In this document: positions 1 through 64,000 of the stretch, one piece after another | How the letters are laid out: each line of letters opens with the position of its first letter | Numbering within the stretch: the first letter of the stretch is position 1 | Assembly: GCA_025617745.1 (NCBI GenBank) | Contig: CM046870.1 | Coordinates: 6,573,618-6,637,617, forward strand | DNA length: 64,000 nucleotides | DNA from: Heliocidaris erythrogramma | Lineage: Eukaryota; Echinodermata; Echinoidea; Camarodonta; Echinometridae | Direction: 5' to 3' | The notes under the pieces: model-generated | The model's input: the letters and a program-made list of their open reading frames with translations, nothing else | Database searches by the model: none | Told to the model about the DNA's origin: nothing | Made by a program: the position numbers and the translations under genes

Positions 1-216
1 TCCAAAGATACATGAATGGATACTGCCAGACATTTTAAGTGGTGGGCGGTGCCCGCCAGACGCCCCCAAAGGGGGTCCAAAAATGAGCTAGATTAGCTGG
101 AAAGGAAACCCTAAGGAACCAATGGAATATTGTTCGGCAGAGTCCAAATATACACAAATGATTACTGCCAGACATTTTAAGTGGTGGGGAGTGCCTGCCA
201 GACGCCCCTAAAGTAG

Positions 217-225
<9 letters not shown>
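1..225 (-). repeat. Left copy of the ~290-bp (2 x ~145 bp) tandem repeat, inverted
   Basis: This stretch is the reverse complement of the array at 10420-11345. Shared words include GACGCCCC, CCACCACTTAAAA and GTCTGGCAG read on the minus strand. The window begins inside the repeat, so its outer limit is unknown. It is followed directly by a poly-C tract. With the right-hand array it brackets the gene at 1418-7622 symmetrically. Confidence 0.85.

Positions 226-248
<23 letters not shown>
217..248. repeat. Poly-C tract (32 C)
   Basis: An uninterrupted run of about 32 C follows the left repeat copy. It is one of many long C or G homopolymers in this window. Exact length is likely to be unreliable in any assembly. 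Confidence 0.95.
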
Positions 249-251
<3 letters not shown>

Positions 252-1417
252 CCACTTAGACATTGAGCAAGATCAATAACAAAGCAAAGCAAATAAAACG
301 ATATTAATATGCTTGTCCAGAATTCTATAACCAGGTAAATTATACTGCCATACCAGTTAGTCTGTCATTGGGAAACTCAAAATATTATTTTCATGATGAA
401 AGCACCAAGAAAATGTTTTTATCAATGAGAGAACTAGTAAAATAACATGGATCAATAGGATCAAAACCAATTTTATACTTTATTTGCAAGAGCACAAGCG
501 CCAGCTTTTGTCAAATTTGGACCAGTAGCTCTAGATCTACACAGATTTCAGATCTACAGTAGATCGTTATTCAGTGTCTGATGCCAGTTTGTGATTGTTT
601 TCTGCCAATGGACAGATGAGTTCTACCACAGCATCAGCATAAGACTTTGGTTTATGGCTGACACTGTGTAAGTTATCAACTTCATATCTATTTGCTCAGG
701 TAAAAAATTATGATTCAGAAGCTCATGGCGTCATGCTTTGTGTTTGATACTAGTATTACTATATTACAGTCCCATGTATCAAGTTTTGTGTAGGTGCATG
801 TTTACTCATTGTATTATCCTACAAACATGAAATGTATAACTTGTTTAGAAAAAGAAAGAAAACAAATAACAATAAAAACTTCTAATTTGTAAACAAATCT
901 TTCGGCATATTACTCCGAAAATGAAAAACTTCGAAAATGAAATTTGGTATGAAGTTTGGTCGACATTCTCCTGTGATAATTTTGAGGACTTGTCTTTGTA
1001 GGTTATCAAATAAGTTTGCCTTTTAAATTGGGGCCAAGATAATGCCATGGCATTGACACACTTCGACATTTTTAAGACTTACGTTAGTAAATTGGTGACT
1101 TATTAATTAATTTTATTTCTAGACTCAAGTGTCTAGCAAAGCTTGATTCTCGAATGTAGAGTCCTGGCCTATTAAATTGAGAGTTTTCACGGTTAGGGAA
1201 CCATGGTTTAGATCAAATTGTGACTTAAATCAAGACTGTTCTGCTTCAACATAATTACATGTATATACCAAATAAGCATAGGCGCACTATTTGAAATGAT
1301 TTTACATTTCTCTTCCTGACTGTACATTTCTTATACAGACGGTATTTAGTTTCCCATATAATCTGATTGTACTTTTTATGTATAATTCCAGATTGACTTG
1401 AACCATTAGCCAGAAAG
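249..1417. other. Upstream region of the transposase-like gene, no gene recognised
   Basis: No coding region was recognised. Around 880-945 there are short words of the TTCCGAAAATGAAA type, related to the arrays at 32060 and 37030. A possible splice acceptor (TTCCAG, ending at 1391) lies 26 bases before the ATG at 1418, so a noncoding 5' exon further upstream is possible but not shown. Confidence 0.4.
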
Positions 1418-1510
1418 ATGGACCCGGGAGAAGGAGTTGATACTGAAGAACAGCCTGCAGGACTCTCAGGCCAATGCTCAAATAGTTCTTCCCTTGTTGA
1501 GGATGAAAGG
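1418..1510 (+). CDS. Exon 1 of the transposase-like gene
   Basis: The ATG at 1418 opens 31 codons (MDPGEGVDTEEQPAGLSG...VEDER) and ends at a strong donor, AGG|GTAAGT, in phase 0. The matching acceptor is TTCTTGCAG ending at 4091, and the body exon begins there in phase 0, giving VEDER|GTSGSVP. The peptide is acidic and serine-rich with no recognised domain. Joining to 4092 is inferred from matching phases and good splice signals; I cannot see a transcript. If right, the gene has a 2.58-kb intron, unusual for a simple transposase but seen in some animal DNA transposons and in domesticated genes. Confidence 0.6.
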
Positions 1511-4091
1511 GTAAGTGTTTGGAAAAGCTCTTTTTCATCTATATTAACACGTTTTAAAATTGAGATGAGTTTAAAGCATTGTTTTCCCCACATTTTATTA
1601 AATCAACAAAATCAAGGTACAGCATGTATAACAATTATTAATGAGGAAAATTATGAACAAAATCAAACATGAATAAAAAAAAACACGCCCAGAATATTGC
1701 ATATAATGGTAATATGTACAGCTTACCCACCCTGTCAGAGGAAATGTTTTATTATACTAATAACATCCCAAAATTAATTATCTCCCTCTGTCAGAGGACA
1801 GTGGAAAAAGACCTGAGGCCCGTTGTTAAAATTGAAATTTATAGGAAAAATAACCCTTACATTTATATTATTCCATCATATAATAGTATTTTTAAGCATT
1901 TCGGACATAAAACATGCAATAAAAAAATGTGTGCTTGGAATTTATGAATACCGAATTTTACCATATTTTGTTTCCTAAATCGGCAACTTGAAAGTGCATT
2001 TTTGTGTGACGTCACGGGTTGCAACTCGATGGGTCGCTGACGTGTGAGATGAGAGAAGAATCCCGCATTCGCCCATACTATTATTCAAAATATTTCAATC
2101 GTATGACCAAAATCTTACATATAAATGTCCTCTATCATCCCGGAATATATTATCCCATCATCATTCTTTTTTTCTTGTTATCTGGACATTTTTGGAAGGG
2201 TGATTGGAAAGAATTATTCACTGTTTTGTCTTCCATTTTGGCCATTTGGAAATTCTACCTATTTCTACACGAATTTCATGCCGATGGCGAGGTTGAAGCT
2301 CCCTTGTTGATTTTGACTGTACAGTTCTTATCTGTTTATAATAGCTAACTTTAACCTAGAAATCAAGTCTAGATCTAAAATTCAACTGTGTAGATATCTA
2401 GACAGAACTAGTCCGGTGGCGGATCTAGCCAGATTAGACGCAATTCATTCTAGGGGCGCGCTTTGTTTGTGCCCAATGGAGCGCCCCTAGAATATATTGT
2501 GTCTTACCAGGTTAGATCCGCCACTGCTAGTCTAGTCCAGATCTAACGTTTATAGATATAGTCTAACGTTATAATGTAGAGCTATGAGTGATCTAAACTA
2601 AATGCGTTCTGACTTTTCCAGTACATTTTTCCACTCCTATTTTCCCATCCGCTGGTCTCGATGGCCCTCCATCTTCATCCATGATTTAACTCCGATTATC
2701 CATTGGGGCGACAAACAACAACAAATATAAAAGGAGGGAGTAATCAGTAATGCGGTCACCGCCTAGCTCTAACCGATATACTCGCGGATGGATCACAGTG
2801 ACCACACTGATCGCGAGTGCAAAATAATCTTCATATATTGGGAAAACCGAGTGAAAAACACTCTCTATAAGTATGAAATTTGTTCAAAATTATGTTCAAA
2901 TGAATTTAAAGTGTTTGTTTTTGGAGTCTATATAAAGACAGTTTCGTTAGTTTTGCCCCTCCAAACCTAATTTTCATTCCCTTACAGCTTCCGTTATACA
3001 TAGAGTCGGTATTTCCCAATTTGAACCCTCCCCTTTTTCATTTCTTTTTTCATGTTTATTTCAATAATTCAAAATTTTTAAAATCATAATTTAAGTACAA
3101 AGGTTTAATTAGAAGCGGGCTTAGTTATTTTGACATGTTATTGTGGTTAAATGCGGTCAGAAGATGATGGTTTGTTGACCGTTGAGTGTCGTTTTATTAC
3201 ACTGTGCATAGGATAGCTCCAGACGTGCGACTCATCCTCCAACCCGTGACGTCACTCGAAAAGGCCGTTTTTTGTAGCGATTGTATACTTCAGGGCCTGT
3301 TCACTAGGTGATTTTTTATCCCCGATATATATTTTAAAGAAGAGGGATATCATTTGAAATGCATCCCATCTTTTTTTTCTTTTTTTTTGCCTCAGAGGAT
3401 TTATTTTACATTCAAAATTTACAACTCAATATAACACTGATACATAAACGTAACAAAATTGAAATCGACTAACATATATCAATGTTACATTTTCCAATAA
3501 ACTTCAACAAATCCTACTGGAAAAGCATCTTTTCTATTCATTTAATTTACAGAAATTACATACAAAAATATATTTCAGATATGAGAATGCAAACGTTTCA
3601 TTACTTTTCATCCAAAATCTATGTGTCAAGTTTACTCTGATATATTTTGATATGAGGGACATGCTGTTACCTACAGGAGCAAAAGAATAAATGTAAATAA
3701 AGAAAAGTAACACATTTAATGAACGGTATGTATTTAAATTTGTGCGGTAATGACATCACCAAATTCCCCATTTGAATATTCATACAGATTGGTTAAGAAA
3801 TGTTTTCATAAAAGATTGAAATTAAGTTCCTTCTTTTTCTAATCCAAGAAAACAAAACTGCAGTCCTCTAAAGTCATCATTTTTCTATATATATATTTTA
3901 AAGTTAAGGAAGCTCTAAATTTGATTACTTCAGTTACAAATTACTTAAAGATAAAAATATTTTCAATTTGGCCTAATAAGTATTTGGTTATGTAAATCAT
4001 AGTTTAAATTACTCTACTTCCCAACAAGTTAACATGTTAATGCATATATCTAAATTCTATAATCAACATCTCCACTTTATTATTCTTGCAG
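1511..4091 (+). other. Intron of the transposase-like gene, repeat-bearing
   Basis: The intron is inferred from donor and acceptor signals. It carries a fold-back MITE (2416-2524). It also has a 16-bp perfect inverted repeat, GTGACGTCACGGGTTG at 2006-2021 and its complement at 3240-3255, which may mark the inner ends of a decayed 1.25-kb element. The rest is AT-rich without a recognised gene. Confidence 0.5.
2416..2524. mobile_element. Short fold-back MITE
   Basis: The ends GTGGCGGATCTAGCC and GGTTAGATCCGCCAC are near-perfect inverted repeats. An internal pair, TTCTAGGGGCGC and GCGCCCCTAGAA, makes the whole ~109 bp a long hairpin. It is flanked by similar CTAGTC words, a possible target duplication. 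It lies inside the putative intron. Its GGCGGATC end resembles the GGCGGATCCAGG family seen at 27168, 39112 and 57902. Confidence 0.7.
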
Positions 4092-7000
4092 GGTACCTCG
4101 GGATCTGTTCCAAGCTGCTACATATGCAACAAGTGTACAGAGGAGAAAAACAAGCTATTACAATTCTGCCCAAAGACATGGGCAACAGTAAAACGAGCTG
4201 CAAGTCAGCGTAAACTTTTGAAATCTGACAAATACTTTGAAGCCACACACAAGATTTTGGAAACTACTAGTCAAGACTACGACTGTTTCTATCATAGTGC
4301 TTGTCACAGGCAATTCACGGCCGTGAAAAGGTCAAAAGACGAGCACCAATCACATGAAGAACAAACTGCTAAACGCCAATGCATCAAAACAAGGCGCTGC
4401 AGCGTTATTCTTAAGTCTGATCAACAAGGTTTGCTGAAAGGAACATGCATATTTTGCGGCAAGAGCCGTAAAAAGAAGTTTGGACGAGAAGAGCCTAGGT
4501 TGAAGATTGCGACAGTTGGCGGCTGCGAAACAATATCTGATCGGGTCAGAAAATCAAACAATGAACGAATCAAAAGTCTCATTCGAAGCGGAGTTGACCT
4601 CATAGCAAAGGAGGCAGAATACCATAAGTCATGCCGAGTTGCATTCCTAAAAGAGACTGAGGATCGATGTCCCTCTGAAAGTGGTTTGAATGTTTCATCT
4701 CACAGGAAAGCCTTTGCCACTACCATTTCTCACATCAATGATGAAGTCATTGGGAGAAAGCATACCATGTTTGGTTCCGAGTTATTTGACATGTACAAGA
4801 AAGAGTACATCGGTATTGGTGGAGAGGAGACCAATATCCGCTCCTACAAAACCCAGAATTTCCTACGGAAGATTAAAGAACATTTCAGTGACAACATCGA
4901 GATAGCTCTGGCAGACCAACGAAGAGGCAATTTCATCTACAATACCGTTTTCTCTGAAGAGGAAGCAAGGGCTCGTCTTGAGCAAGATTCCATGAGATAC
5001 GAAGAGGATAGGAAATTGAAATGGGCTGCCCTACATCTCAGGTCTGAAATCTTGAAGGTTCCAAAGACAAATACACCTGCACCTGTCACAGTCCAAAACC
5101 TGAAGCAGTGTGCTGCAGAGATACCATCACAGGTAGATTTGTTTTTTAGAACTCTACTTTCTGGTATGGCACCGAGTTGCGGAGCACAGAAAGAAATGGT
5201 TGACCGAAAGGTGTGTACCATGTCATCGGATGCAATATACAACGTGACACGAGGTTCCACAAGACCTTGGAAAAACACAGTGCTTGGTCTAGGCTTGTCA
5301 TCACTTACAGGATCCAAGATAGCCCTGCAGGTTCTGAACAGATCTGGACATTGCATAAGCTACACTGAAACCAAAGGACTTGAGACTGAATTTGCCTATG
5401 CCGTTGCGGATGACGAACGTGACGCTCCAGATGGCATTAACCTTCAACCGAACTTGGCAACAGCAACTGTCTGGGATAACAATGATGCAAACGTGGAAAC
5501 CCTGGATGGAAAGGATACCTTCCATGCAACAGTTGGTCACACATACCAGAACAAGACAGAAGATGACCAGCATGGTGCAATCAAAGTATCAGCTTTTCGT
5601 GAGCAAAAGAATCGACGTAAATTTGTTGGAAATGAACAAGAGATACCACAATTTAGGAAGTCTCTCAATCGGGCAAAGTTCATCAGCACTGATGCGACAA
5701 CAAAATGCACAAGAGTACTTGAATCAACATCCCAGTCACGCGATGTCTCCGAAGATATTCAAAGATTGTTGCCTGAATTGACAGCAGTGACTGATGGAGC
5801 ACCACAAAATGAGCCTCCGGTCCCCACAACAGAATTAGATATAGGACCTTCCCCAGTACCTATCAAAGATACAAGCATGGCATCTCATTGAAAGCATCCA
5901 CGTCTGGACCATCGAGATCATCGATCATTGATCTACATGCCTGTACAAGGCTAGGCGTCCTTGACCTATATTGGTTCTTGAAGCTGCATGACGGAACATG
6001 TGGCACTCCACTTCACGCAGGGTTTATGAGCAAGTACATCAAGGATCCTTTGCCACTGCAGCGAATTTGTTACATGAACCCAATATCAGATCGCCTACAA
6101 ACAACCATGTGGTGAGAGAAACAATGGTCAGATCCCTGAACGTCGCCAAGGAAACGGGCCAAAAATATGCAGTTGTAACATATGACCTAGCAGTCGCACT
6201 GAAAGCTTATTCCATCCAAACGCTCGAGGCCCCATTGTTCGACAAACTGCTCATCATGCTTGGGAACTTTCACATAGAGCTTGCGTTTTATGGAGCCATC
6301 GGTACTTTCATAAATGAAAGTGGAATAGAATTCATCTTGACGGAGTCTGAAGTACTGGCAGAAGGATCTACGGTCGGATTTGTAAAGGGCAAGTTCTACA
6401 ACAGATGTACGCGAATCCATGAGCTTCTAGCGAACGTCCTGGAAAAGAAGTTGTATAACAAATTTCTTTGTGGTGTGAGCAAGGAAGACAGGAATTTATT
6501 CCAAGAAGTGATGTCAACCATGCCCGAGGATCCAGATCGAGTTGAAGAACATCTATCAGACCCTGTGGTCACACATCACCTACAGATGTACGATGATTAC
6601 TTCAAAGCTGTTCTTGACGGAAGTCTCGGAGAAACAGCTCAATTCTGGACAATTTACATATTCCTGATCAATCGCCTCCACAGAGAAGTTCAGAGATGCA
6701 TCAAGACCAACGATGTTGATGGTTACACACATGTGTTTCCATTATTGCTGGCTGTGTTCTTTGCCTCAACAGACCTAACTACGCCAGATGGGGAACACTA
6801 TTCCTACACAAGCTGAAGGACTCCAACTCGGTGTTCCATGAGATTCTCAAGAAGGGTGCCTTTACAATCAGAAGAACAGGAAAGAACTATAGCAGATCTG
6901 CCGTAGACCTTTCTTTGGAGCAGACGGTCAATCGTGATGCCACTTCGAGGATGAAGGGAATTGTATCATTCCGAAATTCAGAGAATGCAGTGCAAAGATG

Positions 7001-7622
7001 GGCACTTGGAATGACCCAGCGCGCGATGGCTGTCACCGAACTCAGAACGCTTGTTGGTCTGGACGTTAGTGAAACTGCATCTGCCCAATCTCGTCCATCC
7101 AGGATCCGAAGGGACCAGAAGCACATGGCAACATTGAGTGCCAAACTTGACGAAACATGCGATCCATTTTCAGATAATGCCCCGACTGCACTTGTAAATC
7201 TAGCTACCGGTCGAGCAGCTTCAAAGGAGACCACGACCTATCTTCTTGAAACTATGCAAAGGGGACAGGATGGGAGAGACAAATTCAGAGATGAATGCAA
7301 GGACAGCGATCGCTTTCTCAAACCTGTGAGACGGATAAGTGTCAAAAACTTTGCTGCTCAAAACCTAAAGAAGAAAACCAGGCTCCCATCCTCACAGAAA
7401 GCCAGAACAAACGCAGAGAGTCTTCGGGATATGTTCATTCGAATTATCATAGTCATTGCTCAGCTATTCAAGTGTGATGAAGAGACACTGGAAGAGACAC
7501 CCGATGAAGAGACACTCAAAGAGACACTCGATGAAGAGACACTCGAAACCGAAGGCGACACCCTAGATCCGTCTTCAGATGAAGCTTGGAGTGAGGTTGA
7601 CTCTGACATAGCAGACAATTAA
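4092..7622 (+). pseudogene. Transposase-like protein of an uncharacterised invertebrate family, main exon, with three frame switches
   Basis: The exon encodes about 1,170 residues in four successive frame segments. The first (to about 5880) starts with two zinc-binding-like modules: CYICNK...YHSACHRQF and CIFCGK...YHKSCRVAF, each C-x2-C...Y-H-x2-C. Then follow LGLGLSSLTGSK, GHCISYTE, VWDNNDANVETLDGKDTFHA, and after the first switches TYDLAVALKA, LGNFHIELAFYGAIG, ESGIEF, GKFYNRCTRIH, NYARWGTLF, GAFTIRR and VDLSLEQTVN. An acidic repeat (DEETLEET) forms the C terminus. I know this motif set from many unnamed invertebrate proteins; the spacing of WDNND, TYDLA and LEQTVN suggests an RNase-H-like DDE nuclease, which is inference. 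Frame changes occur near 5880, 6088 and 6776, where motifs run on in a new frame. Otherwise the frames are open, so this is a very young pseudogene or carries assembly indels. A polyadenylation signal lies at 8048. Confidence 0.75.
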
Positions 7623-8047
7623 GTGGATTTTTTCAGCATTCCACAATGAAACAAAGAGAAAGTTCATCTGGGAGTGATATCCATTTTGGCTGCCATTCAT
7701 GGTTATACAATTGCTACAGTAGGTTTTAGATAATTTGGACACGGGAGAAATATTTTCTAATAGCTTTTGGCCTTATCAGGTAGTGTATCCCAATCAATAT
7801 TGTTCAAGAATTCAGCAAAACAGTTTTCTGTTTCATGCAAGTCAGACAGATATCATGCAAATCACATCTTCAGATCCTCCAAGTTCTTTAAAATGATAAC
7901 ATATATCCCTTGGGAGTGCCAAAATTAATTTGCGACAGTGCCCTCGGGCTCTTTTGTTGTTGATGTAGGATTGTCATATGAGAAATACTTTTCATATCGT
8001 TATTGCTTTATATATTGTCATGGCAATGTGATTTCCTTTGCATTTTC

Positions 8048-8053
8048 AATAAA
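8048..8053 (+). promoter_or_regulatory. Polyadenylation signal AATAAA
   Basis: AATAAA lies 426 bases after the stop at 7622, in otherwise AT-rich 3' flank, and before the tandem repeat begins. It is the first canonical signal after the stop, so it is the likely 3' end of the transposase-like gene. Confidence 0.5.
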
Positions 8054-8392
8054 CATATGGACATATATGCAAAATATAAGGCGTATGGTTTGAGTCCAAG
8101 TGGTTGCCACATATTGTGTCCGTCACATTTGACCTGAAAATTTATCAAGAGTTTAATATTTGTTACATTTCTCATGGGTCTAGTACCACTAATAGACTTT
8201 CAAAATAATGATGTATTTTGAAACTATATCAAAACAGATATTTGATTGAAAGCACACATAATATGTCACTGAAAGTAATTATAAGGTAACATGTAAAGAT
8301 TACTCCAGGACGTGTACACAGTTTAACATATATAGAAAACAAGCTGCTGAAAACTGCTCAGCCGATAATAGAGAGCCAGTGGAGTCAAATTG

Positions 8393-8486
8393 AGTCAAAA
8401 GGGGCCTGAGCTTTCGATGAAATGGTAGTCAATTTGCCTCTTGAAGAAGATCCTGCTAGGATCGAAAGCTCAGGCCCCTTTTGACT
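8393..8486. repeat. Hairpin with 26-bp perfect arms, hammerhead-like core
   Basis: Arms 8393-8418 and 8461-8486 are exact complements (AGTCAAAAGGGGCCTGAGC...). Between them is TTGAAGA, a small stem GATCC-TGCTA-GGATC, then GAAA. This order resembles a hammerhead ribozyme core (CTGANGA, stem II, GAAA), but the first C is T and I see no good stem I. Such motifs are known in Penelope-like elements and retrozymes; that origin is inference. Confidence 0.6.
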
Positions 8487-9779
8487 TAGTTAAACATATG
8501 TAAAACATGACGTTGTGGGATACATGAAATTGTAGTAAAGACATTTCCAATATAGTGTGTCAGTCAGTTTACTTAAGACTTTGTGAAAGAAAGTTATTTC
8601 ATCACCAAGTCGAGTGATACATGAAAAGTCGTTCAGACATTTTCAAGATACATAATGTAGCATTCGGTTAGTACTTTGTAATGTTAAACAGTTGTGTCTG
8701 TTTTATGTATCATGTCAGTATAAGGGTTATATATGGTTTGAGTCCAAATGGCTGTCACATATTTGTCAAGAGTTTAATATTTGTTACATTTTGTGTTGGT
8801 CTAATACCACCGAGAGACTTTCAAAATAATGATTTATTTTAAAAACTATCAAAAGGGATATTTTATTGAAAGCACATCATAGTGTATTATGTCGCTGGAT
8901 TCTGGATGCCCATAAAGTAGTTACAAGGTAATATTACTCCATTACATGTACAAAGGTTATGACAAATTTGAGAATGTAGTTATTTCATTACAAAATTGTG
9001 GGATACATGAAATTGTAGTGAAGATATTTTCAAGATAGTGTGCCAGTCGGCATACTTGTGACTTTGTGAAAGACAGTAATTTCATCACCAAGTTGTGTGA
9101 TACATGGAATCGATGTGAAGATATTTTCAAGCTAGTTTGCCAGTTAGCATAGTATTACAACTTTGGAAAGTCAGTTACTTCATCACCAAGTTGAGTGTTA
9201 AATGAAATATCATTAAGACATTTTCAAGATAGCATTCGATTAGTACTATATAATGTAACAAAATAATGTCTGATATTTCATGTCATGAGTAAAAGGTTTA
9301 TGGTTTGAGTCGAAGGGGTTGCCACATATTGTGTCCGCCGAATTTGACCAGAACATTTGTCAGTAGTTTAATATTTGTTACATTTCGCATGGGTCTATCA
9401 ACACTGAGAAACTTTCAAAATAATGATGTATTTTGGAACTATCAAAACAGATATTTGAATGAATGCACACGTAATATTTCACTGTATTCTGTACATGCCC
9501 CGAAAGTACTTATAAGGTAAGTGTGAAAATTACTCCTGGAAGTGTACATAGTTTAACATATGTAAAACATTAAATTTAGTTATTTCATCAGGCAGTTGAA
9601 ACTGTAGTAAAGGCATTTTCAAGATAGTGTGCTAGTCACCATACTTTAAGACTTAGGTGAAAGACAGTTATTTCATCACCAAGCTGTGTGATACATGGAA
9701 TCGTTGTGAGGACATTTTCAAAATGTGCTAGTTAGCAAAGTTACAATTTTGGAAAGACAGTACTGTTATTTCATTACTA

Positions 9780-10032
9780 AAGCCCTTTTCACAATTGTTG
9801 CACGACCACTTTGGGTCCGCTTGCGACCTATTTTTCCGGCGGTCGCACGTCCGATCGCTTGCTGTCGCACGACCAGTCGCAACCGTTGTGGTGGTCGCAT
9901 CTGAGCTTCCAACATGCATTTGTATACGGTCCTGCGATCAGTCGCGCAACGGTCGCATCGAATTGCCCAGTCGTACGACCGATTTTAGTCAAGTGGTCGC
10001 ATGTGGTCGTGCAACAATTGTGAAGGGGGCTT
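9780..10032. mobile_element. MITE of 253 bp with ~26-bp TIRs
   Basis: The ends AAGCCCTTTTCACAATTGTT and its near-complement AACAATTGTGAAGGGGGCTT face each other, followed inward by GCACGACCA and TGGTCGTGC. TA flanks both sides, a TA target duplication typical of Tc1/mariner-related MITEs. The interior has many GGTCGCA/TGCGACC words. It is inserted in copy 3 of the 600-bp repeat. Confidence 0.85.
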
Positions 10033-10419
10033 TAGTTGTGTGATACGTGAAATATGGTTGAGACATTTTCAAGATAGCGTTCGCTTGGTACTTACTATGT
10101 AATGTTTAAAATATGGTGTAAGTTTGATGTATCATGTCGTGAGTTTGTAGTAAAACAAACATGAATGCTTGATCACAGTCGTTTTTCTCCACTATACATA
10201 AAAGCCGCGGCCACGGCATGCGAAGTATTAAATTCAGAGTTCCTGCGATTTTTACTTGTCATTCCTAAAGGGAGACTGTTCTTTAATATATCAATTACAA
10301 CAACTGCTGTACAGTATATATAAATGTAAGTTGTTTTTTTTTTCAAAGATCTTCGTGAGGATTTTTTTTTAAATCATTGTAATATGTGTGAAATTAATAT
10401 TACATGTATATCCGTTTAC

Positions 10420-11345
10420 ATGGGGACTATGGTAAATCTTTTCATACGGGTTTCATAGGGTTTCCTTTCGAGCTAATTTAGCTTATTTTTGGACCCCCTT
10501 TGGGGGCGTCTGGCGGGCACCGCCCACCACTTAAAATGTCTGGCAGTATCCATTCATGTATCTTGGGACTATAGCGCATCTTTTCATATGGGTTTCATAG
10601 GGTTTCCTTTGCAGCTAATCTAGCTCATTATTTTGGGGTGCGGTACTTTAGGGGCGTCTGGCAGGCACTCCCCACCACTTAAAACGTCTGGCAGTGATCA
10701 TTTGTGTATATTTGGACTCTGCCGAACAATATCCCATTGGTTCCTTAGGGTTTCCTTTCCAGCTAATCTAGCTCATTTTTGGACCCCCTTTGGGGGCGTC
10801 TGGCGGGCACCGCCCACCACTTAAAATGTCTGGCAGTATCCATTCATGTATCTTGGGACTATAGCGCATCTTTTCATATGGGTTTCATAGGGTTTCCTTT
10901 GCAGCTAATCTAGCTCATTATTTTGGGGTGGGGTACTTTAGGGGCGTCTGGCAGGCACTCCCCACCACTTAAAACGTCTGGCAGTGATCATTTGTGTATA
11001 TTTGGACTCTGCCGAACAATATCCCATGGGTTCCTTAGGGTTTCCTTTCCAGCTAATCTAGCTCATTTTTGGACCCCCTTTGGGGCGTCTGGCGGGCACC
11101 GCCCACCACTTAAAATGTCTGGCAGTATCCATTCATGTATCTTGGGACAATGGCGCATCTTTTCATATGGGTTCCATAGGGTTTCCTTTCCAGCTAATCT
11201 AGCTAATTTTTTTGACCACTTTGACCACTCCCCCTGGCCACACCCACCACAGGGAACATGCCAGACGACCGTTTCATTATATGGGAATATGTACTCTATA
11301 TACCCATACACATGAAAATTGGTTTCCTTTCCAGCTAGGTTGACC
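10420..11345 (+). repeat. Right tandem array, ~290-bp unit made of two ~145-bp halves
   Basis: About three units follow one another at 290-bp spacing. Each half carries TAGGGTTTCCTTTC, CAGCTAATCTAGCTCATT, GGGGCGTCTGGC and CCACCACTTAAAA. The two halves differ in fixed ways (CATTCATGTATCTTGGGAC against TTTGTGTATATTTGGACTC). Open frames here are repeat artefacts. The array decays after 11200. It is the inverted partner of 1-225. Confidence 0.9.
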
Positions 11346-11384
11346 CCCCTGGCACCTGCTCTATAAGGCAGTTATAACCGGGTC

Positions 11385-11632
11385 CGCTCGCTAATCATAA
11401 GGGCCGCTATTCATAGAAAACCGTTATTCATTTAACACGCGTTATGAATAACGGTACTTGTGAATAGTTATGAATATTGGTCCCTATGAATGGAGGTCCT
11501 TATGAATAGCGAGGTAATTTGTCTATGGTTTGCTCGCTATTTAGAAGGACCGCTATTCATTTAGTCCAGGGTTATGGATAGCGGTCGATCCTTATGAATA
11601 AGTGGTCCTTATGAGTAGTGCCCCCTCACGTT
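11385..11632. repeat. Array of inverted CCTTATGAATAGCGG words, copy 1
   Basis: The 15-base word CCTTATGAATAGCGG and its complement CCGCTATTCATAAGG recur many times in both orientations, so the region can fold on itself repeatedly. A second copy lies at 35424-36115. The copies share the long word GTCTATGGTTTGCTCGCTAT in the middle. No coding potential was seen. Confidence 0.8.
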
Positions 11633-11784
11633 TTCGTATTGCGTCCCTTGCAGGCAAAAGATAGGAAACCTAAATATCATACATCCTATAAGCTTTGGAA
11701 GTGTGGCATAGCTTAAAAGGGCCGAGAAGTGACCATTTTTCCAAAATGGTAGATTAACACTTTTAACTGGATTCGGCCTATATA

Positions 11785-12036
11785 GTGTTACATTACTTTG
11801 ACTTTGGCAATGCACTTTTGTTTCAGCTGCCACAATCTCAACTTTCACAGTTACAAAAATTACAAAATTCAGCAGCCCGTATTGTTACCCTCACCAGATG
11901 TACTACTCACATTACTCCTGTTTTGTCTTCACTACATTTCATTGTATTTAAATTATTATTACTTGTTTTTCACTGTATACATGGATCTGCCCCAGAGTAC
12001 AATATTATTTTGTTGATGCCTTATAATCCTCCCTGA
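11785..12036 (+). pseudogene. LINE (L2/CR1-type) reverse transcriptase C-terminal fragment
   Basis: The translation LPQSQLSQLQKLQNSAAR then HITPVLSSLHF and LLLVFHCIHGSAPEY matches the conserved tail of L2-type reverse transcriptases (L.KLQ.VQN.AAR, HITP.L..LHWLP, K.LHGLAPEY). It is 5' truncated and some residues, such as the WLP after LH, are changed. This is a dead copy. Confidence 0.8.
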
Positions 12037-12039
12037 CGC

Positions 12040-12892
12040 TTAAAGGTATTGTGTAGCTTTGCAAAATTTGACAAATTCAGCGTGAAAGTGGTCCAATTAT
12101 ATATAATCCTACTGTTAGAACTATAATTAGTGACATGTGAAAGTAAGATAGAAATTGGAGCTCATTTACTATTTTTAAAAAAGAAAATAAATATGGTTTT
12201 GAAATCAAAATTCTGGCTGAAATAACGGCAGATCTACGTTTCAAACAGTATTTGGTCTAGCGTCCTCATGCGTTCGTTGTGAGACATTGGCAATACGCTA
12301 TGTGTGTTTCGTACATGTTATCTCTGGTAAGCCAGTTTATACCCAACATCAACTTACAGGCGCTAGGCGCCAGTGATATACCAGCTTTTAGCTAGCTGAG
12401 CTGTCGGGATAGTTACTTGTACAGTGCAACGGTATACGGTCGTACCGTACCCGTCGGCGAGCCATGCCAGCGCCAGCGTATACGCATATCGCATGTAGCT
12501 AACTAACTCGGCTCAGTGCAGCTAGCTAGCATGCATACTGAAAGCTAGTTCTCGACGTTTGTTTTATCATCTTGAGACTTGAGATTTTTTTCTCCTTCAG
12601 ACAAGCAGCGGCAGCTGTCTAGTCAGATTGATGCCAGCGCCGGGACAGGGGCACAGTGTGATATCCACAACTCACTGTAAGATTTGTAAGATTTGTAAGA
12701 TTTGTAAGATTTTATTGACTCTAGCTCTATCGACTGGAGTGGTATCCCGGGTATAATGGGGTGACCTACATGTACATGATTGTACTGCGTACTTTACTGT
12801 ACGCCGAGCTCCTTGGCTGATCAATCTGGTAATTGGTATAGTGGCAGTGGTACTGGCCTCCGCAGCTGTATGGGGAGCGCTAGGTCTGCGCA
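12040..12892. other. No gene recognised; repeat-like start and a short microsatellite
   Basis: The start TTAAAGGTATTGTG resembles the generic AAAGG-starting MITE family of this genome. A microsatellite of GTAAGATTT, about four copies, lies at 12677-12711. The region 12420-12560 is richer in GC and in GCTAGC words. Nothing coding was identified. Confidence 0.4.
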
Positions 12893-13232
12893 CCTAAGGT
12901 TTTGACGGGAAAAATGAACAAGAATTTCTTTACTATTCCTCTAAAGATTTATTTTATTTTATTCCTGATATTCTAAAGAGTAAGTTTGAAAAAAAATTGC
13001 ATCAAAATTAGAGCAAGGACAATGCCATTTTCACAAGAAACGGTGGTCTTCACCGTCTTGTCATTTCAAGTAGGCCCTAATTCAACATTGAATATAAAAT
13101 TTTTTATAAACAATCTTGCATGGTTCCCAATCCCATGTCTGCGCACTTATTCAAATATTCATTTACACGCAGTTCGGGAGTTTTTGACGTGAAAAACAAC
13201 ATTTTGAGGCTTGTGAATAAAATGTCTGGTTT
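12893..13232 (+). repeat. Interspersed repeat shared with 61815-62105
   Basis: Shared words with 61815-62105 include AAAGAGTAAGTTTG, ATCAAAATTAGAGCAAG, AATGCCATTTTCACAAGAAA, TTTACACGCAG and ATTTTGAGGCTTGTGAATAA, in the same order and orientation. The two copies are around 80 percent alike by eye. Family unknown. Confidence 0.75.
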
Positions 13233-13332
13233 GTATGGCTCGTAAGTATGTGAGGAATGATTATAATTCATTTAGACATGCATGACATGTTACAAGTTAT
13301 TGTTAGATCTTGTTTTTGTTGATATGTGCCTC

Positions 13333-14030
13333 CGACTCCACTCACAGTTGGATACCATGGCATGAATGGCTCCGTAGGCCAGTACTACTAGTACTAGTAC
13401 CAGATTGATAAGCCAAGGAGCTCATAATATAGGTAGGATCCATACCGTGTGTGGAGGCAGATAATGAGATATCAACCCCCCCCCCCCCCAAAAAAAAAAA
13501 TAGATCTAAAAATAAATATTGCCATTTCTCACATACTGTGAGTCACTGTCATGCAAACCATCCTCAGCCAGACCTCAGAGTCAGAGTTTCTAAAGGGGTT
13601 ACCTTCAACTCCAGGATCAACTAAGGTTGTAAAAATTGATTGACAAAAAAAAACAACACAAAACTGGCAGGTGTGATCAGGTTTTTTTTTTACTTGCACA
13701 TGATGTAAGTTATATGGGACTACCCATGCAAGGTAAGGTTTGTGTTTCCCATATATATATATACGTTACAAATGCAAGGTAAAAAAATCTGTTGATTTTA
13801 GTCTTTTTTCCCCCTTTTTTAGTTATTCAATTTTTACAATCTTAGTTGATCCTGGAAGGTAACCCCTATAGCAAATTCCGAGGGTGGGTTGCATGGGTCA
13901 AATTATGTGAGAAATGGTGATATTTAGATGTAGTTTTTTGGGGTGATGCCTTCCAACACACAAGGTATATGGATCCCATGTACAGCTCCATAGGCAAGTA
14001 CCAGATTGATAAGCCAAGGAGCTCGTACAG
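13333..14030. repeat. Fold-back repeat with outer direct repeat
   Basis: The words GGGGTTACCTTCAACTCCAG and its near-complement (CTGGAAGGTAACCCC) plus TTGTAAAAATTGA and TTCAATTTTTACAA form arms around 13590-13650 and 13825-13870. TTTCTCACAT (13525) and TATGTGAGAAA (13903) extend them. A block ACCAGATTGATAAGCCAAGG appears both at 13400 and at 14002. A fragment of the same family lies at 58930-59075. Confidence 0.65.
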
Positions 14031-15340
14031 CTACCTGGTACCCACACACAAGCTCCCATGCATTCGCTTAAACGCAGTGTGCCATGGCACGTCTATTCTA
14101 TGTTGTCTTTGAAGCGAAACGGGCAAGGCGAGACGTGCCAGAACGACTAGAACGACAAAATGAAAAAAAAAAACGTTGCTTTGGAATGTTTTTTCTCTTT
14201 TTCTCAAGAAAAAAATGGTATGCTTTGGAACGAAAACTTTAGTGTAAAAATGGGGGTCTTCTGGGCGGCACATACCCACCACACACTGCATGTACATGTA
14301 CATGCAGTATATACTGAGTGCTCCCCCCCCCCCCCCCCCGGATCGTTAGATCTGTTTCTTTCTTCCAGATTTGAAAAAATAGAGTCACTCTGCTCTTTCC
14401 AGGAATTTTGAATCTTCTTCTTGCCGCTTTTCCAATCTGGTGGAATATTACATACCAATCATGCCATTGAGTAATTGCATTGTTTTCTTAGCAGTTCAAA
14501 ATCTTGATTTATATAGGATTTATATGTGACAGTTCTTATCAATGAGAATGAGAAATCCTTATCACTAAGTATACCTATGTTGGGTGTCCGGACAGATAGT
14601 TTCCAACTACTGGTAGATCTGATCTGTAAATTTTAAAAATTTTGCATTCAATATTCGGGAAATCGCAATGTATGTTGGGCATAAGCATGAATAAATATTT
14701 TATCTTGGTTAGTGCTATTCCATGCATATTATTTTTGGAGAAATCCAATGGCAAACTTCAGTTATATGGACCCACCCCTTCATACTACTGAATTTTATTT
14801 TTAAAATGTTTTCTAATACTTCCCTGGATAAGTGGATATGCAATAGGACAGGGAGGTGTGGGCTGTTCACAGGTACATGTATATGATTCAGTAGATATCG
14901 ACAAACTCTTATTTTTAGTCTTCATTCAGATCCATATACTTGTCTAAGAAAACGGTTTGATAGTCTGTTATGGATACATTTGACTAGTCATTCTATTTTG
15001 CTTACAGATGCATGACATCTCTTATTTGATGATGGAGCAGACACAGTCATGCCAGAAACATGCAAATAGATCTACACTCACCTACAGGTAAATATCCTCT
15101 TTCCTCACCTTCCATGTTTACTTGAGAGATGTGCAATTATAGAACAGGAATGAAACAAAGAACAATTTTGTATTTGGAGTAGTAGGGTCTACATGTAAAA
15201 AATAAAGAAATGAAGTATAATAAAAAATAAAATTCAGCTGGTTTATTGCCACTTGGGTCTATTCCATTAAAGTTTTTGTCATGCAAGAGCTTGACTAACT
15301 GGGGCGTTGATAGAACATTTTGAATGGGATTGTGACACTC
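14031..15340. other. No gene recognised
   Basis: Short minus-strand open frames exist but show no family resemblance. A C-run lies at about 14321-14339. The rest is AT-rich intergenic sequence. Confidence 0.4.
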
Positions 15341-15344
15341 AAAT

Positions 15345-16740
15345 TTGCCAACAAATGGATGCGATACCCATTTTTGCCGACAAAACTGCTGCACCCTAAT
15401 CCCTCTCCCCCGACAAAAATTAATAAAAGAAAATCGCAGACATAGAGATCTTGATCAGACAGGCCCATTTCGTAAGGAGGGGACTGACGCCTTATGCCCA
15501 AATATCAGCTTTTCAATTTCTAAATATTTTGCCAGATAATTACATAAGTTACCGGTATGTAATTATCCTGGAACCTTTCTTCTTCAATATGTGGATATGG
15601 GTCTGTTCACAAAGTTGGGCACCTTTTGAGACATTTTTTTCTGTAATCCCCTGTAATTTGATGAAAAAGTCTAGTTAGAATTTTCTTACTTGGCCATTCT
15701 ATCTCTGGTGAAAATAAAAAGCATCTGAGAAACATAAACATGTTGTTCCACAATGTATTTTGGAAATAATTATGAAAAACCAGCGTGTGGATGTAACCGG
15801 ACATTGTGTCCGTGTTACATCCGCAAAGTCTTATTTTGAGACATAACGGCACATCCATAATGCTCTTGATGATAAATATTTGCCTGGTTACTTTAGGTTC
15901 TCTATTTAATTCAATGCAACAACAACTGCAATGAGAGTATATACTGACTTCAAGAGTTATTGATGAAAGTTGCAGATATTCTTTGGTGTCTCGTTCATCC
16001 ACAACTTGTGACATTTGATTGGAAACCGTTACACCCACAACATTCATGATAAACTCAGGGAAGATATTTATTTTTTTGTTAAAAGTTTTGCTTCATTAAG
16101 TCAGCACCATAACACAATGTACCCATTACTAATAGGATTTAGCTTTGTAATAAAGGTATCATGCATGTTGATATGCTGGTAATCTAAAAAAAAGGTGGTT
16201 GTGGATGTAACATGGAACACCAGTATATTTTTGTCAATATTTTGAAAATGCCCCTCAAAACAATTTGTCTTGTGTTCTTCAAAAGCTTCCTGGAGGCACC
16301 AAGTACATTCATATAAAACAACTTAATGGTGTAAGTCATAGTGTTAAAACTACAATGTTTTTACGATAAAATGTCAAGTTTCGGTGCCCCAACTTTGTGA
16401 ACAGACCCATATACATGTATACTAGCACTTCGCTGCCCGAATGTGACCATCTGAACTTTGACAATCCCAGGGGGGCAGCCATTTGCCCAAAGATTAACAT
16501 CTCAATGTTTTTTGCGAGCGACTTGAGCGAGCGAGCAAAAAAATTTGACCAGTTTTTCCTTCTTTCTCTTCCATTCCTTTCCTTCTTTTTAGTGTTTATT
16601 TTCCTTTCCCTTCCTTTCCTTTTTTACCCTATATTTCCTCTTCCCTCACTCTCCCCCCCCCCCTCTTTTTTTGTTGCCAACAGAGGTGGCGCATTTGCCG
16701 CTAGCGACGCCCGGTTGACAAATTTATGATATTTATATCC
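15345..16740 (+). repeat. Interspersed repeat with CGCTGCCCGAAT words, split by a DNA transposon
   Basis: The flanks 15345-15597 and 16412-16740 match parts of 38300-39080: GACAAAA(A)TGCTGCACCCTAAT, ATATCAGCTTTTC, CGCTGCCCGAAT, then GCGAGCGAGCAAAAAAA and a CT-rich tract ending in GGCGCATTTGCCG. The 812-bp element at 15598 is inserted in this copy. Confidence 0.7.
15598..16409. mobile_element. DNA transposon of 812 bp, ~26-bp TIR, TA target duplication
   Basis: The ends TGGGTCTGTTCACAAAGTTG and its complement CAACTTTGTGAACAGACCCA face each other and TA flanks both, as in Tc1/mariner-type insertions. A minus-strand open frame of 146 codons (15607-16047, MNVVGVTVSNQMSQVVDERD...) fills half of it and includes part of one TIR. 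I do not recognise this peptide, and the frame may be chance. The word GGATGTAAC recurs inside. It is nested in the repeat at 15345-16740. Confidence 0.85.
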
Positions 16741-17363
16741 GCATTCCTATAGATTTTGTAAATTTGTCTTGATGAATGATGAAAGAAATATTTGTGGATG
16801 AAGGATGGATTTACTTTACATTTTATATTCTTATGATGAATAATTTATGGGATTCTGTATTACAGTCAGATATAGAGATTTTTGTTAGTATAAGTAATTT
16901 TTTTGTAGGCAGTTGTTAGTTCATGTCTGATTTGTTTGCACGTTAGTTTTACACAAGGTGTTGCTGTGTAAATTACTAGAATATTTTTAAAAGGTACCTC
17001 TACCATCATGTAGACCAGTGCATGTTGTGTTCGCAACACTGGCATATTTCACTTTAGGACAGTTTCCATTTCAGTTCATGACCAAAAAAGTGTTATGAAA
17101 AGCTTGACACCTTGTTAAGAAACACATTGGCCACAATTCACAAAGGAGGGTAAACCCATGGTCTAAACTATGGTTTAAAATAAGCGTAGCCTGTATTGCC
17201 ATTTATGATTGGGCATGAGGCCATGTACGTTGCTTGTAATACCCTTACAGAAGTATTCATGAATTCAGGCAATGGCCTTTTCACAAAAGAAAAAAATTCT
17301 ATTTCATTGAAATTCTAATTCATTTTTTTAAAACTATCTTTTCTTTTATTACAGCACCACCAA
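16741..17363. other. No gene recognised; solo TIR-like piece
   Basis: Positions 17129-17180 (ATTCACAAAGGAGGGTAAAC, then CATGGTCTAAACTATGGTTT) resemble the end of the 25389-31088 transposon, here alone. A CpG palindrome TGTTCGCAACA lies near 17033. Nothing coding. Confidence 0.4.
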
Positions 17364-17812
17364 ACTGTTGTACGTGCTGATTGGATTCCCTGCCACTGTC
17401 AGCTTAGTTATGGTGTTAGACTTCCTGGTCTTGCTCAGTTCCAAGATACGATTGATGAGATCACTCGTCCTATCCATCTACCTGTTTGCCTGGGAATCCT
17501 GGACCCTCACAGCAGACCTCCAGAGGCGAATTCAAGCAATGGAAATGAGATGCTTCTGTAAAATCTCATATAAAGACCACATAACCGAGACGGTCCGCAC
17601 CATCATCCACCAAGCAATTGGGCCATACAAAGAACTCCTCATGACCGTGAAAAAGCGCAAACTGAAATGATATGTCATGTTTCACATTCTTCGGGTCTTG
17701 CAAAAACCATCCTGCAAGGCACAGTGAAAGGTGGAAGAAAAAGAGGAAGACAGAAGAAAAGATGGGAAGACGATATCAAAGAGTGGACCGGCCTGGACTT
17801 TTCTTGTTAGCT
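17364..17812 (+). pseudogene. LINE (RTE/CR1-like) C-terminal fragment
   Basis: ESWTLTADLQRRIQAMEMRC, ISYKDHITETVR and KKRKLK followed in other frames by ILQGT-like, GGRKRGRQ-like and EWTGL-like residues match the tail of endonuclease-reverse transcriptase LINEs (CE.WTLTAD..RRIQAFE, KRRKL.WFGH, GRRRGRQ). It has a stop right after KLK and frame changes, so it is dead. A splice-like TTACAG precedes it but no host gene is supported. Confidence 0.75.
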
Positions 17813-18745
17813 CACCTGAGCCTAAGGCTTGAGCGAGCTATTGCGATGGAAATTTGTCCGTCGTCCGTCGTGCGTCGTCCGTTGTCCGTTAACTTTTTAC
17901 ATTTTCATGTTCTTGATCACATGATCGGAATTCAACCAAACTTGGTAGGAATCATCCTTAGGGTTAGGGGACCCAAAGTTGCTACCCTGGGGGAGAGCCC
18001 CTGATTGTAAAAGCTATGTAAATTTCAAACATCTTCTCCAGAACCAGGCATAGCTCAGACTTGGTATTGTGTATGGAGATACCTCTATAGATGAAGAATG
18101 AATGTTGTTCATGAAATTTCTCTGAGTGGCCCTATAGGGGCCCTGTGGGGGTAACACACAGGAGAGGGGAGGGGGGGGGGGTGCTGCCAGGCAAAATGTA
18201 CATTCTGATCTTCTTCTCCAAAACACACGATCGGAATTCAACCAAACTTGGTAGGAATCATCCTTAGGGGTAGGGGATCCAAAATTGCTAAATTGGTACA
18301 TGTGGCCCACAGGGGGGCCCAGGGGGAGGGCCCCCAAGTGTAAAAGCTTCAATCATCTTCTTCTCCAGAATCAGGAATAGCTCAGACTTGGTATTGTGTA
18401 TGGAGATACCTCTATAGATGAAAAATGAAAGTTCATGATTTTTTTCTGGGTGGCCCTATAGGGGGTCTGTGGGGGTAACATACTGGAGGGGGGGGGGGGG
18501 GGGGCTGGGGCAAGTTGTCCGCCATTCATAAACTTTTTACATTTTCAGCTTCTTCTCCAAAACCAATGATTGGAATTTAACCGAACTTGGTAGGAAGCTC
18601 AGACTTGGTATTGTGTATAGAGATACCTCTATACATGAAGAATGAAAGTTGTTCATGAAATTTTTCTGGGTGGCCTTATAGGGGCCCCTGCACCAGATGT
18701 GAATTGATCCACGTCAGGTGAGCTTCATGCCCCTGGGGCTCTTGT
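17813..18745. repeat. Long interspersed repeat bounded by GCTCACCTGAG and CAGGTGAGCT
   Basis: It starts TTGTTAGCTCACCTGAGCC and ends GTCAGGTGAGCTTCATGCCC and GGGGCTCTTGTT, so the ends are inverted. Three internal direct repeats carry GGAATTCAACCAAACTTGG, GCTCAGACTTGGTATTGTGT and GAGATACCTCTATA (about 17930, 18230 and 18560). Similar sequences with CCGTCGTCCGTC blocks are common in molluscs and echinoderms. It appears noncoding. Confidence 0.75.
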
Positions 18746-19589
18746 TCTCCATCGAAATGTGATTTAAACTTAATTCAATTTTGCTGTGACTCTTTTTTAT
18801 AGAGTAGAAATGGAATTTTATTATTGTGAATGGCAATTCAGTAGCAATGAATTCCTGTACATGTAGAGAAAATGAAATTTGCCTTTTTTTTTTTTTTTTT
18901 TTTTAAACATTTATCAATTGATGGCTTTTTTCCTTGTCCATCTTCCTAATACCTCAATCACACTAATAAGACCGACACAAGACCCAGAACAAAATTACCC
19001 TTAATGGCAAAGAACTGGTCGGTTTGGTGGTGTGATGGTGGTAATAGGATGAGTGGGTGTAACTTGTGCCCCCCCCCCCCCCCCCTTTCCTGAATCTTTA
19101 GGAAAAGTGTTAAAGACAACTTGCATGTTGTCTTCAGCACTTGTTGCTGCCAAGAAATATTATGTCCAGATATATTATTTAAAAAATAAAATGTTGATCC
19201 TTTGCCACTGATAATATCCTTCTTGAAAAATCCCTACCCTTACCAACAATACAGAGCCACATAATGGTCCGAACCAGTTAGTCTGTAATTTCTGTTGTAT
19301 TGTAATTTGAATATACCCTTATTGAAACAAAAAATGAACTTTTTCCTTTAATTTGAACTTCCTTTTCTTGTGAAGGGTCAGAAAGGAGAAGGGAATAAGA
19401 GAGGAGAAAATGGAGAGGTGCAAAAAAAACGGTAAAAACAAGCCATTGAGAGAAAGGAAGGAAAGGATGAAGAAACAAATCATGAGAAGAGGATGAGGGA
19501 GAACGCAGTGATGGAGATATTGAGAGAGAGGGAGAATAGTGAAGAGTGAACACAATCCCAAAGTGAATTTTGAAATATTAGTAGGCCAA
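18746..19589. other. No gene recognised; homopolymer and purine-rich tracts
   Basis: A poly-T tract lies at about 18885-18904 and a C-run at about 19071-19085. 19370-19540 is purine-rich (GAGAGG words), which gives a spurious minus-strand open frame. No gene was supported. Confidence 0.4.
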
Positions 19590-19905
19590 GTGCCGTACCC
19601 AGGATTTGTTAAAAGGGGGAGGGGGGTGGGTGTATATATCAGTATTTTGGGGGTCTTTTTACTCCAAAAAATCTCTGACAAGCCAAACAAAAAGAAAAAA
19701 AGTAACATTATTTGGGGGTTACTTTCAAATTATCCAATATGTGTTAAAAAAAGTTAACAGGTATTCTAAGGCGGCGTTTTTAACATCAAAAAGGCGTGTG
19801 CCGACTTACAATAACACAAAAAGGGGGTGTTCGACCACCTAAAAATGCCCCTTTTGTCAAAGGGGGTGTTTGGACACCCCCCTCCCCTAGATAAGTGCAT
19901 GGGTA
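19590..19905. mobile_element. Probable G-rich non-autonomous element
   Basis: It begins GTACCCAGGATTTG and contains AATCTCTGACAAGCC and runs of G, then ends CACCCCCCTCCCC near 19890. The middle words match the elements at 39112 and 26290 (CTCTGACAAGC, TTGCTTGTCAGAGAAT). Ends are not sharply defined, so limits are approximate. Confidence 0.45.
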
Positions 19906-20073
19906 GGCCTACCTTCTTGCATTAATTTTATTCTTCATTTCATGTATTCTGCATCTATGTGTATTTATTTACTAAACCAAATTTATAACTAAAAAACACT
20001 TGATAACTCCTTGCCTGAACCAACATCGTGATTAGATGGAAGCTTGTGAACGTGTTAGAGTAAGGATGTGTAT

Positions 20074-20077
<4 letters not shown>

Positions 20078-20104
<27 letters not shown>
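20078..20104. repeat. (GA)n microsatellite
   Basis: About 13 GA units. The open frame through it (83 codons) owes its start to the repeat. The remaining peptide (LTEIDVHAQSKLSLKKSIL...) is not recognised. Confidence 0.9.
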
Positions 20105-20109
<5 letters not shown>

Positions 20110-21308
20110 GGGAGGGCGAGGTGTTTGCTGACAGAAATTGATGTCCATGCCCAGTCTAAACTGTCTTTGAAAAAGAGCATTCTGCAGCTACCTGGTGAAA
20201 AGAATATTTATGAAGCCGAAGTGAACCACGGAGAGCAGCAATACAAATTTCACAAGTGTTGGCTATATGTAAAGAGCAAGGAGTTCTGTCATAACTCCTT
20301 GGTCAGAGCAGGGAGGTAGAAGAGAGATCTCTCTTCCACCTCCCCAGTCAGAGCAAGAAGCTTACACTCCTTAGCAAGATGACTTGGCAAATCAGGTGTA
20401 GGCCTATGAGGGTAGGGGCTGGATCAAGTTTCATTTTGAGAAAATTTACCACAAACATTTGGATGATTTTGGCGTAATGAAAATTTTCTCACTTTTCAGA
20501 TATGACGGTAACCTGATATGACTTGGATATCATCAATAATCAAGCTTCCAGAATGTTAGGCTATAGCCCAATATTAGAAATATTAGAAGAAGAAAAAAGA
20601 AAGAAACCCCCAAACAAAAATCACTGACGTGAGGGGGGAGGGGGCCAGGGGGATGCCACACTCTTATGACAAGTATTACATCTCCCTAATCAATTCCCCG
20701 TCCAAGGAGACAAAATAAAATCTTATGTGTTCATTGTTTTATCAGTCTTCAGTCGATCGCATGATCCTGCTGTTCTGAAGATACAAAAAAGGCTTTTCCC
20801 CACATTTCTCTCTATCCTCCGATTGTAGTATTGGAAATTTGTCTAAGCATCCAACCGCATAGGCCTATATGCCCGCCCCCGCACTATTTCCAGTACAATG
20901 TATATCGTGACGACTAGTAACCGAAATTAGTTTGGAAAATGTGAGGGATATTTTCGCTCGAGAGCGAGAAATAAATTTATTGGACCTGCGGGCACTCGTA
21001 CTCCGCGAGCGGCGGGCTCTGAAACCAGCTAGCCCCTGCCTCGTACGGCAATAATTGTGAATGACGACAGGGCTGTATTTCCTCCACTCCGATGTCTCTC
21101 ATTTTCTCTCCCTCCGAGCTCCAGCCCCGGCCCCTCCTTCCCTTACACAACGTCTAGTACGTCTCTGGTATAGAGCTGATCTTATGGATTGTTGTTTCGT
21201 CCATGTTTCAAAATGTGCGACCTCCCCTTCCCCTTTTCATTTGTTTCCTCTTTCTCTTTCTTTCTTGTCGGGCAAAAACATTTGTTATTCATGTATGTAG
21301 GATTACCA
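20105..21308. other. No gene recognised; CpG-richer block near 20930-21060
   Basis: 20930-21060 has many CG dinucleotides (TTTTCGCTCGAGAGCGAG, CCGCGAGCGGCGGG) and could be a promoter region, but no exon beside it was recognised. The remainder is unremarkable. Confidence 0.35.
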
Positions 21309-21500
21309 TGCAATAATCAAAATTTGGTAATTCTCCTCACACACAATGTCGCGACTACCCCAGCGACCGCCGGCCAGGCCAGGCGATCGACAGGCTAGGC
21401 TAGATGCAATAATCAAAATTTGGTAATTCTCCTCACACACGATGTCGCGACTACCCCAGCGACCGCCGGCCAGGCCAGGCGATCGACAGGCTAGGCTAGC
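21309..21500 (+). repeat. 96-bp tandem duplication, nearly identical
   Basis: Copies 21309-21404 and 21405-21500 differ at one base that I can see (CACACAATG against CACACGATG). The unit contains GCGACCGCCGGCCAGGCCAG. This is a recent duplication or an assembly effect. Confidence 0.95.
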
Positions 21501-21907
21501 CCCTTGCCGGCCCACGGGATGAGCTCCAGCGCTCAAGTTTTCTCTCGCGCGCGATAGTATTGCCGAGTTATCAATCCTTGGTATTGCAAGCCCTGTCAGC
21601 ATTACACCCCACAGCGGCAGGCCAATGTAAATAGACGTTACGCTGTGCATTTGCCGAAAGAGGGAGGTAGGCCGACCGTCACAAGTTATAAGCGTCATGC
21701 CATACGCTTATAAAATTTCGATTTTAAATCATAAATATCTTGATAATGAAATCAGCAATTGACCTGTAAAAGTCACACGATTCCCGACTGACCTAAAGGT
21801 TTCTAATTATCATTGCAGCATGAGCTAATTCAGATTTTTTTTTTCTGATCTCCAACAAAGTTACTCAATGCCTTTAAGGTCATCTGATTCTAAATTGCTT
21901 GTTCTAA

Positions 21908-22268
21908 AATCATAATAATAATAATAATATTCAGCTTTTATATAGCGCCTAATACATCGAAGATGTCTCTAAGCGCTTTACAGATATATTATTACCCTGG
22001 TCATCGGATTCTGGCATGCCCGCACACAATGTATGCACATTCTCCGCTCCCTGGGGAGTATTCCAGCCAGTCGCCTGTTAAGCACACACATGCTAAGCAA
22101 AGGACATTAACTTTCGCCATCCTACCGGGTACCCATTTAACACCTGGGTGGAGAGTGGCAAATGTAGATTAACGTCTTGCCAAAGGACGCTAGTGCTGCG
22201 GTGGGATTCGAACCCCGGACCTCGTGGTTCACAGTCTAGGGACTTATCCACTGATCCACAACACCAAA
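21908..22268 (-). mobile_element. tRNA-derived SINE with L2-like 3' tail
   Basis: Read on the minus strand it starts GGTGTTGTGGATCAGTGG, has a B-box-like GGGTTCGAATCCC, and ends GGCGCTATATAAAAGCTGAA followed by (ATT)n. The 3' words (AAAGCGCTTAGAGAC) are LINE-tail-like, as expected for a SINE that borrows an L2-type reverse transcriptase. A related copy lies at 33160-33472. Confidence 0.8.
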
Positions 22269-22290
22269 TCATGGGGGGGGGGGGGGATCG

Positions 22291-22545
22291 GTCATTTGCT
22301 CATGCTGGACCTTACCTGTGGAATCAATTGCCACATGGATATCCGTTATATGTCAGGTGTAGATCGCTTAAAAAATGCCCTCAAAACTCATTTGTTCAAA
22401 ACGGCTTTCCAGTAGATTTACTTTCACACTGTTGTTGTTCCATTTTCGTGTATTTTTGTGAATTTGTAAGTTTTTCCTCTCCATTGCGCCTTGAGCACAT
22501 TAGTCATGCGGAGTTGGCGCATTACTATTATTATTATTCAGCATG
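22291..22545 (+). pseudogene. L2-type LINE 3' end
   Basis: GDRSFAHAGPYLWNQLP in one frame, then DRLKNALKTHLFKTAF in another, match the usual LINE tail (RSF..AAP.LWN.LP and FK..LKTHLF..AF). The 3' end GCGCCTTGAGCAC...GGCGCATTACTATTATTATT ends in (ATT)n. It is preceded by a G-run that probably caused the frame change. Only the 3' end is present. Confidence 0.8.
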
Positions 22546-24596
22546 TTAAAAGTGTTAATTTAACCATTTTGAAAAAGTGGCAACAGGCCAGGAGCCTGTC
22601 CCGAAATAGTCCCCTTTACATAGGAGATTTGACCCCTTAAAGTTGCTTAATCAGCTCGAACGAAGCCACCGGGTTCGGCCCCCAGAGCCCCACAAAGGGC
22701 CCAAAAGTCGGGTCGATTTCAACCCATCTAACATATGCGCCAAACTTTGTCAGAAGTGCGTCCCAGAAAAAAAAACGAAACCTAGATTTATCGATGTTTA
22801 ATCATATCTTCATCACATTTATGATTAATATATTATGACACATATTTGTAAACCCTGGATCATCTTCTTTCATTTGATGCCACTCATATGATACATACTT
22901 CACGCATTAGTGAATAAAGACAATATGAATCAGGCTACCAAAAATTCGTTTTTCGTTTAACCCTTCAGTTTTTAGAGTGCATCATGAAATAACGGTTTTT
23001 CTTACTTTCTTTCTTTTGTTTTTGCTATGTTTTTCTTATTGCTCTATTTATAACTTCACTGACCTTTTTAATTGTTAAATACAACATTTGCATTTCTGCA
23101 GAATTGTGTTGAATAGTCTATTGATATTTGTATCTACATAGATTGCCATGTATGTTGAGGCTCCCTCTTTGTACAGCAGTTTGCCATGTTCACCCCTGCT
23201 GAGAAATGGAACCGGCCCAGACTGTAGCGGACGTGCTCCTGAGTAATTTCTATATTGATGACTCGACCAGACACATTATAAATTATGTGAGAGGTGCGCA
23301 TCAAAACATATCGCATCTACTTCTACTTCTATGTTGATTACATCCCCGATATCATCACGTCCTTCTTTCTATTTATTCAGGTAGGATATAATTTCCTAAC
23401 TTTTCTCTTCTTGTTATGATGATTATGACTGTTGCCAATTGTTTATCTGAATATATGTCTAAAAATTATGAATGCGTGCAAGCTGAGCTGATGTATTTTA
23501 GGTTGTATGTTGTGACAATATATGCAGGCCAGTATGTATGAAGCTCGGTGCATAAATCTAATGAATGTACTCATTCATTGTTTCATTCACAATTCATGTA
23601 AATGGATTATTGGGGGGGGGAGAAGATAACTGAGGGCTGTAAATCTGTGAAATACACCACATGTATAATCTTTGACAAAACATAACCGTATGTATGATTT
23701 TTGATGTAGCAATGTGATGCTATTGCTTGTATCTATTTTTCGCTCATGAATAAGAGTTATTATATATAATTTGGATATATAAATAAATATATATATATAT
23801 ATATGCTTCGAAAGTTACAATATACATTGGCCTATATTATTTTTCGTATAATTATATGAGACACAAAAAATATAAATAGCAGTTAAACACGGCTGAACAC
23901 TGAATCCATTATTCATCGCCAACCTCTTTCACTAAGGGTCACAGCTAATAATACCTCACTCCTTAACAATGGACTCGCATACATGAATAATGCCATAGTC
24001 TATTCATCGTAGCTGTGTGCAGCTGTCACCATACTTTACAACAGCTATCAGTATGTTATTCCAATCCAACACTACTTTGGCTTTCTTTCCAAGTACATGT
24101 ACATTATTTTTAGTAGCTGTGAGTGCATGGAGATCCAGAATTCTCTTGCCGGGGGGAGGGGCTCCAAGTCTCTGAAATAATGATAATAATAACAATGTTT
24201 ATGATAATAATAATGATAATAATAATGATTATGATACTACTACTTTTTCTACTACTACTATAATAATAATTACAATAATAATACTATTGATAATAATATC
24301 AATAATAATAACAATAATAATAATAATGATTAGAAAGATATTAATAAATAAATGAATGGAAAAAAAAGTAACTAAGTAGCTATGTTTTTAGGTTTATTTA
24401 TAGTATGTTCCTGTTATATCTTTACGTTGGCTCAATATTTCGCTGCAAAATAAACATCTCTAGCTTTCTGTATATCCACCTAGCACTCTTCATCCTAAGT
24501 GAATCATTTCAATGACATTATTATCGTTAGCCGAGCTATTATGGCGCTCAAACATTAAAGCAATTTATCCTCCCGGGCACTTATGAACTTCGGGTT
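22546..24596. other. No gene recognised; microsatellites
   Basis: AT-rich. (TA)n lies around 23788-23805. A long run of AAT/TAA-type trinucleotides occupies 24178-24345. No exon or element was identified with confidence. Confidence 0.4.
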
Positions 24597-24748
24597 CCTG
24601 TTTCATAAAACCTGTTATCAATAACAAGTCACGATGACTGTTATAAGCTACTGAAATACATGTATTAGCATTTGATTGGTTGAGATCAAATTTGTCATAG
24701 ATCTGTTGCAATTGTTATCGATAAAAAAAGTTTTATGAAACGGGGCCC
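24597..24748. mobile_element. MITE, GTTTCATAAAACTTGTTATC family, copy 1
   Basis: The ends CCTGTTTCATAAAACCTGTT and AAGTTTTATGAAACGGGGCC are inverted. The interior has TTATAAGCTACTGAAAT and GCATTTGATTGG. About 152 bp. A second copy abuts it at 24752 and a shorter one lies at 60635. Confidence 0.85.
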
Positions 24749-24751
24749 AGC

Positions 24752-24891
24752 GCCCTGTTTCCCCAAACTTGTTATCAATAACAAGTTAACTGTTATAAGC
24801 TACTGAAATCATTGCATTTGATTGGCTGTGAGCAAATTTGTCATAGAAATGTAGCAGTTGTTACTGATAACAAGTTTTTTGAAACGGGGCC
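24752..24891. mobile_element. MITE, same family, copy 2
   Basis: The ends CGCCCTGTTTCCCCAAACTT and AAGTTTTTTGAAACGGGGCC are inverted, with the same interior words as copy 1 in the same orientation. The two copies are separated by three bases, suggesting preference for the same target or tandem insertion. Confidence 0.85.
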
Positions 24892-24924
24892 ATGGAAAGA
24901 GAGTTGCAAATGCTTATTCTTAAT

Positions 24925-25012
24925 GTCTTGCAAAAGGATGCAGGGTTCGAACCCCGTACCTCGTACCACGTGTGTCATATTCCAGTGACTTAACCACTAG
25001 ACCAAGACACTT
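24925..25012 (-). mobile_element. tRNA-like head of a SINE
   Basis: On the minus strand: GTGTCTTGGTCTAGTGGTTA (A-box-like) and GGGGTTCGAACCCTGC (B box). It looks like the 5' part of a tRNA-derived SINE without its tail. Confidence 0.65.
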
Positions 25013-25032
25013 CTTCTATCTTTTATGCTACG

Positions 25033-25072
<40 letters not shown>

Positions 25073-25082
25073 CTCAACTTTA

Positions 25083-25165
25083 CTGGATCAAGCTCTCGGC
25101 TTTCCCGGCCGCGAATTTTTTTTTCCCACGAACTTTTTGTCACTATCGTCCTTGACGCATGCGCA
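25083..25165 (+). repeat. Retroelement-end-like repeat, left member of an inverted pair
   Basis: It is about 80 percent complementary to 31125-31205: shared words are TTCCCGGC, GAATTTTTTTTCCCA, GAACTTTTTGTC and ACGCATGCGC. Its start GATCAAGCTCTCGGC also resembles the complement of the sequence at about 31600-31625. A Penelope-like origin is possible. It carries a preceding (AT)n and poly-T tract. Confidence 0.6.
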
Positions 25166-26284
25166 ACTTTGAAATAGCCAATAGCCCTACAATGCTTGGA
25201 GTTGGATGGGGTTTCAAAGTTTCATCCTACTTTTAGTAATAATAAAAATACAAAACGTTATTTTTGTAATGTCCAAACTGACAGTCGAACCCACATACCT
25301 CAGGTTAAATGTCCGAGGGCTAACGCATCTCGCCACAGCAAGACGCTGGGAACAACCGTCATTATATCGCTTACGGAATAAACCCTATGGCCCGAATTCA
25401 CAAAGGTGGTTTCATTTGAAACCGTGGTTTCAAGAATCCATGGATTTTTGAAACCACGGTTTCACCCAAATCCACGGATTCACCCGAAACCACGGATTCA
25501 CCGAGTCTGTGATTCACAAACAGTGGACTCAAAAATCCACGGTTTCAAGCAGACCCACTGTTGAAACCACGGTTTGAAACTCCGGTTGCAACTGGTGGTA
25601 GGGATTTCCCCTTTTTGCACTGCACTGAGCATGCTCAGTAAGATTGATCCAACCAGTATACCGAGTTTTCCTTTACAATTTATTGTCGTGTTTTTTTTAA
25701 TAAACAAGGACGTGTATCGCAGGGCGCAGGGCGTATTTTGCATGATCCTTCCTGCGCTTGTCTCTCCCGAGTAGTAACAAGCGCCATATCGATCGACGCG
25801 TTGTTGTCCGGTCCGCGCGCACAGCTAGCCCAGTTACTTCATTCAACAAGTAGCCTGCTATTAATTGCAGAGACGTAGACCGCGATAGTGTACGAGCTGG
25901 ATCTGGAGGGTCCGACTCGCCTGCAATCAAATCATTTATATTCAGGTGTGCTCTATTTGAAAATTTGTTTTTCAAAAACTGTTTAAGGACGAAAATGACA
26001 TGGATTTTGTAATAGTATGAATAAGACGCTTATGGCCAACTCTGGGCATCTACACGGTGTCTTATTAAAGATCACACATGTCTACAAAACTAAAAGTGAA
26101 ATGTAAATTTTCTTTGAATTTATCGTACTTCACATGTACAGTATATGACATAGTTTATTCTCAATTTTTGAATTTAATTCAGAGACAAATATTAAAGTCG
26201 ATTCATGTATTTGCAAGGATTGGGGCTTTATTGTTCTGAGGATTATTGTAAATTGTAGATTCAGGAATTCATTTTTTTTCAACA

Positions 26285-26600
26285 GTACGGTAGGCCCATC
26301 ATATATATATAATTATGGGAGGGGGCGCCCACCCCCCCCCCCCTTCCCATTTGAACATTTTGGAAAAAGACAATAGAAAACTGTTTTAAACAAAGTCGGC
26401 GCACCCTCTTATTTTCAAGGGGGTGTGATTGGAGTGAGGACCCCCTTTTTTGCTTGTCAGAGAATTTTGGAAGAAACACTGCTCCATAAATAGCGGGGAC
26501 CCTTTATTTTCCTCGTCACGTGAGATTTCTGTCAGAATCGTGGCCCCCACCCCTACTGGTCAACCCTGCATCAGCCCCTGATTTTGCCAGTGACATTTTA
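26285..26600. repeat. G/C-run-bearing repeat fragment
   Basis: Contains a C-run at about 26329-26342, TTTGAACATTTTGG, CTTGTCAGAGAATTTTGG and ends near GCATCAGCCCCTG. Words are shared with 19590-19905 and 39112-39299. Limits approximate. Confidence 0.45.
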
Positions 26601-27167
26601 AGACTTTTTTCATTGAGAATCTTTTATGCAATAGGATGGGAAAGTAAAATGGTTGGTAATGATTACATGCGCACACCCACAAACATCTGCACAAAGCCCC
26701 CCCCCCCCCCATCTTACACCATGATCTCACAAGAGGAAAGCATCATATCAACAAATCCAACATGGTGCCATCTTCAATCATAGCCTCCCAAGATCATTAT
26801 CAACATCAATTAACAATTTCTTTAGCAAGTTAGTGCGATATCCCCCATTAGATTCTTTATCAAGCATATTTACATTGCCTCAACATCAACACCAAACACA
26901 AAATACCATGACATCATTCACATCTTGCCAGAAAGTAACATGACTACCAATGTGAGGCCTTTACGATACAAAGTATAGTATAAAATGTAAAGTTGTTATA
27001 GAGTAACTTATTTTCATCAATTTAATATTACATATTTGTCATATTTCTGTAACATAAAATACATTAAAAACATTTACATATATTTTCCATTAATAGTTAA
27101 AGGTTAAATAAGTTATGCATTGATTCATGGAATAAATAATATGACTACCTATGTACATAAAACATTG

Positions 27168-27530
27168 GCGGATCCAGGGGGGCACTTCCAGGCCGTGCCC
27201 CCCCCCCCCCCCTTTTGGAAGAAAACTATGCATTTCGACCATAGACGATCCGTCATTTTCTCCCACCTTTTAGAATGAAGACTTTTTTTTTTGCTTGTCA
27301 AGGAATTATGGAGGGGAACTTGACCCCCATAACCCCCCCCCCCCCCCCACTGAGCGAATTTTGAAGGTCTGGCGAAATTTTTTTTTGCCAACCCCGCCCC
27401 CCCCCCCCATATTGAGCGACTTTTCGAAAAGCTGCTGAGACCAAAAAAATACGGGTCTACCTTTTCCAAAAGTTGACAAACCTTCATTTGTGTGCCCCCT
27501 CTTATACTCAATCCTGGATCCGCCCCTGCA
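27168..27530. mobile_element. MITE, GGCGGATCCAGG family
   Basis: The ends GGCGGATCCAGGGGGGCAC and CAATCCTGGATCCGCCCC are inverted. Inside are three long C-runs separated by CATAGACGATCCGTCATTTT, GCTTGTCAAGGAATTATGGA and GAGCGA words. A related copy starts at 57902 and a shorter relative lies at 39112-39299. It is nested in the 5.7-kb transposon. Confidence 0.8.
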
Positions 27531-27680
27531 TAAAAGTCTATTGTAAATCTATTAAGAGTATTACAGTTCTAAGAGGCTTTAAGAAATATTTCATTTATAA
27601 ACGATACTATGATTATGAAATTCATGTAATATTTATGACTCACATTTTGAGGTGAACATAATACAGGTATTTAAAAAGAC

Positions 27681-27917
27681 AATAGACCTTTTTTACTAAG
27701 TGATTCAAATTTATGGATAATTCTTTCCTGGGGACCTAGTAACAAGGTATTCCATTAACCTGTTTTTAATGAATGAACTACAATACTTGGAATCCAGTTT
27801 TCATACATTACTTGTTGCTATGTCCGGCAAGCCTCTGGCAAGCTTTCAGATTGTCAAGAACAACCTTCGTTTCAAAAGTATGCATAAAATTTGAATCACT
27901 TAGTAAACAGGTCTATT
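27681..27917. mobile_element. MITE, AATAGACC family, copy 1
   Basis: The ends AATAGACCTTTTTTACTAAG and CTTAGTAAACAGGTCTATT are inverted, then TGATTCAAATTT and AAATTTGAATCA. 237 bp, nested in the 5.7-kb element. A second copy (46419-46643), in the opposite orientation, sits in an IDI1 intron. Confidence 0.85.
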
Positions 27918-28339
27918 TCCCAGATTTCACTTAATATGAAATTATAATAAGAATGTACTTATGAAATTATAATAAGAATGTACAATACACTGAAAGATAA
28001 TTTAGTTCTGGAAATCAACTTCTTCAAAAATAATTTAGTTTAGTTTTCAATCTTGCAAAAAATTTGTTATCTACATGTACTTTTTATTTTCTTCTCAATT
28101 TTTGCACGATCAAGACAATGTGCAGTTTTCATCTAAATATCTGAATTCAGGAAACCCTATATAGGATTGTACACAATGGGAATTTCTCTTCTTATTCCAA
28201 TATATTTTTTAACAAAATTTCCGAAAATATTTAAATTTTGATATTATGATTGATTATGAATCAAAATATTCAATACAAATCTGACTATGATACACTGCAA
28301 TTCACATATGTCAAAGAAACATAATTATGTATGTAACTA

Positions 28340-28381
28340 CAGGCAAACCTCGTTACAACAAACTCCTCTGTACTTTTTTTT

Positions 28382-28412
<31 letters not shown>

Positions 28413-28645
28413 AGGAGACGACTACAAGCGGAAACAAGAGGGTTTTGTATGTGTGTATATTTTTTTCAAGGCAATGGTGAGCATGTGCCTCCTATGCCCC
28501 TCCTCCCCCCACCTCCCTTTTACACCACTGCTCTTCTGGATTAAGGAAATATCAAAGCTTTGCTATATTAGGGTTTTAAAAAGTATATTACAAAGATGTA
28601 GGACCAGAGAGATAACGTTGTTATAACGAGTTTGTAACTGCGTTC
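28340..28645. mobile_element. MITE, CTCGTTACAACAAACTCC family, interrupted by G-run
   Basis: AAACCTCGTTACAACAAACT at the left and GTTATAACGAGTTTGT at the right are inverted ends of the family also seen at 36113 and 39312. A run of about 28 G and unrelated sequence fill the middle. Confidence 0.6.
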
Positions 28646-29017
28646 TTCTAACAATGTTACTGTACTTTAACCCTAGTCCGTTGGTTGGTGGATTCAACCT
28701 CTTCTCTCATAGTTGGGAACGCCATGATTTTCTCCTCCTTGCGTTAGCTTTGGAAGCCTCATTTTGGTCTCTGCAAACAGATGATTGTGTTATTGATGCC
28801 CAATCACAGTGACCAAGCATCCTATGGAATGACCCTGTAAATGACAACGTATCAACAGATAGTGGGCTGAAAAATATTTTATCAGAAATATTGAATTTTA
28901 ATTTATGAAAAAAAAGAGAAATATATTATATACAAAGTAAGGAAAAAAAGATCAAAATTTTGCAGAAAAAATGTAATCAATTTGTGATTTAATAATTATA
29001 AGCTACAACAAAATTAA

Positions 29018-29260
29018 AGGGGAATGAAACCCAGGCATCAGTATGCTATAAGTGAATGGGGATGACCAAGAAGAGTAAATAGTGAAAGTTGGAGCAAAAT
29101 CGGACAATCCATTCAATAGTAAATCCCTATCATGGGGATCTTTGAGTTGGCAACTTTGCCAGCATCTGTGATGTCATCTTGGACAACTCTCCATTCATTT
29201 TGTGTATACATTTAAAAAAAATGATTAATATGAAATTTCAAATTAGGAATCAACAATTCT
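29018..29260 (+). repeat. Generic AAAGGGGAATGAAACCC-type repeat
   Basis: Starts TTAAAGGGGAATGAAACCC and carries GTGAAAGTTGGAGCAAAATC and ATGTCATCTTGGACAACTC. Similar pieces lie at 51421, 52127 and 63325 (AAAGTTT.AGCAAAATC.GA words). Probably a MITE fragment. Confidence 0.55.
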
Positions 29261-29288
29261 TTCCAAATTGCTTTCAGAATTGATGAAG

Positions 29289-29642
29289 TCATGTCATACT
29301 CAAATAACAATTCAAAAGAATTTCAAATTTTCTTGAAAATGAAGAAAATGTGAAATTCTGTGTACAAAATAGAGAGGCCAATACCTGCAAGATCACATGT
29401 AGTGGACTTTTTCTTTCCTCCTCATCCCCTTCCAGCATGTTAATGAGGCAGAATGCAGTGTCGTCATACAATTCAAATGGATTCCTCCGGTCTACAAGAC
29501 CTCGTTGTGGTCTGGCAGCTGTCTGTATGGAAAATGGTGTTAGAAATTTAGAATTAGAGGGAAGATCACAATATGACTTTGACTGCTGAAACAGTGAATG
29601 TTTGCTAGTCCCGCATAAGTTTGGGCCTATGAGTGGGATCAA
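29289..29642 (-). pseudogene. PIF/Harbinger transposase N-terminal remnant
   Basis: The 117-codon frame contains RPQRGLVDRRNPFELYDDTA then FCLINMLE and LHVILQVLASLFCT. This fits the start of Harbinger transposases, which have R.R.NPL..YDD..F followed by a helical region and LQ.L..L.F. The catalytic part was not found; a minus-strand stretch near 28800-28850 (GHSIGCLVTVIG after a splice-like ACAG) may be a following exon but is weak. Its place in the middle of the 25389-31088 element supports the assignment. Confidence 0.55.
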
Positions 29643-30023
29643 TGGAACCTTGATATCATACCGTCTCCGATATTGTTGCTCATTACAGTCCCTCCCATCT
29701 AATGTGTGCTTCTTAACCTGCCTTTGTGCTTCGCTCTGCTTTATATGTGCATTGATGCATCCTGAAGCTGTAATAATCTAAATTTTTGTAATGTAATGGT
29801 ATCTTACATTCATGACATTACAGATGAGATGGGTATACAAGTTCGCAAAAATTGAGATTCCTACATCATGCTCTACAATGTACATCTTAGTCAGATTCTA
29901 GCTGCCTTTAGTTTATGACATCAGACTCAAAGATTAATTTATTAATATTTATAGTTCCCTTGGTCTCATTTTACTCAAAATCAATTTTGGTGAAAGATTG
30001 AAATTTGAATAGATCTTGCTTTT

Positions 30024-30175
30024 GGCCTTCTCGTGAAATAAGCCACCGGTCATCGAGTGTGTACATACACACTGCCGTGTAAAGTCAATGGAGGATGTGA
30101 ACCCTCATAGGCAATTACACGCAATAAACTGCATGTACAAAGTGAATGCGGGGTGGCTTATTTCACGAGAATGCC
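30024..30175. mobile_element. MITE of 152 bp, TTCTCGTGAAATAAGCC ends
   Basis: The ends GGCCTTCTCGTGAAATAAGC and GCTTATTTCACGAGAATGCC differ at one position over 24 bp. The short interior has GTGTGTACATACACAC. A related single end (GGCCTATTTCACGAGTATGCC-like) lies at 45722. Nested in the 5.7-kb transposon. Confidence 0.85.
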
Positions 30176-31124
30176 ACGCTTTTAAATCAGGATCTCGAGC
30201 AGAGTCTGGACATTGACATGTTGCTGACCACCTAATTTTTGAATCATTCATTCATAATCATAGATTAGCCTAACTTAACTGGCCTTGAGTCGGACTCTGG
30301 AATTGGATTAAATAGACTAAGCCTAGGCCTACGTCACGTGCGTGGGCGTTGATTTTTAATTACTATTTTAGCAACCAAGTAAAATGTGCAATGTCTTGTT
30401 CATCGACTCCCCAATAATGGTGAAATTTTGATGAAAATCCATACAAAATAATACATGCCGGATACTACTAAATAGTCGAGGCCTATTTACAAGAATGCCA
30501 GGTTACCTGATGAGGCTGACCTCGACTTTCTTCAGTCTCACTCTCAGACTCGTCTTTGTTTGTTGTGATCAGGGACACCAAAATACACGCCCGGGACTAA
30601 AGAATTAACCAGAGTGCGATTTTTTTTTCTCCACCAGCTGCACACTGGCGCTAGGCTCCAAACAGCATGCTTTTATGAAGTAATATTTACTTTTCTGCGC
30701 AACGCGATACGTACAGATAAGAAGAAAAGAAATTTCTAAACTAGATATCACTCGGAATCGGTAAATTACTTACGATTTCCTTCCAGCTTGGGCTCGGGAA
30801 AGTATGCTAGCTCCTCAATTTTTGTTGCGAGAAAATGGTTGATGATGACGTCTCCAGCGTAAATGCTGCACTCTGATTGGTTAAAACCGTGGTTTCACCT
30901 GAATCCACGGTTTCAGACCACCCCAAACAGTTGACTCAAAATGATGACGTAAAATCCGTGGGTGAAACCATGGATTCACTTGAAACCACCTTTGTGAATC
31001 GCAAAAGTGAAACCGTGGTCTAATCCATGGTTTCAAACCACTGTTGAAACCATGGATTTGACTGAAACCACCTTTGTGAATTCGGGCCTATGATTGCGAA
31101 ATTGATTTAGATCGGAAAGGATCA

Positions 31125-31660
31125 GGTGCGCATGCGCCAGGGAGGACAGGGACAAAAAGTTCATGGGAAAAAAAATTTAGCTTCCCGGCTTCTTCGGGTT
31201 CTGAAGATAATAATACAAACATACAATATACACACATATAATTGTGTGTTTTTATATACATTTGCATATTGATATCAGCATACACTTTCGTGAATGATTA
31301 AGAACATAGCTCGGAAATATTGTACAGAAATTTAATGTAAAAGACCGCTTACCGAAGTCAAGTTTCGTTGACGGTGACTAATGTATGTGTGTCGTGTGTA
31401 CAATTTGTGCGGTCAAGTGTGAATATATTACTGACCGTTGACATTGTCCAAGGTGAAAGTAGGCCTATATGCTGATATCAATATGCAAATGTATATTTTG
31501 TTATTAATGTAGATATAAAAACATGTGTATATGTGTGTATATTGAAGTACATGTATATGTTAATATTTGTATTATCATCTTCAGAACCTGCAGTAGAAGG
31601 CCGGGAAGGCCGAAAGCTTGATCTAATAAAGTTGAAGTTCAGCTACGTCCTTGTCTCCAG
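31125..31660. repeat. Retroelement-end-like repeat with long inverted arms
   Basis: 31125-31205 is the inverted partner of 25083-25165. Next, 31197-31292 and 31448-31600 are complementary over about 100 bp with gaps (TTGCATATTGATATCAGCAT and ATGCTGATATCAATATGCAA). The right end has AAGGCCGGGAAGGCCGAAAG then CTAATAAAGTTGAAG, a stem followed by GAAA and a polyadenylation-like word, as at the 3' ends of some Penelope-like elements. No reverse transcriptase was seen. Confidence 0.5.
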
Positions 31661-31694
31661 TTTTTTAATTATTGATTTTTTTATTTTATTATAG

Positions 31695-33160
31695 ATTTAG
31701 CGTATAATATTAAGGAGGAAATTCCCACGATGAAGGCAATAAAGAAAGAAGTAACTGGTGATGAGTATCCATCAGAAGAAGGGGGATATCTAATCTACTG
31801 TCCAACAGAGGAGGGATTGGACAATGATCTCGAGGAAGACTTAGGCGATGATGACCACCGAGACGAACCGGAAGATGGCTTTACAGAAGATGATGGTTTC
31901 ATCGAAGATGAAGCAAATATAAAGATAGCAACATTGAACCAAGGTAATGCACAATTTGTTTAAATCTAACTGATGCCTTTTTAAAAAGTTTTTTTTTAAA
32001 GGTTCGTTGTCCTGAGCGGTCGTAATGCCGGAGGTTTATAACTCCGAAAGTGAAATGGGGTTCAATATTCCGAAGGTTTGTAATTTGCACAAAAAAAAAA
32101 TAGAGTTCATAATTCCGAAAATGAAACAGTGTTGAATTATTCCTACAGTTTGTAGTTCGGAAAGTGATATAGGGTTCTATTCTATTTTCGAAATTATGAA
32201 CGGTCTTTCATTTTCAGAATTGCGAGTCCTTGTTTTATTTTCGGAATTGGGAACCTTCGAAGTAACAAACATTCGAAATTATACGAACCTTTGGAATAAC
32301 GAATATATCTCGTTCATTATTCCGAAGGTTTGTAATTTGCACAAAATAAAAATAGAGTCATAATTCCGAAAATGAAATAGTGTTTATTTATTCCGACAGT
32401 TTGTAGTTCGGAAAATGATATAAGGTTCTATTCTATTTTCGAAATTATAAACGGTCTTTCATTTTTCAGAATTGCGAGTTCTTTTTTTTATTTTCGGAAT
32501 TGCGAACCTTCGAAGTAACAAACATTCGAAATTATACGAACCATCGAATAACGAATATCTCGTTCATTATCCGAAGGTTTGTAATTTGCACAAAATAAAA
32601 TAGAGTTCATAATTCCGAAAAATAAATATCGGAATTGCGAGCCTTCGGAGTAAGAAACATTCGAATTTTACGTACCTTCGGAATAACGAACCTTTATGAT
32701 TAATGAACCTTCGGGATTAGGAACCTTCGGAAGAACGACATTTTAACAATATTGTGTAGATCTGGATGTCAACAGATATTGTATAATTTATACGGGGATA
32801 GCTTCTATATTGGATCCCTTGAAATAAATTCATACCATGGAAGGGGAAACAATTTTTTAAAAATCAGTTATATATTTCTCTTACAAAAGCACGGTGAATT
32901 TTTAAAGCCTCTCCCGACAGTAGGCATATGAGATGGGGAGGCCGGTGGAACAAAGCCCTACCCCGTAATTTCAAATTCGATAGTTTGGAAACAGTTTCCT
33001 TCCTATTCGTAGTAGAGAGGTGCCCCTGTATTGAATTGAAAGAAATCAAAATAATATGTTTAAGAGGAGATTGTGAACACATCAATTTTAATCAAAAACC
33101 ATCTGATACCCTTTTCTCGTATGCTGATTGTTTCATTTTGTTTTTTGTGTTTAATACGTG

Positions 33161-33197
<37 letters not shown>

Positions 33198-34474
33198 TGT
33201 CTTGTTTACTCAGGGTAGCCTCATCAGTATTTTATACTGTTCTCCCTGAGGGCCCTGCAATCAAATTATTACCATGGCTTTAGCCAAGCGACCATGATAA
33301 GGCACTCAAGCATTCAAAGAATTGCATCCTACCGGGTATACCCATTTACTTTACCTGGGTGGAGTGAGGCAAATGGAGATTAATGTCTTGCCAAAGAACA
33401 GTGCCGTGGCTGGGAATCGAACCCCGCACTTTGTGATCTGCAGTCTGGTGACTTATGCACTAGACCACAACACCTCTATTGAGATATGATATAGTGATTT
33501 TGTTTTTTTGTCTGCCTAGATGTAAATTCAACCCTGGAGAGCACCAATCAGAGTACGACACCAACCCAAGAATTGTCAGCAGAGAGAGCACTAGAAGATG
33601 ATGAGAGGCACCTCGTTAAACTAGAAGCAGATATAGTGGTGAAAAATGAAGCTGAACTAGAAACGCAATTTGATTCTTCTCAAAGCGAAAGCTTCTTGAT
33701 GGAGTATCGCTGTGGTCAGGTACCACGTCACGAGGTTGGTTTTGAAGGACAAAGTGTCCCCGAAAGTGAGGAACTGGATCCTACAAGTTCTCACCACAAG
33801 CATGGAGGGATGGATGCACAAGCAGTAGTGGATCGCGTTGAAGAAAAGAGTGAAATGACGACACATGGACAAAGTGAACAATCTCTCCTTAACCCTGCCA
33901 AAACAAAGCTCTCCAAAACTCCGAAAAACCAGACAGGAGGAAAGTCCTATCAATGTTCCTTCTGTGACAGGACGTTCTCCCAAAGCTGTAACCTTACAAT
34001 CCATAAGAGGAGACATACAGGGGACAAACCTTATCAATGTTCATTTTGTAAGAAAAGGTTCTACTCCAAGAGTTATCTATCAGTACATAGAAGAACCCAC
34101 ACAGGAGAACGACCATATAAGTGTTCCTTCTGCAGCAGAGGCTTCGCCCAGTGGAGCAATCTCTCCCAACACCTGACGACGCATACCGGAAGAAACTCTA
34201 CCAGTGTTCGATATGTCACAAGTCATTTTCTCAAAGCGGTATCCTCAACCGACATATGCGGACCCATTCTGGCGAAAGGCCGTATCGTTGTTCTGTCTGT
34301 GACAAACAATTTTCCCTCGAGTATAATCTTTCGAGGCATATGCCAATTCATACAGGAGAAAAGCCTTACAAATGTTCTCTTTGTAGCAAGGAGTTTACAC
34401 ACATGAGCAGTCTATCCGTTCATAGAAAGACCCACAGAAATGGAAAGGCCACCACTAAAAATGGCAGAGTGTAA
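31695..34474 (+). CDS. C2H2 zinc-finger protein, two exons visible, one frame switch
   Basis: Exon A (31695-31943) follows a TTATTATAG acceptor, is open in phase 2 (LAYNIKEEIPTMKAIKKEV...), and ends CAAG|GTAATG. Exon B begins at 33520 after TGCCTAG, giving Q|DVNSTLESTN. Exon A is very acidic (LEEDLGDDDHRDEPED). Exon B has an acidic linker, then six C2H2 fingers of C-x2-C-x12-H-x3-H form with TGEKP-like linkers: YQCSFCDRTF, YQCSFCKKRF, YKCSFCSRGF, YQCSICHKSF, YRCSVCDKQF, YKCSLCSKEF. It probably is a nuclear DNA-binding regulator; target unknown. Between finger 3 and finger 4 (near 34187) the frame changes by one base, so either the assembly lost a base or the gene is a young pseudogene. An upstream exon with the start codon is expected but was not identified. 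The intron holds repeats at 32060 and 33160. Confidence 0.8.
32020..32745. repeat. Array of TTCCGAA-type words, ~250-bp unit, about 2.7 copies
   Basis: CCGAAGGTTTGTAATTTGCA recurs at about 32070, 32332 and 32571. Between lie CATAATTCCGAAAATGAAA and its complement TTTCATTTTCAGAATTGCGA many times, so the array is self-complementary. A related array lies at 37030-37325 and a decayed one at 50380-50590. It lies in the zinc-finger gene intron. Confidence 0.8.
33160..33472 (-). mobile_element. tRNA-derived SINE with (ATT)n tail
   Basis: On the minus strand it starts GGTGTTGTGGTCTAGTGCAT (A-box-like), has GGGGTTCGATTCCCAGCC (B box), then TACCCGGTAGGATGCAA, and ends in (ATT)n at 33163-33196. It is related to 21908-22268 and is inserted in the zinc-finger intron about 50 bases before the exon. 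Confidence 0.8.
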
Positions 34475-35423
34475 CACTATTTCACATTGAAATGAAATAG
34501 CATGATAAAAATATAAGTTTCCCCGTCCATTTTAACACTTTTGTCATTCAGTTTCATCAATTTCACTTCAGTTTAAAGTTGATTGATTTATTTGTCATTC
34601 AAGTTGGTCAATGGTCTGTCAATTTCAGTTCTTGCCCATTCCTTTTCGTCAGATTCCATTTGAATGTGTCTCATCTTACACTCGCTACAGAATGTAAATG
34701 ATCGAATTCGTCTTTGTGCAATCGATTTGGAAAGACTTTCATCGGTAAATTCGAATGACACTTGGACGAAAATTGATTGCAGTTGACGAAATCGATTCAT
34801 GCAATCTGGCAGATTATAAAAAGATGTACAATTGAATTAATAAAATGCCTTGATTCTTTGATGTCGATGTCTGATGCCGCCAAAGTAAACGGGAAAGGTT
34901 TAGAGATGTTTTGACGTTTGCATGTTTACGATGCGCAGTTATATGTATTACTATCGTGAAAGATGGCTCTGGGAAAAACAGCCAACCAAAGCAGTGGGCA
35001 CACGCGGTCAGTCAAGAAATTGTCATCGCAGTTCTGGTATTTTGGCACTAATTATGTTCCCTTGAACCTTGTTATATCATTCATGTGCACTTTTTCGAAC
35101 TTACATTTGGGTCTGCGAAAACTAATTATCATTATAACAGAATATCCTCCATTGTACGTAGGCCCTATCCATGGTTATGCAATAAAACGGAATTTGATTT
35201 GTTTCCTCGTTTGGAAGAATGTTTTCGGAGAGCGCATAATAATATTTGTCATGTTTGTTGTGGCGGCATCGAAGCTCGCTTCAAAGAGAAGCAGTATGTT
35301 TGAACCTTCTTGGGATGACGAAATTGATTTGACTTTGACGTAATTGGATGCAAAGTTCGAAAATAAATTACCAAAACAAAATTGACTGGATAACACACAG
35401 CTATGGTCTTATTTACACTTACG
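34475..35423. other. 3' flank of the zinc-finger gene
   Basis: AATAAA at 34839-34844 is a candidate polyadenylation signal for the zinc-finger gene. A 126-codon open frame at 34963-35343 (MALGKTANQSSGHTRSVKK...) is not recognised and has no splice or family support. Nothing else was seen. Confidence 0.4.
34839..34844 (+). promoter_or_regulatory. Polyadenylation signal AATAAA
   Basis: The first canonical AATAAA after the stop at 34474, 365 bases downstream, within AT-rich sequence. Confidence 0.5.
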
Positions 35424-36115
35424 CTGATCATAAGGACCGCTATTCATAGAAAACCGCTATTCATTTAACACGCGTTACGAATAGCGGTCCTTATGAATAG
35501 TTATGAATAGTGGTCCTTATGAATAGCGAAGTAATTCGTCTATGGTTTGCTCGCTATTTAGAAGGACCGCTATTCATACAAAACCGCTATTCATATTCCC
35601 CCTGTTCAGACGCTATTCAGTTTATACCGAAACTCGATAAAGAAACGACGTATAAAGAATCATCGTATATAGCTAACGGGTCGTTCAGACGCATATTGCG
35701 ACCGTCGTGAAAAAGGTGGTATAGATGCGCAGTTTCCCACTGCGCGTGTTGTTATGATCACGAGGTATCCGCGGAAGAGAGGTAAAAGGTCACCTTTCAC
35801 GCGCGCTCCCGTTAAGCCCCGCCCAGTTATACCTTTCTATGGTCGCCATACGTTCAGCCGGACACGGAACAGTGATTCTTTATCGAGTTCTAGTTCGAAA
35901 CGATGCTCTGACCCTCGTTTCGCTATACGTCGTTTCGTTAGTCAGCGTTCAGACGCAAAATTTCATCGTATAGCTATACCGTTCTAGTATAGCTATACCG
36001 TTTTGGTATAGATTTTTAGCGTCTGAACACCCTGTTAGTCACGCGTTATGGAAAGCGGTCCTTATGAATAAGTGGTCATTATGAATAGGGGTCCTTATGA
36101 CTAGCGAGGTTACCC
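35424..36115. repeat. Array of inverted CCTTATGAATAGCGG words, copy 2, split by a MITE
   Basis: It matches 11385-11632 (AACACGCGTTA, GTCTATGGTTTGCTCGCTAT, AGTGGTC.TTATGAATA) and contains the MITE at 35600-36032. Words occur in both orientations. The right end runs into GTTATTACGAGGTTCCACT, another element end. Confidence 0.8.
35600..36032. mobile_element. MITE of ~430 bp, TGTTCAGACGC ends
   Basis: The left end CCTGTTCAGACGCTATTCAG and right end AGCGTCTGAACACC are inverted, followed inward by TATACC and GGTATA words. The interior is CG-rich (GAAACGACG, TCGTTTCG). It splits the array at 35424-36115, so it is the younger insertion. Confidence 0.7.
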
Positions 36116-36335
36116 CGTTATTACGAGGTTCCACTACAGACTCCTTGGGGCCATTGAAATTATCTCTTTAAATCGAAACCTTGTTTATCAGGTCTAGAAA
36201 AAAGAGAATATGAAGAAGCTCAGCCTGCAAAATTAACTTGTTATACTGAGAGTTTGTTATAAAAGTATTCTTTGTAACGAGTTTTGACTGTACTAATAGC
36301 AATACTGTTCTTTATAACGAGGTTTGATTGTATTC
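36113..36335. mobile_element. MITE, TTATAACGAGGTTCCACT family
   Basis: GTTATTACGAGGTTCCACT at one end; ACTCCTTGGGGCCATTGAAA, AATCGAAACC and GAGAGTTTGTTATA follow as in 39312-39493. Two extra copies of the right end (ATAACGAGGTTTGA) suggest rearrangement. Confidence 0.65.
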
Positions 36336-36454
36336 ATAGTAATACTCTTCTTCCTGAAGGCCAATAATTATTATCCCCAATATTACAATTTTAAGGTTAA
36401 AACAAATGGTGAGCTTTCTCATTTTTTTATTATATGAGGAAGAATATCTCTCCT

Positions 36455-36835
36455 CTCCCTGCACCCACCCCTGTTACATACAGTGCAATACTGCGTCCAA
36501 GTATATTGAAAAGCAGTCGGAGCGTCGAAGTTTCCGCCTCAAGAAATTGTTTGCTACAAGCCGTTATCTTTCTCTCAAATTTGCTAAAACATCAGAGCTT
36601 TCGCGCTTCGCGCGGGAAGGGGGAAACTCCCCCCATCCCTGCACCCATCCCTGTTACAGTGCAGTATTATGTCCAAATATCTGAAAAGCAGTCCGGACGT
36701 CGAAATAACTTTCCGCCTAAAAAAATGTGCTACGAGCCGTTATCTTTCTCTCAAATTTGCTATAAAACGTCAGAGCTTTCGCACTTCGCGCTGGAGGGGA
36801 AAAACTTCCCCCTCCCTGCACCCACCCCCCTGCAG
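36455..36835 (+). repeat. Tandem repeat, ~178-bp unit, about 2.1 copies
   Basis: GCACCCACCC recurs at 36461, 36641 (one change) and 36818. Each unit holds AGCCGTTATCTTTCTCTCAA and TCAGAGCTTTCGC.CTTCGCG. Copies are diverged by perhaps 15 percent. Confidence 0.85.
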
Positions 36836-37029
36836 TGGGAGCATGCACGCTTGACGTGGTCATCACCAATTTCGCACTCTTAATTCGCGTGCTCACAACC
36901 GCCCACCTAAAATGAAATCCTGGCTGTGCGGTTGGATCCTTCACGTCTAGCTGCCACCCCATTGGAACATCCTGGCTACGCCTTTGGGGATGCCCATATT
37001 GGATCTGGAGGCATTCGTTGTTTTTTTTT

Positions 37030-37325
37030 CTAAGGTACATAATTCTGAAGGTTCATAAATGCGAAAATAGAATAGGGTTCATGATTCCGAACATTTGCAT
37101 TATTCTGAAGGTTCGCAAGTCCGAAAATGAAATAGGGTTCATAATTCCGGAAATAAAATAGGGATCGTAATTCCAAAAGCGGTACATGGTTCTATTTCAT
37201 TTTTGGAATTATAAACCTTATTTCATTTTCGGCATTACGAACCAAGATAGTAATGAACCTTCGGAATTACGGCGGACATTCAGTATAACGAACCTTCGGA
37301 ATTATGAGCTTTCAGAAAAACGAAA
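37030..37325. repeat. TTCCGAA-type array, second site
   Basis: Repeated CATAATTCCGAAAATGAAATAG-like words (ATAGGGTTCATAATTCC) in one half and their complements in the other half (GGAATTATAAACC, ACCTTCGGAATTA). Same family as 32020-32745. Confidence 0.75.
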
Positions 37326-38299
37326 TGAGACAATTGGAACAATTCATCTGCAACTAAATGAATGTCAGATAATTTATGAGAGACACTATACATAAAACTA
37401 TGTGTAGCAATTCATTTTTGTTCTGTGGGTATTTTGCTTATTTAGTCTCGTGTGACCAAACAAAATCCTATATATAAATAAGCAATTGCTAGTCGTTTTG
37501 TTTGTATTGTGTACTTTGAACATTATTGATACTATAGTATACATACAAATATATACTGTCATGAGAGGGTCTGGTTGGAAATATGGTCCCCGAGGTGACG
37601 TGAACCAAGACTATTTTCAAGAGGGATGCAGCCCCGAAGGAAAATGTCCGTCTTCAGTCATCGAGGATATATCATAGTTTAACCAGAGACTCGAGCGTAC
37701 ATAGGCAGTATTTGGTTTATATCCGCCATCTTGAACAAAAGCTTAAATCTGGCATATGATAGACTGCACACATTACAGTTTTGAAGAAGGGATGAATCAG
37801 TAAGGTAAATCATACAAAAAAGATGTAAAGCTAGTATATCAACATATTTATAGTACACATCTAAAATATATCTTTCAATGTTGTATCATTTTAATTAATG
37901 AAGGAATATTTATAATTTATTTCATCGTCTCGTTTCATTACTGTATACGAACCATTTATCATGGCATTCCAACTTTCAAGTTATCGGTACCGTTCTTTCG
38001 AATCATTCTTTGTTTCGTCAAAAGCACAATCGTACCTTATTTAGGAAAATATCTTATAAGAATGTAAGGCATATTAAAGTTTATCCAATATTTTCTTCAA
38101 AAGTTACTGCAGGTTCGATAAAAAAAACTGCTTAAAGACCATTAAAGACTAATGGTAAGTTTAAATCCATTGTAAGAGTTTCTTTGCAATATATACATGT
38201 ATCAATATAGACTTACTAAATAGGCCCTTATTAAAATAAATTGATTTTGTTATAAACAACACCAAAGTTGGCACGCACTATACGGGGGGGGGGGGGGGG
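37326..38299. other. No gene recognised
   Basis: AT-rich intergenic sequence without recognised repeat boundaries or exons. A G-run begins at about 38285. Confidence 0.4.
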
Positions 38300-39080
38300 G
38301 ATATGACACCCAGCTTTGCCGACAAAAATGCTGCACCCTAATCCCCCCCCCACAAAAAAATTATTAAAAAAGAAAATCACAGATGTAGATCCTGATCATA
38401 CAGGCCCATTTTCGCAAGGAGGGGGCTGGCGCCTTTGGCCCGAGTATCAACCTGTCAATTTCTAATTTTATTTTAACTATTCGCAGTGAAAAAGTGCAGA
38501 AGTTACAGACAGAAGTTATATAATTATCTGGGAACCTCGCTGCCCAAATATGCGGATATTCTGGCTCCTCGCTACCCGAAAACGAAGGGGGACGTCTTTT
38601 GCCCGAATATCAACTTTTCCAAAAAAATTAACTTTTCGTAGAGAAAATGTACAGAAGTTACATACAAAAGCTACATACTTATCTGGGAACCTCGCTGCCC
38701 AAATATGTGGATATTCTGGCACGTCACTTCGCTGCCCGAATATGAAGTGGTGGTTGCCCAAATATCGGAACGTTGAAAATCCGGGGGGGGGGGGCTACAG
38801 CCTATTGCCTATTGCTTTCATTGCCCGAATTATTAATTTTTAGTGTCTTTGCGAGCGAGCGAGCAAAAAAAAATGGTCAGTTTTTCCTTCTTTTTCTTTC
38901 TTCTTTCCTTTCTGTTTTTGTTTTCCTTTCCTTTCCATTTTCTTTATTCTTTCCTTTTTTCTCCTTCTTTCTCTTTCTCCGTTTCTATTTCCTCTTCTCT
39001 CTCATTCCCCCCTTGGCGCATTTGCCGACAGCAATGTTGAGTGGGGGGGGGGGGGGGTGACACCCCTCCCTTCTAGCGAC
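38300..39080 (+). repeat. Interspersed repeat with CGCTGCCCGAAT words, second copy
   Basis: Related to 15345-16740: AAAATGCTGCACCCTAATCC, CCTCGCTGCCC(A/G)AATAT repeated, TCAACTTTTCC, GCGAGCGAGCAAAAAA, a CT-rich stretch and GGCGCATTTGCCGA. It ends in a G-run and GACACCCCTCCC. The internal word ATGCGGATATTCTGGC repeats. Confidence 0.7.
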
Positions 39081-39111
39081 GCCCCTGACACTGCATGTCC
39101 TTTATATATCA

Positions 39112-39299
39112 CGCGCGGATCCAGGATTTTGTGAAGGAGGGGCGAATATTCAGACAAATTTTCCGAGAAGAAACAAAATATGGTCAGCGTCTCTTTGTGT
39201 TTTTTTTTTATTCTGAAATTCTCTGACAAGCAAAGGTCTCCTCTCCTTATTTTGCCAGGGAAGGAGGGCCCCGCCCTCGCCCCTTCTGGATCCGCCCCT
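39112..39299. mobile_element. MITE, GCGGATCCAGG family, short form
   Basis: The ends GCGGATCCAGGATTTTG and CTTCTGGATCCGCCCC are inverted. The interior has AATTCTCTGACAAGCAAAG as in 19590 and 26285. 188 bp. Confidence 0.75.
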
Positions 39300-39311
39300 T
39301 TTGTATATGAA

Positions 39312-39493
39312 TACAGTGAAACCTATTTATAACAAACTCCTTGGGACCAGGGAAATTACCTCTTTATATCGAAACCTTAATTGTTAATATCAGGGCTAAA
39401 AAAATAGAATACGAAGAAGTGGGACCGGCAAAATCACTTTGTTATAACGAGAGTTTGTTTATAACAGTGTTCTTTATAACGAAGTTCCACTGT
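39312..39493. mobile_element. MITE of ~180 bp with CAGTG ends and TA target
   Basis: The ends CAGTGAAACCTATTTATAAC and TTATAACGAAGTTCCACTG are inverted and each is flanked by TA. The inner words are ACAAACTCCTTGGGACC and ATAACGAGAGTTTGT. Same family as 28340 and 36113. Confidence 0.85.
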
Positions 39494-40358
39494 ATACACA
39501 TACAACCATGGAAAAATTATTAGACCAAGAATGGTTAGTGAAACTTCTGAAAGCGTTATATTTGTGGTAAGAAGGAAATAAAATATAAAAGCAAGGTATA
39601 CAATTGCTGGAATTTGTTATTCATGCATTCATTAGTTTGAATGCATATTATAGAACCTTTATTACAGAAACTCGGTCTAATAATTTTTCCAGGGCTGTAT
39701 GTGTGAACATACATGTACTTTACATAAATGGATGGATCGTCGTTCAAAGCTTGATGGACTGACAACGAAAGAAACGCTTATACATAAACAATATTCAAAA
39801 TATTGAATGAAGCGAATTCGTATCAACTTGGCTTCGAATTCATCCCGTTTTAATACCGGTTAGATCTTTTTTTCTTTCTCTCTCTCCCTCTCGCTTCCTC
39901 TTCTTGGTCTTTATTCCGTAATGTATTTCTTTGATCTTTCTTCTTTCATATTCCTTTTCTGTTTCCCTATTATTCAGTTCAATTTGTGATCTCGTATAGG
40001 CTGACTGACTGTACAACTTTCAGTCTTGTGAGGGTCTACTGTATTATACCCTCCTGCATGCATGAAGAATGATATAATATATTTATTTTCTTTGGGGGGA
40101 GGGGTAAAGTCAGAAAAATAATAATAATATGATGCTTTGGAAACTGTCATTGCAATCTAAATAAAAAGTGCAAGGTCTGTCACGTATATTTACTTACCTA
40201 GTGGGGGGGGGGGGGGGGGGGGTCGGGGAGGCAGGAGGGGATGGCCCGAGGCAATCTACAGTAGGCCCTGCACATTGAGCACCGTGAGAAAAATAGTACC
40301 CTCAGCAGCAAAAAAATATAAATGAGGCACACATTATTATTTATATTTTTTGAATACC

Positions 40359-40400
<42 letters not shown>

Positions 40401-40880
40401 AGCTGATATTCGCTCACAATAAATAATGACGACCATGGGCATCATGTAGATTATTGGGGGGCATTGCAGTGCACTGAGAATGAAAAAAACTGCAAGAAAA
40501 CGACCGGGTATCAGCCTAAAGAAAAGTAGGCGTGGTTTAGGATCGTACCATTGTCATCATGTCCTCGGTACATATATCGGCGAGTTCGCTCACCGTACCA
40601 GAAGCTGACTAGCGGATCACGGGGAACGCTCGGCATAGGAACTCCTCTCTCTAGCGCTTGCCATCTCGTGACTACTAACCCAGATGAATCTGATTACAAA
40701 TAAGTCTTATCTTCCGGTATTTCATGCAGTTTCTCGCATATTTTCATCAAGAAGGCAACCGTTGTTGAGGTGAGCTCATCAGGGTTGTAAGTTAGAAGTA
40801 CCAACTGAACTACTCTACTCAATTATTTGAATTAGTCTTCATCATATGATTATGATCATCATTGCAATCATGCAATCATG
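39494..40880. other. No gene recognised; long homopolymers
   Basis: Contains a CT-rich stretch (39870-39970), a G-run (40203-40222) and a run of about 41 C at 40360-40400, the longest homopolymer in the window. No exon or element was supported. Confidence 0.5.
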
Positions 40881-42007
40881 GACCACGTTTACACAGAGTG
40901 AACTCGAGTTCAAATTCGACAGCGAATTCAATTGCGACCTTGGATTAGCATAAATTATTTTTCGGTGGGCTGTTTACATGGTTTACACCAAGCGTTGGAC
41001 GAAGGAAAGTGAATTCGACTTGATTACGCCCTCGCTTGGTGGGCCGGAATATCGTGATTATCAACTTCCGGGTTAAATTTGTGAAAACCCCGCGAGTGAG
41101 TTCAAAATGGCGGTAGCGAGCAGTCATTTTGATCTGGTTTCGTATGATTTTACGTCGGAATAGGAATATCCTGATCAATAATTATATGCGACAGCAACGT
41201 GTCAGATCTGCTCGTCGAGCAGACCGTTTAAGAAGATGGCGGGAAGATTTTTTTTCTTCAATCCAGCCGCTTCTGTTTTTGTTTTTTTTTGGGGGGGGGG
41301 GGGGGGAGGGGGGGGGGGGCAAAGACTGCAAAAGGTAGAATTTACAAGATACTTCAGTGATTTACTGGTTAAATATTGTTTAACATTAAAACAGTTTGAG
41401 CTATGCAACGCAATGCTTCATTCATAGTGTAATTTTCCAATATCTTTGCCTGAATAAACCTATAAACTTGACAACTCTGTTAAGCCTCCACGTCAGTTTT
41501 TCACACATTTACCTTTTGTACATGGGTCAGAATATGTGACCCGCTCCCACAAATCTGCCGTAGGCCTAATGGATAAAATTTTATTTTAAAGATTTGCTTG
41601 TAGCTAAATTGCTCAAAAAAACAAGCTTTTTCTACTGATTTGGATGTATTGTCTGAATTGTCCTGGTGACTTCGGCGGGTTTTGTAGGATCATTCGTGCG
41701 TTGTGATTCACTTGTTGGATGACGCTTATTTACTGACGCGTTGCTTAGCAATACCGGAAGTGACGTATGACGGGGTCACTGGCTGGATATTTGCTAGTCG
41801 ACTTTCAATTACGTGTCCGTTCACACAGCAAATAGCGAATTTAAATTCGATAAAAGTCGAGTTTGAATTCGATAAATGTTGCTCTGGGTCGTCATTCGAA
41901 TTCGAGTTTTGAACTCGAGTTCTAATTGCGACTACCCTGTTTACACACAAATGAACTCGAGTTCAAATTCGACTAAAGTCGACTTCAGTCTCTGTGTAAA
42001 CGGGGTC
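40881..42007. mobile_element. DNA transposon of ~1.1 kb, GACCxCGTTTACACAGAG ends
   Basis: The ends GACCACGTTTACACAGAG and CTCTGTGTAAACGGGGTC are inverted and ATG flanks both, a possible 3-bp target duplication. Sub-terminal words such as AACTCGAGTTCAAATTCGAC recur in both orientations. A plus-strand frame in the middle (MRQQRVRSARRADRLRRWRE) is arginine-rich and not recognised; it runs into poly-T and G-runs. A 3-bp duplication would suit a PIF/Harbinger-type element, but no catalytic motif was seen. Confidence 0.7.
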
Positions 42008-42406
42008 ATGGTCTTGACGAGACCGAAAATTCTGTCTCTCGTTCGTTCGCTCTTGACCCTATCCAAATAAGAGGCTAACGAACGAGAGACAGAAAATTTC
42101 GGTCTAGGTCTTGACTTGAAATGTTGAATTGAACTTTGAACTTGGAGTTCAACTTCAAGTTGAATTTAAAATTGAAGTTGAACCAACTCTAGCATGACTA
42201 GTACGGTATTAGTATTATAATATAACAGGCAACAACTGCAGATGAGAATTTAGATAATTTTTAATTTAATGCAATTTGTTGGTATTATATATATGATCAG
42301 TCATCAATAGACAATAATAGATCACTGATTGATAGATGTTACTTGTTACTGTTAGTTACTCCTGTGAGATTATTACAATATTACCCCTGCAGCTACTGTG
42401 TATGGT

Positions 42407-43054
42407 GGTGTGACCATATTTCACGCATGACCTAAGTTCGCGCACAGGGCAATATCTAAAAAACTACTTTTGTACAAAAGATTTCGAAAATCTGATAGCG
42501 CTATTAGATAGAGGAAGCTAAAATTACATATGGACTATATTTTCTTTTAAGTTGGGTGAGAAATTATGAAGATATTGACAAAATATCGGCAATTTTGCTA
42601 CTTTTTGCGTCAGTTTCCGAAAAATATGAAGTTACCGACAACGGTCCAAAAATCCTCATTTTGATAGAAGATGTCATCAAAGTTTTAGGTAAAACATGAT
42701 ACCAAATGATTGTATGATATTTTGTCTTACAAATGATGCAATTATCTTCCCTTTGCTGGACCGCTACGTTGGATAACTTAGATGTTAATTTAGGTGCGCG
42801 AACTTAGGTCTCGTGGTTTTTATGCCCCCTTTTTTTTTTTCAGTGTGTTCCGATCCGACACTCGGTTTTGAGATCGCGATATTTCCGAAATTCTTCGTCG
42901 ATTAATGTTCTTGTTGAATCAAGTTTTAGTCCAGAATTTTGCTTTCCGTTGGGTATAAAACTTTATAAATAAATTATTGTAGAATATGAGAAATCAAGTA
43001 TCGAATATCACATTTCTAATAAAAATTTGAATGTGCGTGAAATATGGTCACCCC
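42407..43054. mobile_element. DNA element of ~648 bp, GTGACCATATTTCACGCA ends
   Basis: The ends GTGTGACCATATTTCACGCA and TGCGTGAAATATGGTCACCC are inverted. A second inner pair, GACCTAAGTTCGCGCAC (42430) and GTGCGCGAACTTAGGTC (42794), is exact. No coding region was found. Only 400 bp separate it from the element at 40881. Confidence 0.85.
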
Positions 43055-46000
43055 ATCATATATTTTTGGTTCTCAATGTTATGTTTGTTGGAGTAAACAT
43101 TGATATTAATTTAAAATCATTGATAAACCCATTGCATGCATCTTGCATGGATACCATTTTGTGAGTTGGAATAATAAAGTACCCGGTAAGAAATCTTGAG
43201 TTCAGTCGCTTTCACTCCCAGCTCCCGGCTCCCAGGACTATGCAAGCCAGAATAATCAGGCATTTCAGGAGGAAAAAAGGATAGTGGCATAATCGTAAAT
43301 TGTGAATGTGGGGCTCGTTCCCTTCCAGTATTGTCACTCACCGGTAGAATTAACTGCAGGGAGCTCCACCGCCACTGCTGTTCGGCGGTGGCGGTCCGGT
43401 GGAGGGGGCACTCAATATATTGGACAGACAGGTATGTGCCGCTTTAACGACCCCACTTTTCAACGGCCAGTTGCCGTTCTCAAGATACCCACTTACTTTT
43501 AATTTCCGTTCCAAAGGCAAAGACCCTCGGAAATGCTCTGATCCTATTTTTTCCACTCAGCAAGCCAGTTCCTAGACCCTTTGTAGAGTAGTGCCATAGC
43601 TCTGTAGACCCTATATTTTGACCTACCCGGCAGTTCCTTAGACCCCCATTTCAGGGTTGACTGAGGCACACCCCATCAAAAAACATCCGAGTGCCCCCCC
43701 CCCCCCCCTTCCTTACTTTAGAACCCCATTTTAGTGTTGACTGAGGCACACCCCCATCAAAAAAAAATTGAGTGCCCTTTGCAGCTGAAATTCCAGAGCT
43801 GCTCTTTTAACCCAGAGTCCTGAATCATTAATGACATTGAATAGTAAAAGGTTGGCAGAAATGACAGGTGTCATGCACAAATGGTATTATCAACCAAAAT
43901 TCTGTTACTGATACACACAGATTTTGTGGCCCTCATTTTTTCAAAAACCTGAAAATCTAATCAAATATACACTAATTCAGGGCATTAATTTAAGAGCATT
44001 AATCACAGAAATTTTGACCTACCCGGCAGTTCCTTAGACCCCCATTTCACAGAACTCATCCCAAATAAATTTTATATCCTTTAACTAAATAATGTGAAAG
44101 TCTTATTCTGTCATAACTTGAGTTATTATTAATGATTAAAAGTGCAACTACTTTTAAGCAAACCCAAATATACTATGTAGGGTAGGCCTACCACACAATG
44201 CACTTCAAAGATTTGATTTAATTTCAAAGAAACAATGTACTAAAATCTTGTTTTGATCTTCATTTTCATTGCATCTTCAGAAAATCAAAACAGTGACAAA
44301 TTTTGACAAAAGTCAAAATGCTACAATTATTGGCAATCTCAAGGCAGTTGACAATGTTACAGAACATGCAACATGAATTTTGATGTTATTTTCTTAAAAT
44401 TTCCTGAGGGCATAATCATACACATGTATGTTCCAAAACTTTCATAGTAATTCAATGAAAGATTGACTATTGATAAAGTGCCAAGACTTGATAATAGATG
44501 ATGAAACGGTGGTGAAACAGCCCCTTCCCCCCCCCCCAATTGAAAAAAGGCTAACAACATCTATACAATTTACATAGAAAGTGAACACTTCACAAAAAGT
44601 ATCTCACTACTCTTTCCAGGAGATACATTTAGTGAAACTGCCAGAGTCCCTTGATGACCATTAATTCTGGATGATTTTAACACCACAATAATTTATTGAA
44701 ATTTGTGACATTCCTTATACATACACATGTAATCATGTGTATATCTATGTTTAATTTTGTATTTCCAACTTCCCAAATAATTGCTGTGCACAGGAGCAAG
44801 TTACTGAGAGATATACAGTGCATCCAAGAAAAAAAAAAAAACCTTAAAACAAAGGGCTACTATGACCAAACTATGTGCTCTATGACAAATATTTATCTTT
44901 TTCACATAAAACGGAAGTATTAAGCTTTTAAAAGATACCTTCACAGCATCCATCCATATAAGCTGTACCAGGCAGCATTATTTAGAAAATGACATGTTTA
45001 AAAGGAAATGGTACTTTACATTGTCATCTATCGTAAAAGTATGGTATAAAGGTCACATGAGGCATAAAATACGATTATGGCAATTTTCCCCCTCAGCCGT
45101 CAAGGTATCACCTGAAAGCATAATGCTCCAATTTAAGAAAAATAAAAAATATTGTCATTGTGCAGTTGTGCACATACTGTGGTCACGACAATCGTTTGTT
45201 TTAGGGTTTTGTTTTTTCTGAGACTCACTGTACAGTAAAGGGATCTAGTTCAATTATAATGAAATGTGACTTAATTATAATAAGTGCAAGACTATTTTTG
45301 TTTCTGGGAAATCGAAGAAGTGCAGATTGGGTGTTTTGTGGGGGTTGTTTGAACAATTCACAGCAGAGCACTACACATTTGACCTGCTCGCTATTGTTTT
45401 GCACATAATGTCAACGTAGTCGCAGGAAAGTTTACCTACCCAACGCTGTTGGGCGCCCTTCCCCATTAATGGCCACTTCGTTACATGAAAATAGGGGGAG
45501 TGTCCTATCTTCCCTTTTAAGATCTTTGCTTCAACCAACTCACTATTATGAGTTAGCTGACATGAAGATTGAATCTTAAGTTAGTGATGTGACTAGGATG
45601 TGTTAGCTAGCGATATGAGAGGATCACTTGTGATCGATTATAACCTTACTTATCCAGCGTCAATAACAAGCAGTCGTAAGTAGCTCTGGGAAGCCCCGTA
45701 GTTTCCAAAAAGGAGTTGTGGGGCCTATTTCACGAGTATGCCTAAATAGTATAATTTCAGATGTTTTCACAGTATCTACAACACATGCACTCTCATCAGA
45801 GGCATCGTTTCGTTCGCAATGGATAAAGCGTTGGAGGGGCAAGCATTGTTTGTGAACAGTGCTCTGCCCCTACAATGCTTTGTCTATGCCGAACAAATCA
45901 ACGTCTCTGACTATCATTAAGCCCAAATTATACTTCTAGTCATAGCTCCAACTTCCAAGTGGACAATTATGAAGTGACCAACACAAGGTACAATGTGATT

Positions 46001-46061
46001 CCACTTCATACTTTTCCTCCTATTTTTTTCTCATATTTTCCCTTCCTTATTCAGATTCATA
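43055..46061. other. Region upstream of IDI1, no gene recognised
   Basis: 43360-43400 has a GC-rich inverted word pair (CACCGCCACTGC, TTCGGCGGTGGCGG). 43590-44050 has repeated GACCTACCCGGCAGTTCCTT and CTGAGGCACACCCC words, and 43696-43710 is a C-run. 45719-45750 resembles the end of the 30024 MITE. A splice acceptor (TTATTCAG ending at 46054) precedes the IDI1 ATG, so a 5' untranslated exon, and the promoter, should lie upstream, but I could not place them. Confidence 0.4.
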
Positions 46062-49882
<3,821 letters not shown>

Positions 49883-50903
49883 TGTTATGTTCTAGTGCCG
49901 TTTTATATAGTTAATGAGAATAATGGTGTCATCAGGCACTTCTCAAGAGGTTTGCTGGGCAGCGCAATATTCTAACCTATCTGGTTTATCAGTTTGTTGG
50001 AGGAGACATATGAACTTTGCACAGATCGCGCAGCACATATGCAACATGTCAGTGCCAAGTGAGATTCTTGAAGGTACCCTCGAGCAGCCTGATAATGCCA
50101 TCCCTTTCAAACTGCCTAACATTCAAGAAAATCTTGTACCGGTGAGCCTTTGAAATATTGAATGAAAGACTGATTTTACCTCTAAATATATTGATCAATG
50201 AATTAAACAAGTCAGGTCATAATTAAATGGGAAGTACTGTGTCAAATACATTTTACACTGAAAGCAGTCCCATCACAAATATTTTGTTTTCTGTTTTAAA
50301 TTTGTTTTAATCGTTTTAGATTAAGTCCACAGGTTCATCAATCCGAACGTTTTAAAGTTTGTTGAATGTCATCTATACAAGGTTCGCGATTCTACATGTA
50401 AATGTTTGAAATTCTGAAAATAAAATTGGGTAAGTAAATTGGGGGGGGGGGGGAGGTTTGTAGTTCTGAAAAATAAAATGGAGTTTGAATGAACTGAATG
50501 ATGAGCACTTTTAATTTTCAGAGTGATGAACCCTGTTTCATTTTCAGTATTAGTATTACATTTTCAGAGTTATAAACAAATCTTCAAATAAACAAAATAA
50601 TCCCCTGCATTGTATAACATTTCCAGTGAGAAATTCATGTAGCATGTGGCAGTATTTTGTATTGATTGTAAAAATCAAAAATGTAAATTACGATTTAAGG
50701 ATTAGATACACCAAACTGTTGTATTATGTATCCAATAAATGCAGTAGCTCCTGTTTTTATTGTAATATGCTTTTTATCAGATATTCCTCAGCTGCTATCC
50801 TTCTTTGTCATAGATGGTTTTTCCGCGCATCATAGTGCATTACGTGTTAGTGTTTTTGAAAAAAAATATAACAAAAGTACAGAAAGATGTGTTACTGAAC
50901 AGA
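49883..50903. other. 3' flank of IDI1
   Basis: The 3' untranslated region is AT-rich. AATAAA at 50734-50739 is a candidate polyadenylation signal, though it is 850 bases from the stop. 50380-50590 is a decayed array with GTTCTGAAAA(A)TAAAATGG and its complement TTTCATTTTCAG, related to 32020 and 37030, and it holds a G-run. Confidence 0.5.
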
Positions 50904-51279
50904 TTTAAAGATAAAGTTGAGTCCTGGTCATGCAATTACATTATGAAAGAAACTGCCTCAAATCAAGTAGGAAAGGTTGATCATGTCTGCATAAGAATTG
51001 GTGTGTACTGATAAAAAATAAAAAAATAAAAATGATAAGAAATTGATCCAATCTCGCTGAAAAGCATGCATGCACTGCACACTCATGTGGTTTGAATGTT
51101 CTGCCCGAACATTTGAACTATTGCTCTTCATATATCGAATATGAGGGCATTTGAAGATCAATCCTTTTCAGGGGACATTTCTAGTTTCTGCTATGATGCT
51201 CTTCCAACCTGACATTAAAAAAATTAGAAAGCTCACAAATTATTTTTCACTTTTCCCAGAACTCAACCTTCCCTTTAAT
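50904..51279 (+). mobile_element. MITE, TTAAAGATAAAGTTGAGT family, copy 2
   Basis: The ends TTTAAAGATAAAGTTGAGTC and GAACTCAACCTTCCCTTTAA are inverted. The interior includes GTCTGCATAAGAATTGGTGT, GCATGCATGCACTGCACAC and TTTTCAGGGGACATTTCTAG. Uninterrupted, 376 bp. A minus-strand copy lies at 62375-62690. Confidence 0.85.
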
Positions 51280-51420
51280 TGGACAATTCATCATTTTTAT
51301 ACTGAATGAATGTAATGACACATGTATAAGGATATATCTTCCTTTCGTAAACATCCAGTCTACAATGAGGGAGTGTCTAGCTGTTAGGGGTGGACTTGAA
51401 ATCAGCCAAAGAGGAGCTTA

Positions 51421-51720
51421 AAGGGAAAGTGCACCTGGTATTTAGTTGAGTTAAATAAAAGCAGAAAAATGAAACAGATTAGCGAAAGTTTCAGCAAAAT
51501 CCATTTCGAAATAAGAAAGTTATGAATTTTGAAGTTGTTATCAATCAAACACAAATTGGCAACTCCTTGGCGTAACTTGCAAGCTCCTCTCCCATTTGCC
51601 CTGTACTTAAAATATAAATTTCCATTTTCTCTAAATATATTATTCAATCATACATGCACCCTAGCTATAATCATTGCAAATAATTGTGTTTTTACACACA
51701 ACCGATATGAAAAAGATCTA
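51421..51720 (+). repeat. Generic AAAGGGAAAGTGCACC-type repeat fragment
   Basis: Starts TTAAAGGGAAAGTGCACC, then GCGAAAGTTTCAGCAAAATCC, AAGAAAGTTATGAATTTTGA and ACAAATTGGCAACTC. Same general family as 29018, 52127 and 63325. The right end is unclear. Confidence 0.55.
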
Positions 51721-52126
51721 AATTCCTTTATCAATAACTGAGAAAATGAAATTTTCTGTTAATCAAATCAACTTAATACTGACCAGGGTGGACTTCCCTG
51801 TTAAGAGAAAGGTTGGAGAGAGAGAGAGAGAGATAAAGCTGGGGAGGGAGGGGGGGGGGGGAGAAGTGAGAGACTGTGAGTGAGGAAGTGAGTGAGACAG
51901 AGAAATAAAGAGATCGATATATATAGAGAGAATGAAGGGCAAAAATATGTATCATTAAGCCTACACCTACCGGTAATCTGGTAAACCCAGGGATGTACCT
52001 ACTCAAAAACATATATCCAGCAGGGGCACATATGAGGTTCTCTATTTATTTAGCCAACCTAGATCTGTCACGGCCCAGAGTTTCATCCCGAGCTACCCGT
52101 GTCTTAAAATGATGAAATTAAAAGGA

Positions 52127-52540
52127 AAATCCAACCTTTATGGCAAGTTGCTTTGAAAGAAAGAGGAAAAATCAGAGAAGTAGATTGGTGAAAGTTTGAA
52201 CGAAATCGGACAAGGAATAAGAAAGTTATGAATTTTTGAAAGTTGTAATCACTATGCATATGGGCATTTCAAATTGGCCAAATAGGTAATTTCACTGTGA
52301 TGTAGCTGTGGACAACTCCCCCATTCGCTCCAACACATAAAATGACTAAAATGTCACTTATTGCAAAATGATGTATTACTCGGTAAATCGACTCACCAAA
52401 TTGCCAATTTGAGATTTGCATAGATGTAGTGATTTCATTTTTCAAACATCCGTAACTTTCTTAGTCCTTGTCCGATTTCTTTCAAACTTTCACGATCCTG
52501 TTTTTCTTATTTTTCTGCTTTCACACAAACCCCAACTTTT
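52127..52540. mobile_element. Fold-back element, ~130-bp inverted arms
   Basis: Left-arm words TTGGTGAAAGTTTGAACGAA, ATCGGACAAGGAATAAGAAA and GTTATGAATTTTTGAAA face the right-arm complements TTTCAAACATCCGTAAC, TTTCTTAGTCCTTGTCCGAT and TCTTTCAAACTTTCACGAT. The arms are about 85 percent alike. The centre holds GATGTAGCTGTGGACAACTC. Confidence 0.75.
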
Positions 52541-55199
52541 CTCACTTTTTCCATTTATATCCCACCGAGGTCGGTGGTATATCCACGTATGACCAAATTT
52601 TATACGTGGAATATGCGCAAATTGTACGTAGTGGCTGTGTGACATAGCCTTTACCAAGGATGGATTGTCCTTTGGTCCCCCACCCCCTTGCCTTCCAAGT
52701 TGCCTTGAAAGTTCATTCAACCTGAATGAAGGCCTGTACAATAATTCTGTGAAAAATGATGTGAAATATTACCACTGACAGGAGTTTAATTCGGGGGATG
52801 GAATTGATGACAAGTCCTCCTGAAATTTTGATAAAAAAGGGGGAAAGTATTTAAATAACTTAATTAAGGCTTCATCACACTGTTGAGGATCTGAAGTGCT
52901 CTAGAATGAGAAGTTTTACAATTCAAAACGGTAAGTCAACTCGTTTGATCGTTCACCGCCCCCGAAATTGAAAGTCACAATAGACAGAAGTGATGACGAT
53001 TTCTAATAAAAGAAGAAAAGGGTAACAATTACTTTTAGGCTTAGACTTTGAATTACCCATGTGCATAAAATGGAAAGCGTCAAACTAGAAACGCAAAGAT
53101 TTTCTATATTATTTATAAAGAGGTGTCAAGAAGGGCGACTATTTTATGGTGCAGAGTCGTCTTATTTCTGGAAGGGCGTGGATACACCCATTCATTTTAA
53201 ATTATTTATATGCGAGTATAATTATTGCGGTCTGGCGCTCTTGATATTTAAAAAAAATATTCTTATGGTCTCAGCCAAGGCACCTCCTTCTTGCCCCTAT
53301 CAAAAACGCTATAGTGGCCCCGATTATTATGGAGGTGTGTTAATATACATTATGATTTCTCACCATTGTTTGTATAATGATGATTTTTATTATTTATAAT
53401 ATTATTTATATTATTTATATTATTTCTTCTTTATTATATACTGCAGGTTTGGCCTGTACAATTATGCAAAACTGCTTTTCAAAGGCGCACTGCAGTTTTA
53501 ACAAATCATTCTATTATGAAATTACAAAATATATAACAAGAAGCTCATATGGTAAATTGCAATAATGGAGAGTGAATAAATGGTACTATAAAATGTAATG
53601 TTTTAATAGTAATGATATAATTCCATTTAGTGAAGATTTAAAGCTTTGCATAGTTTTGTAAAACTTTATGAATGGATATTTATTACACGCCGGGTTAAAC
53701 GTCTGAGCATTACCAGGGAGTGCGTTAAACAAACTGGCTCCTTATGCAAAGGAATTTCTTTCATATTCTGACCTTTGGCGGGGTATATATACATGGTACA
53801 GTGTTACTGCATAAAACAACCAAAATATTAAACAATTTACAAGCAAAACCAGCAAAGTTCCATATGCCTTTAAAGTTTCAAGAGCGAAATGGGGAGGGGG
53901 GGGGGGGGAGGGCGAGGATGAATGGAACACTCCCCCCCCCCACACACACACACACACCCTCACACACTGCACACACACTAAAATGGATAATTATGCCGGT
54001 GTACGCTCGTGGGGGAACATTAAGAAAATTAATTATGAAACACAAAAAACGGATTATTTTAACATACAGCGAAAGAAGAACCACCATGACTTCATAATAT
54101 TGGAAAAACGAGTATGAGAATGAGAAAGGGCCTTTTAAGGAGAGGACGAAGCTGAATAAACTGATAAATAACAGAAGCTCCTTTCAAGATGTTATTCTTT
54201 AAAATGCCTCCTCCAACTATACTATTTTGTAGTACGATGAATATAATCACGAAGTCACTTGAGGTGGTAAATCTGATCTTCATAAAGTGAGTGTGAAAGA
54301 TGTACATAACTTTCCGGTTTGAAAATATATAGTATCCAGGGGCGGCGATCCGGGGGGCGGGGGACACGTCCCCGCGGAAAATTTTCTAGGGGATTATCCC
54401 CCCAGGACATTTTGAAAACTGTACAGCAAACTACTAAATGAGTCTGCAACACCCTGTTTTTGGTTTTAAGTGCTATAAAATGCAAACTTTCACTATTCAA
54501 AATCGGAAACTCTCTCGCTCGGTCGCTATACGCTCTATTGCATACTAATGCACGTACTTACAAAGTAAGGTATAGTGCAGAAGATTTCATGCTAAGCAGT
54601 CTCGCCCCCGCCCTGGCCGTGAAAAGAAATCGCTGCCCCTGGCAGTATCTGGCATGTTCACCCACCAATGCACTATTTAAAAAAGTGAACAAAAATGTTA
54701 CCAAATAATGATGATAAAGTAATGGTTATAGATTATAAAAGGTTTTAGGAGTGGGTCACGTTTGTCGGATTACGATAACGTGATTATCAATTAAATATAC
54801 ATTTTATGGCGGGTACGTGTGAGCATATTCGTGTCTGTTATTAAATAGTTGGGCAGCTCTAAGGTATACCTTCCATAAAATATCTCCTTTGCGTTGTGAC
54901 CCACGCTTTCTTTATACCATATACCTTAATTACATGTATGTTATGTTTTAAAGAAAGAAAAATAAGACATAACCCTTGAAATCCAATAAAAGTAAAGAAA
55001 TTAAGCCGTTCCTATTTCTAAATGAAATCGATTTTCAGGTAAATAAGTCAGATGTAAATAATATCAAAGTCCAATCATTTATCCCATACGTGCATCAATC
55101 TTGAATAGTTTTTGCAAAATGTATTATTATATCATTATTGAATTTGCAGATATAAAATCTTTTGACTGTGGTATATAATAGAGTACTTTGATAATAAGA
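52541..55199. other. No gene recognised
   Basis: 52555-52620 has a short inverted pair (CCACGTATGACCAAATTTTATACGTGG). 53375-53430 is an ATT-rich microsatellite. 53885-53960 has a G-run, a C-run and (CA)n. No coding exon or element with clear ends was found. Confidence 0.4.
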
Positions 55200-55960
55200 T
55201 TATTGTTTAGTTTAGTTAGTTTAGTTTAGTTTATTTATTCATCTTTCTTTAACATTTTACATAAATACATTGCCTTTAGGTACATAGAAACACGACAATT
55301 TGTGATACAGAATTTTTCAAAAAGATACACAAGTAAAGAAAGACGAGGAGACCTTGGTAAAAAGCAAAGCTTGTAGTAGTAAGGTCTCCTCAGCACAGGT
55401 ATTACAAAGTAGTTACATAGCAAAAGATTAATTGTACTTAATTAATTCCTATTCTAGGTAAGTAAAAAACAGAGGGTAAATACAAGTTGTAAAATAAGTC
55501 AAAAATATATACAGTATATACATGAGGTGAGGGTATAGGGGAGGGCTTTACATAACAAGACGAGATAGTATGAGAGGGAAAAAAGAGAAGGGGGAAAGAT
55601 ACATTCAAGAAGGAAAAGATACAGAAAACTGACGGGTACACCACACGACAAAAACAAGAAACAGAGGGATTAAAGGCTGACAACTGCAATATGTGGACAA
55701 GAAAAAAAAAAAATTACATTTAAATGTTACAACCGTACCCTATGAGTCATGGTAATTATTTAAAAGATAACCCTTAAGTTTATGCTTAAATACAGATTGG
55801 CTAACAGAGTGCTTAATGTTAGCGTCAAGGGAGTTCCAGAATCTGCTTTGATAAATATGAGCTTCAAAATTGCACGAACCTTTGCAGAAATGCGTAAAAT
55901 GAGAAGAAATAACATCATTCATTATTGCGTATATTACGTGCAGACGCTAGTGTTTTTTTT
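55200..55960 (-). pseudogene. CR1/Jockey-type LINE 3' end
   Basis: On the minus strand the frame at 55740-55922 gives SRFWNSLDANIKHS, VFKHKLKGYLLNNY, matching the usual LINE tail (FWNSL...I..S.S...FK..LK.YLL). It ends in a (CTAAA)n-like tail at about 55200-55236. Only the 3' end is kept; the 5' part is missing. Confidence 0.75.
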
Positions 55961-56332
55961 ATAGATTAGTTACAGATTGCTTATTCACGAATATCAACTT
56001 TTTTATACCGTTTCCATAGCAACGTACGTTTTTATATGACCATAACTTCAATTGATTCAAATATTATTTGAAATCAAATGGGCAGCTTGAAATTAGTTAG
56101 ATGCTTTACCAATTGTTTTCATGTTGTTAAAAAACGAATTATATACTAAATTTGAGTATTTATTTGTTACCATGGTACGTAACGGTCCTAGCGGTCACAT
56201 CTGATTGATTAATTACAGGGTCCCACAAATATCAGCACTTTTTCTTACTTTTTCCATAGCAATTTTGTTAACAAGAACGAGACCTAAAGTGACTGGGATT
56301 TTGGTTGCAATTGAGTGAGCAGCTTGAAATTT

Positions 56333-57900
56333 ATTATATTTTTATTTATTTATTTATTTATTTATTTATTCCTGCATGTTTCACAATAATCAGTTTCATA
56401 CATACAAACTTTGAAAATAGAAACACACAGAGGTCTGGCAATATAAGCTGGACGCTTGAAGTGTTGCCATACCTAAGATCTTACATATTTCATACATTCT
56501 TAAAAGTAAACATAGATTAATAGATTAAATAAAAAAAAAAAGTGCATAATACACTATATACAGATACAAATACAGATAAAGAATAAGATTGAAATCTCTA
56601 CAGTACGTTCTAGAGCGAAAAGAGGGAGAGAAGAAAACGTAAGACAAGCAAGAGAGAGGGGGGAGGGAGAGAGAGAGAGAGAGAGGCGGGGGGGTGGGAA
56701 GATGCCCTAATCAACAATACCACTGCGCATAATTACATATCATGGCAAATTATACATGTATACATATTATATAGAATGTATACAATCATAATATAATTAA
56801 GTACACGCTATGTTCAGGGGAATTAACAACCAACTAATAGAACAAATATCTTAAATAAAAATGTTTGCAATGAGCATGCGCTTGACTGCATTTTTAAAAG
56901 AGTAAATTGTAGGCAAATTACGTGTTTCAATTAGCAAAGAATTCCAAACGTCTGGACCAGTATATCTCACTGATTTATGTGCCAATACTGTGCGTGGATT
57001 AAACAAGTGCAAGTTTGCCGCTTGTCTCGTCGAATAAGAGTGAATAGCATTGTTTTCCATGAACATGGAAGAAAACGAGGCAGGTAAAACATTAGTACTA
57101 TACGATACATAAATAAAGAGGTTTGAAGAAAATTAATTTCACCGACTTTAAGGCATTTAAACCTAGCAAACAGGCGATCTGTGTGTTCACGATAACCAAC
57201 CCCAGCACAAATTCTTAAAGCTTTTTTTTTGTAACAGATGAATGTCACTTGTTACACTCTTTGACACTGCCCATAGAATATTACAATAAGAAATATATGG
57301 CAAAAACAAGGTATTATATATCATCAATAATATTCTGTCAGACACAAGATATCTTACTCTATATAAAATCCCAATACTCCGAGAAATTGGAGACATTAGG
57401 CCTATACTGTTCCGGTGGTCATCCCAGTCTAGCTTCTCATTAATATGAACACCCAGGAACTTAGTACAAACCTTCCTCTCCAATTCCACATCATCCAGTC
57501 TAACTACTAATTGTTGCTCATTGCAAATCTTCCTTCCCTTAAAATGAATATACATGTAGTTTGTTTTTGATACATTTAAAGCTAACAAGTTACTTCGAAA
57601 CCATTGCGTTAACTTAGGAAGCTCAATATTAATTCTAGTCTTGACTGTGTGTATATCACGGTGAGAGAGTAAAACGCTTGTATCATCTGCGAATAATATA
57701 TATTGCAAGGCTGTAGATGCATTACATATATCATTAACATATATAAGAAACAATAGAGGCCCTACTAATAGAACCTTGAGGGACACCACTTTTTAAAACA
57801 AGAATATCATAGTTTACAGAATTATGACATATATATTGTCTTCTGTTAGATAAATAACTAGAAAACCATCGCAGAGCGATACCCCGTACACCATAATAGA
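56333..57900 (-). pseudogene. CR1/Jockey-type LINE, reverse transcriptase half
   Basis: Minus-strand frames carry GVRGIALRWFSSYLSNRRQY, LKSGVPQGS, GPLLFLIYVNDI, the catalytic ILFADDTSVLLS, LNVSKTNYM, CTKFLGVHINEKLDW and, further down, RQAANLHLFNPRT, GPDVWNSL. These are the reverse transcriptase palm, thumb and C terminus of a non-LTR element. Frame changes lie near 57775 (after VPQGS) and near 57200 and 57020, and the 5' end is cut at 57902 by a MITE. The tail at 56333-56369 is (AATA)n. Confidence 0.85.
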
Positions 57901-57901
57901 C

Positions 57902-58034
57902 AGTGGCGGATCCAGGGGGGGGGGGGCACAGCCGGCCCGTGCCCCCCCCCCCTTTTGGAAGAGAAGTATGAATTTTTACCATAGACGATCCGCCATTTTC
58001 TCGATTGTGCCCCCCCCCCCTTTTTGAGTGAAGA

Positions 58035-58068
<34 letters not shown>

Positions 58069-58215
58069 TGTCAAGGGATTATGGAGGGAAACTGGACCCC
58101 ATAACCCCTTACTGAGCGATTTTTAAAGGATTGGCGAAAAAAATTTTTTGTCCCATGGGTGCCTATATGCTATGACCATGTAGCATGCAATACCCCCAAA
58201 TGCCCCCCCAAATTA
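57902..58215. mobile_element. MITE, GGCGGATCCAGG family, second copy
   Basis: Starts GTGGCGGATCCAGGGGG, then GCCCGTGCC, a C-run, TTTTGGAAGAGAAGTATGAA, CATAGACGATCCGCCATTTT, poly-T, GCTTGTCAAGGGATTATGGA and TTGGCGAAAAAAA, in the order found at 27168-27530. The right end is lost or diverged. It truncates the LINE at 57900. Confidence 0.75.
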
Positions 58216-58419
58216 GAGATCGATGTTAAAGATCTATGTAGTACCATATAGCTATGTAAACAAATGCGAAAATCACATGACATTAACAATTCGTCACGCA
58301 CCAGTACAGTGGCAGTACCTCAGACACAGCTAGCTAGCTCGAGGCCGGCTGCACATTTGCATAGTACAGGGACATTTTCATCGGCCCAAACAACTACAAA
58401 GGCTTTATTTATTGCAACG

Positions 58420-61400
58420 ATGTCATCTCATCAAAGATATAGAATCATATGTTTATGCCTTGTGGTTGTCGTTGGCATTAAACATGTTGAAAGCGACGCA
58501 ACATGCATTGGTCTAGTCGGATCTCCAAAGAAGTGCGCCTGCACATACACTGACGGGAGCACAAAGAAACAGATTGATTTCACTCCACTGGGCAAAAATA
58601 ACGGCGAGCCAGCGTAAGTACATGTAGAAAGTATTGGGGAGGCGGGGGAGGCGGGGGGGGGGGGGGGGGGGGGGGGTCTTCTTCTTCTTCTAGATGGGTA
58701 CAGTCCACCATCTGGTGTATAACTATAAAAAGACAACAGCTAAAATACAGCATTCCCCTTCTACCTCGGCCTCGAAAGTCAAAAAATGTTATAAAACTCC
58801 TCCAAACAGATTTTTCAGTCTACTGTCAATTGTCATGACTGTGTAAGTTGTAGTTGTAGTTGTAGAAGTTCTTGCAATTGTTCTTGGTAATTGTATCTTT
58901 TGTGAATGTCCACGGTGTGCCACAGGGCGTCCTAGTACTTATAGAACTTGGACTACCCATGCAAGGTAAGATTTGTGTAGTCCCATATATACAAGTTACA
59001 CATGCAAGGTAAAAAAACCTGATCACACCTGCCGATTTTTTTCTTTCTTTTTATTCATTCAATTTTTACAATCGAGTGTGTTAATACAAGAACTTGAGTA
59101 GAGAATGCAAATTTCCAATAGGGCAATGAAATGCATGGTCAGCGATTGAATGAGGACAGGGTAGGCGTTTCCCTTGAAAATGTTTGGCCGGGTTGCCCAA
59201 AATATGAGATTTGATGAAAAACTTGTCCGAAAGATGAATAAACCTAAACTCCAAAGAAATGCGAGAAAAGTATTCATATTTAGGTCATACTTTTAAATAA
59301 TATGCTTTGGCGATAAAAAGATGTTCTGAAATGAAAAGTTCCAAACAACAAAGCTAATTTCTCAAAATGATGAATGCTATCTACATGTACTAAGGAAAGC
59401 ACAGTTTTTGTACTGAAAAATGCAAAATCTTCTTATGCAAGTTTGTGCTGTGTGTGTGTGTGGTGGGGGGTGGGGGTGAGTGTGTGTGTGTGTAAGTGGG
59501 GGCGAGATTTATGATAATAGTCCATTCCCCTCTCGGTTGTTAAAGCTTCCTTGAAAGTCGCACCCCCTGGTTATGAAAAGAAATTGTCGTCCCTGGCCAG
59601 GGGTGTAACCCTTCACCGGTACACTGTTAAAAAAAAAATTATACCGCTTTTTTATTATTCAGTGTTCGCAAGTATGTATTTTTACTCTCTCTCTCTCCTA
59701 AAAATCCTCTCTCACATTTATGTGAGATAATGTTTGCTGAGTTGGTGAGCATGAAAAGAGGCTCAGAGGTGGGAGTCTAACGCTGTAGGCGTGTGACTTG
59801 CTAGGTCTGCAGTGACACTGTCTACCGTGAATATATATATATTGCCATTTAGAATATCATCAGCAATTCAGCATATGTTTTGAAGGTGTACGGGTTCTGT
59901 GAGTGGGTGGGACCTTCATTGTTATCGCTAATTCGTGATGATATTTAGGTGGTTGCCTTTTGAAGATCCTAATGTATGGATGTTACATGTACATCTCCTG
60001 TGTTTAAGTGTATGTGTATATGTATATGTTTCTCAAGTCTGTATTTTCTATGTATACCTGCCACTCTCCAAATGGATAGTGGACCTGGTAATGTATGTTG
60101 AAGATTTTCTTGAATAAAGAAATGATTTTCACATAGTCCACTCACCCAATGTATGACAAGGTTGTAGGGTGTACATTCCTTTTGATCATTAACCAATTAT
60201 GGTCATGGTGAAAAATACATAATTTGCTGCCCCCTACTGCTAACTACTGCATACAAATAAACAAATGCAGATTTCCCCTCTCCTCAAAGTGTGGGCAGCC
60301 CACTGATTCTTGAAATTCTATAAAAATTTCCTGTATTTATGGTTTGGATGGTCACCAAAGAAGAGGGGATTTCAAAGACAACTTGCTAGTACTTTGTAAG
60401 TAGGATTTTAATTTTCATACTTACAGTCTTGTATTTTTGATGTCCTATTGCCACAGATTATTGAGTAGCAACTTAGTCACCAGCTGTTAATCCTCAATGA
60501 CCTACGAGGGGTAAAGTGGCATGTCTTTGTGAATGTTGAAAAAACTTATCGGCTTAATACAGTGACCAACCACTTCCCATAGGCAATGTGACAATATTTT
60601 GCTGAAATTACAAGATACATGTATGAAAAGGTCTGGGCCCCATTTTATAAAACTTATTGTCAATATTTCAGTAGCTTATAACTATTATTGTAACTTGTCA
60701 TAGATATCAAGTTTTATGAAACGGGGCCCTGGACAGTGTTTATTTTTTTATAAAATGTATACAGGGAAATTAAATCATTATAATCATTGTTTGAGATGAT
60801 ACCATTGATATAATTTTTTATTTCACCTTTCAGATTTCCATACACGGATGCATCAGATGATTACAAGTATGCATACAACCCATGCTTTGCCTTTTCAGAC
60901 CAGTATTGTCAGAATACAGCAGTAAGTATCTGAAAAGCCGTCAGTATGGCTTCATTTTCGTTTATAAAAAGGCTAAACAAAAGCAGTGTTTCCCAACCAA
61001 ACATTGGCAGTGGGAGGGGATGGGGCTACTGTGGGTTACAGCTGGACTTGTGTCTATATTAAAGTTAAAGTACAGTTTTTGGTAAGGCCCCCTAGCCTTT
61101 CTTTTTGTCACATTTTTAAAAATACTTTAATGGATAAGTAGCAAGAGACAGTCATTTGCAAAAGGACGGAGGAGCAATTGTCGCAGGAGCAAATGTTGTG
61201 TCTCTGATATTTTATCTGTAATGCAGCTTGGCACAAAAAAAACCCACTTGCAAGATGACTGGGACAGGTTCATAGGCCCCACCTCTCCCCCGAAGTGATC
61301 TGTCATCAAGAACACTACTCTGACAGTCTGAATGACAAATTAGCTGGAGGATTGGGTGCAGCAAGACTGCAGTGCACAAATATTGCCAAAACGTAGTTGT

Positions 61401-61766
61401 GGGGAGAGGATGGATGGTCTTACACCTAAAGGTCTATGTCTGAGGGTAGTTGTTAGGGGTGATTATTGGCCTCAGAAAGTTTACAAAGTTAGCAAGCCAG
61501 ACATAGCACTTTGGGTTCCTAGTAACAGCTCCAAATAGCACATGGTATAAACATATGATTGTGTATGTTGATATGTTGATACCAATACACCTGAAGTTGA
61601 AGCGAATGATTATTTCCCTCTTTTTTTTTTTTTTTTTTTCAACTTTTCAGGCATGTCAGCTGTCAAAAGATGAGCAGCATTACTACCCAATTGGTGACCC
61701 ATCTATAGTAGGTTACTCTGTGGACAATTCAGATATTGTCCTTACATATGGAGACAATGGTGGAAG
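58420..61766 (+). CDS. Secretory-pathway protein with M6P-receptor/ATG27-like lumenal domain, 3 exons, incomplete
   Basis: Exons 58420-58613, 60834-60921 and 61651-61766 join in phase with GT-AG borders. The ATG at 58420 opens a signal peptide (RIICLCLVVVVGIKHVES), then CIGLVGSPKKCACTYTDG, IDFTPLGKNNGEPAFPYTD, YKYAYNPCFAFSDQYCQNTA, ACQLSKDEQHYYPIGDP and VLTYGDNGGR. The order ID..PL, Y.YNPC..F...C...ACQ, Y.IG and L.Y..G is that of mannose-6-phosphate-receptor-homology and ATG27-like domains, which act in Golgi-to-lysosome or vesicle sorting. No transmembrane part was seen, because the gene continues: after GGR the family expects a further cysteine-bearing strand, and no such exon was found before 64000. 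The function is inferred from domain pattern only. A G-run lies in intron 1, just after the donor. Confidence 0.7.
58650..58677. repeat. Poly-G tract followed by (TTC)n
   Basis: About 25 G, followed by CTTCTTCTTCTTC. It lies 37 bases after the donor of the first exon of the lumenal-domain gene and could hinder sequencing and assembly. Confidence 0.9.
58930..59080 (+). repeat. Fragment of the 13333-14030 fold-back repeat
   Basis: GACTACCCATGCAAGGTAAG, TTTGTGTAGTCCCATATATA, ATGCAAGGTAAAAAAACCTG and TTCAATTTTTACAATC match the middle of 13700-13840 in the same orientation. Intron 1 of the lumenal-domain gene. Confidence 0.7.
59081..60634. other. Intron sequence, no element recognised
   Basis: Contains a (GT)n/G-rich stretch around 59445-59495. 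The word TACACTGTTAAAAAAAAAATT and (CT)n at 59685-59697 are simple sequence. Otherwise featureless. Confidence 0.4.
60635..60729. mobile_element. MITE, GTTTCATAAAACTTGTTATC family, short copy
   Basis: The ends GGGCCCCATTTTATAAAACT and AGTTTTATGAAACGGGGCCC are inverted; the interior TCAGTAGCTTATAAC matches the copies at 24597 and 24752 on the complementary strand. 95 bp, in an intron. Confidence 0.85.
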
Positions 61767-61814
61767 GTAAAAACACTTTATAATTGTTTTTGAGTCATGT
61801 ATGATGGGGAAGCC

Positions 61815-62105
61815 CTATGTCTGCGCACATATGATTTAACCTGAAAATGAACAAAAATTTCACCAATATTCCTCTAATGCTTAACTTTATATTATAATAT
61901 TCCAAAGAGTAAGTTTGCAAAAGATTTCATCAAAATTAGAGCAAGAACAATGCCATTTTCACAAGAAATGGCGACCGTGTCATTTCAACATTGGAAAAAC
62001 AGTGCAATGGTGCCCCGGTCTGAGCACTCGTTCATTTTACACGCAGCTCAGGAGGTTTGACGTGAAAGACATTTTGAGGCTTGTGAATAAAATATCTGAA
62101 ACAAG
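61815..62105 (+). repeat. Interspersed repeat shared with 12893-13232
   Basis: Same ordered words as the copy at 12893: CAATATTCCTCTAA, AAAGAGTAAGTTTGC, ATCAAAATTAGAGCAAGAAC, TTTACACGCAG and GAGGCTTGTGAATAAAAT. Located just after the third exon. Confidence 0.75.
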
Positions 62106-62374
62106 ACCTTTTTTCATAATTTTGACTCATTTTTTGCACGAATGCCGATTGCTGTGATAAAGATTAAAAGTGTGTGTTCCATTGCGTGTTTTGTTTACGG
62201 TAATCAGAAGCGTGCACTCGAGCCATACATGTACTTATGGTTTTACAAATTGATTTTACCACAATTGATCTACGGTCAATTTACAACGCTGACCAAAATT
62301 CCGAACTCCAACCCTGGACAAAGCACTGTACCTTACTCTAAACCCTAACCTAAACTAAAACCCAATCGCAGTAT

Positions 62375-62690
62375 TAAAGGTAAGGTTGAATTCTGGGAAA
62401 GGTGATAAATAATTTGAGAGCTTTCTCATTTCTTTTTATGTTAGTTTGGAGAACATCATAGTAGAGACATTCCCTGAAAAGGATTGCTCTTCAGATGCCC
62501 TCGCCCTCATATTTGAAATATGAGAAGTAGCTGAAATGTTTGGGCCGAACATTCAAGCCACTTGTGTGTGCAGTGCATATGCTTTTCAGTGAGAGTGGGT
62601 CAATTTCTAATGATTTTGATGATTCCAAGCAACACAGTGTGAAACAATTCGTATGTTGACATGATCAATCTTCTTTGAAGAAATAAACCC
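62375..62690 (-). mobile_element. MITE, TTAAAGATAAAGTTGAGT family, copy 3
   Basis: The left end TTAAAGGTAAGGTTGAATTC, then GGTGATAAATAATTTGAGAG, TCCCTGAAAAGGATTGCTCT and GGCCGAACATTCAAGCC are the complement of 50904-51279. The right end is decayed after about 62690. Confidence 0.7.
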
Positions 62691-63184
62691 GGAGAAACTG
62701 TCGTTGGAACAAATGTTCGATTACCATTATAACTAGGCATTTACTTATAAGTGTGCATGCAGTGATGGTGCTGAGAAATTTTTGAAGAAGGGCTGGGGGG
62801 GGGGGGGGGTGGGGTCAACAGACAAGTTTGCCATAAAAAGCAAAGAAAAAGCCAATACATAGAGTACAGTATCAAATTGCAAAATTTGAAGTATTAACCA
62901 ATTTGCAGACAAGTTCAGAAAAAATGTCAATTAAGTAGAAGGTTCTGAAATTAACATAATTATATGAAGAGAAAAAAATTTGAATTATTCTTGTAAAACG
63001 ATTATACTGTAGATTTGGTAACAGAAAGTTTGAAGAGGTTGGGATCAGTGCATGTTGGGATAAAATCATTACATTAATATCAAGTAAACATTCTGCTCAT
63101 TACTTGAAAGGGTATGTGCCTGTGGTTTTGCCCCATCATGAATTGAAAACCTTATTTATGAATATGAACCTAACTCATGGTCTC
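62691..63184. other. No gene recognised
   Basis: AT-rich; a G-run at about 62796-62809. No exon that would continue the lumenal-domain gene was found here. Confidence 0.4.
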
Positions 63185-63330
63185 TTGTTCTGTAGGAACC
63201 TCCTTGTAGCATAAAGAACAGGCTCATTTTTAGGAGACTGGGCATTCTCAGCTGTTGCACCATGTTTGTGGAATCAGTCAGCAGCTCATAACCATTCCTA
63301 GTATCATTTTAGATTCTTTTAAAGGGATAG
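63185..63330 (+). pseudogene. LINE C-terminal scrap
   Basis: A frame reading GDWAFSAVAPCLWNQSAA resembles the LINE tail G.RAFS.VAP.LWN.LP. No more than about 140 bp are kept. A nearby TTCTGTAG looks like a splice acceptor but leads into stops, so it is not an exon of the neighbouring gene. Confidence 0.55.
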
Positions 63331-63520
63331 TTCACCCTGACAATAAGTTGGTTTTAATAAATGCAGAGAAACAAAAGAAACATATCAGTGAAGGTTTGGC
63401 GAAAATCCGTTAAAGAATTATGGAGTTTTTAATTTGTAAACAAATCTTTAGGCATTTTACTCCCAGTGTTAAAGATCGTATGCTCGATCTGTAATGAAAA
63501 ACACAAGTCAGAAAAAATTG

Positions 63521-63592
63521 GAACCAGCGGGATTCGAACCTGTCATCTACTGCTTGCCGGGCAGCGACTTAACCACCAGGCTATTCTGGTTC
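63521..63592 (-). ncRNA. tRNA-like element, copy 1 (probably SINE head, not a functional tRNA)
   Basis: On the minus strand: GAACCAG...CTGGTTC form a perfect 7-bp stem; GCCTGGTGGTTAAGTCGC is A-box/D-arm-like; CTGC-CCGGCAA-GCAG looks like an anticodon arm (GGC) but has C where U33 should be; AGGTTCGAATCC is a B box. The T-stem pairs poorly. A run of T follows at the 3' side (TTTTTT), as a Pol III terminator. Best read as a tRNA-derived SINE or tRNA relic. Confidence 0.55.
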
Positions 63593-63815
63593 ACGGCCAA
63601 GTCACACTGAAACTAGAATCAAATACCCAAGATCCTCTTCTTTCTGACTCATTAATATTCATTTTTAACGGTCCGCCGTAGACAATGGTTAGTAAACGAA
63701 GAAGCTTGACTGGGGAAGAATTTTTAATTTGTAAACAAATCTTTAGGCATTTTACTCCCAGTGTTAAAGATCGTATGCTCGATCTGTAATGAAAAACACA
63801 AGTCAGAAAAAATTG

Positions 63816-63887
63816 GAACCAGCGGGATTCGAACCTGTCATCTACTGCTTGCCGGGCAGCGACTTAACCACCAGGCTATTCTGGTTC
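63816..63887 (-). ncRNA. tRNA-like element, copy 2
   Basis: The same 72 bases as copy 1, displaced by 295 bases through the tandem duplication, with the same B box and following T-run. Confidence 0.55.
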
Positions 63888-64000
63888 ACGGCCAAGTCAC
63901 ACTGAAACTAGAATCAAATACCCAAGATCCTCTTCTTTCTGACTCATTAATATTCATTTTTAACGGTCCGCCGTAGACAATGGTTAGTAAACGAAGAAGC

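Follow-up and report, generated by a model that had tools for sequence, protein, structure and literature searches.

A decayed, internally shortened DNA transposon of recent mobility in the genome of Heliocidaris erythrogramma

The window analysed here, a stretch of 64,000 nucleotides from contig CM046870.1 of Heliocidaris erythrogramma, holds a DNA transposon of a kind that moved recently and is scattered through the genome; the copy found here is damaged and has lost part of its length. The gene on the forward strand near the left edge very likely encodes the transposase of a cut-and-paste element. A preliminary description, made from the letters of the window, had already proposed a transposase, and this proposal is upheld by the terminal inverted repeats, by the short duplications that flank the insertions and by the near-identical copies dispersed in the same genome.

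Element ends and copies

Homology to the copy on C11 and a search for inverted repeats place the left end of the element outside the window; counting the 502 nt that lie there, the total length is 11,865 bp (Table 1). The span of 1418 to 7622 first assigned to the gene is too small for the element, and relative to the sister copies it also lacks a segment inside. The terminal inverted repeats are long, with tips that begin TAGA and tandem arrays inside them; read inward, the right tip begins TAGAGCAGGTGCCAG. Between 260-1417 and 7623-10420 one exact inverted repeat of at least 11 nt was found against 1.67 expected, and Rfam and tRNA scans gave no match.

The preliminary description had proposed counting copies and looking for conserved flanking ends, with a single-copy gene devoid of repeat ends as the contrary outcome. 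A DNA search of the same genome gave six matches that represent five copies: the one in the window (C18), those on C11 and C17 at 99% identity, one at C10:48M at 98% and one at C10:31M at 83%. For the repeat end, where 40 of 501 candidates were scored, at least 40 matches reach 98-100% identity, and 16 of these 40 form eight inverted pairs that lie 6.7-12.1 kb apart. Together with the C11 copy the pairs make nine complete insertions, eight of which have an exact 3-bp target duplication (TGT, TAA, TAT, TTA, AGA, TAA, TAA, TAT); the C4 insertion, which has none, is the sole exception. When the boundary was shifted by 1-3 bases either way as a control, a match of at least 3 bp occurred in 1 of 54 trials. 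Shared terminal inverted repeats and a target duplication of fixed length are the marks of a cut-and-paste transposon, and both are found here. At the protein level, piece P0003 has at least 142 matches at E<=0.001 in the same genome, a lower bound since 141 of 224 candidates were scored; many of the frames are open, over 700-1612 aa. Viral contigs were scanned with alignment A2, with two motif patterns and with three pieces of the window, and no relative was found. A pattern scan of genome contigs gave eight matches; when these were checked by tblastn, none proved to be related (best E 0.11).

Gene structure and damage

A GTAAGT donor follows position 1510 and an TTCTTGCAG acceptor stands at 4092, and as the sequence is read they join the two exons in phase 0/0, in agreement with the phase-matched upstream exon of the preliminary description. 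Exon 2 has no in-frame ATG upstream of the zinc modules. Its 616-aa frame far exceeds what chance provides: among 100 sequences simulated from the window by a first-order Markov model, the longest frame was 221 aa.

Table 1. Features of the element, in window positions unless marked otherwise
Feature	Position	Strand	Basis or remark
DNA transposon copy	1..11363; left end at C18:6573116, 502 nt before base 1	gene +	C11-copy homology, inverted-repeat search
Left terminal inverted repeat, outer part	L075:3499-4000		outside window
Left terminal inverted repeat, inner part, tandem array	1..225	.	97% complementary to 10635-10858
First coding exon, ATG, 31 codons	1418..1510	+	inferred from sequence
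Intron, phase 0, inferred	1511..4091	+	also in C11, C17 and C10:48M over parts read
Main coding exon, four frame pieces, stop at end	4092..7622	+	ORF and frame analysis
Zinc-binding-like module 1, C-x2-C-x55-H-x2-C	4116..4304	+	residues 9-71, exon-2 frame
Zinc-binding-like module 2, C-x2-C-x55-H-x2-C	4446..4634	+	residues 119-181, exon-2 frame
WDNND, candidate first catalytic D at 5475-5477	5472..5486	+	D in 8/8 family rows
Frame break 1, approximate	5887..5888	+	one base fewer than C11, C17
Frame break 2, approximate	6086..6093	+	one base fewer than C11, C17, C10:48M
TYDLAVALKA, candidate second catalytic D at 6184-6186	6178..6207	+	D in 7/8 rows; N in L052
LGNFH, conserved G-x-x-H	6259..6273	+	G and H in 8/8 rows
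Frame break 3, approximate	6763..6776	+	one base fewer than C11, C17, C10:48M
NYARW	6777..6791	+	family alignment
LEQTVN, candidate catalytic E at 6918-6920	6915..6932	+	E in 7/7 rows covering it
Internal deletion junction	7462..7463	+	about 1.8 kb missing vs C11, C17, C10:48M
Acidic tail (DEETLEET..), coded by 27-nt repeats	7476..7556	+	repeat search; tail matched in C17 ORF
Right terminal inverted repeat: tandem array, unit about 142-148 nt, and outer unique part	10423..11363	.	
Target-site duplication TAA, 3 bp	11364..11366	.	partner immediately left of element, outside window

The motifs of the gene had been placed in one long exon. They are instead spread over four pieces in three reading frames, separated by three single-base breaks. 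In C11 and C17, which have one more base at all three sites, the frames are open across them; C10:48M has the additional base at both of the break sites that it covers. Tiny introns at the breaks were considered and ruled out, since a single base is all that sets the sister copies apart at these sites. The segment deleted between 7462 and 7463 is mostly coding in the sister copies, where it holds a second conserved domain with nuclease-like motifs. Because this domain is lost and the frame is broken three times, the window copy itself is most likely inactive. Its ends could be mobile by means of proteins from other copies.

It is conceivable, if clearly less probable, that errors in the assembly produced the frame breaks, in which case the transposase gene at this locus would have the internal deletion as its sole defect. 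Such a reading is compatible with the transposon explanation and would alter only the state of the window copy. Each of the three breaks is a single missing base, and elsewhere in the window, from 33498 on, a gene for C2H2 zinc fingers has a similar break with well-formed fingers on both sides. Against this, the sister copies come from the same assembly and are open at those sites, so that a general fault of the assembly at these places is not indicated, and the loss of 1.8 kb is not a single-base error.

The predicted enzyme and its family

All motifs named in the preliminary description are present in the order claimed: the paired modules, WDNND..ETLDGKDTFH, TYDLAVALKA, LGNFH, YNRCTRIH, NYARW and LEQTVN. 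The two zinc modules have identical spacing of their cysteines and histidines. That spacing alone repeats; a sequence duplication was rejected, the alignment score being reached by 1326 of 2000 shuffles. A match of GSKIP_dom to module 1 (22.4 bits with the isolated piece, 18.1 with the whole piece, cut-off 20.9) looks like chance.

Conservation was read from rows of eight hand-chosen relatives, seven of which cover the E column. By three ordered, conserved acidic residues the family is probably of the DDE/D type, and catalysis by it is predicted. As to the RNase-H-like nuclease suggested earlier, the acidic positions then named are indeed conserved (Table 1), while the fold is putative. The AF2 single-sequence model of P0003 (pLDDT 41, pTM 0.33) is nearly all helix and not usable, profile A2 has no match in PDB at E<=10, and the best E of the PDB sequence searches is 0.12. 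The second domain has invariant acidic motifs, HEE-DT and DTDV, in the C17 copy, the C8 copy and the relative L100, and is probably a metal-dependent nuclease. Its best E is 0.17 against Pfam and 0.59 against PDB; its profile scores 12.0 against archaeal FEN1, and in 20 of 100 trials with shuffled columns the score was as high.

The following mechanism can be suggested. An intact protein of the family would comprise two zinc-finger-like modules, a D/D/E transposase core and the C-terminal second domain. The modules may bind the repeat ends, while the core, which probably folds like RNase H and has a long stretch inserted ahead of the E, would cut and join DNA. This would leave the target with 3-base gaps, and gap filling would give rise to the duplication. 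The second domain, if a metal-dependent nuclease, might aid the processing of ends or intermediates.

We lean towards placing the element in the Academ superfamily, compared here by description only, and in its nuclease-bearing lineage AcademX, whose transposase is encoded together with an XPG-type nuclease. A passage of PMC10045372 gives AcademX as the nuclease-bearing lineage, after Kojima 2020, with a target duplication of 3 or 4 bp; an excerpt of PMC10294476 describes bivalves as rich in Academ, their curated Academ elements having a mean length of 5565 bp. Like Academ, the element is probably of the DDD/E type, its 3-bp duplication falls within the AcademX range, and a second enzyme-like domain is part of one long protein. 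It is unlike Academ in its very long inverted repeats that bear tandem repeats, and in its 11.9 kb, as compared with the mean length given in PMC10294476.

The family had been called unnamed. This holds in so far as its relatives are DUF6589 (PF20231) in Pfam, with function not given, but its features fit the named Academ superfamily. Matches to DUF6589 fall below the cut-off for L016 (E 2.4e-4), L020 (1.6e-4), L064 (1.6e-3) and L072 (4.4e-6), and the genome search found frames above the cut-off of 27 bits in L052 (33.6) and at C10:48353939 (41.3). A sister copy reaches 20.4 bits against the same cut-off. The window pieces have no match to DUF6589 at E<=1 and the core pieces none at E<=10; a Pfam scan of the window pieces returned no transposase family.

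A more tentative possibility is that these proteins form a DUF6589-type superfamily without a published name, akin to Academ and distinct from it. The Pfam label of the relatives is that of a 'family of unknown function', the searches and profile comparison gave the second domain no tie to XPG/FEN, and G-x-x-H takes the place of C/D-x-x-H. Our literature search found no paper for DUF6589, for YNRCTRIH or for Academ with XPG. On the other side, the 3-bp duplication, the second enzyme-like domain and the richness in invertebrates fit Academ as it appears in the passages of PMC10045372 and PMC10294476. More doubtful still is the fuller version, that the family and DUF6589 make up a superfamily without a published name defined by GxxH, by twin C2-HC zinc modules whose spacing is fixed at 55 residues, by fusion to a nuclease-like domain whose type is undescribed and by tandem-array ends that mobilise large unrelated interiors.

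A likeness to foldback-type elements such as Galileo may also be mentioned. It lies in the long inverted ends that are partly tandem arrays, and in L101, a shorter copy that keeps the ends alone around an unrelated interior.

Membership in the P, hAT, MuDR, Kolobok or Dada superfamilies is very improbable. Their transposases, with P-element/THAP9 among them, have an N-terminal zinc module and a long stretch inserted ahead of the last E, like that predicted here. The element has the same D..D..H..E order and resembles them in its zinc module, in the late position of its E and in the conserved H that follows the second D. However, the C/DxxH that these superfamilies have in common, according to passages of PMC10045372 and PMC9587614, is replaced by GxxH in all eight rows, the element's 3-bp duplication is not the TTAA given for Kolobok in PMC9587614, and there is no Pfam match to the models of any of the five.

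Host genes and gene annotation

The least probable reading of all is that the transposase was domesticated to serve the host, the loss of the nuclease domain having left a safe DNA-binding protein, with the intron and acidic tail as host features. Host reuse of zinc-finger and transposase parts is common, the intron has good splice sites, and the deletion stays in the frame of the tail, fusing core to tail as judged by the window ORF and the C17 tail. The preliminary description had taken the intron and tail as arguments that the gene may serve the host, which is not supported: both also occur in the sister copies C11, C17 and C10:48M where these were read, the intron at 98-99% identity. A domesticated gene would be single-copy, with an intact frame and no element ends, whereas this one is multi-copy with copies 99% identical, is broken in frame at three sites where its sisters are not, and has intact element ends and target duplication. 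We regard a host gene in this stretch as very improbable.

Many 'uncharacterized' invertebrate gene models are proteins of this kind. With element ends, a 3-bp duplication and a D/D/E triad tied to the motif set, such models are likely transposases and not host genes, which is a gain for gene annotation and repeat masking. The find also helps to label a family left without function in Pfam. One relative subfamily has seventeen uninterrupted frames of 1567 codons, of which one, L100, was read and is complete; they offer a testable, possibly live, animal transposon.

Ends, copies and target duplications

The gene lies in an element that has definite ends, duplicates its target and is dispersed in the genome, and that encodes a two-part protein with a conserved acidic triad. 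What the window holds is most probably one degraded copy, with an internal deletion, of a DDE/D-type DNA transposon that was mobile recently; the transposon probably belongs to the Academ superfamily. The kind is already known; what is useful is that the motif set and DUF6589 (PF20231, a Pfam family of unknown function) are tied to real element ends.

The preliminary description had proposed counting genome copies and looking for conserved flanking ends, and both were found. A search of the 1.064-Gb assembly (26 contigs; the window is C18:6573618-6637617) with a 1.5-kb gene piece yielded 6 matches, which belong to five copies: that of the window and its sisters on C11 (99%), C17 (99%), C10:48M (98%, over 113 bp of the piece) and C10:31M (83%). 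Collinearity between the C11 copy and the window extends from the left array to 10456 and beyond it to 11349, interrupted by the 1.8 kb that the window copy lacks. Comparison of copies gave the element bounds in the table; the tips are TAGACCGGGTGCC (TAAACC.. in C11) and TAGAGCAGGTGCC, with tandem arrays next inward. For the outermost 182 bp at the left end, at least 40 places match at 98-100% (40 of 501 candidates scored). Sixteen of these 40 can be joined into 8 inverted pairs with spacings of 6.7 to 12.1 kb, and 24 are without a partner among the matches listed.

Flanks were read for 9 complete insertions, namely the 8 inverted pairs and the C11 copy, whose right end comes from L081, a stretch outside the window. 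An exact 3-bp target duplication is present in eight (TGT, TAA, TAT, TTA, AGA, TAA, TAA, TAT); the flanks of the remaining one, on C4, have none. When the boundary was shifted by 1 to 3 bases in either direction, the flanks agreed over at least 3 bp in just 1 of 54 trials, which together with the duplications argues that the ends are correctly placed. The close likeness of the copies points to recent transposition. One pair, L101 (C1:45587974-45594696), has ends matching at 95-97%, about 4.7 kb of interior without a match to the window element and no open frame longer than 186 codons; it looks like an end-only copy of the kind that would be moved in trans. Besides this pair and the window's own there are six further end pairs, 7.3-12.1 kb apart. 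The inverted repeats in the intron are possibly nested small elements.

Features of the window
Feature	Position	Strand	Remarks
Element	502 nt left of window to 11363		11,865 bp in total
Exon 1	1418-1510		ends at GTAAGT donor, phase 0
Intron inverted repeats	1991-2021 / 3240-3270		31 nt, 84%, around a 1.2-kb stretch
Intron hairpin	2416-2524		short, 44-nt arms
Exon 2	from 4092		preceded by TTCTTGCAG, phase 0
Deletion junction	7462/7463		~1.8 kb absent
Degenerate direct repeats	8075-10100		3' of the gene inside the transposon; spacing roughly 480-620 nt
C2H2 zinc-finger gene	33498-34600	+	after third finger, well-formed fingers resume in another frame
Reverse transcriptase fragment	57187-57792	-	Pfam RVT_1, E 2.7e-7
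Tandem repeat, 295 nt	63426-64000		~two copies, 100%; extends beyond window edge

State of the window copy and its sisters

The whole motif set of the preliminary description is present in the order claimed, and its two-exon model with a phase-matched upstream exon is sound at the sequence level. The "one long exon" did not hold: exon 2 has no single open frame, and the motifs are split over four pieces in three frames. A 616-aa frame is far above chance, the longest in 100 Markov sequences being 221 aa. Both zinc modules have identical spacing (C-x2-C-x55-H-x2-C), and the sequences between their Cys and His residues show no likeness beyond that of shuffled ones (1326 of 2000 shuffles scored at least as high).

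Against C11 (over 4101-7460) the window copy has 19 substitutions, against C17 (over 4901-7460) 9, with five length differences in each case. At ~5887, ~6086 and ~6763 it is one base shorter than C11 and C17, whose frames are open across all three places; C10:48M covers ~6086 and ~6763 only and has the same length there as those two. The stretch lost at the junction is present in C11, C17 and C10:48M, and in C17 most of it is spanned by two open frames, the first encoding the second conserved domain. Damage is seen in the sisters as well. The C17 copy is missing 4070-4889, and in the stretch read its match does not begin before 920. C10:48M is missing 3366-5885; its match ends at 7647, and the stretches read contain no right end. 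Two stops interrupt C11 inside the region matching P0001, a protein piece from the window gene, and C10:31M has five stops. Therefore, no undamaged copy of the subfamily was seen among the five.

Could the three one-base breaks be assembly errors? We keep this as a possibility because the zinc-finger gene at 33498 has a like one-base break, in the same direction, amid well-formed fingers; that break is itself either an assembly error or recent decay. Errors of this sort would, however, leave the ~1.8-kb loss unexplained. That the gene is domesticated and serves the host, as had been suggested, is very unlikely.

The wider family and its possible mechanism

The core piece of the protein (P0003) matched at least 142 places in its own genome at E<=0.001, a lower bound in which rows are exon pieces, not copies; P0001 matched 68. 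One relative subfamily has 28 rows of equal score, 17 of them with frames of exactly 1567 codons. Its member L100, judged by reading the translation, combines in a single frame the zinc modules, the core, the second domain and a tail rich in cysteine, and the subfamily has the look of a transposon family that is young and possibly still live. The acidic residues singled out in WDNND, TYDLA and LEQTVN proved to be conserved in an alignment of 8 hand-chosen members: D of WDNxD in 8/8, D of T[YF]D in 7/8 (N in the relative L052) and E of EQ in all 7 reaching that position. G and H of GxxH are kept in 8/8. A structure prediction of P0003, the kind of check that had been proposed, gave a model of pLDDT 41 that does not show the fold.

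No transposase match was found in Pfam for the window pieces. Four of seven relative proteins (two of the seven are second-domain pieces) match DUF6589 below the cut-off (E 4.4e-6 to 1.6e-3). The DUF6589 model found 34 places above cut-off in the same genome, with frames of up to 1808 codons, and none in 14 control genomes; the L052 frame and C10:48353939 are among the 34 and are matched by P0003 too. Because of these relatives and shared places we consider DUF6589 related to the window family, and it is probably a transposase domain. A literature search on DUF6589 found no paper.

In the second domain, HEE-DT and DTDV motifs are invariant in three divergent members; we take them to be reminiscent of XPG/FEN nucleases. 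Pfam and PDB searches did not confirm this identity, and the domain profile scored 12.0 against archaeal FEN1, a score reached by 20 of 100 shuffles. The zinc modules would read the element ends, the candidate D/D/E core would cut and join DNA, the second domain may help DNA processing, and end-only copies could be mobilised in trans.

Academ is listed among the DDD/E superfamilies in PMC9587614. According to PMC10045372, target duplications of the AcademX lineage are 3 or 4 bp and the two Academ lineages carry a helicase and a nuclease; the 3-bp duplication and fused second domain of the window family fit. Bivalves are rich in Academ according to PMC10294476.

Elsewhere in the window, the reverse transcriptase fragment is probably a retrotransposon remnant, and a short part of the 295-nt tandem repeat resembles 874-916.
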